Assembly (NCBI GenBank): GCA_035498015.1
Contig: DATKAO010000233.1
Location: 1 to 43,801 of the forward strand
Direction of reading: 5' to 3'
Source of the DNA: Myxococcota bacterium
GTDB taxonomy: Bacteria > Myxococcota_A > UBA9160 > SZUA-336
DNA length: 43,801 nt
Positions 1 to 43,801 of this stretch are shown in pieces. A model generated the notes under the pieces. The model searched no databases, was not told the origin of the DNA, and saw only the letters and a program-made list of their open reading frames with translations. Position 1 is the first letter of the stretch. The number at the start of each line of letters is the position of its first letter. The translations under genes and the position numbers were made by a program.

Positions 1-1
1 G

Positions 2-427
2 CAGAAGCTCGGCCGCGAGCCCATGCCGGAAGAGATCGCCGAAGAGATGGAGATGCCGCTCGAGAAGGTGCAGATGGTGCTCAAGATCGCGAAGGAGCCC
101 ATCTCGCTCGAGACGCCGATCGGCGAGGACGAGGACTCACATCTGGGCGACTTCCTCGAGGACAAGAAGCGCCCGTCGATCACCGACGAGGTGATCCAGC
201 GCAACCTCGCGGCGCACACGCGCAAGGTGCTGTCGACGCTGACTCCGCGCGAGGAGAAGGTGCTCAAGATGCGCTTCGGCATCGGCGAGCGCTCCAACCA
301 CACGCTGGAGGAGGTCGGCCAGGACTTCGCGGTCACCCGCGAACGCATCCGCCAGATCGAGGCGAAGGCGCTGCGCAAGCTGCGCCATCCGTCGCGAGCG
401 CGAGTGCTCCGAGCGTTCGTCGATTAG
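2..427 (+). CDS. rpoD: RNA polymerase primary sigma factor RpoD, C-terminal part
   Basis: This is the 3' end of a gene that begins before the window; the frame is open from base 2. The visible part covers sigma region 3 and regions 4.1/4.2. It contains the stretch [14 protein letters not shown] and the helix-turn-helix around [18 protein letters not shown], which contacts the -35 element, followed by the [11 protein letters not shown] tail typical of the housekeeping sigma factor. It directs RNA polymerase to standard -35/-10 promoters, consistent with the TTGACA/TANNNT-like boxes seen later in the window. Identification is secure; the N-terminal half cannot be judged. Confidence 0.97.
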
Positions 428-438
428 AGGCGGGTAGC

Positions 439-455
439 GGCGGGCGAAGCCCGCC
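439..455 (+). terminator. GC-rich hairpin just after rpoD
   Basis: A 7-bp perfect stem (GGCGGGC / GCCCGCC) with a GAA loop begins 12 bases after the rpoD stop codon. There is no run of T after it, so it would be a weak intrinsic terminator or a 3'-end stabiliser. High-GC genomes often lack the T tract. Confidence 0.45.
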
Positions 456-465
456 TGCCGCCCTC

Positions 466-580
466 CGCTCGGCTGCGCCTCGCTGCGGGCTTCGCTTGCG
501 TCGGCTCGTGATCGTGTCTCTGGCGCAAGAGTTCGCCTGCGTTCCGGCAAGCGGAGCGCGCAGCGAGGCGCAGCCGAGCG
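466..580. repeat. Long inverted repeat in the rpoD-protease gap
   Basis: The 22 bases at 466-487 are the exact reverse complement of 559-580. The similarity continues inward at about 10 of 12 positions, so the arms reach about 34 bases around a loop of roughly 45. Together with the 439-455 hairpin it fills most of the 243-base gap between rpoD and the protease gene. No reading frame of note lies in it. It could be a transcription terminator or one copy of a dispersed palindromic element; only one copy was noticed here. Confidence 0.7.
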
Positions 581-670
581 AAGGCCGTAGGCCGCGGCCG
601 CCCGCGGCCGTTCACGGCTAAGACTTGATTCGCGCTTAAGCAAGGTGCGGGTCTGCCCGAAAATCTCGGG

Positions 671-2737
671 ATGAGAAGGGGAATTCTCGCGCTCGGGGTG
701 TGTCTGGCGTCGTGTGCCACCGGTCTGGGCCAGAAGGCGGAGCTGGCGCCCTTGTGGAAGCCCGTCGCCGCCACGGCCGACGCCGACAAGCTGCGCATCG
801 ACCCGCTGAACAGCGCGGTGCGCATGGGCGACAAGGGACGCCTGCACGTGGCCACCACGCTCACGACGCCGGTCGCGTGCACCACCGCCGACGGCGAGAC
901 ACTCTACGGCGAGGGCGACGCGCTGGTCGTGCCCGCGCCGGCGGTGCCGGCGCCGGTCGAAGTGGTGTGCAAGTCGGGTGAGGCCGTGGCGCACGCCCAG
1001 GTCACCTTCACCGACTCCCAGACCCTGCCCGTGGCCGACCCGTACGCGGGCGGCGTGGTGCTGTTCAAGCTGCGTGAGCTCGACGAGCCGTTCAAAGATG
1101 GCACGGCGCGCAAGTCACTCGGGCTGCGCGGCTTCGACGCGAAGCTCGCGGCGCTCGGCGCGCAGGTCATGCCCGCGTTCCCCTTCGACCAGACCGGCAC
1201 GCGCGATGCGGTCGGGCTGGGGCTGTGGGTGGTGATCGACTTGCCGACCGGCGTGAACTTCTACCAGGCGGTGAGCTGGATCCGCACCGATCCGGCCGTG
1301 TGGCCCGAGAGCTACCTGCCCGAGGACGCGACCTTCCTGCGCGTGGCGGCCACGCCGAGCTTCCCGACGCCGTTCGCGGCGGTGACTCGCGTGGTCGACC
1401 CCGACGCCGACGCGTACCAGAAGCAGGTGCGGCTGGGTGCGGCGAAGCGCGTCATGCCGACCCAGGCCACGCCCGACCTCTCGGCGATCGGCGCGCCGCA
1501 GGTCTGGAACGAGGAGCAGGGCGAGGGCGTGCGCATCGCGGTGATCGACACCGGCGTCGACATCGACCACGCCGCGCTGCGGCCCAACCTGCTCGACAAG
1601 CCCAACGAGCGCGGCGGCGAGGACCTCGACGGCAACGGCGTGCCCGGCGACCGCTTCGGCGCGAACCTCGCGCACATGGCGATCTCGCGCGGCGCAGAGA
1701 CCCGGCTCGCGCTGGGCATCGCCGGCAACGTTTCGGACTGGGCCGGCGCCGACGATCGCACGCGCCACGACTGGGGCCACGGCACGACCGTGGCATCGAT
1801 CGCCGCGGGCTCCGGCGCCACGGGTACACGCATCGGTGTCGCCCCGCGCGCGCAGATCGTCGCGGTCGACGTGCAGGAGAACCTGCGCACCTCGCTCACG
1901 CTGAAGACCGGCGACGACCCGCGCATGCGCAACGGTGACTCGACCGTGCGCCCGCTGCGCCCGATCTCGGTCTGGTCGCGCGCGGCCGGCGTGGTGTACG
2001 CCGTGGGCGAACGCGCGCGCGTGCTCACCTGCGCCTGGCCGGGCGCGCAGGCGAACTGGATCCTGCACGACGCCTTGCTCTACGCCGAGGACAACTGCGC
2101 GGTGGCGGTGTGCGGCCCCGGCGACGAGCCGGGCTCGGTCGGCGCCTACCCCGCGCACTGGCGCGAGTCCTGGCTGCGCACGCACGGCGGAGACACCGGC
2201 GTGGTCTACGACCCGTGGACCGGACAGGAGCTGCCGAGCGTCCTCTTGCGGCCGCTGCGCGGAACCGTGGTGGCCGAGACGGCGGCGAGCCCGGGGACCG
2301 AGGCCGACCTCGTGCTGCCCGAGCCGCGCGGCGAGAAGATCTCGATCGAAGGCGCGGTCTCGAACCCGTGGAACGACGGCTCGACCATTCCCGACAAGCG
2401 CGTCGCGGTAGTGACTGGCTCCGCGGCCGCGGTGGGTCTGGCCGCGGGCTCGGCGGTGCTCGTGACCGGCACGCGCCCCGACCTCGAGCCGTGGGAGGTG
2501 CGCCAGGCGCTGGTGCTGGGCGCGCCCAAGCTGCCGATCGGCCGCACGCTCTCGCTGCCCGGCGCGATCGCCGCGACCGGCCAGCTGGAGCAGGGCATGT
2601 GCCGCACGCTCATGCGCCGCGAGCCCACGAAGAAGGCCTCGTCCTGGCCGAAGATGAAGGTCAAGCTCGATCCCGCGGGCGGGGGACCGCGCAGCGGCAC
2701 GGCGCCGCCGCCGGCGAGCCCCGACTCACCGCGCTGA
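671..2737 (+). CDS. Subtilisin-like (S8 family) serine protease, probable lipoprotein
   Basis: The 688-residue protein starts with a signal peptide ending in a lipobox (LASC, Cys15), so it is probably anchored in the envelope. Residues of about 270-620 form an S8 peptidase domain. Catalytic Asp293 lies in AVIDTGVDIDH, His370 in GHGTTVAS and Ser584 in TGSAAAVG, followed by the usual small-residue helix. About 270 residues before the domain resemble no family I can name and may be a prodomain. The oxyanion-hole Asn expected in an AAGN-type motif is not evident; the matching stretch reads AVCGPGDEPG. The Pro after the catalytic Ser motif is also replaced by Val. Activity may therefore be altered. 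It stands alone between rpoD and an NTF2-fold gene. Confidence 0.85.
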   Translation: MRRGILALGVCLASCATGLGQKAELAPLWKPVAATADADKLRIDPLNSAVRMGDKGRLHVATTLTTPVACTTADGETLYGEGDALVVPAPAVPAPVEVVCKSGEAVAHAQVTFTDSQTLPVADPYAGGVVLFKLRELDEPFKDGTARKSLGLRGFDAKLAALGAQVMPAFPFDQTGTRDAVGLGLWVVIDLPTGVNFYQAVSWIRTDPAVWPESYLPEDATFLRVAATPSFPTPFAAVTRVVDPDADAYQKQVRLGAAKRVMPTQATPDLSAIGAPQVWNEEQGEGVRIAVIDTGVDIDHAALRPNLLDKPNERGGEDLDGNGVPGDRFGANLAHMAISRGAETRLALGIAGNVSDWAGADDRTRHDWGHGTTVASIAAGSGATGTRIGVAPRAQIVAVDVQENLRTSLTLKTGDDPRMRNGDSTVRPLRPISVWSRAAGVVYAVGERARVLTCAWPGAQANWILHDALLYAEDNCAVAVCGPGDEPGSVGAYPAHWRESWLRTHGGDTGVVYDPWTGQELPSVLLRPLRGTVVAETAASPGTEADLVLPEPRGEKISIEGAVSNPWNDGSTIPDKRVAVVTGSAAAVGLAAGSAVLVTGTRPDLEPWEVRQALVLGAPKLPIGRTLSLPGAIAATGQLEQGMCRTLMRREPTKKASSWPKMKVKLDPAGGGPRSGTAPPPASPDSPR

Positions 2738-2844
2738 GTCACTCCCTGCGATTACCTGGCGCGTAATCGACGCGCTGCTGCGCTCGTCGTATTCGTCTGC
2801 CCGAGCTGGCGACCCGTCGGTCGCCGCCGGAAGGAGAACGAGTC

Positions 2845-3216
2845 ATGAGCAACCCCACCTCTCTCGTCGAACGCTATCTCGCCGCCTGGAACGAGCGCGA
2901 CGCGCGGCGCCGCGCCGACCTGATCGCGAAGACCTACACCGAGGCCGCGAGCTACCTGGACTCGCACCGCAGCGGCCAGGGCCACGAGGGCTTGTCCGCC
3001 ATGATCGCCGCCGTCCACGGCCAGTTCCCGGACGCCTACCGCTTCCGGCTGGCCAGCGAGGTCGAGTCACACCACGACGTGCTGCGCTTCCGCTGGGAGG
3101 CCGGCGGCACCGCCGACGCGCCGCTGCATTTCGGCGGCACGGACTTCTGCGTGGTGTCTGCGGACGGACGCCTGGCGTCGGTCACGGGCTTCACGGACTT
3201 CGCGCCGAGTCACTGA
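2845..3216 (+). CDS. NTF2-fold (SnoaL-like) protein
   Basis: A 123-residue protein of the SnoaL/NTF2-like cone fold. It has the usual opening helix (VERYLAAWNERDARRRADLI) followed by strands ending in FTDFAPSH. Family members range from small hydrolases and isomerases to pure binding proteins, so no substrate can be assigned. The start is supported by a strong ribosome binding site (GGAAGGAG) 10-12 bases upstream. Its last seven bases overlap the end of the convergent SURF1 gene. A second, different NTF2-fold gene occurs at 10759-11181. Confidence 0.8.
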   Translation: MSNPTSLVERYLAAWNERDARRRADLIAKTYTEAASYLDSHRSGQGHEGLSAMIAAVHGQFPDAYRFRLASEVESHHDVLRFRWEAGGTADAPLHFGGTDFCVVSADGRLASVTGFTDFAPSH

Positions 3217-3992
3217 GCGGCGGAACGTGCGCGCGCGCGCGAGGCGGCTTCGGCCTGCTCGCGCGCGCGCCTGAACCCGTACTCGACGTAGGCCGCCAGA
3301 CACAGCGCCGCGACCGCGAACCAGGTGATGGCATAGGCGCGGTGGTCGACCGGGCTCGCGGGCTTGGCGGCCTCGCCGATCGGCAGGCCACCGGGCTCGG
3401 GCTCCGCGGATTGCACCATGACCGGCGCCAGCGGGTACGGGATCTGCGCGGCGATCTTGGCGATCACCCCCGGGCGGTCCGGGTTGAAGCGCGCCTGGTA
3501 GGTCTTGCGGTCGGTGCGCGGGCCGGGCTGTGCGTCGCGCGTGGCGAGCTCGAGCGCCAGGCCGTGCACCTCGACGGGCTCGCCCAGCGCCTGCGGACTG
3601 CCGGGGTCGGGCGGCAGGAACTGCTGGAACGACGCCTCCGGGATCCAGCCGCGGTCGACGAGCACGCGCGGGGTGTCGTCGGCCGCGCCCTCTTCGCGCA
3701 GCGGCGTGAGCACGCGGCCGCCCAGCTCCTGCCCGCGCTCGGCGGGCACGATCATCGAGTCGGCAAGCTCGAAGCGGCCGCGTGCGATCACGCGGCGGAA
3801 CGCGCTCGCCCGCGGGTCGCGGCTGGCCTCGGCGAGCGGCACCGGCTCGAGCAGGGTGCGCGCCGCCTTCTCGGCCAGGTCGCGCTCGCGCCAGTGCAGG
3901 CGGCTGATCTGCCAGAAGCCGAGCGCGCAGAACGCGGCCACCGCGCACAGCGTGAGCACCGTGGGACCGCGGCCGGGCTGGAACGAGCTCAC
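3210..3992 (-). CDS. SURF1 family cytochrome oxidase assembly protein
   Basis: The 260-residue protein has the SURF1 layout. An N-terminal membrane segment (about 12-30, ending GFWQISRLHWRERDL) is followed by a large periplasmic domain with the conserved LVDRGWIP block. A second membrane segment (YAITWFAVAALCLAAYVEYG) lies near the C terminus. SURF1 helps insert haem a into oxidase subunit I, which fits its place as last gene of the oxidase operon. The GTG start at 3992 overlaps the SCO stop codon as GTGA, implying translational coupling. The open frame extends upstream through SCO, but that extension is an Arg-rich shadow. Confidence 0.92.
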   Translation of the reverse strand: MSSFQPGRGPTVLTLCAVAAFCALGFWQISRLHWRERDLAEKAARTLLEPVPLAEASRDPRASAFRRVIARGRFELADSMIVPAERGQELGGRVLTPLREEGAADDTPRVLVDRGWIPEASFQQFLPPDPGSPQALGEPVEVHGLALELATRDAQPGPRTDRKTYQARFNPDRPGVIAKIAAQIPYPLAPVMVQSAEPEPGGLPIGEAAKPASPVDHRAYAITWFAVAALCLAAYVEYGFRRAREQAEAASRARARSAAQ

Positions 3993-4813
3993 GATGCGCC
4001 CGCCACCTCGACCAGCGCCGCGCGCAGCTCGTCGACGGAGTGCTCGAGCCCGAGGAAGCGCTTCGCGATCCGGCCGTCGCGGTCCACCACGAAGGTCGCG
4101 ACCACGTGGTCGATCGCGCCGTCGGGCGTGCGCAGCGTGCCCACTCCGAAGCGGCGCACCACGTCGGCCACGTCGGCCTCCGGCCCGGTGAGGAACGACC
4201 AGTCCGAGAGATCCGCGCCCCGGTCCTGCGCGTAGCGCGTGAGCGCCGCGGGTGTGTCGTTCGCGGGATCGAGCGTGATCGACACGAAGCGCGTGTGCGC
4301 GCGGGTCTCGGGCGGGAGCGCGCGCTGCAGCTCGACGTGCTTGGCGGTGAGGATCGGACACGGGCCCATGCAGTGCGTGTACACGAAGTCGAGCAGCAGC
4401 GTCGTGCCCCGCAGCGAGGCCAGGGTCACGGGCTGGCCGGCCTGGTCGATCAGCGAGAACGCGGGCGCGGGGTCGCGCTCGTTCACCATCGACGAGACAC
4501 TCGGCGCGCGCACCGCTCCGGACGCACCCTCGGCGCGCGCGCCCACGATGCGGAAGCTGCGCTCACTCACCTCGAGGTCGAACTCGATGCGCCGGCCCGG
4601 CGCCAGGCGCTCGAGCACCGCGGGGTCGGGCACGTCGAAGCTCATGGTCATCGCATCCATCAGGCCGGGAATCGCCTCGTGCGCGATCACGGCCTGATGC
4701 TGCTCGCGGTCGACCGACTCGACGGTGCCGTGACCCACGTACACGTTGCGCCGGCAGCCGGCAGCCGCGCACACCACGAGCCCCAGTGCGGCGAGGAGGG
4801 CGAGCGCGCGCAC
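3989..4813 (-). CDS. SCO1/SenC copper chaperone with N-terminal CusF-like domain
   Basis: A 274-residue lipoprotein (lipobox AAGC, Cys20) with two copper-handling modules. Residues of about 24-95 match the CusF/copper-binding fold, with the Met-rich signature around MDAMTMSFDVPD. Residues of about 110-274 are a thioredoxin-like SCO domain with the CxxxC copper site (Cys148, Cys152) and the third ligand His236. SCO proteins deliver copper to the CuA centre of oxidase subunit II, encoded upstream in the same operon. The CusF part may hand on or collect Cu(I) in the periplasm. It starts with GTG 10 bases after the previous gene. Confidence 0.93.
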   Translation of the reverse strand: MRALALLAALGLVVCAAAGCRRNVYVGHGTVESVDREQHQAVIAHEAIPGLMDAMTMSFDVPDPAVLERLAPGRRIEFDLEVSERSFRIVGARAEGASGAVRAPSVSSMVNERDPAPAFSLIDQAGQPVTLASLRGTTLLLDFVYTHCMGPCPILTAKHVELQRALPPETRAHTRFVSITLDPANDTPAALTRYAQDRGADLSDWSFLTGPEADVADVVRRFGVGTLRTPDGAIDHVVATFVVDRDGRIAKRFLGLEHSVDELRAALVEVAGAS

Positions 4814-4823
4814 GGCCCGATCG

Positions 4824-5093
4824 CTACGGCTGGCGGCTGGCCCGCGCGGGGCTGGTCGGCAGGTGGATCACGCCGGTCGCTTCCTCCGCGGCCATGCGAC
4901 GCGCGCGGCGCACGAGCCACCACACGAACCCGCCCACGACGACCAGCGGCGTCACGCTGAGGAAGATCGAGGCGGTGATGAACGCCCACTGCACGGCCGA
5001 GCTCGAGGCGGCGATGCACGAGTCACACGCCAGCGCCGTCGCGGGCAGCGACGAGGCAGCGAGCACGAGCACGGCGGCCAGCAGAAGCTTCAC
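4824..5093 (-). CDS. Small exported membrane protein with CxxC near its mature N terminus
   Basis: The start is the GTG at 5093, which overlaps the stop of the second subunit III gene as GTGA. The 89-residue product has a signal-like hydrophobic start ending around ALA and then CDSC. A second hydrophobic segment (about 38-60, ending GGFVWWLVRR) precedes a short basic tail. No family is recognised. Its position between oxidase subunits and the SCO copper chaperone, and its paired cysteines on the periplasmic side, suggest a role in copper delivery or oxidase assembly; this is inference. The sequence fits a genuine gene because the overlap spacing matches the rest of the operon. Confidence 0.72.
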   Translation of the reverse strand: MKLLLAAVLVLAASSLPATALACDSCIAASSSAVQWAFITASIFLSVTPLVVVGGFVWWLVRRARRMAAEEATGVIHLPTSPARASRQP

Positions 5094-5683
5094 GACAGGT
5101 AGACCCGCCAGTAGAGGATCGGCCAGATCCCGACCACGAAGTACCAGAAGATCTCGGCCGCAGCCAGAGTGTTGCGCGGCACCGAGCGCCGCCCCAGCCG
5201 CACCCAGGCGTAGATCAGGATCCCGAGCGCCACGACCGCGTGCAGCGCGTGCGCGCCGACGATCAGGTAGAAGAAGCTGCCCAGGTTGCTCGAGCGCAGC
5301 GTCAGCCCCTGGCGGAGCATCTGGGCCCACTCGCGGCCCTGCAGCAGCACGAAGCTGCCGCCCAGGACGATCGCCGCGGCGAGCCCGTAGCGCAGCTTCC
5401 CGAGCTCCACCGTGTAGCGCCGGCGAACGAAGTACAGCACCACGCCGCTCGCGACCAGCAGGGAGGTGTTGAACGCGGTCTGCTCGATCGGCAGGCGCGG
5501 CTGCCCGGGCGGCGGCCACAGCACGGCCGAGCCGCGCATGATCGTGAAGGCCGAGATGAAGCCCGAGAACAGCATCACCTCGGTGAACACGAAGATCAGC
5601 ATGGCCAGAACCGCGCTCGGGACGAGCTCCGCGCGGCCCCTGGGTCGGAGCTCGATCACGCGCCGGGGGGTTTGCGCGGCCAG
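5090..5683 (-). CDS. Second haem-copper oxidase subunit III-like protein
   Basis: A protein of about 197 residues with five predicted membrane segments, related to oxidase subunit III (for example FTEVMLFSGFISAF and GAHALHAVVALGILIYAWV). It differs from the partner at 6147-6737: the final helix reads WYFVVGIWPILYW rather than the conserved YWHFVDVVW. I place the start at CTG 5683, seven bases after a strong GGAGG site. The GTG at 5659 is the next candidate but has no ribosome binding site in front. It lies 12 bases after subunit IV. Its role is probably structural or regulatory within the oxidase. Confidence 0.8.
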   Translation of the reverse strand: MAAQTPRRVIELRPRGRAELVPSAVLAMLIFVFTEVMLFSGFISAFTIMRGSAVLWPPPGQPRLPIEQTAFNTSLLVASGVVLYFVRRRYTVELGKLRYGLAAAIVLGGSFVLLQGREWAQMLRQGLTLRSSNLGSFFYLIVGAHALHAVVALGILIYAWVRLGRRSVPRNTLAAAEIFWYFVVGIWPILYWRVYLS

Positions 5684-5695
5684 CAGAAGACCTCC

Positions 5696-6133
5696 TCAGT
5701 GCTCCTCGTGCTCGGCGGCGGGCTCGGCCGGTTCGCCGTGCTCCTCACCGTGCTCGGCACCCATCATGGTGGCGTGGATCGAGCCGTCGAGCCAGGCGGG
5801 CTTGGTCCAGTTCCGGCCCTGCGGCTTCATCACGTCGGGCGCGGTGCCGGCGAAGAACAGGAACATGAACACGAGCGCGGTCACGATGAAGTAAGTCACA
5901 TACTTCGCCGCGAGGTTGATGTGCATGAAGTTCTTCGCGACGAGATAGGCCTTCACCAGTGCGATCCCGAAGGCCGTGATCAGCGTGACGATCTTGATGC
6001 CCAGGAACGGGCCCGCCACGCTGATGCACAGGAGCACGCACAGGATCGCCCAGATCTGCCAGTAGTTGGGGTGGTGCGTGTGCTCGCCGGTGCCGTGCCC
6101 GTGATCGTGTGAGTCGTGTGCGGGTGAAGTCAT
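5696..6133 (-). CDS. Cytochrome c oxidase subunit IV-type protein
   Basis: A 145-residue protein with a His-rich cytoplasmic N terminus (SHDHGHGTGEHTHH) and three hydrophobic segments of the bacterial COX4 family. The C-terminal tail is rich in His and Glu. The His clusters could bind metal. Subunit IV stabilises the oxidase core in aa3/caa3-type enzymes. A ribosome binding site (AGGAAAG) precedes the ATG, and the gene sits directly downstream of subunit III in the expected order. Confidence 0.85.
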   Translation of the reverse strand: MTSPAHDSHDHGHGTGEHTHHPNYWQIWAILCVLLCISVAGPFLGIKIVTLITAFGIALVKAYLVAKNFMHINLAAKYVTYFIVTALVFMFLFFAGTAPDVMKPQGRNWTKPAWLDGSIHATMMGAEHGEEHGEPAEPAAEHEEH

Positions 6134-6146
6134 TGGCTTTCCTGTC

Positions 6147-6737
6147 TCACTTCGCGATGTAGAGCAGCGGGAAGAGGAAGATCCAGACCACGTCGACGAA
6201 GTGCCAGTAGATCCCGATCAGCTCCACGCGCTGCAGCTCCTGGCCCTTGCGCGCCGCCGGCGCGATGAACAGCATGATGGTTACGCCCGCGATCACGTGC
6301 GCCGCGTGAATGCCGCACGCCGTGTAGTAGAACGCCCAGAACGGGCTCGACGAGATCGTGAAGCCGTGGTGGATCTCGGTGGGCCACTCGTACAGGAACT
6401 TGATCCCCGCGAAGATCAGCCCGCCCAGTGCCGTCAGGTACAGCTGGCGCGCCGCCTTCGGGCCGTTGCCCTCCTCGGCGTACTTGTGACCGAGCACGGC
6501 GGCGAGGCTCGACGTGAGCAGCACGAAGGTGTTGATCGTGCCGACCAGCGTGTTCGTGTGCGCGGCCTGCTGCGCGAATGCGTCGTGCGACAGGCGGAAC
6601 ATGATGTAGCTGCCGAGGAGCCCGCCGAAGATCACGATCTCCGACGCGATCACCCACCACACGGCCAGCCGGCCGGTCGGCATCCCGGCGGCGCTGCGCG
6701 TCGTGGCGATCGGTCGGCCTGCTGCGGTTGCGGACAT
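6147..6737 (-). CDS. ctaE: Cytochrome c oxidase subunit III
   Basis: A 196-residue protein with five membrane helices, the short form of subunit III that lacks the first two helices. It carries the diagnostic IHAAHVIAG and YWHFVDVVWIFLFPLLYI motifs. Subunit III surrounds the core and helps keep the D proton channel active. It follows subunit I after 16 bases, with a ribosome binding site GAGGAGAAG before the ATG. Confidence 0.95.
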   Translation of the reverse strand: MSATAAGRPIATTRSAAGMPTGRLAVWWVIASEIVIFGGLLGSYIMFRLSHDAFAQQAAHTNTLVGTINTFVLLTSSLAAVLGHKYAEEGNGPKAARQLYLTALGGLIFAGIKFLYEWPTEIHHGFTISSSPFWAFYYTACGIHAAHVIAGVTIMLFIAPAARKGQELQRVELIGIYWHFVDVVWIFLFPLLYIAK

Positions 6738-6753
6738 GCGTGGCTTCTCCTCG

Positions 6754-8454
6754 TCAGCTCGGCGCGTTCTGCGGCCAGTAGTCTTCGGCGCGGTCGGGGT
6801 GACTGTACTCGTACGGGCCGCGGTACACGGTGGGCAGCGTGGGCCAGTTGCCGTGCGGCGGCGGCGAGGCGGCGGTCCACTCGAGCGTGTTCGAGCGCCA
6901 CGGGTTCTGCTCGGCCTTCGGACCCCACAGGAGGCTGGTCACGAAGTTGTAGATGAAGATCAGCTGCGCCGAGAGCATGACCAGAAGCGAGATCGTCGCG
7001 AACGAGCGCAGATGCTGCAGCGTCGGCGTCGAGAGCTCCGTGAAGTTCGTGTAGTCGAAGATGCGCCGGTGATCGCCCATCAGGCCCGTGAAGAACAGCG
7101 GGATGAAGATGCAGTTGAACGGCACGAAGGTGAGCCAGAAGTGCAGCCGGCCCAGCGTGTCGTTCATCATCTTCCCGAACATCTTCGGGAACCAGAAAGT
7201 CAGTCCGGCGTACGTCCCGATGATCGCGATCGGGAAGAACGTGTAGTGGAAGTGCGCGAGCACGAAGTAGGTGTCGTGCAGGTAGATGTCGGCGCCGCTC
7301 GAGCCCAGGAAGATGCCGGTGACTCCGCCGATCAAGAACGAGCCGATGAAGCCCAGCGCCCAGAGCATGGGGGTGTTGAGCGTGATCGAGCCGCCGTACA
7401 GCGTGGCGATGTAGACGAACATCATCTCGGCGATCGGGATCGAGATGATCAGCGTCGTGACCGTGAAGATGTTCGCCATGCGCGGGTCGATGCCCGCGAC
7501 GAACTGGTGGTGCGCCCAGACCGTGAACGACAGCACGCCCGTGAAGATGGCCGTGTGCAGCACGGTCTTGTACGCGAACAGCTTCTTGCGCGACATGGTG
7601 GTGATGATCTCGGCCGTGATTCCCACCGCCGGCAGCAGCACCACGTACACCTCGGGGTGACCGAAGAACCAGAACAGGTGCTGCCAGAGGATCGGGTCGC
7701 CGCCGCGGTTGGGGTCGAAGAACGCGGTGCCGAGGCGCTGATCGAACAGGAGCATGATCGCGCCGGCGATCAGCGGACCGACCGACGCCATGAACAGGAT
7801 GCTCGCGATCACGATCATCCACACCACGATCGGGATGTCGTGGAACTTCATCCCCGGGGCGCGTGAGTTCATCGCGGTGGTCACGAAGTTGATGCCGCCC
7901 AGGAGGAACGCCACGAACTCGAGTGCCACCGCCAGCACGAACACCGTCGAGCCGTCGCCGGTGAGTGAGTACTGCGCCTTGGCCGAGAGCGGCGGATACA
8001 TGGTCCAGGCGCCGGCGAAGCCACCGCCCGGCACGAAGAACGACACCACCAGCACGATCGAGGACAACAGGAAGATCTGGTACGAGAGCCGGTTGATGCG
8101 CGGGAACACCATGTCGTCCGCGCCGATCATGAGCGGGATGAGGTAGTTCCCGAAGGCCGCGATCAGCACCGGCATCGCGACCCAGAAGATCATGATCGCG
8201 CCGTGGTTCGTGATCAGCATGTTGTAGTCGGCGGGAGTCACGAGCCCCCAGCCCGGCACGTGCGTGCCGGGGAAGGCCATCTGCATGCGGAACACGTAGG
8301 CGAAGAAGGCGCCGATCATGCCCATCGCCATGCCGGTGAACATGTACTGGAAGCAGATGATCTTGTGGTCGGTCGAGAGCAGATACTTCGAGACGAACGA
8401 CTGCTCAGGATGGTGCGCGTGCTCGTCGTGGTGCTCTGCCTGCTGAGTGACCAT
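6754..8454 (-). CDS. ctaD: Cytochrome c oxidase subunit I
   Basis: The 566-residue catalytic subunit of an A-family haem-copper oxygen reductase. The haem and CuB ligands are visible in NHGAIMIFW, GHPEVY (with the cross-linked Tyr), WAHHQF and HDTYFVLAHFHY. The GHPEVY Glu marks a D-channel (A1-like) enzyme. The stretch that carries Thr and Lys of the K channel in model enzymes (VPTGIK) reads IPIAEM here, with Ile341, Glu343 and Met344, so the canonical Lys is absent. It reduces O2 to water while pumping protons across the inner membrane. Confidence 0.97.
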   Translation of the reverse strand: MVTQQAEHHDEHAHHPEQSFVSKYLLSTDHKIICFQYMFTGMAMGMIGAFFAYVFRMQMAFPGTHVPGWGLVTPADYNMLITNHGAIMIFWVAMPVLIAAFGNYLIPLMIGADDMVFPRINRLSYQIFLLSSIVLVVSFFVPGGGFAGAWTMYPPLSAKAQYSLTGDGSTVFVLAVALEFVAFLLGGINFVTTAMNSRAPGMKFHDIPIVVWMIVIASILFMASVGPLIAGAIMLLFDQRLGTAFFDPNRGGDPILWQHLFWFFGHPEVYVVLLPAVGITAEIITTMSRKKLFAYKTVLHTAIFTGVLSFTVWAHHQFVAGIDPRMANIFTVTTLIISIPIAEMMFVYIATLYGGSITLNTPMLWALGFIGSFLIGGVTGIFLGSSGADIYLHDTYFVLAHFHYTFFPIAIIGTYAGLTFWFPKMFGKMMNDTLGRLHFWLTFVPFNCIFIPLFFTGLMGDHRRIFDYTNFTELSTPTLQHLRSFATISLLVMLSAQLIFIYNFVTSLLWGPKAEQNPWRSNTLEWTAASPPPHGNWPTLPTVYRGPYEYSHPDRAEDYWPQNAPS

Positions 8455-8458
8455 GGCC

Positions 8459-9166
8459 CTACTCTCCCGCGGCCGACGCGGTGGTCGTGCCGTACCCCGA
8501 CAGCCACGCCGTGTGTTGTTCGGGTGTCTCGATGATCACGCGCGCGGGCATGAGCCCGTGGCCGAAGCCGCAGATCTCCGCGCACTGGATCTCGTACGTG
8601 CCCGTCTTCATCGGCCTGAACCAGCCGGTCACGATGCGCCCGGGGATCGCGTCCTGCTTCAGCCGGAACACGGGGATCGACAGACTGTGCAGCACGTCGC
8701 GCGCCTCGAGCTTGTACTCGTAGGTCTTGTTCACGACCAGGTGCAGCTCGTCGACGGTCTTGATGTCGTCGGCGGTGTCGAGCTTACCGTCGGGGCCGGG
8801 GTCCACGAAGCTCCAGGCCCACTGCTGCGCCACGATGCGCACGGTCTGGTCCGCGGGCGGAACGTCCTGCTTGACCTTGTACCAGACGTTGATCGCGATC
8901 GCGACGATGAAGACGTCGCAAACCATGATCACGTAGTGCGGCCAGGTGATCCAACGCTTCTCGTGCTTCAGCTCGCCCGTGATGTACTGCGCCTTCACGC
9001 CGGGCTTCTTGCGCCAGCTCAGGATCAGCCACAGGAACACGCCCTCGGCCAGCACGAACCAGAAGGCGATCACGATCCAGAACACGACGTCGAAGATGTA
9101 GTCGATGTCGTGTGCGTAGCTCGAGACTTGTGGGACGAAGTACTCGATCAGGTTCTTGCTGAACAT
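8459..9166 (-). CDS. ctaC: Cytochrome c oxidase subunit II
   Basis: A 235-residue protein with two N-terminal membrane helices and a periplasmic cupredoxin domain. The binuclear CuA ligands are all present in CAEICGFGHGLM (Cys195, Cys199, His203, Met206), with the conserved QQWAWSF aromatic stretch before them. It accepts electrons from cytochrome c and passes them to haem a of subunit I. There is no fused haem c domain; the cytochrome c4 encoded two genes upstream probably supplies electrons. It is separated from subunit I by four bases. Confidence 0.96.
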   Translation of the reverse strand: MFSKNLIEYFVPQVSSYAHDIDYIFDVVFWIVIAFWFVLAEGVFLWLILSWRKKPGVKAQYITGELKHEKRWITWPHYVIMVCDVFIVAIAINVWYKVKQDVPPADQTVRIVAQQWAWSFVDPGPDGKLDTADDIKTVDELHLVVNKTYEYKLEARDVLHSLSIPVFRLKQDAIPGRIVTGWFRPMKTGTYEIQCAEICGFGHGLMPARVIIETPEQHTAWLSGYGTTTASAAGE

Positions 9167-9172
9167 CTCGAC

Positions 9173-9295
9173 TCACCCCGCCATGATCACGAAGAAGAAC
9201 GACGCGGCGATCCAGGCCGCGATGCCCGCCATCGAGATCAGGAAGATCTCGCGGGCGAGCCCTTCGGCAGTCTCTTCGTGCTTGTCATCGGCCAT
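9173..9295 (-). CDS. 40-residue single-helix membrane protein in the oxidase operon
   Basis: A short frame fits exactly between cytochrome c4 and subunit II. The ATG at 9295 is four bases after the c4 stop codon, with a GGAG site seven bases upstream. The stop ends six bases before the subunit II ATG. The product begins MADDKHEETAEGLAREI and ends in one hydrophobic helix (WIAASFFFVIMAG). It resembles in kind, not in sequence, the tiny accessory subunits of bacterial oxidases. Function is unknown; a structural subunit of this oxidase is the simplest idea. Confidence 0.75.
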   Translation of the reverse strand: MADDKHEETAEGLAREIFLISMAGIAAWIAASFFFVIMAG

Positions 9296-9299
9296 CGAC

Positions 9300-9953
9300 T
9301 TACTCCGAACCGGCGCCGGGAGCGACGCCCTTCAACGTGGCGACGTGCGCCAGCAGGTCCTTGAGCGACTGCTCGTCGCTCAGGATCATGGCCATCGGCC
9401 GCATCGCCGAGCCGCCGATGTCGCGCGGGTCGCTGCCGCGGACCCCCGCCTGGTAGTTCTTGAGCTGCGTGTGCAGGTACCAGTCACTGGTGTGCGCGAG
9501 CGGCGGCGCGCCGACGGCCTGCATGCCCTCGCCGTTCAGCCCGTGACAGCCGCTGCACGGCGCGTAGAGCGCGGCGCCCTTGGCCGGGTCACCGCCCGTG
9601 AGCGTGAAATCCTTCACCTTGGGCAGCGTGGCGATGTAGGCCGCGACCGACTTGATGTCTTCCGGCGTCTTCAGCCACTTCGCCATGCCGCGCATCCGCA
9701 TGCCGGCGATGTCGTCGAAGTGAGCCGCGCGCTCGTTGTCGCGGAACTTCCCGATCTGCGTCTCGATGTACCAGGCGTCGAGGCCGGCGATCGACGGCGC
9801 GAGCGCCGCCGCGTCGCCCTGCGCCTGCGCGCCGTGGCAGTGACTGCACATCGAGAACAACTCCTTGCCGCGTGCCAGGTCCTGCGCGGAAGCGTTGCCA
9901 GCGAGTGCGAGCGAGAGCGCCGCGAACAAGAGAACTGCCTTGCGCTGCCCCAT
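9300..9953 (-). CDS. Dihaem cytochrome c (c4-like)
   Basis: The 217-residue protein has a cleavable signal peptide (cut probably after ASA, residue 23) and two haem c sites, CSHCH (Cys36, Cys39, His40) and CSGCH (Cys133, Cys136, His137). Each lies in a separate class I domain with a downstream Met ligand candidate. Dihaem c4 proteins carry electrons to terminal oxidases. It is first in the oxidase operon, which supports that role. The start chosen has a GGAGAGGG site 7-8 bases before the ATG; the open frame continues upstream to 10121 but that part is non-coding in character. Confidence 0.92.
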   Translation of the reverse strand: MGQRKAVLLFAALSLALAGNASAQDLARGKELFSMCSHCHGAQAQGDAAALAPSIAGLDAWYIETQIGKFRDNERAAHFDDIAGMRMRGMAKWLKTPEDIKSVAAYIATLPKVKDFTLTGGDPAKGAALYAPCSGCHGLNGEGMQAVGAPPLAHTSDWYLHTQLKNYQAGVRGSDPRDIGGSAMRPMAMILSDEQSLKDLLAHVATLKGVAPGAGSE

Positions 9954-10144
9954 CGAACCCTCTCCGAGGTATCCCCAAAACCTCGAGCCGCGACGTGCCC
10001 CAATGCTCTCGCCGCGTGGGGAATGCTCCGGCTGTTTACTTGGGTCGCCGAGCCGGGTCAAGCGAGCCGGGCGCGCACCGGGGGCGTGCATCCATATGCT
10101 GCGGCTGGGGAATGGGATCACGGGGCGATCCGCCTCAGGGCCAG

Positions 10145-10175
10145 TTATTGACTATACGTTCAATAACACGATAAG
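10145..10175 (+). promoter_or_regulatory. TetR promoter with overlapping palindromic operator
   Basis: TTATTGA (10145-10151) and its reverse complement TCAATAA (10160-10166) form a 22-bp palindrome with an 8-base centre. It overlaps a -35-like TTGACT (10148-10153); a -10-like GATAAG follows at 10170-10175 after 16 bases. This is unusually AT-rich for the region. The regulator encoded directly downstream most likely binds it and represses itself. Any effect on the divergent cytochrome operon, whose start is about 190 bases away, is less certain. Confidence 0.72.
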
Positions 10176-10184
10176 CTCCCGCAC

Positions 10185-10796
10185 ATGGTCCGCCCCCGAC
10201 AGTTCGATCCCGCCGCGGTCGACGCCGCCCTCCTGGGGGTGTTCTGGGCGCGCGGGTACGCGCGCGCCTCGATCGAGGAGATCGCCGACGCCACGGGTCT
10301 CCTGCGCGGCAGCCTGTACGCGGCCTACGGCAGCAAGGAGGACATGTTCCGGGCCGCCGTGCGCCGCTATGTCGCGGACTTGGCGGCCGCGCTCGCCACG
10401 GAGCGGCGCGGGCTCGGAGCGCTCGAGCACGTGCTCGAGACGGTCGTGCGCCTCACGGTCGAGGACCCGGAGCGCCGCGGCTGCGTGATCCTGAACGCGG
10501 TCCCCGAAGCGCACGCGCTCTCGGGGAAGACCCGAGCCGAGCTCGCGCGCGCGCTCGAGTCGATGCCCGCGCTCCTGCGCGCGCGGCTGCGCGAGGCGGC
10601 GGCCGACGCCGGCGCGGCGCTCGAGCTCGAGCCGCTCGTCGCCCTTCTGTTCGCAGCGACCGTCTCGATCCGCGTGCTCGGGCGCGCCGGAATGGATTCG
10701 GGACTGCTGCGCGACATCGCCCGGGGGGCGATCGAAGCCGCCAGGAGAGGAGTGACTCATGCCGATCGACCCGACCGAACGCCAACGACGCAGTGA
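10185..10796 (+). CDS. TetR/AcrR family transcriptional regulator
   Basis: A 203-residue regulator with an N-terminal helix-turn-helix (about 28-55: ASIEEIADATGLLRGSLYAAYGSKEDMF) and a helical ligand-binding C-terminal domain that carries a Cys in ERRGCVILNA. The C-terminal type is common in regulators of small lipophilic or reactive compounds, but the ligand is unknown. The start codon is nine bases after the -10-like box and has no ribosome binding site, so the message may be leaderless. It overlaps the following NTF2-fold gene by 38 bases, so the two are expected to be co-expressed. Confidence 0.92.
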   Translation: MVRPRQFDPAAVDAALLGVFWARGYARASIEEIADATGLLRGSLYAAYGSKEDMFRAAVRRYVADLAAALATERRGLGALEHVLETVVRLTVEDPERRGCVILNAVPEAHALSGKTRAELARALESMPALLRARLREAAADAGAALELEPLVALLFAATVSIRVLGRAGMDSGLLRDIARGAIEAARRGVTHADRPDRTPTTQ

Positions 10797-11181
10797 CCTG
10801 GTGCGCGCACACTTCGCCGCCGAGAACGCGCACGACGCCGATGGCATCCTCGGCACCTTCGCGCCCGAGGCAGTCATGCTCTACAACCGCCAGGTGTTTC
10901 CCGACCCGGTCAGCATCCGCGCGGGTCACAGCTACATCGGCATGACCGCCGCGCCCGGAGCCTTCGCCGGCCTGCGCGCCGAGATCGACGCCGAGCACTT
11001 CACCGACGCCGAAGTCGTGATCGAGGGGCGACTCACCGGCAAGCACGCCGCGGAGTTCGGCGGCTTCCCGCCCACCGGCCGCGAGGTCGAGCTGCCCTTC
11101 GTGTCGTTCTACCGCTTCGACGCGGCGGGAAAGCTCGTCTCGGAGCGCGTGGTGATGAACCTGGGCCCGCTGCGCGAGTGA
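10759..11181 (+). CDS. NTF2-fold (SnoaL-like) protein, TetR partner
   Basis: A 140-residue protein with the NTF2-like signature of an opening helix (VRAHFAAENAHDADGILGTF) and the block ending FVSFYRFDAAGKLVSERVVMNLG. It starts inside the TetR gene behind a strong AGGAGAGGAG site. Co-regulation with TetR suggests it acts on, or binds, the small molecule sensed by the regulator; that is inference. Its 3' end overlaps the end of the convergent gene at 11109-11780 by 73 bases. Confidence 0.82.
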   Translation: MPIDPTERQRRSDLVRAHFAAENAHDADGILGTFAPEAVMLYNRQVFPDPVSIRAGHSYIGMTAAPGAFAGLRAEIDAEHFTDAEVVIEGRLTGKHAAEFGGFPPTGREVELPFVSFYRFDAAGKLVSERVVMNLGPLRE

Positions 11182-11780
11182 CCGAGCAACACGGCTGCGA
11201 GACAGAAGGGAAGCCAGGCCAGCGCGCCAGGCTCGGGAGTGACCTCGATCGCGTCGATCGTGGCTAGAAGACCCGTGCCGTGCTCGAACAAGACGCCGGC
11301 TTGTACGATCGACCAATGGGACAGCTCGAACGGCACCGCCGTGAGATGCGACGAGTGCAGCGTCCCCGGGTCACCCGTGAAGGAGAGGTCCATGCCGGAG
11401 CTCAGAGCATCGAAATACACGTTGTCCTGGGACCCCGAAGTCACTTCGTCCCACACCTCGGCCGAGAAGTCCTGCTGGGCCGTGAAGTGGAAGTTGCCGA
11501 CGTCGAGTACGAACCCTGCCGGAGGAGACGCGAGCAGATAGGAGGTCACGGTCGCCCCGTCTCCGAGGTCGGTGATTTGCTCCACCGGCGCGCTCGTGTC
11601 GAGCACGATCGAGCCGTGCACGCTGGCACCGACGAACACGGAGTCGTCGAGCTGAACGGACGGGCTGTAGTCGGTCACCATCCCCGAGAACTGGATCGTC
11701 AGCGACGCAGCCCGCGCCGAGGCACCGATACTCGATACCAACACCGCAGACACCGCGAGCGTGAGCCACCGGCGAGCCAC
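11109..11780 (-). CDS. Exported protein with PEP-CTERM-like C terminus
   Basis: The 223-residue product has a signal peptide (cut near ARA, residue 24), a Ser/Thr/Asp-rich beta-type body, and a C-terminal VTPEPGALAW motif followed by a hydrophobic helix (FCLAAVLLG) and basic residues. That is the PEP-CTERM sorting layout recognised by exosortases. Unlike most family members, about 20 further residues follow the helix; they are encoded in the overlap with the convergent gene, so the true end or an undetected frameshift deserves attention. It starts at GTG 11780, six bases after a -10-like box. Confidence 0.7.
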   Translation of the reverse strand: MARRWLTLAVSAVLVSSIGASARAASLTIQFSGMVTDYSPSVQLDDSVFVGASVHGSIVLDTSAPVEQITDLGDGATVTSYLLASPPAGFVLDVGNFHFTAQQDFSAEVWDEVTSGSQDNVYFDALSSGMDLSFTGDPGTLHSSHLTAVPFELSHWSIVQAGVLFEHGTGLLATIDAIEVTPEPGALAWLPFCLAAVLLGHSRSGPRFITTRSETSFPAASKR

Positions 11781-11786
11781 GCGGGG

Positions 11787-11815
11787 ATTGTCCCATACGT
11801 ATCCCGCAAGCCCAA
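11787..11815 (-). promoter_or_regulatory. Promoter six bases before the first PEP-CTERM gene
   Basis: On the minus strand TTGGGC (11815-11810), 17 bases, then GACAAT (11792-11787). The GTG start of the gene follows after six bases and no ribosome binding site is present, which suggests a leaderless message. Confidence 0.5.
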
Positions 11816-11905
11816 GCGCAAGTGAGCTTGCGTCACGGCCCGCGGATCGGACTCAGTTCTTCTCGAACTCGGCCTGCCCGTGCTCCTGCCGCGCCGGCCG
11901 TTGCG

Positions 11906-12757
11906 CTAGGTCAGCTTTCGTCTCGCCGCGCTCAAGCAGAGCAAGCCGACGGCCAACAGCGCCCCCTCGACGGGCTCCGGCGCGAGGAACACACCGGATC
12001 CAGACGTCCAGGGCACGCCTTCGGGCAGCAGCAGCGAGAGGTGCGCAGTGTCACCGAAGTTCACCTCGGAGACGTGCGTGTGATCGCCCTGGTTGTTGTG
12101 GCTGATCGCGCTCGAGGTCCCGAGCCGCGCGTCGAAGCTGAAAGTGGGTGTCGACGGGGTGACGAGGAAGCTCGACGTGAGCACGACGTGCACGTTCTCG
12201 AGGTCGTCGATGTCGGCCGAATAGGTCGCGGCGCCCACGATCCGGGGATTGTCGAGGAAGAGACCGCCGCCGCCGCTGTACTCCTCGACGAAGACGGACG
12301 CGGTGTTCTCCTGGGTCTGGGTGTAGGTAGTCAGGAACGCGGCCAGCTGGGGGAAGGACTGGAATCCAACGGGATCATTGAGCAGGAACGCGCCGGAGAC
12401 GTCCATGCGGAGCTCGACGATCCCGCTGTAGCCGCCTCCGACGGTGATCGTGTCGGAGATGTTGGCGATCGCGCTAGCGCCCGCGTTCACATCGATCGTT
12501 CCGGACGAGTAGGCCTGCGCGATGCTGTGAGACTTCAGCACTCCGGTCACGAGATCGGCCGTCGCCTCTCCGGTGCCGACCACCTCGTTGCCGTGACCGT
12601 CGTCGACCGGGTCATGTGCCGAGCAGGTGGCGAACTCGGTTCCGGTTTCCTGGAGACCCTGGCAGGTCGCCGTGGCGGGAGCCGCCTGCGCAAGGGACGG
12701 GCAGACCGCGACGAGCAGGATCACGGCTGCCGGCAACAGACCGATCCGAGATGGCAT
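11906..12757 (-). CDS. PEP-CTERM protein
   Basis: A 283-residue exported protein. The signal peptide ends near AQA (residue 25), two early cysteines (CQGL, CSAHD) could form a disulfide, and the body is a repetitive beta-rich Gly/Ser/Thr/Asn sequence. The tail is a textbook PEP-CTERM signal: APEPVEGA, a hydrophobic helix (LLAVGLLCLSA) and ARRKLT. Such proteins are cleaved and anchored by an exosortase and often belong to extracellular matrix or biofilm. A GGGAGAG site precedes the ATG. The 125-base gap to the next PEP-CTERM gene holds that gene's promoter. Confidence 0.85.
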   Translation of the reverse strand: MPSRIGLLPAAVILLVAVCPSLAQAAPATATCQGLQETGTEFATCSAHDPVDDGHGNEVVGTGEATADLVTGVLKSHSIAQAYSSGTIDVNAGASAIANISDTITVGGGYSGIVELRMDVSGAFLLNDPVGFQSFPQLAAFLTTYTQTQENTASVFVEEYSGGGGLFLDNPRIVGAATYSADIDDLENVHVVLTSSFLVTPSTPTFSFDARLGTSSAISHNNQGDHTHVSEVNFGDTAHLSLLLPEGVPWTSGSGVFLAPEPVEGALLAVGLLCLSAARRKLT

Positions 12758-12832
12758 GGCGGCTCTCCCAGAGACTCGTGAGCCCTTGCGGGAGAATGCG
12801 CCTCCACAGGCGAGAGAATCAAGCGCTACCGG

Positions 12833-12856
12833 CGCTTCCCGAAGTATCTGGAAGCG
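12833..12856 (-). terminator. Hairpin downstream of tRNA-Pro
   Basis: CGCTTCC (12833-12839) pairs with GGAAGCG (12850-12856). On the minus strand this lies 44 bases after the tRNA 3' end and is followed by a short T-containing stretch, so it may end the tRNA transcript. It could instead belong to the leader of the PEP-CTERM gene. Confidence 0.4.
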
Positions 12857-12899
12857 GGCTGCCGTGCTGTCCGTTACGAAAAGGGGAACAAGAGTCTCA

Positions 12900-12976
12900 T
12901 GGTCGGGGCGGGCGGATTTGAACCGCCGACCTCTTGGTCCCGAACCAAGCGCGCTACCAAGCTGCGCTACGCCCCG
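12900..12976 (-). tRNA. tRNA-Pro (anticodon CGG)
   Basis: A complete 77-base tRNA on the minus strand. The acceptor stem is CGGGGCG/CGCCCCG, with a D arm GCGC...GCGC. The anticodon stem is CTTGG/CCAAG around loop TTCGGGA, which gives anticodon CGG. The T arm is GGCGG-TTCAAAT-CCGCC. Discriminator A is followed by an encoded CCA. It reads the CCG proline codon, which is frequent in this GC-rich genome. No integrase or att duplication is seen beside it. Confidence 0.97.
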
Positions 12977-12998
12977 ACGAGGCGCCGCAGCATAGCGC

Positions 12999-13004
12999 TA
13001 AGGT
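12999..13004 (+). promoter_or_regulatory. -10-like box before the CDF gene
   Basis: TAAGGT lies six bases before the GTG start at 13011; no ribosome binding site is present. No clear -35 can be named, because the upstream bases are the tRNA gene. A leaderless message is suggested. Confidence 0.45.
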
Positions 13005-13010
13005 CTCGGC

Positions 13011-14009
13011 GTGAGCCACCTGGGTGCGAATCGGGGCCAGCGCAGCCCGGCCGTGCAGGCGGGGCTGATCTCGCTCGTGGCGAGCGTGGTGATCCTGGCC
13101 GCGAAGCTGGCGGCCTATCTCTACACGGGCTCCATGGCGCTCCTGGCCGATGCGGCGGAGTCGAGCGTGAACGTGATCGCCGCGTCGGTCATGACCTTCA
13201 GCGTGGCGGTCTCGCGCCGGCCGCCGGACGCCGACCACCCCTACGGCCACGGCAAGGCCGAGCCGCTGTCGGCGGCGGTCGAGGGGGCGCTCGTGGCGGG
13301 GGCGGCGCTCTTCATCGCGGTCGAGGCGGTGCGGCGGCTGGTCGTGGGGACGGAGCTCGGGCACCTGGGGCTCGGCATGGCGATCTCGGCGGCGGCCGGA
13401 GTCGCGAACCTGGTGCTGGGGGCGTATCTGCTGTGGGTCGCGCGGCGCGAGCGCTCCGAGGCGCTGCGGGCCGACGGCGTGCACGTGCTCTCGGACACGG
13501 TCACGACGGCGGCGAGCATCGCCGCGCTGGTCGCCGTGCAGGTCAGCGGCGTGGCTCTGATCGACCCGGTCGTGGCGCTGGTCGTGGCGGCGAACCTGGC
13601 CTGGGCGGGCGCGCGCGTGGTGCGCGGGTCACTCACGGGTCTGCTCGACGAGGCGGACTTCGGGCAGCTCGAGAGACTCGCCAAGGTGCTCGAGGGCGCG
13701 CGGCGGCCGGAGTGGTGTGACATCCACCAGCTGCGCTCGCGCGCGGGCGGCACGCGCCGTCACGTCGACCTGCACCTGGTGGTGCCGCGCTACTTCACCA
13801 TGGACGAGGCGCATCGGGTCGAGGACGGGCTGGAGCAGGTGCTCGGGCATTCGATCGAAGGCGACGAGGATCTGGTGGTGCACATCGATCCCTGCCGGCC
13901 CGTCCACTGCGCGGGCTGCGCCATGCCGGCCTGCCCGGTGCGCTCGGCGCCGCCGGGCGAGCGGGCGGTGTTCGACGTGGACCACCTCACTCGCCCTGGG
14001 CCCATCTGA
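13011..14009 (+). CDS. Cation diffusion facilitator (CDF) family metal exporter
   Basis: A 332-residue inner-membrane metal/proton antiporter with six membrane helices (about residues 20-200) and a cytoplasmic dimerisation domain. It has the hallmark HPYGHGKAEPLSA and the helix-V HVLSD pair. In helix II the two positions that are Asp in FieF read Glu and Asn (LADAAESSVN), so the transport-site ligand set differs from the FieF DD-HD pattern. The C terminus ends in a Cys-rich tail (HCAGCAMPACPV) that may bind metal. The substrate (Zn, Fe, Co, Ni, Mn) cannot be fixed from sequence. Confidence 0.92.
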   Translation: MSHLGANRGQRSPAVQAGLISLVASVVILAAKLAAYLYTGSMALLADAAESSVNVIAASVMTFSVAVSRRPPDADHPYGHGKAEPLSAAVEGALVAGAALFIAVEAVRRLVVGTELGHLGLGMAISAAAGVANLVLGAYLLWVARRERSEALRADGVHVLSDTVTTAASIAALVAVQVSGVALIDPVVALVVAANLAWAGARVVRGSLTGLLDEADFGQLERLAKVLEGARRPEWCDIHQLRSRAGGTRRHVDLHLVVPRYFTMDEAHRVEDGLEQVLGHSIEGDEDLVVHIDPCRPVHCAGCAMPACPVRSAPPGERAVFDVDHLTRPGPI

Positions 14010-14025
14010 ATCAGGGCGCGGCGGG

Positions 14026-14034
14026 TGCTAGGTT
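14026..14034 (+). promoter_or_regulatory. Extended -10 box before nadA
   Basis: TGC followed by TAGGTT (14029-14034) has the extended -10 form. The nadA ATG follows after six bases with no ribosome binding site, so the mRNA is probably leaderless. Confidence 0.55.
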
Positions 14035-14040
14035 CCCGCC

Positions 14041-15336
14041 ATGTCGTCCCCCCGCGGCATCGTGCTCGAGCCGGACATCCCGATCTGCCAGACCGATCTC
14101 CCGCTCGACTGGTACCAGCCCGAGTTCAAGCCCTACGCCGAGGAGTATCTCGCGCTGCCGGACCGGCTGCCCGGCACCGTGCTGCCCTGGATGGACCGCT
14201 ACATCCTGCCGGCGCAGAAGCAGCTCGGCCCCGAGCTCGTGCTGCTCGCGCACTACTACATGGGCGGCGAGGTGGTGAAGCTCGTGGAGCGCTACGGTGG
14301 ACTGATCGCCGACTCCTACCAGCTCGCGCGCGAGGCGGTGCTGCACCCCGACAAGCGCATCTTCGTCGAGTCGGCGGTGCACTTCATGGCCGAGGCGATC
14401 GCGCTGCTCGCCTCGCGCGAGCAACAGGTCTGGATCACGAACCCGAAGTCCGGCTGCACCATGGAGATGATGGCCAAGGAGTTCATGATCGCGCCCGCGT
14501 TCGCGAAGCTCGAGCGGCGCTGGGGCGACTCACTCCTGGTCATCGCCTACATGAACACGTCGGGGCGCGTGAAGGCGCTCGCGGGGCGCACGGGCGGGGC
14601 GGTCTGCACCAGCTCGAACGCGGGCGCGATCATGCGCTGGGCGCTCGCGCAGAAGAAGAAGATCTTCTTCGTGCCCGACCAGCACCTGGGCCGGAACGTC
14701 GCTGCCGAGATCGGGCTTCCGCCCGAGAAGATCCAGCTCATCCCGGGCGGGCACGAGGGCGGTGACTTGTCGGAGGCCGAGCTGCGCAAGCTCGACTCGG
14801 CCGAGCTCGTGCTCTGGGGCTCGTTCTGTGGCGTGCACACCATCTTCAAGCCGAGTCACGTGGCGTACTGGAAGGCGCGTGGCTACCGCGTGGCCGTGCA
14901 CCCGGAGTCCCCGCGCGAGGTGGTGGCGGCGGCCGACGCGCACGGCTCGACGAGTCAGCTCTGGAAGCTCGTGCTCGACGCCCCGCGCGCTACGCGCTTT
15001 GCGATCGGCACCGAGGGTCACTTCGTGAGAAACCTGCGCGAGCAGGCGGCGCCGCGTGGGATCGAGGTCGTCCACCTGGCCGACGTGCCGGGCGACGCCG
15101 CGGCCGGCTGCGGCTGCGCCACCATGTCGCGCAACGACCCGCCGCACCTGGTGGCCCTGCTCGACCTGCTCGCCAAGGGCAAGGCGCCCGACCTGAACCG
15201 CGTGCTGCCGGGCGACGTGGTCGACGAGGTGACCGGCGCGCGCGAGAGACTCGACGCGGGCGGCCAGTCACGCGTGGCGGCCGAAGCGCGGCGCGCGCTC
15301 GAGAAGATGATCGAGATCACGGAGGCCGCGCGCTGA
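14041..15336 (+). CDS. nadA: Quinolinate synthase
   Basis: The 431-residue enzyme condenses iminoaspartate with dihydroxyacetone phosphate to quinolinate in de novo NAD synthesis, using a [4Fe-4S] cluster. It is longer than E. coli NadA (about 350 residues). Candidate cluster cysteines lie in each of the three expected blocks: Cys139 (SGCTMEMM), Cys263 (WGSFCGVHTIF) and Cys357/Cys359 (AGCGCATMSRN). The early LLAHYYMGGEV block is also family-typical. nadB and nadC are not in the window, though nadD is at 27878. The stop codon shares a base with the next start. Confidence 0.93.
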   Translation: MSSPRGIVLEPDIPICQTDLPLDWYQPEFKPYAEEYLALPDRLPGTVLPWMDRYILPAQKQLGPELVLLAHYYMGGEVVKLVERYGGLIADSYQLAREAVLHPDKRIFVESAVHFMAEAIALLASREQQVWITNPKSGCTMEMMAKEFMIAPAFAKLERRWGDSLLVIAYMNTSGRVKALAGRTGGAVCTSSNAGAIMRWALAQKKKIFFVPDQHLGRNVAAEIGLPPEKIQLIPGGHEGGDLSEAELRKLDSAELVLWGSFCGVHTIFKPSHVAYWKARGYRVAVHPESPREVVAAADAHGSTSQLWKLVLDAPRATRFAIGTEGHFVRNLREQAAPRGIEVVHLADVPGDAAAGCGCATMSRNDPPHLVALLDLLAKGKAPDLNRVLPGDVVDEVTGARERLDAGGQSRVAAEARRALEKMIEITEAAR

Positions 15337-15899
15337 TGGCGGACGCGTACGAGACCATCACCGACGACATGCGCCGCTTCATCGCAGCGCAGCACGTGTT
15401 CTTCGTGGCGACCGCGCCCTCGGGCTCGGAGGGGCGGGTGAATCTCTCGCCCAAGGGCCTCGACACGCTGCGCGTGCTCGACCTGCGCACCGTGGCGTAT
15501 CTCGACTTCGTGGGCAGCGGCGTCGAGACCATCGCCCACCTGCGCGACAACGGGCGCATCGTGGTGATGTTCTGCGCGTTCGCGGGGCCACCGAAGATCG
15601 TGCGCCTGCACGGCCGCGCCGAGCCCGTCGAGCCCGGCGACCCGCGCTTCGAGTCACTCTGCGCCCTCTTCCCCGCCCAGTCCGGGGTGCGCTCGGTGAT
15701 CCGGGTCGAGGTCGAGCGCACCAGTGAGTCGTGCGGCTACGGCGTGCCGCTCTACGAATACCAGGGCGAGCGCACGGCGCTGGGCGCCTGGGCCGCCAAG
15801 AAGGGCGCCGAAGGGCTCGAGCAGTACCAGCGCACGCGCAACGCCGAGAGCATCGACGGGCTGCCCGGCCTGCGCTGGGTGCGCGACGGCGAGCGGTGA
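15336..15899 (+). CDS. Pyridoxamine-5'-phosphate-oxidase-like flavin-binding protein
   Basis: A 187-residue split-barrel protein of the PNPOx-like superfamily, with the blocks FFVATAPSGSEGRVNLSPKG and VMFCAFAGPPKIVRLHGRAE expected of FMN- or F420-binding members. The particular reaction is unknown; true PdxH substrate motifs were not recognised. The ATG overlaps the nadA stop by one base, so the two are translated together, and the gene in turn overlaps the HAD phosphatase. An operon of nadA, this protein and the phosphatase is likely. Confidence 0.82.
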   Translation: MADAYETITDDMRRFIAAQHVFFVATAPSGSEGRVNLSPKGLDTLRVLDLRTVAYLDFVGSGVETIAHLRDNGRIVVMFCAFAGPPKIVRLHGRAEPVEPGDPRFESLCALFPAQSGVRSVIRVEVERTSESCGYGVPLYEYQGERTALGAWAAKKGAEGLEQYQRTRNAESIDGLPGLRWVRDGER

Positions 15900-16564
15900 C
15901 GCGCGCCGTCCTGTTCGATCTCGACGGCACGCTCACCGACCCCAAGGCGGGCATCACCCGCTCGATCCAGCACGCGCTGCGCAAGCGCGGCCGGCCGGTG
16001 CCGCACGCCGACGCGCTGGAGGCGTTCATCGGCCCGCCGCTCGAGCACTCCTTCCGGACTCACTTCGCCATGAGCGAAGCCGACGCGCGCCAGGCGGTCG
16101 AGGACTACCGCGAGTATTTCGCGGAGCGCGGCCTGTACGAGAACGCGCTCTACCCGGCGATCCCGGAGCTCCTGGCCGAGCTGCGCGCCGCGGGCCTGCG
16201 GCTCGCGCTCGCGACCTCGAAGCCCACGGTGTTCGCCGAGCGCATCCTGACTCACTTCGGCCTGGCCAGCCACTTCGAGTGCGTGGTGGGCAGCTTCCTC
16301 GACGGCCGGCGGGTCGAGAAGTCGGAGGTCATCGCCGACGCGCTGGCGGCGCTCCCGGACGTGGCGCGCGCGCGGGCGCTGCACGTCGGCGATCGGCGCC
16401 ACGACGTCGCCGGCGCGCGCGCCAACGGCATCGGCGCGATCGCGGTCGGCTGGGGCTACGGCACGCGCGCGGAGCTGGTCGAGGCCGGCCCGCAGGCGCT
16501 GGTCGAGTCAGTGCCCGCCCTGCGTCGCCTGCTGCTTGTCGATCTCCTCGAGCTTGCGGTCTAG
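15896..16564 (+). CDS. HAD superfamily phosphatase (Gph/PGP-like)
   Basis: The 222-residue protein has the HAD motifs in order: DLDGTLTD (nucleophile Asp), LATSKPT, a Lys in RVEKSEV, and the acidic GDRRHDVAGA. The cap domain is of the alpha-helical type found in phosphoglycolate phosphatase and related enzymes. Its substrate is not determinable. The start is GTG 15896, overlapping the preceding stop as GTGA. The open frame extends upstream but only as a shadow. Its 3' end overlaps the end of the convergent lipoprotein gene by 57 bases. Confidence 0.88.
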   Translation: MTRAVLFDLDGTLTDPKAGITRSIQHALRKRGRPVPHADALEAFIGPPLEHSFRTHFAMSEADARQAVEDYREYFAERGLYENALYPAIPELLAELRAAGLRLALATSKPTVFAERILTHFGLASHFECVVGSFLDGRRVEKSEVIADALAALPDVARARALHVGDRRHDVAGARANGIGAIAVGWGYGTRAELVEAGPQALVESVPALRRLLLVDLLELAV

Positions 16565-17002
16565 CTCCTTCAGCTTCTCGTCGCGCGACTGCTCCTGGTC
16601 GATCTTCTGGAGCTTCTGGTCCAGCTCCTTGAGCCGCGCCTCGCGCGACTTCTTGACCTCTTCTGGCGCGGGCGTGATCGCCACCAGGCTCGGCGGCAGG
16701 TCGCCCTTCGTGGTCGGGAACCAGTTGCCGTCCCAGGCGAACGCGAGATACCAGCGGTTCAGCGCATAGCGGAACCAGTGCCCGTCCTTCGCGCAGTAGT
16801 AGAGGTTCGGGTCGAGCTCGGGCGCGCGCTTGCAGCCCTCGACCTCGCACTCCACCAGCGCGGGCGCGTGGTCGGCCTTGAACTTGTCGGGCACGGGGAT
16901 GCGCTCTTCGGGGTGTGTGGGCGTGCTGCTCGAGCCCATGCTCACGATGCAGCCCGCGCAAAGTGACAGCGCGAGCGCCAGCGCGAGCCCGAGGCGACTC
17001 AC
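16508..17002 (-). CDS. Lipoprotein with C-terminal coiled coil, unknown function
   Basis: A 164-residue protein with a lipobox (LCAGC, Cys18). A middle part has paired cysteines (CEVEGCKRAP, YYCAKDGHW) and aromatic strands (ALNRWYLAFAWDGNWF). The charged C-terminal region (about 115-155, e.g. ARLKELDQKLQKIDQEQ) has heptad spacing and should form a coiled coil. The Cys pattern could bind metal or be oxidised. I recognise no family. Its ATG overlaps the stop codon of the PfkB kinase gene as ATGA, so they are translated together. Confidence 0.72.
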   Translation of the reverse strand: MSRLGLALALALSLCAGCIVSMGSSSTPTHPEERIPVPDKFKADHAPALVECEVEGCKRAPELDPNLYYCAKDGHWFRYALNRWYLAFAWDGNWFPTTKGDLPPSLVAITPAPEEVKKSREARLKELDQKLQKIDQEQSRDEKLKELDRKLEEIDKQQATQGGH

Positions 17003-17847
17003 CGCCCGACTCCGTCGAGCGCGAAGTCCGGCGGCACGTATCCGTGCTCGATCTGCGCCGAGCTCGCGCGCGCGGCGACCCGGCCCGCGGCGCGCGGGCT
17101 GCGCCCTGCGGCGCGCGCGAACAGGTACGCCGCCAGGAACACGTCGCCGGCGCCGGTCGGGAAGCGGCGCGGCGCCGGTACCGCGGCGATCTCGTCGACC
17201 CCGTCGTGGGTCACGAGCAGCGCGCCGCGCGCCCCGCGCGTGACCAGCAGCTCGGGCAGCGCGTACTCGCGCTGGAACGCGCGCAGCGTCATGCCCTCGA
17301 GCAGCACCGCGATCTCCTCCTCTGCGGCCTTCGCCACGGACACGTGCGCGAGATAGTCCTTGAGCTCCGCGTTGGGGGCCAGGCGCGTGCCGGCCGGCGA
17401 GCGCTCGCGCGCCAGGCCCTGCAGGTCGATGCCGACGTGGCCGCGCAAGACCGAGAGTGTCTCCGGCAGGATGTCGCGCCGGTGCAGCGGTCCCAGGTGG
17501 ATCGCGTCGGCGGCGCGCCAGTCCGGCGGCAAGTCAGCGGGCGCGATCGGGTCCGAGGTCGCGAGCAGCTCGTGCAGGTCCTCGCTCCCGCTGTAGTCGT
17601 TGGCGTAGGTCGTGGTCTCGCGGCTGGGCAGCGCGCGCGTCTCGACCCGGGCGGCGCGCAGGGCGCCGAGCAGCTCGGGCGCGTCCTGGGGGCGGCAGCG
17701 CGTCACGATGCGCGCATTCGCGCCCAGGGCGGCGAAGGCCAGACCCGCGTAGTGGACCACCCCGCCGGCCGACGAAGCGCCGCCCGGCTCGACGTCGCGG
17801 GTGATCGCGCCGAGGACCAGCGCCGAGAGGCCGAGCGATTCGCCCAT
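16999..17847 (-). CDS. PfkB family sugar/nucleoside kinase
   Basis: A 282-residue ribokinase-like kinase. It has the N-terminal GGVVHYAGLAFAALG substrate block and the C-terminal signature PTGAGDVFLAAYL with the catalytic Asp in GAGD. Family members phosphorylate sugars, nucleosides or vitamins; nothing here fixes the substrate. The ATG at 17847 lies six bases after a TAATCT box and has no ribosome binding site. It diverges from the nuclease-domain gene at 17901. Confidence 0.88.
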   Translation of the reverse strand: MGESLGLSALVLGAITRDVEPGGASSAGGVVHYAGLAFAALGANARIVTRCRPQDAPELLGALRAARVETRALPSRETTTYANDYSGSEDLHELLATSDPIAPADLPPDWRAADAIHLGPLHRRDILPETLSVLRGHVGIDLQGLARERSPAGTRLAPNAELKDYLAHVSVAKAAEEEIAVLLEGMTLRAFQREYALPELLVTRGARGALLVTHDGVDEIAAVPAPRRFPTGAGDVFLAAYLFARAAGRSPRAAGRVAARASSAQIEHGYVPPDFALDGVGR

Positions 17848-17853
17848 CCCCGG

Positions 17854-17880
17854 AGATTACCGTTCCCCGCATGGTAGATT
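17854..17880. promoter_or_regulatory. Back-to-back promoters for the PfkB kinase and nuclease-domain genes
   Basis: On the minus strand TAATCT (17859-17854) stands six bases before the kinase ATG. On the plus strand TAGATT (17875-17880) stands 20 bases before the nuclease-domain ATG. The two boxes are only 15 bases apart, so the polymerases would compete. -35 matches are poor on both sides. Confidence 0.45.
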
Positions 17881-17900
17881 CGAGCCTTGCGGGGGGAGCC

Positions 17901-18431
17901 ATGCGAAGGGACCTCACCGTGCCGATCCGACGCGCTCTCGCGACTGCCCTTCTGACCTGCCTGCTCGCGGGCTCCTGGGCCTGCCGCCACGACCCCGAGG
18001 ACGAGCACCTGGCCAGCGTCCAGGTCGCCGGCGTGCACGTGGATCCCGAGACCTCGAGCCCGGTGGTCGAGCTGGTCGAAAAAGGCGAGCGCGGGCGCAG
18101 CCTGGGCATCTGGGTCGGTGAGTCCGAGGCCGAGTCGATCGCGCGCGCGATCGAGCACCAGCCGAGCCCGCGCCCCAACTCGCACGACCTGCTCATGAGC
18201 GTGCTCGAGCAGATCCACGGCCACGTGAAGCGCACGGTCGTGACCGAGCTGCACGAAGGCACCTACTACGCGGTGATCGAGCTCGAGCTGCGCGGCCGCA
18301 GCCTGCGCGTCGACGCGCGGCCCAGCGACGCCATCGCCGTGGCGCTGCGCGCCGGAGCGCCGGTCATGGTGCGCGACACGCTGTTCCGAGCGGCCGACAT
18401 TCCCGACGACGAGCACCGGCTCGAAATTTGA
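17901..18431 (+). CDS. Bifunctional nuclease (BFN/DUF151) domain protein with signal peptide
   Basis: I place the start at ATG 17901, directly behind GGGGGGAG, because the upstream ATG at 17871 overlaps a -10-like box. The 176-residue product has a hydrophobic leader (ATALLTCLLAGSWAC) and then a BFN domain: VQVAGVHVDPETSSPVVELVEKG, the LMSVLEQIHGHVKRTVV block and RPSDAIAVALRAGAPVMV. BFN domains are linked to RNA/DNA cleavage in plants and are often cytoplasmic in bacteria, so an exported form is notable. The leader's Cys is not in a canonical lipobox. Biochemical function is uncertain. Confidence 0.82.
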   Translation: MRRDLTVPIRRALATALLTCLLAGSWACRHDPEDEHLASVQVAGVHVDPETSSPVVELVEKGERGRSLGIWVGESEAESIARAIEHQPSPRPNSHDLLMSVLEQIHGHVKRTVVTELHEGTYYAVIELELRGRSLRVDARPSDAIAVALRAGAPVMVRDTLFRAADIPDDEHRLEI

Positions 18432-18526
18432 CCTGCGCACGCAAGCGCAGAGCGAATGCCCAGAGAGTCCGCCGCTCTAGCGGGTGACTTGCTGCGAAGC
18501 CGCGTGCGCAACCGCGAGTCTTTGCG

Positions 18527-18556
18527 TTGACTCGAGACTCGCGGCGCTGGCAAGAT
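18527..18556 (+). promoter_or_regulatory. Promoter of the 81-residue gene
   Basis: TTGACT (18527-18532), 18 bases, CAAGAT (18551-18556). Transcription would begin near 18563, giving a leader of about 60 bases with GAGGGG before the ATG at 18623. The rest of the 190-base gap (18432-18622) shows nothing else. Confidence 0.6.
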
Positions 18557-18622
18557 CGGCTGCGTTCGTCGGCGAGGGGTGCGCCCTCGAGCCATGCAGC
18601 GTCGGAAAACGAGGGGTCGTCC

Positions 18623-18868
18623 ATGACCGGGCGTGAGATCGCGATCGAGTTCACCGAGATGTTCGATGACTTCGACGTGAAAGAAATCAACACCATGCTC
18701 GCGAAGAACGTGAGCATGGACATGCTCGAATTCTTCGCGTCCTACGCGGATCGCTTCGCGGACGACTGCGAGAAGAAGGGGCTCGACATGGAAGACATGC
18801 GACGCCGCTTCCCGAACCTGTTGATCATCGGCTACATCATCCGCGTGCTGGAAGAGCGGCTGACCTGA
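18623..18868 (+). CDS. Small acidic protein of unknown function
   Basis: An 81-residue, mostly helical protein that is rich in Asp, Glu and Met (begins MTGREIAIEFTEMFDDFDVK). It has a central MDMLEFFASYADRFADDCEKK and a hydrophobic helix near the end (LLIIGYIIRVLEERL). There is no signal peptide. The start is preferred over the upstream in-frame ATG at 18527 because that one sits on the -35 box. It has its own promoter and ends at a perfect hairpin, so it is probably a single-gene transcript. No family is recognised. Confidence 0.72.
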   Translation: MTGREIAIEFTEMFDDFDVKEINTMLAKNVSMDMLEFFASYADRFADDCEKKGLDMEDMRRRFPNLLIIGYIIRVLEERLT

Positions 18869-18877
18869 GCCGTTCGC

Positions 18878-18901
18878 CGCGAGTCACTCGGGTGACTCGC
18901 G
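18878..18901. terminator. Perfect palindromic bidirectional terminator
   Basis: A 10-bp perfect stem (CGCGAGTCAC / GTGACTCGCG) with a TCGG tetraloop lies between two convergent genes (ends 18868 and 18909). It serves both directions by symmetry, although neither side has a T tract. Its arms are two inverted copies of the heptamer GAGTCAC that is common across the window. Confidence 0.7.
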
Positions 18902-18908
18902 CGCGCGC

Positions 18909-20240
18909 TCAGTCGTGGAAGCCGAGCACGCGCTCGTCGCCGGGCTGGGTGTGCCACTCCTGCAGGTCCTGCAGGTACGCGCCGCGCCACACGCCGGGCC
19001 GGTCGAGCATCGCGCCCGAGAACGGGTTCTGCATGTCGAGCACGACCACGTAGGGCGAGACGCCCGAGGCCTTGGCGAACGCCACCAGCGCCTGGTGCAC
19101 GGTCTCGCCCGGCTCGACGCGGATCTTGCCCTTGGCCAGGCCGTCTACGATCTCGCCGCCCATCAGCACCTCGCCGTTGGGCGACTTCTGATGCGTGTTG
19201 ATGAAGCGTGCCAGCTCCGGCAGCGAGCCCTCGAACTCGCCCGCGAGGAGGGGCGCGCTCAGGAAATCACGGCCACGCAGGAAGTACAGGAAGTGACTCG
19301 TGCGCAGCACCCACACGCCGTCCTCTTCCACGTAGTGGAAGTGCCACTCGGTGGGACCGAACCCCGAGTTGCCCAGCGCCGAGAGCGTCTTCTCGACCGG
19401 AAACTGCGGGTCTTTGTTGATCACGAAGTTCAGCGCGCCGCGCGTGTCCTGCAGCACCGAGCGGTCGTAGACCACGAAGGGCAGGCTCATGCGCTGCGCC
19501 GCGTCGGCCAGCGCGGAGACGGCCGAGAGCACGTTGTGCGCGAGCGGCACGCGCGAGCTGGTCTTGCGCGCCGGGCGCGGCTCGATCGTGGTGCCCATGA
19601 TCGCGGGCTTGCCGGCCGCGTCGCGCGTCCAATCGGCGGAGCGTCGGATCTGCCAGCCCGCTTTCGCGGCGCGCGAGTACAGGACCAGCGTGTCCTTCAC
19701 CGAGGCGCCCTTGGGAATCTCGAACTCGGTCGGCGGCCCGGCGAAGCCACCGGCGATCTGTTGCAGATTGATGAAGGCGGTCGGGTGCTCGACCATGATG
19801 AAGCGGATGAGCTCCGCCAGCTCACCGTGGAACTTGCCGCCGTTCATGAACGGCTGGTCGAGCGCGGTCTTGTCCTTCGTGAGCTCGTTGCTGCGCACGT
19901 ACACGACGCCGTCCTCGAGCGAGTAGCTGTACAGACCGAACGCGTCGCGCAACCGGCGCAGGGTCTCGTCGAGCGTGCCCGCCGGCAGGTCCATGTCGAC
20001 CCGGATCAGCGAGAGGTCGGGGGTCTTGTCCTTGGGCACCGCCAGGTCGAGGCACAGCACCCAGCCCGACTCGCCCACGATGCGCTCGAGCGCGAACTCG
20101 AGATCCACCCCGGCGAAGCGGAAGGCGGGCACGTTCGGGATCGGCGCCGCCTGCTTCTTGCCGCCGCAGCCGGCCGCCCCGAGCGCGCACAAGAGCGCCA
20201 CCGCCAGCCCGGCTCGAAGTCCAAAAACGCGCGTCGGCAC
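18909..20240 (-). CDS. Large lipoprotein with secretin/STN-like repeats, unknown function
   Basis: A 443-residue lipoprotein (lipobox GAAGC, Cys25). At least three segments resemble the small alpha/beta domains of secretins and TonB short N-terminal domains: FRFAGVDLEFALERIVGESG..., the LAELIRFIMVEHPTAFINLQQIAG block, and LPELARFINTHQ...IRVEPGETVHQALVAFAKAS. No secretin pore domain follows, so it may be a periplasmic assembly or pilotin-like factor; this is inference. A good ribosome binding site (GAGGAG) precedes the GTG start. Confidence 0.75.
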   Translation of the reverse strand: MPTRVFGLRAGLAVALLCALGAAGCGGKKQAAPIPNVPAFRFAGVDLEFALERIVGESGWVLCLDLAVPKDKTPDLSLIRVDMDLPAGTLDETLRRLRDAFGLYSYSLEDGVVYVRSNELTKDKTALDQPFMNGGKFHGELAELIRFIMVEHPTAFINLQQIAGGFAGPPTEFEIPKGASVKDTLVLYSRAAKAGWQIRRSADWTRDAAGKPAIMGTTIEPRPARKTSSRVPLAHNVLSAVSALADAAQRMSLPFVVYDRSVLQDTRGALNFVINKDPQFPVEKTLSALGNSGFGPTEWHFHYVEEDGVWVLRTSHFLYFLRGRDFLSAPLLAGEFEGSLPELARFINTHQKSPNGEVLMGGEIVDGLAKGKIRVEPGETVHQALVAFAKASGVSPYVVVLDMQNPFSGAMLDRPGVWRGAYLQDLQEWHTQPGDERVLGFHD

Positions 20241-20267
20241 AGTGGAATCTCCTCGACGAGGTGCCGC

Positions 20268-20296
20268 AGTCTAGCAGCGCCAGGCGGAGCGCGGAA
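20268..20296 (-). promoter_or_regulatory. Promoter of the secretin-like lipoprotein
   Basis: On the minus strand TTCCGC (20296-20291), 17 bases, TAGACT (20273-20268). The start codon is 27 bases downstream with a GAGGAG site between, so this is a normal leadered message. It diverges from the greA promoter. Confidence 0.55.
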
Positions 20297-20310
20297 ACGC
20301 GCGCTGCGCG

Positions 20311-20340
20311 TTGACAGCCGATTTCGGGCACCTCTACCTT
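20311..20340 (+). promoter_or_regulatory. Promoter of greA-trxB
   Basis: A perfect -35 TTGACA (20311-20316), 18 bases, then TACCTT (20335-20340). Transcription would start near 20347, upstream of the GGAGG site at 20359-20363. Confidence 0.7.
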
Positions 20341-20370
20341 GGCGAAGGGCTCGTCAGCGGAGGACGCGCG

Positions 20371-20850
20371 CTGAGTCAGAAAGTTCACATGACCCGAGCG
20401 GGTCACGAGCAGCTCTCCGAGGAGCTGCGCCGCCTGAAGGCGGTGGAGAGACCCGCCATCTCCCAGGCGATCGGCCGCGCGCGCGAGCACGGCGACATCT
20501 CCGAGAACGCGGAGTACGAGGCCGCCAAGGAGAAGCAGGGCATGATCGAGGCGCGCATCCGCCAGATCGAGGACCGCCTGGCGCGCGCGGAGATCGTCGA
20601 CACGGGGGGCTCGGCGCCCGACGTGGTCCGCTTCGGCACGACGGTCGTGCTCGAGGACCTCGACACCGGCGACGAGGTCACCTACCGGATCGTGGGCGAG
20701 GACGAGGCCGACGTCTCGCGCGGGCTGCTGTCGGTCACCAGCCCCGTCGCGCGCGCGCTGATCGGCAAGCGGGTCGAAGACCAGGTGCAGGTGGTCGTGC
20801 CCAAGGGCCGCCGCGAGTACGAAGTGCGCAACATCCGCTTCGACGCATGA
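20371..20850 (+). CDS. greA: Transcription elongation factor GreA
   Basis: A 159-residue protein of normal GreA length. The N-terminal coiled coil (MTRAGHEQLSEELRRLKAVE ... ARIRQIEDRLARAE) carries the acidic tip REHGDISENAEYEAA. The C-terminal FKBP-like domain has VTSPVARALIGKRVEDQV. It enters the RNA polymerase secondary channel and stimulates cleavage of backtracked RNA. I choose a CTG start at 20371: a strong GGAGG lies seven bases before it, and it restores the SQKVHMT opening seen in the family. The alternative ATG 20389 lacks a usable ribosome binding site, and a start at 20311 would fall on the promoter. Confidence 0.95.
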   Translation: MSQKVHMTRAGHEQLSEELRRLKAVERPAISQAIGRAREHGDISENAEYEAAKEKQGMIEARIRQIEDRLARAEIVDTGGSAPDVVRFGTTVVLEDLDTGDEVTYRIVGEDEADVSRGLLSVTSPVARALIGKRVEDQVQVVVPKGRREYEVRNIRFDA

Positions 20851-21782
20851 AGCCCGTCACGCGCGTTCGACTGGCGATCATCGGCAGCGGCCCGGCGGGC
20901 TACACCGCCGCGATCTATGCCGCGCGCGCGGAGCTCGAGCCGGTGGTGATCGCGGGCGCCGCTTTCGGCGGGCAGCTCATGATCACGACCGAGGTCGAGA
21001 ACTACCCGGGCTTCCCCGAGGGAGTGTCCGGCCCCGAGCTGGTCGAGCTGTTCCAGAAGCAGGCCGAGCGCTTCGGCGCCAAGGTGCTGTTCGAGGACGC
21101 CACGGCGATCGACTTCGGCAAGCGCCCGTTCGCGCTCGAGACCGAGTCACAGAGCTACCAGGCCGACGCGGTGGTGGTGGCGACCGGCGCGCGCGCGAAG
21201 TGGATCGGCCTGCCGTCGGAGGAGAAGTACGTGAACCGCGGCGTGTCGGCCTGCGCGACCTGCGACGGCGCGCTCTATCGCGGCAAGCCGATCGCGGTGG
21301 TGGGCGGCGGCGACACGGCCATGGAGGAGGCGCTCTTCCTGACCCGCTTCGCGACCGAGGTGATCGTGATCCACCGCCGCGACTCACTGCGCGCGAGCAA
21401 GATCATGGCCGACCGCGCGCAGCGCAACGACAAGATCCGCTTCGTGTGGCACTCCGAGGTCGCCGAGGTGCTGGGCGACGAGAAGGCGCTCACGGCGGTG
21501 CGGCTGCGCGACGTGCGCGACGGCAAGACCAGCACGCTCCAGGTCGGCGCGCTGTTCGTCGCGATCGGTCACAAGCCCAACACCGACCTCTTCCGAGGCG
21601 TGCTCGACCTGAACCCGCAGGGCTATCTCGTGACCCGGCCCGGCAGCACGCGCACCAACGTGGAGGGCGTGTTCGCCTGCGGCGACGCGATGGACCCCGT
21701 CTATCGCCAGGCGGTCACCGCCGCGGGCACCGGCTGCATGGCGGCCCTCGACGCGGAGCGCTGGCTGGCGGCGAACGAGTAG
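20847..21782 (+). CDS. trxB: Thioredoxin reductase
   Basis: A 311-residue low-molecular-weight thioredoxin reductase. It has the FAD-binding IIGSGPAGYTAAIYAARAEL, the redox-active CATC (Cys136, Cys139), the NADPH-binding VVGGGDTAMEEALFL with downstream HRRD, and the C-terminal GVFACGDAMDPVYRQAVTAAG. It passes electrons from NADPH to thioredoxin in the cytoplasm. Its ATG overlaps the greA stop as ATGA. Pairing of trxB with greA and with a downstream glycosidase is unusual but the coupling is clear. Confidence 0.96.
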   Translation: MKPVTRVRLAIIGSGPAGYTAAIYAARAELEPVVIAGAAFGGQLMITTEVENYPGFPEGVSGPELVELFQKQAERFGAKVLFEDATAIDFGKRPFALETESQSYQADAVVVATGARAKWIGLPSEEKYVNRGVSACATCDGALYRGKPIAVVGGGDTAMEEALFLTRFATEVIVIHRRDSLRASKIMADRAQRNDKIRFVWHSEVAEVLGDEKALTAVRLRDVRDGKTSTLQVGALFVAIGHKPNTDLFRGVLDLNPQGYLVTRPGSTRTNVEGVFACGDAMDPVYRQAVTAAGTGCMAALDAERWLAANE

Positions 21783-21786
21783 CTGG

Positions 21787-24084
21787 TTGCGCGTCGCCCT
21801 CGACCGCCACAGCGTGAGCGTCGACGGGCGGCGCGTGATCGTGCGCGCAGGCTCGCTGCACTACTTCCGCCTGCCCGCGCGGGCGCTGTGGCGCGACCGG
21901 ATCGCGCAGTTCAGGGACGCCGGGCTGAACGCGGTCGACGTGTACTACCCGTGGAGCTACCACGAGGAGCGGCCCGGCGAGCTCGATTTCGCGGGCCTGC
22001 GCGACGTGGACCACCTGCACGACCTGATCGAGCGCGCTGGTCTGTATCTCATCGCGCGGCCCGGCCCGTACGTGTGCGCCGAGATCGACTTCGGCGGCCT
22101 GCCGGCGTGGCTGCTCCGGGACCGGACGCTCGTGCCGCGCTGCCGCACGCGGGAGGGCTTCGTCTACTCGCGCGCCTACGTCGAGCAGGCGCGCGGCTGG
22201 TTCCGCGCGATCGTGCCGCGCATCGCGGGCCGCGCGAACCTGCTCCTGTTCCAGATCGAGAACGAGTTCTGCGTGCCCTCGCCCGTGGGCGCGCTCTCGT
22301 CGCCGCTCGCCGACCTCGCCATCCGCCTGTTCGGCGCGCGCACGCTCACGCGCGTCGCGGGCGCGCGCTGGGTGCGGCGGCTGTTCTTCGAGTCGGGGCG
22401 CTCCGACGGCGGGCAGCACAACGCGTACATGCGCGAGCTCCACCACGAGGCGCGCGCGCTCGGCGTGACCGTGCCGATCTTCCACAACGACGTGCATCCA
22501 CGGCGCGGCCGGCAGCTCGACGTCGACCTGGTCGCGCTCGACCGCTACCCGATCACGAGCTTCGAGCGCGACTGGCGCGACGACCCGCACACCTTCGACG
22601 CATTCGCGGGCGACGAGGCCGCGCTCGACTCACTCGGCCGCCGCAACGAGCCCGTCTTCTACCCCGAGCTCCAGGCCGGCTGGTACGACGGCTGGGGCAG
22701 CGCGGGCTACGCCCGGGTGCGCGAGCGGCTCGGCCCCGACGGCATCGACGGCGCCACCAAGGCCGCGCTCGCGGCGCGCGCGACCCTCTGGAACTACTAC
22801 GTGTTCGCGGGCGGAGTCACTTGGGGCTATCTCGCGAGCCCCGACGTGTACTCGAGCTACGACTACGGTGCGCCGATCGGCGAGTCGGGCGCCACCGACG
22901 CGCGCTACGAGGCCGTGCGCCGCTTGAACGACTTCATCGCCACGCACGAGGCGGACCTCGCCCGGACCGATCTCGACCCGAGTCACCCGCCATCCCAGCA
23001 GCACGTCGCGACGCGGATCGGAGAGCGCCGGCGCTACGTGTTCCTGCGCAATCCGACGAAGGCGCCGGCGAGTGTCTCCGCGCCCGAGCCCGAGCGCAGC
23101 GAGCTCGCGCCCTGGGAGACGCAGATCCGCGTCTACGACCTGCGCACGAACGCGCTCGTGGCGGTGAGCCCCGAGCTGCCGCCGGCGAAGCCGCGGCCCC
23201 TGCCGATCCCGCCCATGCTGCCGCGGCTCGAGTCGTGGCAGTTCTGCGACGCGAGCCCGCAGCTCGCGCCCGGCTACGACGACGCGTCCTGGACCGCGCT
23301 CCCGCAGCGCGCGGTCGAGACGGGCGAGATCGACCTCGACTCACTCGGCCTGCACTGGGGCTTCGCCTGGTACCGCGGCCGCTTCTTCGGCGCCCTCGAC
23401 CGGCTCCTGCTCGACGCGCGCCACTGCTTTGCGGTGTGGATCAACGGCCGGCGCGTGGCGTCGGGCGACCAGCTCAAGAACTCGCTGGGCGTGGGCGCCG
23501 ACGGCGCGCGCGTGCGGCGCATTCCGCTCGGCGGCGCGCCGGTCGACCCGGCGGGCGAGAACGTGATCGTGGTGCTGGTCGAGAGCCTGGGTCACAACAA
23601 GGCGTTCGCCGACGACGGCGCGAACCCGCGCGGCATCGTCTCGGTCGACACGGGCGCCACGCGCGTGCGCTGGCGTGCCCGCGGGGGCCTGGTGCGCGGC
23701 GAGCGCGGACTCACTCCAGTGGTCGACTTCGCCGGCGTGGAGCGCGCGCACGGCGAAGAGGTCGTGCTGCCGCACGGCTGGGCGGGCGCGCCCGAAGGCG
23801 TGGCGCTGTACGAGACGCGCTTCCGGCTCGAGGGCATCGACCCCAAGCACACCGCGCTCGCGCTCGCCTTCGACCCGGGCCGCGGCAAGGCGAACCTCTA
23901 TCTGAACGGCTTCCTGCTCGGCCGCTACTGGCCCGAGCGCGGCCCGCAGCGCCGCTTCTCTCTGCCGTGGGGCGTGCTCTCGCCCGACGACGAGAACCAG
24001 CTCGCGATCGCGCTCTGGAAGCGCAGCGAACGCGCAGCTCTGGGGAAGCTCCGTCTGGAGGTGGATGGAACCCCTCGTACCTGA
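21787..24084 (+). CDS. Glycoside hydrolase family 35 beta-galactosidase-like enzyme
   Basis: A 765-residue GH35 protein without a signal peptide. The TIM barrel (about 10-340) has GSLHYFRLP, YYPWSYHEERPGELDF and RPGPYVCAEIDFGGLPAWL. The acid/base Glu160 lies in QIENEF and the probable nucleophile Glu294 in YPELQAGW. C-terminal beta-sandwich domains follow, ending in the GRGKANLYLNGFLLGRYWPERG block typical of the family. Members release terminal beta-galactose. The proposed TTG start lies four bases after the trxB stop; a weak site makes the exact start uncertain. No sugar transporter or regulator is nearby. Confidence 0.88.
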   Translation: MRVALDRHSVSVDGRRVIVRAGSLHYFRLPARALWRDRIAQFRDAGLNAVDVYYPWSYHEERPGELDFAGLRDVDHLHDLIERAGLYLIARPGPYVCAEIDFGGLPAWLLRDRTLVPRCRTREGFVYSRAYVEQARGWFRAIVPRIAGRANLLLFQIENEFCVPSPVGALSSPLADLAIRLFGARTLTRVAGARWVRRLFFESGRSDGGQHNAYMRELHHEARALGVTVPIFHNDVHPRRGRQLDVDLVALDRYPITSFERDWRDDPHTFDAFAGDEAALDSLGRRNEPVFYPELQAGWYDGWGSAGYARVRERLGPDGIDGATKAALAARATLWNYYVFAGGVTWGYLASPDVYSSYDYGAPIGESGATDARYEAVRRLNDFIATHEADLARTDLDPSHPPSQQHVATRIGERRRYVFLRNPTKAPASVSAPEPERSELAPWETQIRVYDLRTNALVAVSPELPPAKPRPLPIPPMLPRLESWQFCDASPQLAPGYDDASWTALPQRAVETGEIDLDSLGLHWGFAWYRGRFFGALDRLLLDARHCFAVWINGRRVASGDQLKNSLGVGADGARVRRIPLGGAPVDPAGENVIVVLVESLGHNKAFADDGANPRGIVSVDTGATRVRWRARGGLVRGERGLTPVVDFAGVERAHGEEVVLPHGWAGAPEGVALYETRFRLEGIDPKHTALALAFDPGRGKANLYLNGFLLGRYWPERGPQRRFSLPWGVLSPDDENQLAIALWKRSERAALGKLRLEVDGTPRT

Positions 24085-24110
24085 CGCGCTGCGTCGGACG
24101 GAGGTAGACT
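24081..24110 (+). promoter_or_regulatory. Promoter seven bases before the PAS-DHp-REC gene
   Basis: CTGACG (24081-24086, containing the GH35 stop codon), 18 bases, TAGACT (24105-24110), then seven bases to the ATG at 24118. GGAGG at 24100-24104 would lie upstream of the transcript start, so the mRNA is probably leaderless. Confidence 0.55.
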
Positions 24111-24117
24111 CCGCGCC

Positions 24118-25182
24118 ATGCCGTTGGACAAGGAGATGCTCGAGCGACTGATCGAGGCGTCTCCCGACATCGTCGTGGCCACCGACGAAGACGGAACCGT
24201 CCAGTACTACAACGACGGCGCGCGCGAGAACCTGGGCTACTCGCGGCTCGAGATCATCGGGCGCTACGTGGCCACGCTCTATCCGTCGCTCGACGAGGCG
24301 CGCCGGGTCATGACGGCCATGCGCGGGCCCGAGCACGGGGGCCCCGGCCGGGTCGTGAACTTCCCGACCACGTTCGTGGCCAAGGACGGCCACGAGCTCG
24401 ATGTCGCGATCTCGGGCGTCATCCTCTACGACGAGCACGAGAAGGAAGTCGGCACGATCGGCTTCGCCAAGGACATCTCGGAGCTGAAGCGGCGCGACCA
24501 GCTCGCGGTGCTGGGCGAGGTGGCGATCGGCCTCTCGCACGAGATCAACAACCCGCTCACGGTGATCGAGAGTCAGATCTCGCTGCTCGAGCGGCCCTTC
24601 GGCGAGCGCGGCGAGACGGCGCAGCTCGAGCGCACCGCGAAGATCCGCGCCGAGATCCGCCGCATCGAGTCACACCTGCAGCGCCTGCACGACATGGCGG
24701 AGCAGGGCGGCTACTCGAGCAAGCAGTATCTCGGGCGCGCCCGCATGATCGACCTGTCGGCGCAGCCGCCGCGCAAGCTCTCGCTCGAGGGCCGGCGCAT
24801 CCTCGTGGTCGACGACGACGGGGCGGTGCGCGAGTCGATCGCGGAGATCCTGCGCGCCGAGGGCGCAGCGGTGGCCGAGGTCGGCAACGGGCGCGAGGCG
24901 ATCGAGCGCATGCGGCGCGAGCCCTTCGACCTGGTGCTGTCGGACGTGGTGATGCCGGAGATGGACGGCTACGAGCTGTTCCAGGCCGCGCGCCGCGAGG
25001 CCCCGGGCACGCCGGTCGTGCTGATGACGGCCTTCTATTACGACCAGGACCACGTGATCAAGCGCAGCCGCCTCGAGGGGCTGGAAGGCGTGATCTTCAA
25101 GAAGCCCGTGAACCCGGAGCGCCTGGTGAAGACGCTCGCGGAGCTGGTCACGCGGGTTCGGCCAGCTCCTTCTTCACGTTGA
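24118..25182 (+). CDS. PAS - histidine phosphotransfer (DHp) - receiver protein lacking an ATPase domain
   Basis: A 354-residue cytoplasmic signalling protein. Residues of about 8-125 are a PAS sensor (IEASPDIVVATDEDGTVQYYN ... GTIGFAKDISELKR). Residues of about 128-195 are a HisKA-type dimerisation helix pair with His141 in LSHEINNPLTVI. Residues of about 223-340 are a receiver domain with Asp276 in LSDVVMPEMDGYE and Lys in IFKKPVNPERL. The N, G1 and G2 boxes of a HATPase domain are absent; DHp is joined to the receiver by about 30 residues. It cannot phosphorylate itself and may instead relay or dephosphorylate. No gene for a partner kinase lies beside it. Confidence 0.85.
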   Translation: MPLDKEMLERLIEASPDIVVATDEDGTVQYYNDGARENLGYSRLEIIGRYVATLYPSLDEARRVMTAMRGPEHGGPGRVVNFPTTFVAKDGHELDVAISGVILYDEHEKEVGTIGFAKDISELKRRDQLAVLGEVAIGLSHEINNPLTVIESQISLLERPFGERGETAQLERTAKIRAEIRRIESHLQRLHDMAEQGGYSSKQYLGRARMIDLSAQPPRKLSLEGRRILVVDDDGAVRESIAEILRAEGAAVAEVGNGREAIERMRREPFDLVLSDVVMPEMDGYELFQAARREAPGTPVVLMTAFYYDQDHVIKRSRLEGLEGVIFKKPVNPERLVKTLAELVTRVRPAPSSR

Positions 25183-25342
25183 AGAGCTTGCCGTCCGAGG
25201 TCTTGGCCAGGTAGGCGGTGTCCCACTCCTGGAGCACCGCCAGCTCGTCGCCCGCCGAGAGCTCGATCTCCTCGACGTCCTCGCCGAGGTTGGCCTGGTG
25301 CTTGAGCGACAGCGCTTGCTTGAGCTTGATGGAGTCCGCCAT
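25148..25342 (-). CDS. Small hypothetical protein (64 residues)
   Basis: A 64-residue acidic protein (begins MADSIKLKQALSLKHQANLGE) with alternating strands (EEIELSAGDELAVLQEWDTAYLAKTSDGKLFNVKKELAEPA) that suggest a small SH3-like barrel. No family is recognised. A TATGAA box lies eight bases before the ATG and there is no ribosome binding site. Its last 35 bases overlap the end of the convergent signalling gene. Its position after comF may make it the last gene of the long minus-strand cluster, though the box suggests its own transcript. Confidence 0.68.
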   Translation of the reverse strand: MADSIKLKQALSLKHQANLGEDVEEIELSAGDELAVLQEWDTAYLAKTSDGKLFNVKKELAEPA

Positions 25343-25350
25343 AGGGGCCG

Positions 25351-25356
25351 TTCATA
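25351..25356 (-). promoter_or_regulatory. Extended -10 box before the 64-residue gene
   Basis: TGC-TATGAA on the minus strand, eight bases before the ATG at 25342; the comF stop codon TGA is inside the box. No -35 is apparent, as is usual with extended -10 promoters. Confidence 0.5.
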
Positions 25357-25993
25357 GCACAGCGGCCGGCGTTCCGGCGACCGCGGCCAGGTGGATGCGG
25401 CGGGCGCCGCTCTCGCGCCGCAGGGTGCGTGCGGCCTCGGCCAGCGTGGCGCCGGTCGTGGCCACGTCGTCGAGCAAGAGCACGCGCAGGCCCGCGAGCG
25501 CCCCCGGCCGCGCCGCGAAGCTCCCCGCCACGTTGCGCCGCCGCGCGGGCTGCGAGAGACCCGTCTGCGGCGCCGTGAGTCGCGCGCGCCACAGCGCGCC
25601 GTCGCACACGCGCGAGCCCAGGTCGCGCGCCAGCCGCACGGCCAGCGCGTGGACCGGGTCGCAGCCTTCGGCGCGCACGCGCGCCGCGTGGCGCGGGAGC
25701 GGCACGATCGCGTCGAAGCCGAGCCCGCGCACGCGTGCCGCCAGCCACGCGCCCAGCACGAGGCCCGCGTCACGGCGGTGCTCGAACTTCATGCGGCGGA
25801 CGAGCTCGAGCCCCGTGCCCTCGTAGGCGATCGCCGTGTGCACGGCGCGCAGCCGCGGCAACGCGCGCACGCCGCGCGCGCAGAAGCCGCACAAGACGGT
25901 CTCACCGTGTGCGCGCGGCGCGTCGCACGACGGGCAGACGCTCGGCACGAGCAGCTCGTGGAGCGCGCGCAGCAGGCCGCGCAAGCGAGTCAG
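25352..25993 (-). CDS. ComF family phosphoribosyltransferase-like protein
   Basis: About 213 residues. An N-terminal zinc-finger-like segment with two Cys pairs (CPSC and CGFC) is followed by a type I phosphoribosyltransferase domain with the PRPP loop VLLLDDVATTGATL. ComF proteins are required for DNA uptake in competent bacteria and may act on nucleotides or ssDNA in the cytoplasm. The start is not certain. CTG 25993 overlaps the gpmI stop as CTGA, matching the GTGA overlaps of the cluster; TTG 25984 is the alternative. The much longer open frame upstream is a shadow of gpmI. Confidence 0.85.
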   Translation of the reverse strand: MTRLRGLLRALHELLVPSVCPSCDAPRAHGETVLCGFCARGVRALPRLRAVHTAIAYEGTGLELVRRMKFEHRRDAGLVLGAWLAARVRGLGFDAIVPLPRHAARVRAEGCDPVHALAVRLARDLGSRVCDGALWRARLTAPQTGLSQPARRRNVAGSFAARPGALAGLRVLLLDDVATTGATLAEAARTLRRESGARRIHLAAVAGTPAAVL

Positions 25994-27534
25994 TCGGCGC
26001 CGACGAGCAGACTGTGGCCCGTCATCTCGCGCGGCACGGGTAGGCCCATGAGCGTGCAGAGACTCGGGGCGAGGTCGGAGAGTCCGCCGTCGCGCAGGCG
26101 CTTGCCCGCGGGGTCGGGGGTGACCCAGTACAGCGGCACGGGATTGGTGGTGTGTGCGGTGTGCGGCTCGCCGGTCTTGGGGTCGATCAGCTGCTCGATG
26201 TTGCCGTGGTCGGCGGTGATCAGGAGCGCCCCCCGGCGCGCCAGCACCTCGCGGCACAGGCGCGCGAGACACGCGTCGACCACTTCGACCGCCTTCACGC
26301 CGGCGGGAATCACTCCGGTGTGGCCGACCATGTCGGGGTTCGCGTAGTTCACCAGCACGAACGCATAGGGCCGCTTGGCCAGCGCCTCGAGCAGGGCGTC
26401 GGTCACGGCCACCGCGCTCATCTCGGGCTTCAGGTCGTAGGTCGGCACGTCGCGCGGCGAGGGGATCAGGATCCGGTCCTCGTGGGCGAGCGGCTCCTCG
26501 CGCCCGCCGTTGAAGAAGTAGGTCACGTGCGCGTACTTCTCGGTCTCGGCGATGCGCAGCTGCGCCGCGCCCGTCTCCGCGACCAGCTCCCCGAAGCCGT
26601 GCCGCACGTCGACCGGGCCGAACAGCACCGGCAAGCCGAAGGTCTCGTCGTATGCGGTGAGCGTCGCGAAGGCCCCCGGCCGTACACGCGGTAGTGTCGC
26701 GACCTCGGCGCCGAGCTGGTCGGGCTGCACGCGCGTCAGCGCGTTGGTGAGCTCGCGCGCGCGGTCGGCGCGGAAGTTGAAGAACAGCACCGCATCGCCG
26801 TCGCGCAGCGCGGGTCCGCCCGCCACGACGGTGGGCTGGATGAACTCGTCGCCCTCGTTGCGCGCGAGCGCGCGCTCCACTGCGGCCACGGCGCTGGGCG
26901 CATCGAGGCCTTCGCGCGAGACGATCGCGCGGTAGGCTCGCGCCACGCGGTCCCAGCGCTTGTCGCGGTCCATGGCGAAGTAGCGGCCGATCACGGTCGC
27001 GATGCAGCCGCCCTGTGCCTTCACGCGCGCCTCGAGCGGCGCGACGAAGCTCCGGGCGCAGCGCGGCGCAGTGTCTCGCCCGTCGGTGAAGGCATGCACG
27101 ATCGGGCGGATCCCGCGCTCGTCGCACAGGCGCAGGATCCCGTACAGGTGGTCGAGCGAGCTGTGCACGCCGCCGTCGGAGACCAGGCCCAGCAAGTGCA
27201 GCGCGCCACCGGCGCGCTGGGCGGCGGCGAGCAGCTCCTGCATCGCGGGGTTCGCGGCCAGCTCGCCCGCGTCGATCGACTTCTTGATGCGCACGATGTC
27301 CATGTCGATCACGCGGCCGGCGCCGAGCGTGGTGTGTCCGACCTCGGAGTTGCCCATCTGCCCGTCGGGCAGGCCGACCGCCGCGCCCGAGGTCTCGACC
27401 CGGGCGTGCGGGTAGCGCGCGGCGAGCTCCGCGAAGAACGGCGCGCGGGCGAGCCGGGTGGCGTCACCCGGCCCGCCGTCGCCGATCCCGTACCCGTCGA
27501 GCACGACGAGCACCACCGGACCAGTCACTTTCAC
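25990..27534 (-). CDS. gpmI: 2,3-bisphosphoglycerate-independent phosphoglycerate mutase
   Basis: The 514-residue enzyme interconverts 3- and 2-phosphoglycerate in glycolysis/gluconeogenesis with two manganese ions. Visible signatures are VVLVVLDGYGIG at the N terminus, the phosphoserine site Ser63 in GQMGNSEVGH, the DGRDTAPRCA and FFNFRADRARELT blocks, and the metal-binding NYANPDMVGHTG and TADHGNIE near the C terminus. Length matches the family. The GTG start overlaps the rsfS stop as GTGA. Confidence 0.97.
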   Translation of the reverse strand: MKVTGPVVLVVLDGYGIGDGGPGDATRLARAPFFAELAARYPHARVETSGAAVGLPDGQMGNSEVGHTTLGAGRVIDMDIVRIKKSIDAGELAANPAMQELLAAAQRAGGALHLLGLVSDGGVHSSLDHLYGILRLCDERGIRPIVHAFTDGRDTAPRCARSFVAPLEARVKAQGGCIATVIGRYFAMDRDKRWDRVARAYRAIVSREGLDAPSAVAAVERALARNEGDEFIQPTVVAGGPALRDGDAVLFFNFRADRARELTNALTRVQPDQLGAEVATLPRVRPGAFATLTAYDETFGLPVLFGPVDVRHGFGELVAETGAAQLRIAETEKYAHVTYFFNGGREEPLAHEDRILIPSPRDVPTYDLKPEMSAVAVTDALLEALAKRPYAFVLVNYANPDMVGHTGVIPAGVKAVEVVDACLARLCREVLARRGALLITADHGNIEQLIDPKTGEPHTAHTTNPVPLYWVTPDPAGKRLRDGGLSDLAPSLCTLMGLPVPREMTGHSLLVGAD

Positions 27535-27881
27535 GAAGCGGCCACCACGGCGAGCTCCTCGGCGTCGCCCCAGAGTCTCTCGAGACCGAAATACTCGCGC
27601 GCGTCCTCGCTGAAGACGTGGACGACGATCTCGCCCAGGTCGACCAGCACCCAGCGCCCGACGGACTTGCCCTCGACGCCGAGCGCCTTCGCGCCCCCGC
27701 GCGTCGCGGCGTCGACCGCGGCGTCGGCGAGCGCGCGCACGTGCCGATCCGACCCGCCCGTGGCGAGTACGAAGTAGTCCGCAAAGCTGCAGACTCCGTG
27801 CAGATCGAGCACGCGCACCTCCTCACCTTTCTTGTCGTGGATCGCGGTCGCCAGGGCCAGGGCCATTTCCTTCGCCGTCAA
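27531..27881 (-). CDS. rsfS: Ribosomal silencing factor RsfS
   Basis: A 116-residue RsfS/Iojap protein with the family core EVRVLDLHGVCSFADYFVLATGGSDRHVRALAD and a C-terminal WVLVDLGEIVVHVFSEDAREYFGLERLW. It binds ribosomal protein L14 and blocks subunit joining when nutrients are scarce. Adjacency to nadD is a widely conserved pairing. The ATG overlaps the nadD stop as ATGA. Confidence 0.96.
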   Translation of the reverse strand: MTAKEMALALATAIHDKKGEEVRVLDLHGVCSFADYFVLATGGSDRHVRALADAAVDAATRGGAKALGVEGKSVGRWVLVDLGEIVVHVFSEDAREYFGLERLWGDAEELAVVAAS

Positions 27882-28528
27882 TCGACCTCACTTTCTCCGT
27901 GGTCGTACAGGTGGTGTTTCGCGATGTACTCACGCACCTCGTCGCTGACGAGGTAGCGGATCGACTCCCCGCGCGCGGCGCGCCGCCGGATCTCGCTGGC
28001 CGAGATCTCGAGCGGCGTGAACGGCACGGCCCGGAGCTCGGTTCCGGCCGGGTGCACCAGGCCGCGCGGTCCGTCGCGGAACGGCGCGGCCAGTGCGCGG
28101 GGGAGGAGCTCGCGCAGCGGCGCAGCATAGCCCGGGCGCGTCGCCACGGCGAAGTTGGCCAGCGTGAACAGCCGAGCCGGCTCGCGCCAGGAGGCGAGCT
28201 CGGGCAGCGTGTCGGCGCCCACCAGGAACCACAGCTCGGCCGCGGAGTGTTTGGCGCGCAGCGCCTGCAGCGTCTCGACGGTGTAGCTCGGACCCTTGCG
28301 GCGCACCTCGAGGTCGTCGACCTCGAGCCGCGGGTTCGAGGCGGTCGCGCGCCGCGCCATCTCGAGCCGGTGCACGGCGGGCGCCACGCCCTGGTGCTTC
28401 AGCGCGGGCTCGCCGGCCGGGACCAGCAGCACGCGTTCGAGCTCGAGTGACTCGCGCAGCTCTTCGCACAGCCGCAGGTGTGCGAGGTGGATCGGATTGA
28501 ACGTGCCGCCGAGTACGCCCAGCTTCAC
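27878..28528 (-). CDS. nadD: Nicotinate-nucleotide adenylyltransferase
   Basis: A 216-residue enzyme that adenylates nicotinate mononucleotide in NAD synthesis. It has the nucleotidyltransferase GGTFNPIHLAHL motif, WFLVGADTLPELASW and the SASEIRRRAARGESIRYLV block (the ISSTxIR equivalent). The start is GTG 28528, which overlaps the proA stop as GTGA and begins directly VKLGVLGGTFNP. The longer upstream open frame is a proA shadow. Its product works downstream of quinolinate made by NadA (14041). Confidence 0.95.
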   Translation of the reverse strand: MKLGVLGGTFNPIHLAHLRLCEELRESLELERVLLVPAGEPALKHQGVAPAVHRLEMARRATASNPRLEVDDLEVRRKGPSYTVETLQALRAKHSAAELWFLVGADTLPELASWREPARLFTLANFAVATRPGYAAPLRELLPRALAAPFRDGPRGLVHPAGTELRAVPFTPLEISASEIRRRAARGESIRYLVSDEVREYIAKHHLYDHGESEVD

Positions 28529-29781
28529 TCGAGAATCGTTCCCTCTCCGAACGCGATGAACTTCTGGGTCGTGAGACCCTCGAGGCCCATCGGCCCGTAC
28601 CAGTGCATCTTGGTGGTCGAGACTCCGACCTCGGCGCCCAGCCCGAGCTGGAAGCCGTCGGAGAAGCGCGTGCTCGCGTTGGCGAACACCGAGCTCGAGT
28701 TCACGCGGCGGATGAACTCGCGCGCGCGACCCACGTCCTGGGTCACGATCGTGTCGGTGTGGTTCGAGCCGTAGCGGCGGATGTGGTCGATCGCCTGGTC
28801 GAGTGAGTCGACCGTGCGCACCGACATGGTCTTGCCCAGCCACTCGGTCGACCAGTCCTCCTCGCGCGCGGGCAGCGCGCCCTTGAAGTGCGCGCGCGTG
28901 CGCTCACAGGCGCGCAGCTCGACGCCGTGCGCGGCCAGCGCGCCCAGCACGTCGGGCAGCACGGTTTCGGCCAGCGCCGCGTGCACGAGCAGGGTCTCGG
29001 CCGCATTGCACACCGACACGCGCTGCAGCTTCGAGTTCAGCGCGATGTCGCTCGCCATCTTGGGCTCGGCGAACTCGTCGAGGTAGACGTGGCACACGCC
29101 TTTGTAGTGTTTGATCACGGGAATGCGTGACTGCTCCGAGACGCGACGGATCAGCGCCTCGCCGCCGCGCGGGATCACGAGGTCGATCGCGTCGTCGCGC
29201 TGCAGCAGCGCGTCGACCAGCGCGCGCTCGGTGTCGGGCACGAGCAGGAGCGCGTCTTCGGGCACGCCCGCCCGCGCGATCGCGCTGCGCACCACGGCGG
29301 CGATCGCGCGATTGGAGTGGATCGCTTCCGATCCGCCGCGCAGGATCGCGCCGTTGCCGCTCTTGAGACACAGGCCCGCGACGTCGGCGGTCACGTTGGG
29401 CCGCGACTCGTAGATCACCAGGATCACGCCCAGCGGAATGCGCATTCGCCCGACCTGCAGGCCGCTCGGCCGGTTCCACATGCGCGTGATCTCGCCCACC
29501 GGATCGGGCAGCGCGGCCACCTCGCGCAGGCCCGCGGCCATGGCGGAGACGCGCTCGGGGCTCAGCGTGAGCCGCTCGAGCAGGGGCGCCGCCAGGCCCT
29601 TCTGCCGCCCGGCGTCGAGGTCCTTCTGGTTCTGGGCCAGGATCTCGGCGCAGGCGCTCTCCAGGGCGTCGGCCGCGGCGTGCAGGGCGGCGTCCTTCAC
29701 GTCGGTGCGCAGCTCGCCCAGCCGCTCGGAAGCGGCCCGCGCGCGGCGCACCAGCTCGGCGACCAGCTCGGCCTGGCTCAT
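28525..29781 (-). CDS. proA: Gamma-glutamyl phosphate reductase
   Basis: The 418-residue enzyme makes glutamate-5-semialdehyde from gamma-glutamyl phosphate with NADPH in proline synthesis. Typical blocks are RMRIPLGVILVIYESRPNVTAD, LCLKSGNGAILRGGSEA, PRGGEALIRRV and the catalytic Cys region VSVCNAAETLLVH. It is separated from proB by two unrelated genes. A TAAGAT box sits nine bases before the ATG, so it may have its own promoter. Confidence 0.97.
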   Translation of the reverse strand: MSQAELVAELVRRARAASERLGELRTDVKDAALHAAADALESACAEILAQNQKDLDAGRQKGLAAPLLERLTLSPERVSAMAAGLREVAALPDPVGEITRMWNRPSGLQVGRMRIPLGVILVIYESRPNVTADVAGLCLKSGNGAILRGGSEAIHSNRAIAAVVRSAIARAGVPEDALLLVPDTERALVDALLQRDDAIDLVIPRGGEALIRRVSEQSRIPVIKHYKGVCHVYLDEFAEPKMASDIALNSKLQRVSVCNAAETLLVHAALAETVLPDVLGALAAHGVELRACERTRAHFKGALPAREEDWSTEWLGKTMSVRTVDSLDQAIDHIRRYGSNHTDTIVTQDVGRAREFIRRVNSSSVFANASTRFSDGFQLGLGAEVGVSTTKMHWYGPMGLEGLTTQKFIAFGEGTILE

Positions 29782-29790
29782 CGGCTACCT

Positions 29791-29796
29791 ATCTTA
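29791..29796 (-). promoter_or_regulatory. -10-like box before proA
   Basis: TAAGAT on the minus strand, nine bases before the proA ATG. No clear -35. It would let proA, nadD, rsfS, gpmI and comF be transcribed apart from the two genes upstream. Confidence 0.4.
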
Positions 29797-29823
29797 GCGG
29801 CATTCCTTCGCTTCGAGCGAAGC

Positions 29824-30303
29824 TCAGGGGTCCCAGAGCCCCTGCGGGCCCGTGCGCCGGCATTGCGCCCGCGCCTCGTGCTCCTTGGGGTCGGTGCTGC
29901 AGTAGAACCAGCGCTGCTCCACCAGGCTGTTGCTGGCGTCCGAGGTATACTCGCAGTAGATCGTCTCGCCCGGGCGCGCCTCGACGCGACGGGTGAAGCC
30001 CTCGGAGCCGCCGAGGATGACCTTCCACAGCGACTCGAACTTGGCGGTGAGCTTGAAGCTGCGCAGCAGCTGGCGCGGAGTGACCAGCACCGACACGTAG
30101 GTCGCGCCGTTCAGGTCGGCGAGCATCGTGCCGTCGACCCCGATGCGCAGGTCGATCGCGATCCAGTGCCACTCGGGCCGGTAGATGACGATCCGCGCCT
30201 TGTCGGGTGGCACGGGCTCGTCCGCGAACTTCGGGCCCTCGAACCAGGTCCCGAGGCCGCAGCCGCAGCACAAGAGGCCGAGCAGCAGAGTGAGACCGCG
30301 CAT
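29824..30303 (-). CDS. Putative lipoprotein, unknown function
   Basis: A 159-residue exported protein with a very short hydrophobic signal ending LLCCGCG, probably a lipoprotein although the lipobox is unusual. The body is beta-rich (RIVIYRPEWHWIAIDLRIGVDG ... LADLNGATYVSVLV ... VEARPGETIYCEYTSD), which is reminiscent of small envelope proteins that use a DUF2846-like fold; that link is tentative. It lies 14 bases after the spermidine-synthase-like gene, and the open frame upstream of 30303 is a shadow of that gene. Confidence 0.72.
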   Translation of the reverse strand: MRGLTLLLGLLCCGCGLGTWFEGPKFADEPVPPDKARIVIYRPEWHWIAIDLRIGVDGTMLADLNGATYVSVLVTPRQLLRSFKLTAKFESLWKVILGGSEGFTRRVEARPGETIYCEYTSDASNSLVEQRWFYCSTDPKEHEARAQCRRTGPQGLWDP

Positions 30304-30317
30304 TCCCGGCGCGGAAG

Positions 30318-32594
30318 TTACTGCGCGAGCCAGCGACGCGCCGCCGCGGCCAGTGAGTACGCGCCCGCCGCGATCGCGAAGGCCGCGCTGCTGCCGCCGT
30401 AGACCATCACGATCATGAGCAGACACGAGCCCACGACCGCGGCGGCGCCGTTCGCGGCCCACGCCCAGGCCACGAGCTCGGGCCGGTCCGGGTCGAGCAG
30501 GCGGATCCCGCCGGCCAGCGGCATGCCCAGCGGGACGCCCAGCGCGACCACGCTCGCCGCGGTGAGCGCCATGCGCGCGGCCGCGGGCAGCTGGATCAGC
30601 GCGTGGACCGCGGGCAAGAGGCCGAGCGCGCAGCCGAGCGCCAGGCCGATCACGGCGAACACGGCCACGGCGCCGGCGCGAAGCGGCGCGCGGCCCATCC
30701 AGGTGCTGCCGATGCCGGCCCCGGCGAGCAGGCCCGCGAGCACGACCGAGAGCGCGTACGTGGGGTGACCCAGGAACAAGGTCATGATCTGGATCGCCGG
30801 CAGCTCGAAGCCCATGAAGCCCACGCCCAGCGCTGCGAAATACACCAGCGCGGGCGCGAGCGCGCGGTCGCCGCGCACGTCGCCGCGGCGCAGCCAGAGC
30901 GGCGTGCCGAGCAGTGCGAGCGTGAGCACGGCCGCCAGCGCGAGACACAGGAGCAGGAGCTGCGAGCTCTGCGCGTACACCGCTCTCGACACCGAGGGCT
31001 GCAGCGACCACGCGGACCAGGGCAGGGCGAACTGGAAGAAGAACGGGTTCGAGTCACTCGAGGGAGTCACGATGTACGGGTAAGAGGCCAGAAACGCGCG
31101 CCGATCGGCGCTGCGCGCGTACTCCGAGAACGGCGTGTCCAGCGCCGAGCCCGGCCGGTACAGGTAGGCCCAGCCCTGCCGCGCCACGTAGGCGTCGAGC
31201 CGCGCCAGGCGCTCGCCCTCGATCGGCTGGTTCGAGAACAATAGGAAGCCCCACACGTGCAGGTCCGAGCTGCGGAAGTTCGGCTCGGGAGACAGCACCA
31301 CGACCTGTGACTCGGGATGCGCGGCCCCGGAGCGCTGCAGCGCATCGAGCACGGTGGTGAACAGGCGCAGGGTCTCGCGCGGCGGCCAGAACAGCCAGCG
31401 GCGGATCGACACCACGCCGCCCGGGCGCAGCTTGCCCAGCAGGTCGCGCATGGCCTCGCTCGTGTAGAGGAAGTTCTCCGACAGGCTGTAGGCGCCCTGC
31501 GCCGAGGCAGTCCAGGTGTCGATCGCGTGCATGACCACGAGGTCGAAGTCGCGGTCGCTCGAGCGCAGCAGGTGGCGCGCCTCGCCGAGCTCGACGGTGA
31601 CTCGCGGGTCGAGGAAGATGCGGCGGTTGGCGTCGCGGTCGTCGACCTGGTCCCAGCGCAGGATCGTGGGGTTGATGTCGATCGCGAGCACCGACGCGGC
31701 GTCCATCTGCAGCGCCAGGCGCAGCTGCGGGCCGGCGCCGACGCCCAGCACCGCCACGTCGGGCGAGCGCTTCACCAGCGTGTACTCGGGCACCGGGAAG
31801 GTCAGCAGGTCCTCGCGCACGTCGGTCGAGGCGTCGCCGTCGATCACGTAGCGCCCCGCGTGCACGGCGTCGGTGCGCGCGAGGTGGTTCCACTCGAAGC
31901 GCGCGATGCGGCTGGCGCTCTCGGGCAGCCTCACGTAGGGGTCGAACACGGCCGGGAACAGCATGCCGGCGCCGAGCAGAACCGCGCCGACCCCGGCGGC
32001 GCCGAACACGCCGCCACTCACTCGCGCGCGCGGCCAGCCGGCGGCCAGCGCGGCGGCGCCCAGCGCGGCCAGGCCGGCGGCGAGAAAGGCGCGGATCGGC
32101 CCGGCCGCCATCATCACGCTCACCGACGCCGCGCAGCCCAACGCGGCCCCCGCCAGGTCGGCGGCGTAGAGCCGGCCGAAGTCACTGCGGCGCTGCGTGA
32201 ACACGAGCGTGAGCGCCATGCCGCCGCAGAAGTTCAGCGCCACCAGGGCCAGCGCGAGCGCCGTCAGATACCCGTAGGCCCCCGACCCGTCGACCTTGCC
32301 GAACGAGAGGTTGGGGGCCGGGCCGAGCCAGGCGTAGGCGGCGAGAAACACCAGCGGCAGCGCCGCGAGCGCGATCAGCCAGCGCACAAGGTCGTCGCTC
32401 CGCCAGTCAGTGCGCCGCGACGCGTACAGCCACGCGCCGGCCGCGGCCAGGCCGAGCTGCGCCAGCGACACCACGAAGAACACGAAGTGGTAGAAGAAGC
32501 GGTACGCGATCAGCCGCGTGGCAGTCACCTGGGCGTCGAGCAGGGCCAGACTGACCAGAAACACGATCGCGGCGCAGCGGGCGACGCTCGGCAT
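30318..32594 (-). CDS. Polytopic membrane protein with spermidine-synthase-like domain
   Basis: A 758-residue protein. Roughly five or six helices (residues about 5-250) come first. A spermidine synthase/methyltransferase-like domain (about 265-530) follows, with the nucleotide-binding VLGVGAGPQLRLALQMDA...LAIDINP and a FDLVVMHAIDTW block. Another set of about six helices ends at the C terminus. The catalytic Asp pair of true aminopropyltransferases is not obvious, since the segment reads MHAIDTWTASAQGAYSLSEN. Similar fused proteins are common in bacteria without known function. Its ATG shares a base with the proB stop, so it is coupled to proline synthesis genes. Confidence 0.82.
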   Translation of the reverse strand: MPSVARCAAIVFLVSLALLDAQVTATRLIAYRFFYHFVFFVVSLAQLGLAAAGAWLYASRRTDWRSDDLVRWLIALAALPLVFLAAYAWLGPAPNLSFGKVDGSGAYGYLTALALALVALNFCGGMALTLVFTQRRSDFGRLYAADLAGAALGCAASVSVMMAAGPIRAFLAAGLAALGAAALAAGWPRARVSGGVFGAAGVGAVLLGAGMLFPAVFDPYVRLPESASRIARFEWNHLARTDAVHAGRYVIDGDASTDVREDLLTFPVPEYTLVKRSPDVAVLGVGAGPQLRLALQMDAASVLAIDINPTILRWDQVDDRDANRRIFLDPRVTVELGEARHLLRSSDRDFDLVVMHAIDTWTASAQGAYSLSENFLYTSEAMRDLLGKLRPGGVVSIRRWLFWPPRETLRLFTTVLDALQRSGAAHPESQVVVLSPEPNFRSSDLHVWGFLLFSNQPIEGERLARLDAYVARQGWAYLYRPGSALDTPFSEYARSADRRAFLASYPYIVTPSSDSNPFFFQFALPWSAWSLQPSVSRAVYAQSSQLLLLCLALAAVLTLALLGTPLWLRRGDVRGDRALAPALVYFAALGVGFMGFELPAIQIMTLFLGHPTYALSVVLAGLLAGAGIGSTWMGRAPLRAGAVAVFAVIGLALGCALGLLPAVHALIQLPAAARMALTAASVVALGVPLGMPLAGGIRLLDPDRPELVAWAWAANGAAAVVGSCLLMIVMVYGGSSAAFAIAAGAYSLAAAARRWLAQ

Positions 32595-33712
32595 CAGAAG
32601 ACGATCAGGTTGTCGCGGTGGATCACCTCGTCGCCGTTCGAGTAGCCCAGCACGGCCTCGATCTGCGCGGTCTTCTGGCCGCGGATTCGCCCGATCTCGC
32701 GCGCGTCGTACGAGACCAGGCCGCGCGCGACCTCGTCGCCGTTGGGCGCGAGACACGCGACCAGGTCGCCCACGCCGAAGCGCCCCGACACTTCGGTGAC
32801 TCCCGCGGGCAGGAGGCTCGCGCGCCGTTCGCGCAGCGCGCGCACCGCGCCGGCGTCGAGCCGCAGCGCGCCGCGCGGCCGCAGGGTGAAGGCGATCCAG
32901 TGCTTGCGCGACGAGAGCTGGTCCTGGGCCGGCCGCACGAGCGTGCCCACGTCGTCGCCCGCGAGGACGCGCCGCAGCACGTCGCGCTTGCGCCCGTCGG
33001 CGATCACCGTGGGCACGCCGAAGCGCGCCGCCGAACGGGCCGCGAGCAGCTTCGAGCGCATGCCGCCGGTCGCCAGCGCCGAGCCCTCGCCGCCCGCCAG
33101 CGCGAGCACGCGCGGAGTGACTTCGTCGACCACGGCCACGCGCGTGGCGCGGCCCGCGCGCGGGTCGCCGTCGCGCAGACCGTCGATGTCGGTCAAGAGC
33201 AACAGCAGGTCCGCGCCGCAGGTGTTCACGACCTGCGCGGCCAGCTGGTCGTTGTCGCCGAAGCGCAGCTCCTCGGTCGCGACCGAATCGTTCTCGTTGA
33301 TCAGCGGCACCACGCCGTCGGCCAGGAGCTGCGCCAGCGTGCTGCGCGCGTGCAGGAAGCGCTCGCGGTCCACGAAGCCCGCGTGATCGAGCAGGATCTG
33401 CCCGACCAGGAGCTTCTCGCGCGCGAACGCGCGCTCGAAGCGCCGGCACAGGTCGATCTGACCCACCGCCGCGGCGGCCTGCTTGCCCGGGATCGAGCTC
33501 GGGCGCTTGGCGAGACCGAGCCGGCGCGTGCCGAGCCCCACGGCGCCCGACGAGACCACCACGATCTCGTGCCCGCGCCGCATCTCCGCGGCCACCTGGC
33601 GGGCCACCGACGAAAAACGGCGCGTCTGCACGCCCCCGGCCTGCGGCGCGAGCAGCGACGTGCCGAGCTTCACCACCACGCGCCGCGCGCGAGACAGGTC
33701 GGCGCGAGTCAC
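32594..33712 (-). CDS. proB: Glutamate 5-kinase
   Basis: A 372-residue enzyme that phosphorylates glutamate in the first step of proline synthesis and is usually feedback-inhibited by proline. It has an amino acid kinase domain (VVVKLGTSLL, VVVSSGAVGLG, NENDSVATEELRFGDNDQLAA) and a C-terminal PUA domain (about 285-365). The GTG start at 33712 overlaps the obg stop as GTGA. The longer upstream open frame is an obg shadow. Confidence 0.96.
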   Translation of the reverse strand: MTRADLSRARRVVVKLGTSLLAPQAGGVQTRRFSSVARQVAAEMRRGHEIVVVSSGAVGLGTRRLGLAKRPSSIPGKQAAAAVGQIDLCRRFERAFAREKLLVGQILLDHAGFVDRERFLHARSTLAQLLADGVVPLINENDSVATEELRFGDNDQLAAQVVNTCGADLLLLLTDIDGLRDGDPRAGRATRVAVVDEVTPRVLALAGGEGSALATGGMRSKLLAARSAARFGVPTVIADGRKRDVLRRVLAGDDVGTLVRPAQDQLSSRKHWIAFTLRPRGALRLDAGAVRALRERRASLLPAGVTEVSGRFGVGDLVACLAPNGDEVARGLVSYDAREIGRIRGQKTAQIEAVLGYSNGDEVIHRDNLIVF

Positions 33713-34731
33713 TTCTTGCCCACCTCGCGCCCCAGCAGCTGCAGCAGTGACTCGATGCCCTCGCCGGTGGCGGCCGAGATCCAGCGCACGTCGATGCCGC
33801 GGCGCGTCAGCGGCTCGGCCAAGAGCGCGCGCTCCGCCGCATCGGGCACGAGGTCGGCCTTGGCGAGACACACGATCTCGGTGCGCTTGGCCAGCTCCTC
33901 GGAGTAGGCCGCGAGCTCGGCGCGCAGCGCGAGGTAGTCGCCCTCGGGGCTGCGCTCCGCGTCGCCGCCCGCGAGCGATGGCTCGGGGTCGAGCAGATGC
34001 ACGAGCAGCCGCGTGCGCTCCACGTGGCGCAGGAAGCGGTGACCCAGCCCGGCGCCGCGGTGCGCGCCCGGAATCAGACCGGGGATGTCCGCGATCACGA
34101 AGCGCGCGCCACTCACTTCCACCATGCCCAGGTGCGGCTGCAGGGTGGTGAACGGGTAGCTCGCGACCTTGGGCCGCGCGGCCGACACGCGCGAGATCAA
34201 GGTCGACTTGCCCGCGTTGGGAAAGCCGATCAGCCCCACGTCGGCCAGCACCTTGAGCTCGAGCCGCAGCCAGCGCTCCTGGCCCTCTTCGCCGGGCTCG
34301 ACCGTGAGCGGCGCCTGGTTGGTCGAGGTCGCGAACATGGCGTTGCCGCGTCCCCCGCGGCCGCCCTCCTCGGCCAGCCAGCGCTGGCCGTCCTCGAGCA
34401 GCTCGGCCAGCACCTCGCGCGTGGCGTCGTCCTTCACCACGGTGCCCAGCGGCAGATGGAGCTCGACGTCGTCGCCCCACTTCCCATCCTTGCGTGCGCC
34501 CGAGCCGTGCGCCCCGCGGCCGGCGCGGAAGAACTTGCGGTGGCGCGTGTCGAGCAAGGTCGCGAGCTGGCGGTCCGCGACCAGCCAGACCGAGCCACCT
34601 TTGCCGCCGTTCCCCCCGTCGGGGCCGCCGCGCGGCACGAACTTCTCGCGCCGGAACGAGCAGCAGCCGCGACCTCCGTCGCCGCTGCGCACGAAGATCC
34701 GGCACTCGTCGATGAAGTCGGGGGCGGACAT
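33709..34731 (-). CDS. obgE: GTPase Obg/CgtA
   Basis: A 340-residue GTPase involved in 50S ribosome maturation and stress control. The Gly-rich Obg fold (GGRGCCSFRREKFVPRGGPDGG) is followed by a G domain with GFPNAGKSTL (G1), DIPGLIPGAHRGAGLGHRFL (G3) and LAKAD (G4). The variable C-terminal extension is short. It sits in the conserved rplU-rpmA-obg order. The ATG follows a TAGAAT box by 11 bases, so it may also be transcribed independently. Confidence 0.97.
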   Translation of the reverse strand: MSAPDFIDECRIFVRSGDGGRGCCSFRREKFVPRGGPDGGNGGKGGSVWLVADRQLATLLDTRHRKFFRAGRGAHGSGARKDGKWGDDVELHLPLGTVVKDDATREVLAELLEDGQRWLAEEGGRGGRGNAMFATSTNQAPLTVEPGEEGQERWLRLELKVLADVGLIGFPNAGKSTLISRVSAARPKVASYPFTTLQPHLGMVEVSGARFVIADIPGLIPGAHRGAGLGHRFLRHVERTRLLVHLLDPEPSLAGGDAERSPEGDYLALRAELAAYSEELAKRTEIVCLAKADLVPDAAERALLAEPLTRRGIDVRWISAATGEGIESLLQLLGREVGKK

Positions 34732-34742
34732 GATCCGCCGGG

Positions 34743-34748
34743 ATTCTA
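34743..34748 (-). promoter_or_regulatory. -10-like box before obgE
   Basis: TAGAAT on the minus strand, 11 bases before the obgE ATG and after the rpmA stop. No clear -35. Confidence 0.4.
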
Positions 34749-34762
34749 ACGAGCTAGGTCAG

Positions 34763-35020
34763 TTACGCGTTGGCGTCGACAATGGACGCGCGCTTCTGAT
34801 TGCGGCTGTCGTAGTACTTCACGACGCCGTCGCGCAGCGCGAACAGCGTGAAGTCGCGGCCCATGCCGACGCCGCGGCCGGCGTGGATCACGGTGCCGAC
34901 CTGGCGCACCAGCACCTGGCCCGCGCGCACGGTCTCGCCGCCGTAGACCTTGGTCCCGCGCCGCTGCGAGTTGCTGTCGCGGCCGTTGCGGGTGCTGCCC
35001 TGTCCCTTTTTGTGAGCCAT
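34763..35020 (-). CDS. rpmA: 50S ribosomal protein L27
   Basis: An 85-residue L27 with the N-terminal [20 protein letters not shown] and the [23 protein letters not shown] core. L27 reaches the peptidyl-transferase centre. There is no N-terminal cleavable extension of the Firmicute type. It follows rplU after nine bases, with a weak GAGG site. Confidence 0.98.
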
Positions 35021-35029
35021 GCCGTGCCT

Positions 35030-35338
35030 CTACGCCTCGATCGACTCGATGCGCACGCGGGTGTAGTGCTGCCGGTGGCCCTTGCTCAGGCGATAGCGCT
35101 TGCGCCGCTTGTACTTGAAGATGCGGATCTTCGGGCCCGACGCATCGCCCTCGATCTTCGCCAGCACCTTCGCGCCCGCGACCAGGGGATTCCCCACGCG
35201 GATCTCGTCGCCCCCGACGAGCAGCACCTCGGCGAGCTCGACGCTCTGGCCCGGCTCGCCCTCGATCAGATCGAGATCGACGATGTCGCCGGGCGACACC
35301 CGGACCTGCTTACCACCTGTGCGGACCACGGCGTACAT
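35030..35338 (-). CDS. rplU: 50S ribosomal protein L21
   Basis: A 102-residue L21, from MYAVVRTGGKQVRVSPGD to the RNA-binding KIRIFKYKRRKRYRLSKGHRQHYTRVRI. It binds 23S rRNA domain II. The ATG at 35338 has no ribosome binding site; a strong promoter ends only 11 bases before it, so the message has a very short leader. The longer open frame is a shadow of the upstream oxidoreductase. Confidence 0.97.
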   Translation of the reverse strand: MYAVVRTGGKQVRVSPGDIVDLDLIEGEPGQSVELAEVLLVGGDEIRVGNPLVAGAKVLAKIEGDASGPKIRIFKYKRRKRYRLSKGHRQHYTRVRIESIEA

Positions 35339-35349
35339 AGGGGGGGCCG

Positions 35350-35379
35350 AGTCTAGACGAGCCTCTTCGCATCCGCCAA
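35350..35379 (-). promoter_or_regulatory. Promoter of rplU-rpmA
   Basis: On the minus strand TTGGCG (35379-35374), 18 bases, TAGACT (35355-35350). The first three bases of the -10 box are the TAG stop codon of the upstream gene. The rplU ATG is 11 bases downstream. Confidence 0.65.
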
Positions 35380-36483
35380 GGCCCGTTCCGCGCCGGCCAC
35401 GATGTCCAGCAGCACCTCTCGCGCGGGCCGGACCTTGTGGATCATGCCGATGCCCTGGCCGGCGAAGCCGGGCACGATGTCGCCGCGCCGGGCGATCGAG
35501 CCCGCCAGGAGCACCGGGCCGGAGACCATGCTCTGGAACGGCATCGGCAGCGTCTCGAGGCCGCTGTCGGCGTAGGCCTGGGTCCACTTGCTGCGGATCA
35601 GCCGCGCGGGCTTCCCGGTGACCGAGCGCGACACGACGGTGTTCTCCTCGTCGCTGTCCACGATCGCCTGCTTCTGGAAGTCCTGGATGCCCGCCTCGTC
35701 GGTGGCGAGGAAGGCCGAGCCGATCCAGGCACCGACCGCGCCGAGCATCATCGCCGCGGCCACGCCGCGGCCGTCGGTGATTCCGCCGGCGCCGAGCACG
35801 GGGATCGGCGCGACCGCGTCGACCACCTGCGGAATGAGCGCCATCGTGCCGACGGGTGAGTTGTGACCGCCGGCGTCGTGACCCTGCGCCACGATCACGT
35901 CGACGTGACTCTCGGCGACCTTGCGCGCGTGTCTCACCGCGCCGACCACCGCCATCACGATCGTGCCGTTCTTGTGCAGCCGATCGAGCCAGGGTCCGGG
36001 GTCACCCAGGCCGGCCGCGTACACGGGCACGCGCTCCTGGATCACCACCTCCATCTGCGCGTCGAAGAAGTCCTTCGAGAACACCGCGCGGCCGCGGTTG
36101 CCTTCGCGCGGAGGGGCGTTCGGCGCGGCGCCGGTGTGCGGGAGAGTGAGTCCCTCCTTGGCCATGAACTCGCGCGCAAAGGCCTGGAGCTTGGGCACCT
36201 TCTCGAGCGGCGACGGGCCGGCGCCCGGCTCGAGCGTCTTCGCGCGCCGCACCGAGGCCGGCAGCAGCGTGTCGACGCCGAACGGCTTGTCGGTCAGGCT
36301 GCGTGTCTCGGCGATCCAGGCCCGCAGCTCTTCGGGCTGGCAGGCCGCGGCGCCCAGGATCCCCAGACCGCCGGCGTTGGAGACCGCGGCCGCGAGCTTC
36401 GGCGTGCTGGCGCCGCCCATGCCCGCGAGCACGATCGGGTACTCGATGCCCAGGATGTCGCACAGGGGAGTTCGAAGGCTCAC
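35353..36483 (-). CDS. Nitronate monooxygenase / 2-nitropropane dioxygenase-like FMN enzyme
   Basis: A 376-residue TIM-barrel flavoenzyme. Family marks are the N-terminal YPIVLAGMGGASTPKLAAAVSNAGGLG, the DVIVAQGHDAGGHNSP block with the catalytic-type His, and the phosphate-binding PVLGAGGITDGRGVAAAMMLGA. Family members oxidise nitronates or act as enoyl reductases and dehydrogenases, so the substrate is open. The GTG at 36483 is six bases after a consensus-like TATGAT box and has no ribosome binding site. Confidence 0.88.
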   Translation of the reverse strand: MSLRTPLCDILGIEYPIVLAGMGGASTPKLAAAVSNAGGLGILGAAACQPEELRAWIAETRSLTDKPFGVDTLLPASVRRAKTLEPGAGPSPLEKVPKLQAFAREFMAKEGLTLPHTGAAPNAPPREGNRGRAVFSKDFFDAQMEVVIQERVPVYAAGLGDPGPWLDRLHKNGTIVMAVVGAVRHARKVAESHVDVIVAQGHDAGGHNSPVGTMALIPQVVDAVAPIPVLGAGGITDGRGVAAAMMLGAVGAWIGSAFLATDEAGIQDFQKQAIVDSDEENTVVSRSVTGKPARLIRSKWTQAYADSGLETLPMPFQSMVSGPVLLAGSIARRGDIVPGFAGQGIGMIHKVRPAREVLLDIVAGAERALADAKRLV

Positions 36484-36489
36484 ATTCCG

Positions 36490-36495
36490 ATCATA
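36490..36495 (-). promoter_or_regulatory. -10 box before the nitronate-monooxygenase-like gene
   Basis: TATGAT on the minus strand, six bases before the GTG at 36483. It contains the TGA stop codon of the upstream FAD oxidoreductase. The -35 region is poor. Confidence 0.55.
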
Positions 36496-37612
36496 TCAGC
36501 CGCGCGACCCGCGCCGCGATCGCGCCCGCCGAGGTGAGGCCGGGTGACTCGATGCCCACCAGGTTCACCAGCCCCGGCAGCCCGCGCGCCGACTCCTCGG
36601 CGATCACGAAGTCGCGGAAGTCCTCGCCGGGGCCGGCGAGCTTGGGGCGCATGCCCGCGTAGTCGGGCGCGAGCTGGGCGGCGTCGAGCTCCGGCAGGAA
36701 GCGCCTGGCCATCTCTGCGAAGGCCGCGGACTTCGCGGCATCGACGTCGTAGTGGACCCGGTCGACGTAGTGGGCGTCGGGGCCGAGCCGGAAGCGGCCG
36801 CCCAGGTCGACGGTCAGGTGCACGCCCAGGCCCGGCCCGTGCGGCACGGGATAGATCAGGCGGTCGGCGAGCTTGCCCACGGCCGGCGCGATGCTGAAGT
36901 AGTCGCCCTTGCACGGGTGCTGGCGGTAGCGCGCGGCGTCCAGGTCGATGCCCGCGAGCTCGGCGATGCGGTCGGCGGCCAGGCCCGCCGCGTTCACCAC
37001 CGCCCCGGCGCGCAGCGTCTCGCGGCCGCCGCCGCGCGACTCGAGCTCGATGCGCCAGCCGCGCGCGTCGCGCTCCAGCGCGTACACCGTGCTGTGTAGC
37101 AGCACCCGCCCGCCGTGCGACTCGAGCTCCGCCTCGTAGCTGGCGGCGAGCTCCTCCGGGTCGACGATGCCGGTCACCGGAACCAGCAGCGCAGCGCGCG
37201 CCGACACGCGCGGCTCGAGCGTCCGCAGCTCGCGCGCGTCGATCAGGCGCAGGCCGGGCACGCCGTTGGCCGTGCCCCGCGCGCGCAGTGACTCGAGCGC
37301 CGGAAGCTCGTGCTCGCCGCTCGCCACCACGAGCTTGCCGGTGTTGCGGTGCGCGATGTCGCGCGCCGCGCAGCGCGCGTACAGCGCCTCGCGCCCCGCG
37401 ACGCACAGCTCCGCCTTGAGCGAGCCGGTCGGGTAGTAGAGCCCGGCGTGGATGACTCCGCTGTTGCGCGACGTGGTCTCGCGCGCGATCGCGCCGTGGC
37501 GCTCGAGCACGAGCACGTCGCGGCCCGCCGCGGCCAGCGCCGCCGCGCACGCCAGGCCGACGACGCCGGCGCCGATCACCGCGACGCCCGTCTCACCGGC
37601 TGCCTCCACCAT
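36491..37612 (-). CDS. FAD-dependent oxidoreductase, L-2-hydroxyglutarate oxidase-like
   Basis: A 373-residue DAO-family flavoenzyme. It has the N-terminal FAD motif VAVIGAGVVGLACAAALAAAGRDVLVLER, then TTSRNSGVIHAGLYYPTGSLKAELC, a strong match to LhgO-type enzymes, and the C-terminal HPCKGDYFSI and LVNLVGIESPGLTSAGAIA. It probably oxidises a 2-hydroxy acid such as L-2-hydroxyglutarate and feeds electrons to the quinone pool. The ATG at 37612 follows a TATAGT box by seven bases. The longer upstream open frame is a shadow of the AMIN gene. Confidence 0.86.
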   Translation of the reverse strand: MVEAAGETGVAVIGAGVVGLACAAALAAAGRDVLVLERHGAIARETTSRNSGVIHAGLYYPTGSLKAELCVAGREALYARCAARDIAHRNTGKLVVASGEHELPALESLRARGTANGVPGLRLIDARELRTLEPRVSARAALLVPVTGIVDPEELAASYEAELESHGGRVLLHSTVYALERDARGWRIELESRGGGRETLRAGAVVNAAGLAADRIAELAGIDLDAARYRQHPCKGDYFSIAPAVGKLADRLIYPVPHGPGLGVHLTVDLGGRFRLGPDAHYVDRVHYDVDAAKSAAFAEMARRFLPELDAAQLAPDYAGMRPKLAGPGEDFRDFVIAEESARGLPGLVNLVGIESPGLTSAGAIAARVARLI

Positions 37613-37619
37613 GCGCTGG

Positions 37620-37625
37620 ACTATA
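37620..37625 (-). promoter_or_regulatory. -10 box before the FAD oxidoreductase
   Basis: TATAGT on the minus strand, seven bases before the ATG and with no ribosome binding site between. The -35 is weak. On the other strand TTGAAC at 37627-37632 could serve as a -35 for the AMIN gene. Confidence 0.5.
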
Positions 37626-37708
37626 GTTGAACCGCTCACTTGCCGACTCCTGATGTGGAGCTGCGCCCTGGCCAGACCTGGCGATGACCTGGCTACGAGA
37701 GAGGGACC

Positions 37709-38797
37709 ATGCGACGTGCGCTGACTTTGTGGGTCACTGCGGTCGCGCTCGCCGCGCCCGCGGCGTTCGCGCCCGCGCAGAGCCGCCCGCACGTGCGCGA
37801 CGTGCGCGTGGGCGCGCACGAGGGCTACCAGCGCGTGGTGGTCGAGCTCGACGGCTCGGCCGAGATCGCCTGGCAGCGCGGGCCCGAAGCGGGCGCCGAG
37901 AAGTTCTATCTCGACGCCGACCTGGGCCAGCGCGAGCGCGTGATCGAGAGCAAGCTGCCGCAGGTGGGGAAGATCGTGCTGCGCGCCATGCGCGTGGGCA
38001 CGCAGCTCGAGCTCGAGCCGCGCGAGCGGCGCCTGCGCGCGTATCTGCTCGCCAAGCCCACGCGGCTGGTGATCGACGTGGCGGAGCCGGGCGAGGGGAA
38101 GTTCGAGGTGCCGGCCGGACTCACTGCGCTCTCGCCCGCGAAGTCGTTCAGCCCGCCCGAGAACGCGCCGGTGCCGGTGCCGGAGCCGGAGCCCGGGGCG
38201 GAGCCGGAGCCCGAGCCGAAGGAAGCCGCGTCGAGCCAGCCCGCGCCCGAAGCCGCGCAGCCGGAGGCTCGAGCGGAGACTCCGCCCGAGGCGACTGCGC
38301 CAGAAACTCCGCCCGAGGCCGCCGCGCCCGAGCCGGCGCCACCGGCGCCCGAGCTGGCCGCCGAGCCCGAGCCCGCGCCCGCTCCGGAGCCGCCGCCCGC
38401 CGCCGAAGTGACTCCACCGGCTGCGCCGCCGCCCGCGCCGCCGGCGCAGCCCGAGCCGGCGCACGACACCGGCTTCCCGTGGGGCCTCGCGCTCGGCACG
38501 CTGGCCGTGCTCTCCGCCGTCGGCGTGCTCGGCTTCGCCGCATGGCGCATGCGCCCGGCGGCGCCCGAAGCGCCGTTCCGGCCGCGCCCGCGGCCGACAC
38601 CACCCGGTGTAGATGCGATCTCGGTCGACGAGCTGCGCAGCGCCGCCGACCCGACCAGCGTGCTGGAGCAGAGACTCGACCAGGAGGTGCGCGCGCGGCT
38701 CGCACTCGAAGAGCGGCTGCAGCAGGCGGGCGAGGAGCTCAAGGTGCTGCGCGACCGCGTGCACCGCGTCGAGCGCCGGCGCGAAGACGCGCCCTAG
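37709..38797 (+). CDS. AMIN-domain envelope protein with Pro/Glu-rich linker
   Basis: A 362-residue protein: signal peptide (to about residue 24), AMIN domain (about 28-115, VRDVRVGAHEGYQRVVVELDG ... PTRLVIDVAEPG), a long low-complexity stretch rich in Pro, Glu and Ala (about 140-250), one membrane helix (WGLALGTLAVLSAVGVLGFAAW, about 258-280) and a C-terminal coiled coil (EQRLDQEVRARLALEERLQQ). AMIN domains target proteins to peptidoglycan or secretion machines. The linker would span the periplasm. A GAGAGAGGG site precedes the ATG. It ends with a four-base overlap with the convergent kinase gene. Confidence 0.82.
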   Translation: MRRALTLWVTAVALAAPAAFAPAQSRPHVRDVRVGAHEGYQRVVVELDGSAEIAWQRGPEAGAEKFYLDADLGQRERVIESKLPQVGKIVLRAMRVGTQLELEPRERRLRAYLLAKPTRLVIDVAEPGEGKFEVPAGLTALSPAKSFSPPENAPVPVPEPEPGAEPEPEPKEAASSQPAPEAAQPEARAETPPEATAPETPPEAAAPEPAPPAPELAAEPEPAPAPEPPPAAEVTPPAAPPPAPPAQPEPAHDTGFPWGLALGTLAVLSAVGVLGFAAWRMRPAAPEAPFRPRPRPTPPGVDAISVDELRSAADPTSVLEQRLDQEVRARLALEERLQQAGEELKVLRDRVHRVERRREDAP

Positions 38798-39645
38798 CCG
38801 GGATGCGCGGGCTCGCCGTCCAGCGCGGCCACTGCACCGAGCGCGCCGCAGAAGGCGCCGTGCTCGGGGAAGTGCGCCGTCGCGCCGTGCATCGCAGTGA
38901 CCCAGGTGAGGATCTGCGCCAGCTCGGGGTTGTGCAGGAGCGTCGAGCCGCAGTAGAGCACCGCGGTCGCGCCGGTCGTGCGCGCGAGGTTTCCGCAGAT
39001 CAGGCCGATGTTCTCGCCGATCATGCCGATCAGCGCGTGAGCCAGGTCATTGGGCTCGCGCGAGTCGAGCTTGGCGAAGCTCGACGCGTTCAAGTCACCG
39101 GGCAGCTCGATCTCGCCGCCGGGGTAGATGTCGCGCACCAGGAGATCGACCTTGCGCCGGTCGCCGCGCGCGGCGAGCGCACACACCTGGTCGAACGAGT
39201 CGACGCCCAGCAGGAGCTTGGCGAGCCCCATCAGCGTGCCGCCGCCCAGCGCGCTGCCGCCGATGCGCCGCGCCTTCCCCCGCTCGAGCAGGAGCACCGA
39301 CGTGCCCGTGCCGACGGCCGCCACGAGATACTTTTCGGGCAGCGCGAGGCCGGTGCGCGCCGCGAGCAGCGGCGCTCCGAGCGCCCACGCGCTGAATTCG
39401 GGCACCGTGCGCACCTCGACCCCGTCGAGCTCGCGCGCCAGGCGCGCCGCGCCGCCGCCGGTCGCGATCACGCGCTCGGGCCGCCACTCGCGCAGACACG
39501 CCCGCACGGCGGAGATGTCGCGCGAGGGGAATTTCACGGTCAGAAGCTCCGTCGGAGCGGGCAGCACCAGCTTGCAGAGCGTGGCGCCTGCGTCGGCGCC
39601 GACCGTGGCCCCACCGGCACCCCGGCCACGGATTGTGTTGGACAT
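38794..39645 (-). CDS. coaW: Type II pantothenate kinase
   Basis: A 283-residue kinase matching the Staphylococcus/eukaryotic-type PanK-II family. It has an N-terminal phosphate loop (VGADAGATLCKLV), a catalytic-type Glu83 in VPEFSAWALG, AAVGTGTSVLLLE, RRIGGSALGGGTLMGLAKLLLG, a LVRDIYPGGEIELPGDLNASSF block and ALIGMIGENIG. It phosphorylates pantothenate in CoA synthesis. PanK-II is not the usual bacterial form (types I and III dominate) and tends to resist CoA feedback. The start is ATG 39645, nine bases after a TATTCT box. Confidence 0.85.
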   Translation of the reverse strand: MSNTIRGRGAGGATVGADAGATLCKLVLPAPTELLTVKFPSRDISAVRACLREWRPERVIATGGGAARLARELDGVEVRTVPEFSAWALGAPLLAARTGLALPEKYLVAAVGTGTSVLLLERGKARRIGGSALGGGTLMGLAKLLLGVDSFDQVCALAARGDRRKVDLLVRDIYPGGEIELPGDLNASSFAKLDSREPNDLAHALIGMIGENIGLICGNLARTTGATAVLYCGSTLLHNPELAQILTWVTAMHGATAHFPEHGAFCGALGAVAALDGEPAHPG

Positions 39646-39654
39646 ACGCGGCGC

Positions 39655-39660
39655 AGAATA
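39655..39660. promoter_or_regulatory. Shared divergent -10 region
   Basis: Read on the minus strand these bases are TATTCT, nine bases before the coaW ATG. Read on the plus strand, GAATAT overlaps the same bases, 17 bases after TTGTGT, and would serve the ExeA-like gene at 39711. Confidence 0.42.
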
Positions 39661-39710
39661 TCACCCTGCCCCACCAGCCGGCGGACGGGGCGGCTGAGCG
39701 AGGGGCCTTG

Positions 39711-41345
39711 ATGTACACGGGGTTCTACGGATTGCGCGAGAAGCCGTTCTCGCTCGCGCCCGATCCCCGATACCTGTTCCTGTCGGCTTCGCACCGCGAG
39801 GCGCTCGCCCACCTGCTGTACGGGATCGAAGAGGGCGAGGGCTTCATCGAGGTCATCGGCCAGGTCGGCACGGGCAAGACCACCCTGTGCCGCACGCTGC
39901 TCGACCGGATCGGGAGCGACGCCGAGATCGCGTACATCTTCAACCCGAGCCCGAGCGAGGTCGAGCTGCTGTCGGCCATCAACCGCGAGTTCGGGCTGCC
40001 CACCGCGGCGCGCACGCGCACCGACCTGCTCGACGCGTTGAATCACTTCCTCCTGGAGAAGAACGCCGCGGGCCGGCGCGTCCTCTTGGTGATCGACGAA
40101 GCGCAGAACCTCGACCCGGCGGTGCTCGAGCAGGTGCGGTTGTTGTCGAACCTGGAGACCGACCGCGCGAAGCTCTTGCAGATCGTGCTGATCGGTCAGC
40201 CGGAGCTCGAAGAGAACCTGTCGCGCTCCGACCTGCGCCAGCTGCGGCAGCGCATCACCGTGCGCTGGTCGCTGAAGCCCCTGTCACGGCCCGAAGTCAT
40301 CGAGTATCTCGAGCACCGGCTGCGCGTCGCGGGGCTCGCGGACCCGCGGCTCTTCACGGCCGGCGGACTGCGCGCACTCACCCGCGCCTCGCGCGGCATT
40401 CCGCGGCTGATCAACGCGCTCGCCGACCGCGCGCTGCTCGCGGGCTACACCGAAGGCCGGCGCGAGATCGACGCCAAGCTGGTGCGCAAGGCGGCGCGCG
40501 AGCTGCCGGCCACCGAGCTCGGGGGCTGGCGCGACGCGACCGGGCTGCGGCGCGGTCTGGCGCTGGGGCTGGTCGCTGCCGGGCTGGCGATCGGGCTCCT
40601 GATCACCGCGTTCCTGCCGCGCACGCGCGCGGCGGCCCCGCCCGCTCCGGCGGCGCCGCCCGTCGCGCCCGCCAGTGTCTCGCTCGCTCCGGTGCCGCTG
40701 GCGCCGCCCCTGCCGTCGCGCATCGACGGTCTCTCGACCAACGCGAGCGCGGCCGACGCGCTCGAAGCGCTGCTCGGCGCCTGGGGCTACCGGCAGCCGG
40801 TCGGCGGCGAGCTCGACCCGAACCTGTTCCCCGACGCCGTGCGCTCGATCGCGCCCCTGCTCGTGCTCTCGACTCACGGCACGCCCGAAATGCTCTCCGC
40901 GCTCGACCTGCCCGCGATCCTCGAGCTCGAGCCGCGCGCCGGCGAGCGCCGCTACGTGGCCGTGATCGGCATGGACGACGCCGGCCGCGCGCACCTGGGC
41001 ATGGCGAACGACGAGCTCGAGCTCGACCGCAGCGAGCTGCAGCGGCTGTGGACCGGCCGGGTGTTCTACTTGTGGACCAACTTCGAGTCACTGCCCTCGC
41101 TCTCGCCCGGCATGAAGGGACCGGCGGTGCGCTGGCTGCAGGCGCGACTCACCGAGCTCCACTATCTCAAGTCGGGCGATGCGACGGGTGAGTACGACGA
41201 GCTCACGCAGAAGGCCGTGAAGGCGTTCCAGACCGCCACCTCGCTCACGCCCTCCGGTGAGGTCGGCCCCGAGACGATGATCGCGCTGTACCAGGCGCTC
41301 GACTACACCACGCCGCGGCTGTACGCCGCGAGAGAGGACTCGTGA
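39711..41345 (+). CDS. ExeA/GspA-like AAA ATPase with peptidoglycan-binding domain
   Basis: A 544-residue inner-membrane protein. The cytoplasmic AAA domain (about 1-265) has the ExeA opening MYTGFYGLREKPFSLAPDP, Walker A GQVGTGKTT (50-58), and Walker B LLVIDEAQNL. A membrane helix (about 285-305) is followed by a periplasmic part. A C-terminal peptidoglycan-binding domain is present (SPGMKGPAVRWLQARLTELHYL). In Aeromonas, ExeA with ExeB uses ATP to place the type II secretin through the wall. The next gene is GspB-like, so the pair is intact, but no secretin or other type II gene is in view. A ribosome site AGGGG precedes the ATG. Confidence 0.92.
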   Translation: MYTGFYGLREKPFSLAPDPRYLFLSASHREALAHLLYGIEEGEGFIEVIGQVGTGKTTLCRTLLDRIGSDAEIAYIFNPSPSEVELLSAINREFGLPTAARTRTDLLDALNHFLLEKNAAGRRVLLVIDEAQNLDPAVLEQVRLLSNLETDRAKLLQIVLIGQPELEENLSRSDLRQLRQRITVRWSLKPLSRPEVIEYLEHRLRVAGLADPRLFTAGGLRALTRASRGIPRLINALADRALLAGYTEGRREIDAKLVRKAARELPATELGGWRDATGLRRGLALGLVAAGLAIGLLITAFLPRTRAAAPPAPAAPPVAPASVSLAPVPLAPPLPSRIDGLSTNASAADALEALLGAWGYRQPVGGELDPNLFPDAVRSIAPLLVLSTHGTPEMLSALDLPAILELEPRAGERRYVAVIGMDDAGRAHLGMANDELELDRSELQRLWTGRVFYLWTNFESLPSLSPGMKGPAVRWLQARLTELHYLKSGDATGEYDELTQKAVKAFQTATSLTPSGEVGPETMIALYQALDYTTPRLYAAREDS

Positions 41346-42388
41346 GCACGATCCTCGACGCCCTGCGCAAGCTGCAGCGCGAGCGCAGCGCCACGCAGTC
41401 GCGCGACCTGCGCGGCTCGGTGACCGACGACATCCCCAAGCCGCGGCGCAGGCGGCGCGGCGGAAGCCGCGTGGTGTCACTCGGCCTGGCCGTCGTGCTG
41501 CTCGCGGCGGCGGCCGGCGGCGGCGCGTGGCTGTACAAGAGCGGGAAGCTCAAGCCGCTGCTCTCGCGCGCGCCCGCTGCGCCGGCTCCGGCAGTCACTG
41601 CCGACGACGACGCCAACGGGGACCCGTACGCGGGTCTCGACGACCTTCCGAGCGACGACGACGCGGCCATGGATCAGGCGACCGCCGCGACGCCGCCCCC
41701 TCCGACCCCTGCGCCGGTCGCGGCTCCTCCCGCGCCGGCGACTCCGCAGCAGGCCGCGCCTGCGCCCGCGCCGGCACCGGTCAACGCCGTGGCCCAGGCG
41801 CGCGGGCAGGCCGAGGCCGACGCCGAGCGCGCCCGGCTCGCACAGATCCAGGCGCAGGCGGCCGCGCAGCAAGCGGCCGCCGCCGCCGCCGCGCGCCAGC
41901 AGGCCGAGACCCTGGCCGCGCAGGAGCGTGCCGCCGCCGAGGCCGCCGCTGCGGCGGCAGCCCCGCCTCCGCCACCTGCGCCCGAGCCGGCCGCGCCGCC
42001 CGCGCAGGTCGCGGCCGCGACTCCGCCGCCCGCCGCGGCGCCCAAGCCGGCGCCGAAGCCGAAGGCCAAGGCGGCGCCCAAGCCCGCGGCCCCCAAGGCC
42101 GCCGCCAAGCCCGCGCCGCGCGAAGTGACTCGCGCCGGCGAGCCCGATCCGACGAGTGACTCGTACGCGGCAGCCCAGCCGGCCGCCTTCCCGCCGGTGC
42201 GGGTCGAGAGCATTCGCTGGCATCCGGTGAAGGAGCGTCGGAGTGTGAGCTTGCGCTTCGAGCAGCAGAACGTGACCGAGGCGCACGAGGGCGACACCGT
42301 GGCGGGCGTGCTCGTCTACCGCATCGACCCCGGCGCCGTGGAGCTCCGCGTCGGCTCGACCAGCCGAGTGATCCGCCCCGTGCCTTGA
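41342..42388 (+). CDS. GspB/ExeB-like secretion accessory protein
   Basis: A 348-residue protein with the family start MSTILDALRKLQRERSA, an Arg-rich patch and a membrane helix (VVSLGLAVVLLAAAAGGGAWLY, about 40-62). A long Ala/Pro/Gln-rich spacer (about 80-265) follows. The C-terminal GspB domain (VRVESIRWHPVKERRSVSLR ... AHEGDTVAGVLVYRIDPGAVEL) resembles a periplasmic HR-type domain. It works with the ExeA-like ATPase just upstream, with which it overlaps as GTGA. The next gene overlaps it as TTGA. Confidence 0.88.
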   Translation: MSTILDALRKLQRERSATQSRDLRGSVTDDIPKPRRRRRGGSRVVSLGLAVVLLAAAAGGGAWLYKSGKLKPLLSRAPAAPAPAVTADDDANGDPYAGLDDLPSDDDAAMDQATAATPPPPTPAPVAAPPAPATPQQAAPAPAPAPVNAVAQARGQAEADAERARLAQIQAQAAAQQAAAAAAARQQAETLAAQERAAAEAAAAAAAPPPPPAPEPAAPPAQVAAATPPPAAAPKPAPKPKAKAAPKPAAPKAAAKPAPREVTRAGEPDPTSDSYAAAQPAAFPPVRVESIRWHPVKERRSVSLRFEQQNVTEAHEGDTVAGVLVYRIDPGAVELRVGSTSRVIRPVP

Positions 42389-43467
42389 CGCTGGACGTCG
42401 GCGCCGAGCTCGAGCTCGCGATCGAGCGCCTGGCCGCTGGCGGCGACGGCGTCGCGCGCGCCGACGGGCTCGCCGTGTTCGTGCCGCGCTCCGCGCCCGG
42501 CGATCGCGTGCGCGCGCGCATCACGCACGTGGCGCCGCGCTTTGCGCGTGCCGAGATCGAGTCGGTGCTGGCGCCCGGCCCGGGGCGACGCGATCCGCCC
42601 TGCCCGTACTACGCGCGCTGCGGCGGCTGCTCGTGGCTGCACCTGACCGAGGCGGAGCAGCTCGACGCGCGTGCGGCGATCGCGCGCGAGGCGCTGCTGC
42701 GCATCGGCCGGCGCGCCGATCTGCCCGTGATCGAGCGCATTCCGGCGCCGCGGGCGCTGGGCTACCGCGCACGGGCGCGGGTCGCCTGGTCGGAGGGCCG
42801 GGTCGGGTTCCGCGCGCGCGCCTCGCACGAGGTGGTCGACGTCGAGACCTGCGCCGTGCTCGACCCCGACACCCAGGCGGCCCTCGCCGAGCTGCGCGCC
42901 GAGCGCCCGCGCGGCGCGGGCGAGCGCGAGATCCGCGGCCTGGCGGGCGGCGATGCCGAGCTCGACGTCGAGCCTGGCGCCTTCTTCCAGGCCAACCGCG
43001 CGCTCTGGGCGCGCTGGCTCGAGTGCGTGCTCGAGCTGTGTGGCTCGGGCGAACGCGCGGTCGAGCTCTACTGCGGAGCCGGCTTCTACACCCGGCGACT
43101 CACTCGCCAATTCGCGCGCGTGGTCGCGGTCGAGCGCTCGCCCGAAGCCGCGCGCAGCGCCGCGCGCAACAGCACGGCCGAGCTCGTGGCCGAAGCCGCG
43201 GAGCGCTGGGCGCCGAGTCACTTGGCGGCGGCGCGGCCCGAGCTCGTGCTGCTCAACCCGCCGCGCACCGGCTGTCACGCGTCGGTCGCGGAGGCGATCG
43301 GAGCTTCGAGTGCACGGCGCGTGGTGTACGTCTCGTGCGATCCCTCGACGCTGGCGCGCGATCTCGTGCGCATCGGGGAACGCTTTCGCATCGCGCGGCT
43401 CGTGCTGCTCGACGCGCTGCCGCAGACTCACCACGTGGAGCTCGTGGCCGCGCTGCAAGCAGATTGA
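42385..43467 (+). CDS. TrmA/RlmD-family RNA uracil-C5 methyltransferase
   Basis: A 360-residue SAM-dependent enzyme. An N-terminal TRAM-like RNA-binding domain is followed by a [4Fe-4S] cluster site (Cys73, Cys79, Cys82, probably Cys156), which is typical of RlmC/RlmD. The methyltransferase domain has VELYCGAGFYT, LLNPPRTG and VYVSCDPSTLARD with nucleophile Cys318, then DALPQTHHVEL with the base Glu. It forms 5-methyluridine in 23S rRNA or tRNA. It is about 70 residues shorter than E. coli RlmD. The TTG start overlaps the previous stop as TTGA. The TTGACA promoter of the next element begins at its stop codon. Confidence 0.92.
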   Translation: MTLDVGAELELAIERLAAGGDGVARADGLAVFVPRSAPGDRVRARITHVAPRFARAEIESVLAPGPGRRDPPCPYYARCGGCSWLHLTEAEQLDARAAIAREALLRIGRRADLPVIERIPAPRALGYRARARVAWSEGRVGFRARASHEVVDVETCAVLDPDTQAALAELRAERPRGAGEREIRGLAGGDAELDVEPGAFFQANRALWARWLECVLELCGSGERAVELYCGAGFYTRRLTRQFARVVAVERSPEAARSAARNSTAELVAEAAERWAPSHLAAARPELVLLNPPRTGCHASVAEAIGASSARRVVYVSCDPSTLARDLVRIGERFRIARLVLLDALPQTHHVELVAALQAD

Positions 43468-43493
43468 CAGCGCTGCTCGACGAAAAATAGAAT
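43464..43493 (+). promoter_or_regulatory. Strong promoter upstream of the terminal non-coding region
   Basis: A perfect -35 TTGACA (43464-43469), 18 bases, and TAGAAT (43488-43493, five of six consensus bases). It is one of the two best sigma-70-type matches in the window and overlaps the trmA-like stop codon. Transcription would start near 43500. Confidence 0.75.
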
Positions 43494-43499
43494 CCGCCC

Positions 43500-43680
43500 G
43501 TCGGTGGCGGAGCGAGCGGGGAGATCTGAGCCAGCCTACCGAAGGTTCGGGGCGGAGCATCAGCAGCTTGTAGTCGACAGCGAGTGCAGAAGCTGAGTGT
43601 CCATCGCTTCCCCGCGGTCGGAGAGAAAATCCAGCGAGTGTTGCAACGGGTCCTGCGACCGAAACGTCGCAGGACCCGTC
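43500..43680 (+). ncRNA. Candidate structured RNA of about 180 bases
   Basis: No gene is readable from 43468 to the end of the window (334 bases). Between the promoter and a perfect hairpin terminator the RNA can fold. GCGGGGA (43516-43522) pairs with TTCCCCGC (43608-43615), closing a junction that holds a small CCGA/TCGG hairpin (43539-43550) and a longer stem from 43554-43602 with CAGCTT/AAGCTG at its top. About 30 unpaired bases then lead into the terminator. I found no tmRNA, RNase P, 4.5S or rRNA signature. Length would suit 6S RNA, but its pairing was not reproduced. It could instead be a leader with a riboswitch for a gene outside the window. Confidence 0.45.
43646..43679 (+). terminator. 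Perfect 14-bp hairpin
   Basis: ACGGGTCCTGCGAC (43646-43659) and its exact reverse complement (43666-43679) flank the loop CGAAAC. The following bases, CGCTTCT, give only a short pyrimidine tract. It is the strongest hairpin in the window and probably ends the RNA started at 43500, or attenuates a downstream gene. Confidence 0.7.
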
Positions 43681-43696
43681 GCTTCTCGGGTCGTCG

Positions 43697-43716
43697 GTTT
43701 CGTCGCCCGACGAAAC
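43697..43716 (+). repeat. Second hairpin after the terminator
   Basis: GTTTCGT pairs with ACGAAAC around a CGCCCG loop. A third small stem (TGACCG / CGGTCA, 43724-43744) follows. Beyond it, to 43801, I see no gene or clear signal. Confidence 0.5.
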
Positions 43717-43801
43717 GCCCGTGTGACCGCTGATCATCCGGTCAGTCAGTGATGGGTCGGGCGATCGTCGTCGGAATTTCGCCGGCTGCGATCCCACTCG
43801 T

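Follow-up and report, generated by a model that had tools for sequence, protein, structure and literature searches.

The window, by which we mean the whole stretch analysed (43,801 nucleotides, the entire contig C233 of a metagenome-assembled genome of 4.5 Mb, 95% complete), ends in a promoter, a folding stretch and a hairpin set between two genes. What RNA might be transcribed there, whether relatives keep it (their genomes carry the labels Deltaproteobacteria or Myxococcota) and what it might act on are the questions addressed here.

An earlier note, made from the letters alone, had described an undescribed, independent RNA of about 180 nt with a TTGACA-N18-TAGAAT promoter, a closed junction, a perfect 14-bp hairpin and no coding frame. 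Most of this description stands. The promoter (boxes at 43464-43469 and 43488-43493, spacer of 18) agrees with 11/12 consensus positions, and one such promoter was found against 0.1 expected in shuffles. The stem closing the junction was recovered by minimum free energy (MFE) folding and by a helix search anchored at a conserved motif, and the hairpin, ~150 bases from the promoter, is perfectly paired along its 14 bp (arms 43646-43659/43666-43679). The RNA itself indeed has no coding frame; the last 56 bases of the window, however, belong to a rhomboid gene, of which they form the 3′ end. We call the RNA A; the gene unit spans 43464-43690, and its features are collected in Table 1.

Table 1. 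Location of RNA A, its parts and its neighbours in the window, and loci of the ribonucleotide reductase element.
Feature	Location	Strand	Basis or remark
TrmA/RumA-like tRNA/rRNA uracil-5-methyltransferase gene	42385..43467	+	Pfam PF05958 + TRAM
Promoter of RNA A, TTGACA-N18-TAGAAT	43464..43493	+	Equivalents in all 8 relatives
RNA A	43500..43690	+	Both ends inferred from promoter and terminator
Closing stem of variable domain, 5′ strand (GCGGGGAG)	43516..43523	+	MFE folding, helix search
Closing stem, 3′ strand (UUCCCCGC), ends immediately 5′ of conserved block	43608..43615	+	MFE folding, helix search
Conserved block GGUCGGAGAG	43616..43625	+	Complements tail of sRNA B, 10 bp in the window's genome
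Terminator hairpin, 14 bp	43646..43679	+	Stem kept in relatives with compensatory changes
Rhomboid-family protease gene, 3′ end, cut by contig end	43746..43801	-	C-terminus and neighbourhood as in relatives
Ribonucleotide reductase 3′-UTR element	L356, L359, L361, L363, L369, L373-L375, L378, L381, L383, L386, L405, L406

The folding energy of the 145-nt core was not unusual (z -1.0; 26/200 shuffles equally stable), and the excess stability of the whole unit (z -3.8) is due to the terminator hairpin. The hairpin was missing from a terminator scan because the T-run that follows it in the window is weak (CGCUUCUC); better T-runs follow it in relatives, e.g., CUCUUCUUUC and CUCUUUUCU. Upstream, the TGA stop of trmA (43465-43467) falls within the -35 box of A, an overlap found in the window and in 4/6 relatives examined (5/7 genomes). 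The rhomboid gene is convergent to A and complete in relatives, and a homologous gene on contig C97 of the same genome matched Pfam PF01694. The end of that contig (C97:48542-48686; L034) holds a further copy, partial and divergent, of the 3′ part of the A unit, adjoining the complete rhomboid gene; a strain variant, a contaminant and a paralogue are candidate readings of this copy.

When the A unit was searched against 60 relatives with BLASTN, its own genome alone matched, because A is too variable, and synteny with trmA was needed. Six family members were located by this synteny, and two more (G008 and G007) were added with a model plus inspection. The model was built from 7/9 loci, so their E-values are circular; the G008 copy was found independently (E 8e-7), and the G007 copy (E 0.8) was accepted on the combination of promoter, block and terminator. 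With the window's copy and those of eight relatives, the promoter-RNA-terminator unit was thus found in 9/11 family genomes, and in most of them it has trmA on one side and rhomboid on the other; it was not found in two family genomes, of 73% and 75% completeness. Promoters in the family read TTGAC(A/C)-N17/18-TAGAAT (TAAAGT in G009), and each RNA ends in a terminator hairpin whose stem shows compensatory changes at 6/14 pairs. The RNAs are about 90-220 nt long, their interior is unalignable, and 35 to 166 nt lie between the -10 box and a block just 5′ of the terminator. That block, GGUCGGAGA, is invariant in 9/9 A RNAs. A helix whose 3′ strand abuts the block is likewise kept, with entirely different sequences (combined p 2e-4 versus shuffles; weak in G004 and G009). 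Outside the family, model matches at E of about 1e-3 resembled terminators only, and no A was found beside trmA (four loci) or the rhomboid genes examined. On these comparisons, A is well supported as a conserved RNA, predicted to be transcribed independently.

Two known kinds of RNA had been suggested for the locus, a 6S RNA and a riboswitch-type leader, and neither is supported. We searched Rfam 15 with covariance models, and at gathering and permissive thresholds nothing credible was returned for A: 6S, tmRNA, RNase P RNA, SRP RNA and every other family were without a match, in agreement with the earlier failure to see tmRNA, RNase P or 4.5S signatures. A 6S RNA or other known structural RNA, recommended by size and an independent promoter only, is hardly credible for a molecule that scores usefully against no family and whose length spans about 90-220 nt inside one bacterial family; A also differs from 6S RNA in having no long bulged rod and in ending at a separate terminator hairpin. 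It is very improbable that A serves as leader to the gene that follows or derives from the trmA 3′ UTR. A co-directional metallophosphoesterase-like gene does lie downstream in G002 and G004, but a near-consensus promoter is present in 9/9 units, and a terminator lies ahead of whatever gene comes next. In six of the nine genomes (G000, G001, G006, G008, G009 and G010) the unit is followed by the convergent rhomboid gene, which excludes a leader wherever this arrangement is found, and in G008 the unit adjoins rhomboid where trmA is absent. A small open reading frame using GGAGAG as its ribosome site was also considered and rejected, as no start codon is kept in place across relatives. Separately, contig C52 of G007 (312-342; L276) carries GGGTCGGAGAGATGAG twice, at a distance of 20 nt, in what looks like a gene start, where the block sequence of A may be a ribosome-binding site.

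A genome search with GGGTCGGAGAG led to a second RNA, B, on the opposite strand; it was the sole other intergenic unit among the matches read, the rest being apparently coding places. B, on contig C98 at about 18.7-18.95 kb and with a predicted length of about 180 nt, adjoins a conserved gene, putatively VWA/CoxE-like, and has in most copies a TTGACA-N16-CATAAT promoter. Its further parts are a closing stem (GGAGA..GGCGGUGG/CCACCGCC..UCUCC), a hairpin (GACAUUUC/GAAAUGUC), an unpaired CCAACCUCUCACCCCCCA, a tail (CUCUCCGACCC) and a terminator. Compensatory changes were seen at 7/21 pairs of the stems, and the seed (CUCUCACCCCCC) is unpaired in nearly all predicted folds. A covariance model found B once each in 76/91 genomes of the class and in no genome among the 288 sampled elsewhere in the phylum; within the class, B was not found in family f2 (G011 and G051), though G011 is 99% complete. 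Rfam returned no match for B. That B is a conserved RNA is well supported by its covarying stems and its distribution. The tail CUCUCCGACCC is confined to the family with A (8/8 inside versus 0/22 loci outside), and the tails at the 22/22 loci examined outside that family are different, mostly CUCCCCCY-like.

Block and tail are reverse complements: GGUCGGAGA in A matches CUCUCCGACCC in B. In 8/8 genomes with both RNAs complete, the two can form a helix of 10 to 15 bp (-18.5 to -30.1 kcal/mol), which is the best or second-best between A and B in all eight pairs and is lengthened by flanking bases in G001, G008 and G009. The net energy after opening the closing stem of B, and sometimes A, is +0.2 to -8.3 kcal/mol. 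RNAduplex on the whole molecules was uninformative, and the single-genome statistic is weak, as 0 to 38 of 200 shuffled A RNAs matched the energy of the pairing. No compensatory change between block and tail was seen within the family, because both are invariant apart from their flanks. A second tract, rich in G and near the 5′ end of A, matches the seed of B in 5/9 A RNAs: 12 bp in G002 (p 0.002), 10 bp in G010 (p 0.002) and 9 bp in G001 (p 0.007), and weaker in G006 and G004. The A of the window has no tract against the seed.

We consider it likely that A and B pair with each other, because the only block that stays invariant in A is the exact complement of the tail that B has in this family; neither element is fully explained by the structure of its own RNA. 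Since B came to light through a search for the block itself, coincidence retains some probability. Another account takes the block as a protein-binding or mRNA-pairing site whose match to the tail is coincidental or marks a ligand shared by both RNAs; in its favour, CsrA sites typically contain GGA motifs. The CGGAGA hexamer, which occurs in the 5′ stem strand of B itself, adds to this account, but the complementarity also covers the unpaired GACCC of B, which the stem of B leaves unexplained and which is confined to the family with A, and we regard the account as rather improbable.

Class-wide, the exact complement of the seed of B, GGGGGGTGAGAG, occurs outside B ~3 times as often as a reversed control pattern; a fuzzy 17-nt seed search stayed at about background, and it is the exact 12-mer that is informative. 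The seed complement lies 0 to 5 nt 5′ of the ftsZ ATG, as the ribosome-binding site, in at least 12 genomes, which belong to several families. The same spacing was found before ftsA (2), clpX (2), a MinD/ParA-like ATPase gene (2), an H1-like basic protein gene (2, one genome) and pilC (1); gene identities were assigned by HMM on one example each, with no match for the H1-like protein. A G6 tract (at least six G) occurs in the 20 nt before the ATG in 23/29 ftsZ genes versus about 0.8% expected from the G6 density in these loci (9/11 in the window's family), counts whose independence is lowered by the shared ancestry of the leaders. At L339 (G014:C4:59578), GGGGGGTGAGAGGTT was noticed by eye in a putative dnaA leader, about 90 nt before the start. 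A conserved hairpin carrying GGGGGGTGAGAG lies directly 3′ of the stop of the B12-dependent ribonucleotide reductase gene at 14 loci in four families (Table 1), its G-tract mostly in or near the loop and with a terminator-like hairpin next to it.

We favour, with somewhat better than even confidence, a mechanism in which the class-wide B represses mRNAs, ftsZ among them, and is in turn antagonised through pairing with A, an sRNA of one family. Each RNA would be transcribed from its own promoter. The C-rich seed of B (CCAACCUCUCACCCCCCA) would cover ribosome-binding sites, that of ftsZ above all, and so repress translation; its most probable action is to block the start of translation on ftsZ and a small number of further mRNAs. 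A would dock on the 3′ stem and tail of B (GGGUCGGAGAG:CUCUCCGACCC) if the duplex forms in the cell, and in the five species with a G-tract it could cover the seed as well. Much as RosA acts on RoxS, A most likely antagonises B, for instance as a sponge, and takes it off its targets, a direction that we infer. The A of the window has no anti-seed tract and therefore, if it is a sponge, must act via the tail and stem of B, perhaps by opening the closing stem.

The direction could also be reversed or mutual, with A as the effector, for example via its variable domain or another target, and with the 3′ end of B controlling A, as by double-strand cleavage beside both terminators. The evidence for pairing is symmetric, and the lack of an anti-seed tract in the A of the window speaks for this direction, yet the recurrent mRNA matches belong to the seed of B and not to A, the unalignable interior of A offers no conserved effector sequence of its own, and B is by far the older and more widely distributed of the two. 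We therefore judge reversal unlikely, though it deserves some weight, and keep to A as the antagonist.

A wider scheme is more tentative, and we would put it well short of even. B would couple DNA-precursor supply to division by shutting the ftsZ, ftsA and clpX sites and would itself be titrated by pre-terminator sponges, namely, the 3′-UTR hairpin of the B12-dependent ribonucleotide reductase gene in several families and A in the window's family. The hairpin is a possible sponge of B, and A may have taken over this role in the window's family.

RNA sponges as such are already known. RosA of Bacillus subtilis is a sponge of RoxS and FsrA, of proven action (PMC8216469). Like A, it is a dedicated sRNA with its own promoter, its G-rich regions match C-rich target-binding regions of the partner sRNA, and it is distributed more narrowly than that partner. 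The likeness is of mode only, with no sequence relation and no claim of homology; the sole invariant contact of A is with the 3′ stem and tail of B and not with the seed, its anti-seed tract is present in 5/9 species, and its sponge action is predicted, whereas that of RosA is proven. RsaI of Staphylococcus aureus, an sRNA with a G-rich stretch, similarly pairs with the C-rich RsaE (PMC8216469), but RsaI also regulates mRNAs via a C-rich region of its own, and nothing comparable was seen in A. B resembles RoxS/RsaE and FsrA in its unpaired C-rich seed, complementary to the ribosome-binding sites of several mRNAs, and differs in being confined to this class and in having a single 12-nt seed whose main match is ftsZ. 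The A and B families and the link to ftsZ were found neither in Rfam nor in the papers covered by a limited literature search, which also returned nothing for the seed string and no sponge that retains just a short anti-tail block and a stem enclosing a freely varying domain.

Both RNA families seem to be undescribed, and they belong to a class whose members are known mainly from metagenomes, B being present in most genomes of the class. They yield a concrete prediction, sRNA control of ftsZ translation with a dedicated antagonist RNA, which can be tested directly on the 11-bp A:B helix and the 12-nt seed. If true, bacterial cell-cycle regulation would gain a further layer, in which a conserved base-pairing RNA controls FtsZ and particular lineages have sponges of their own.
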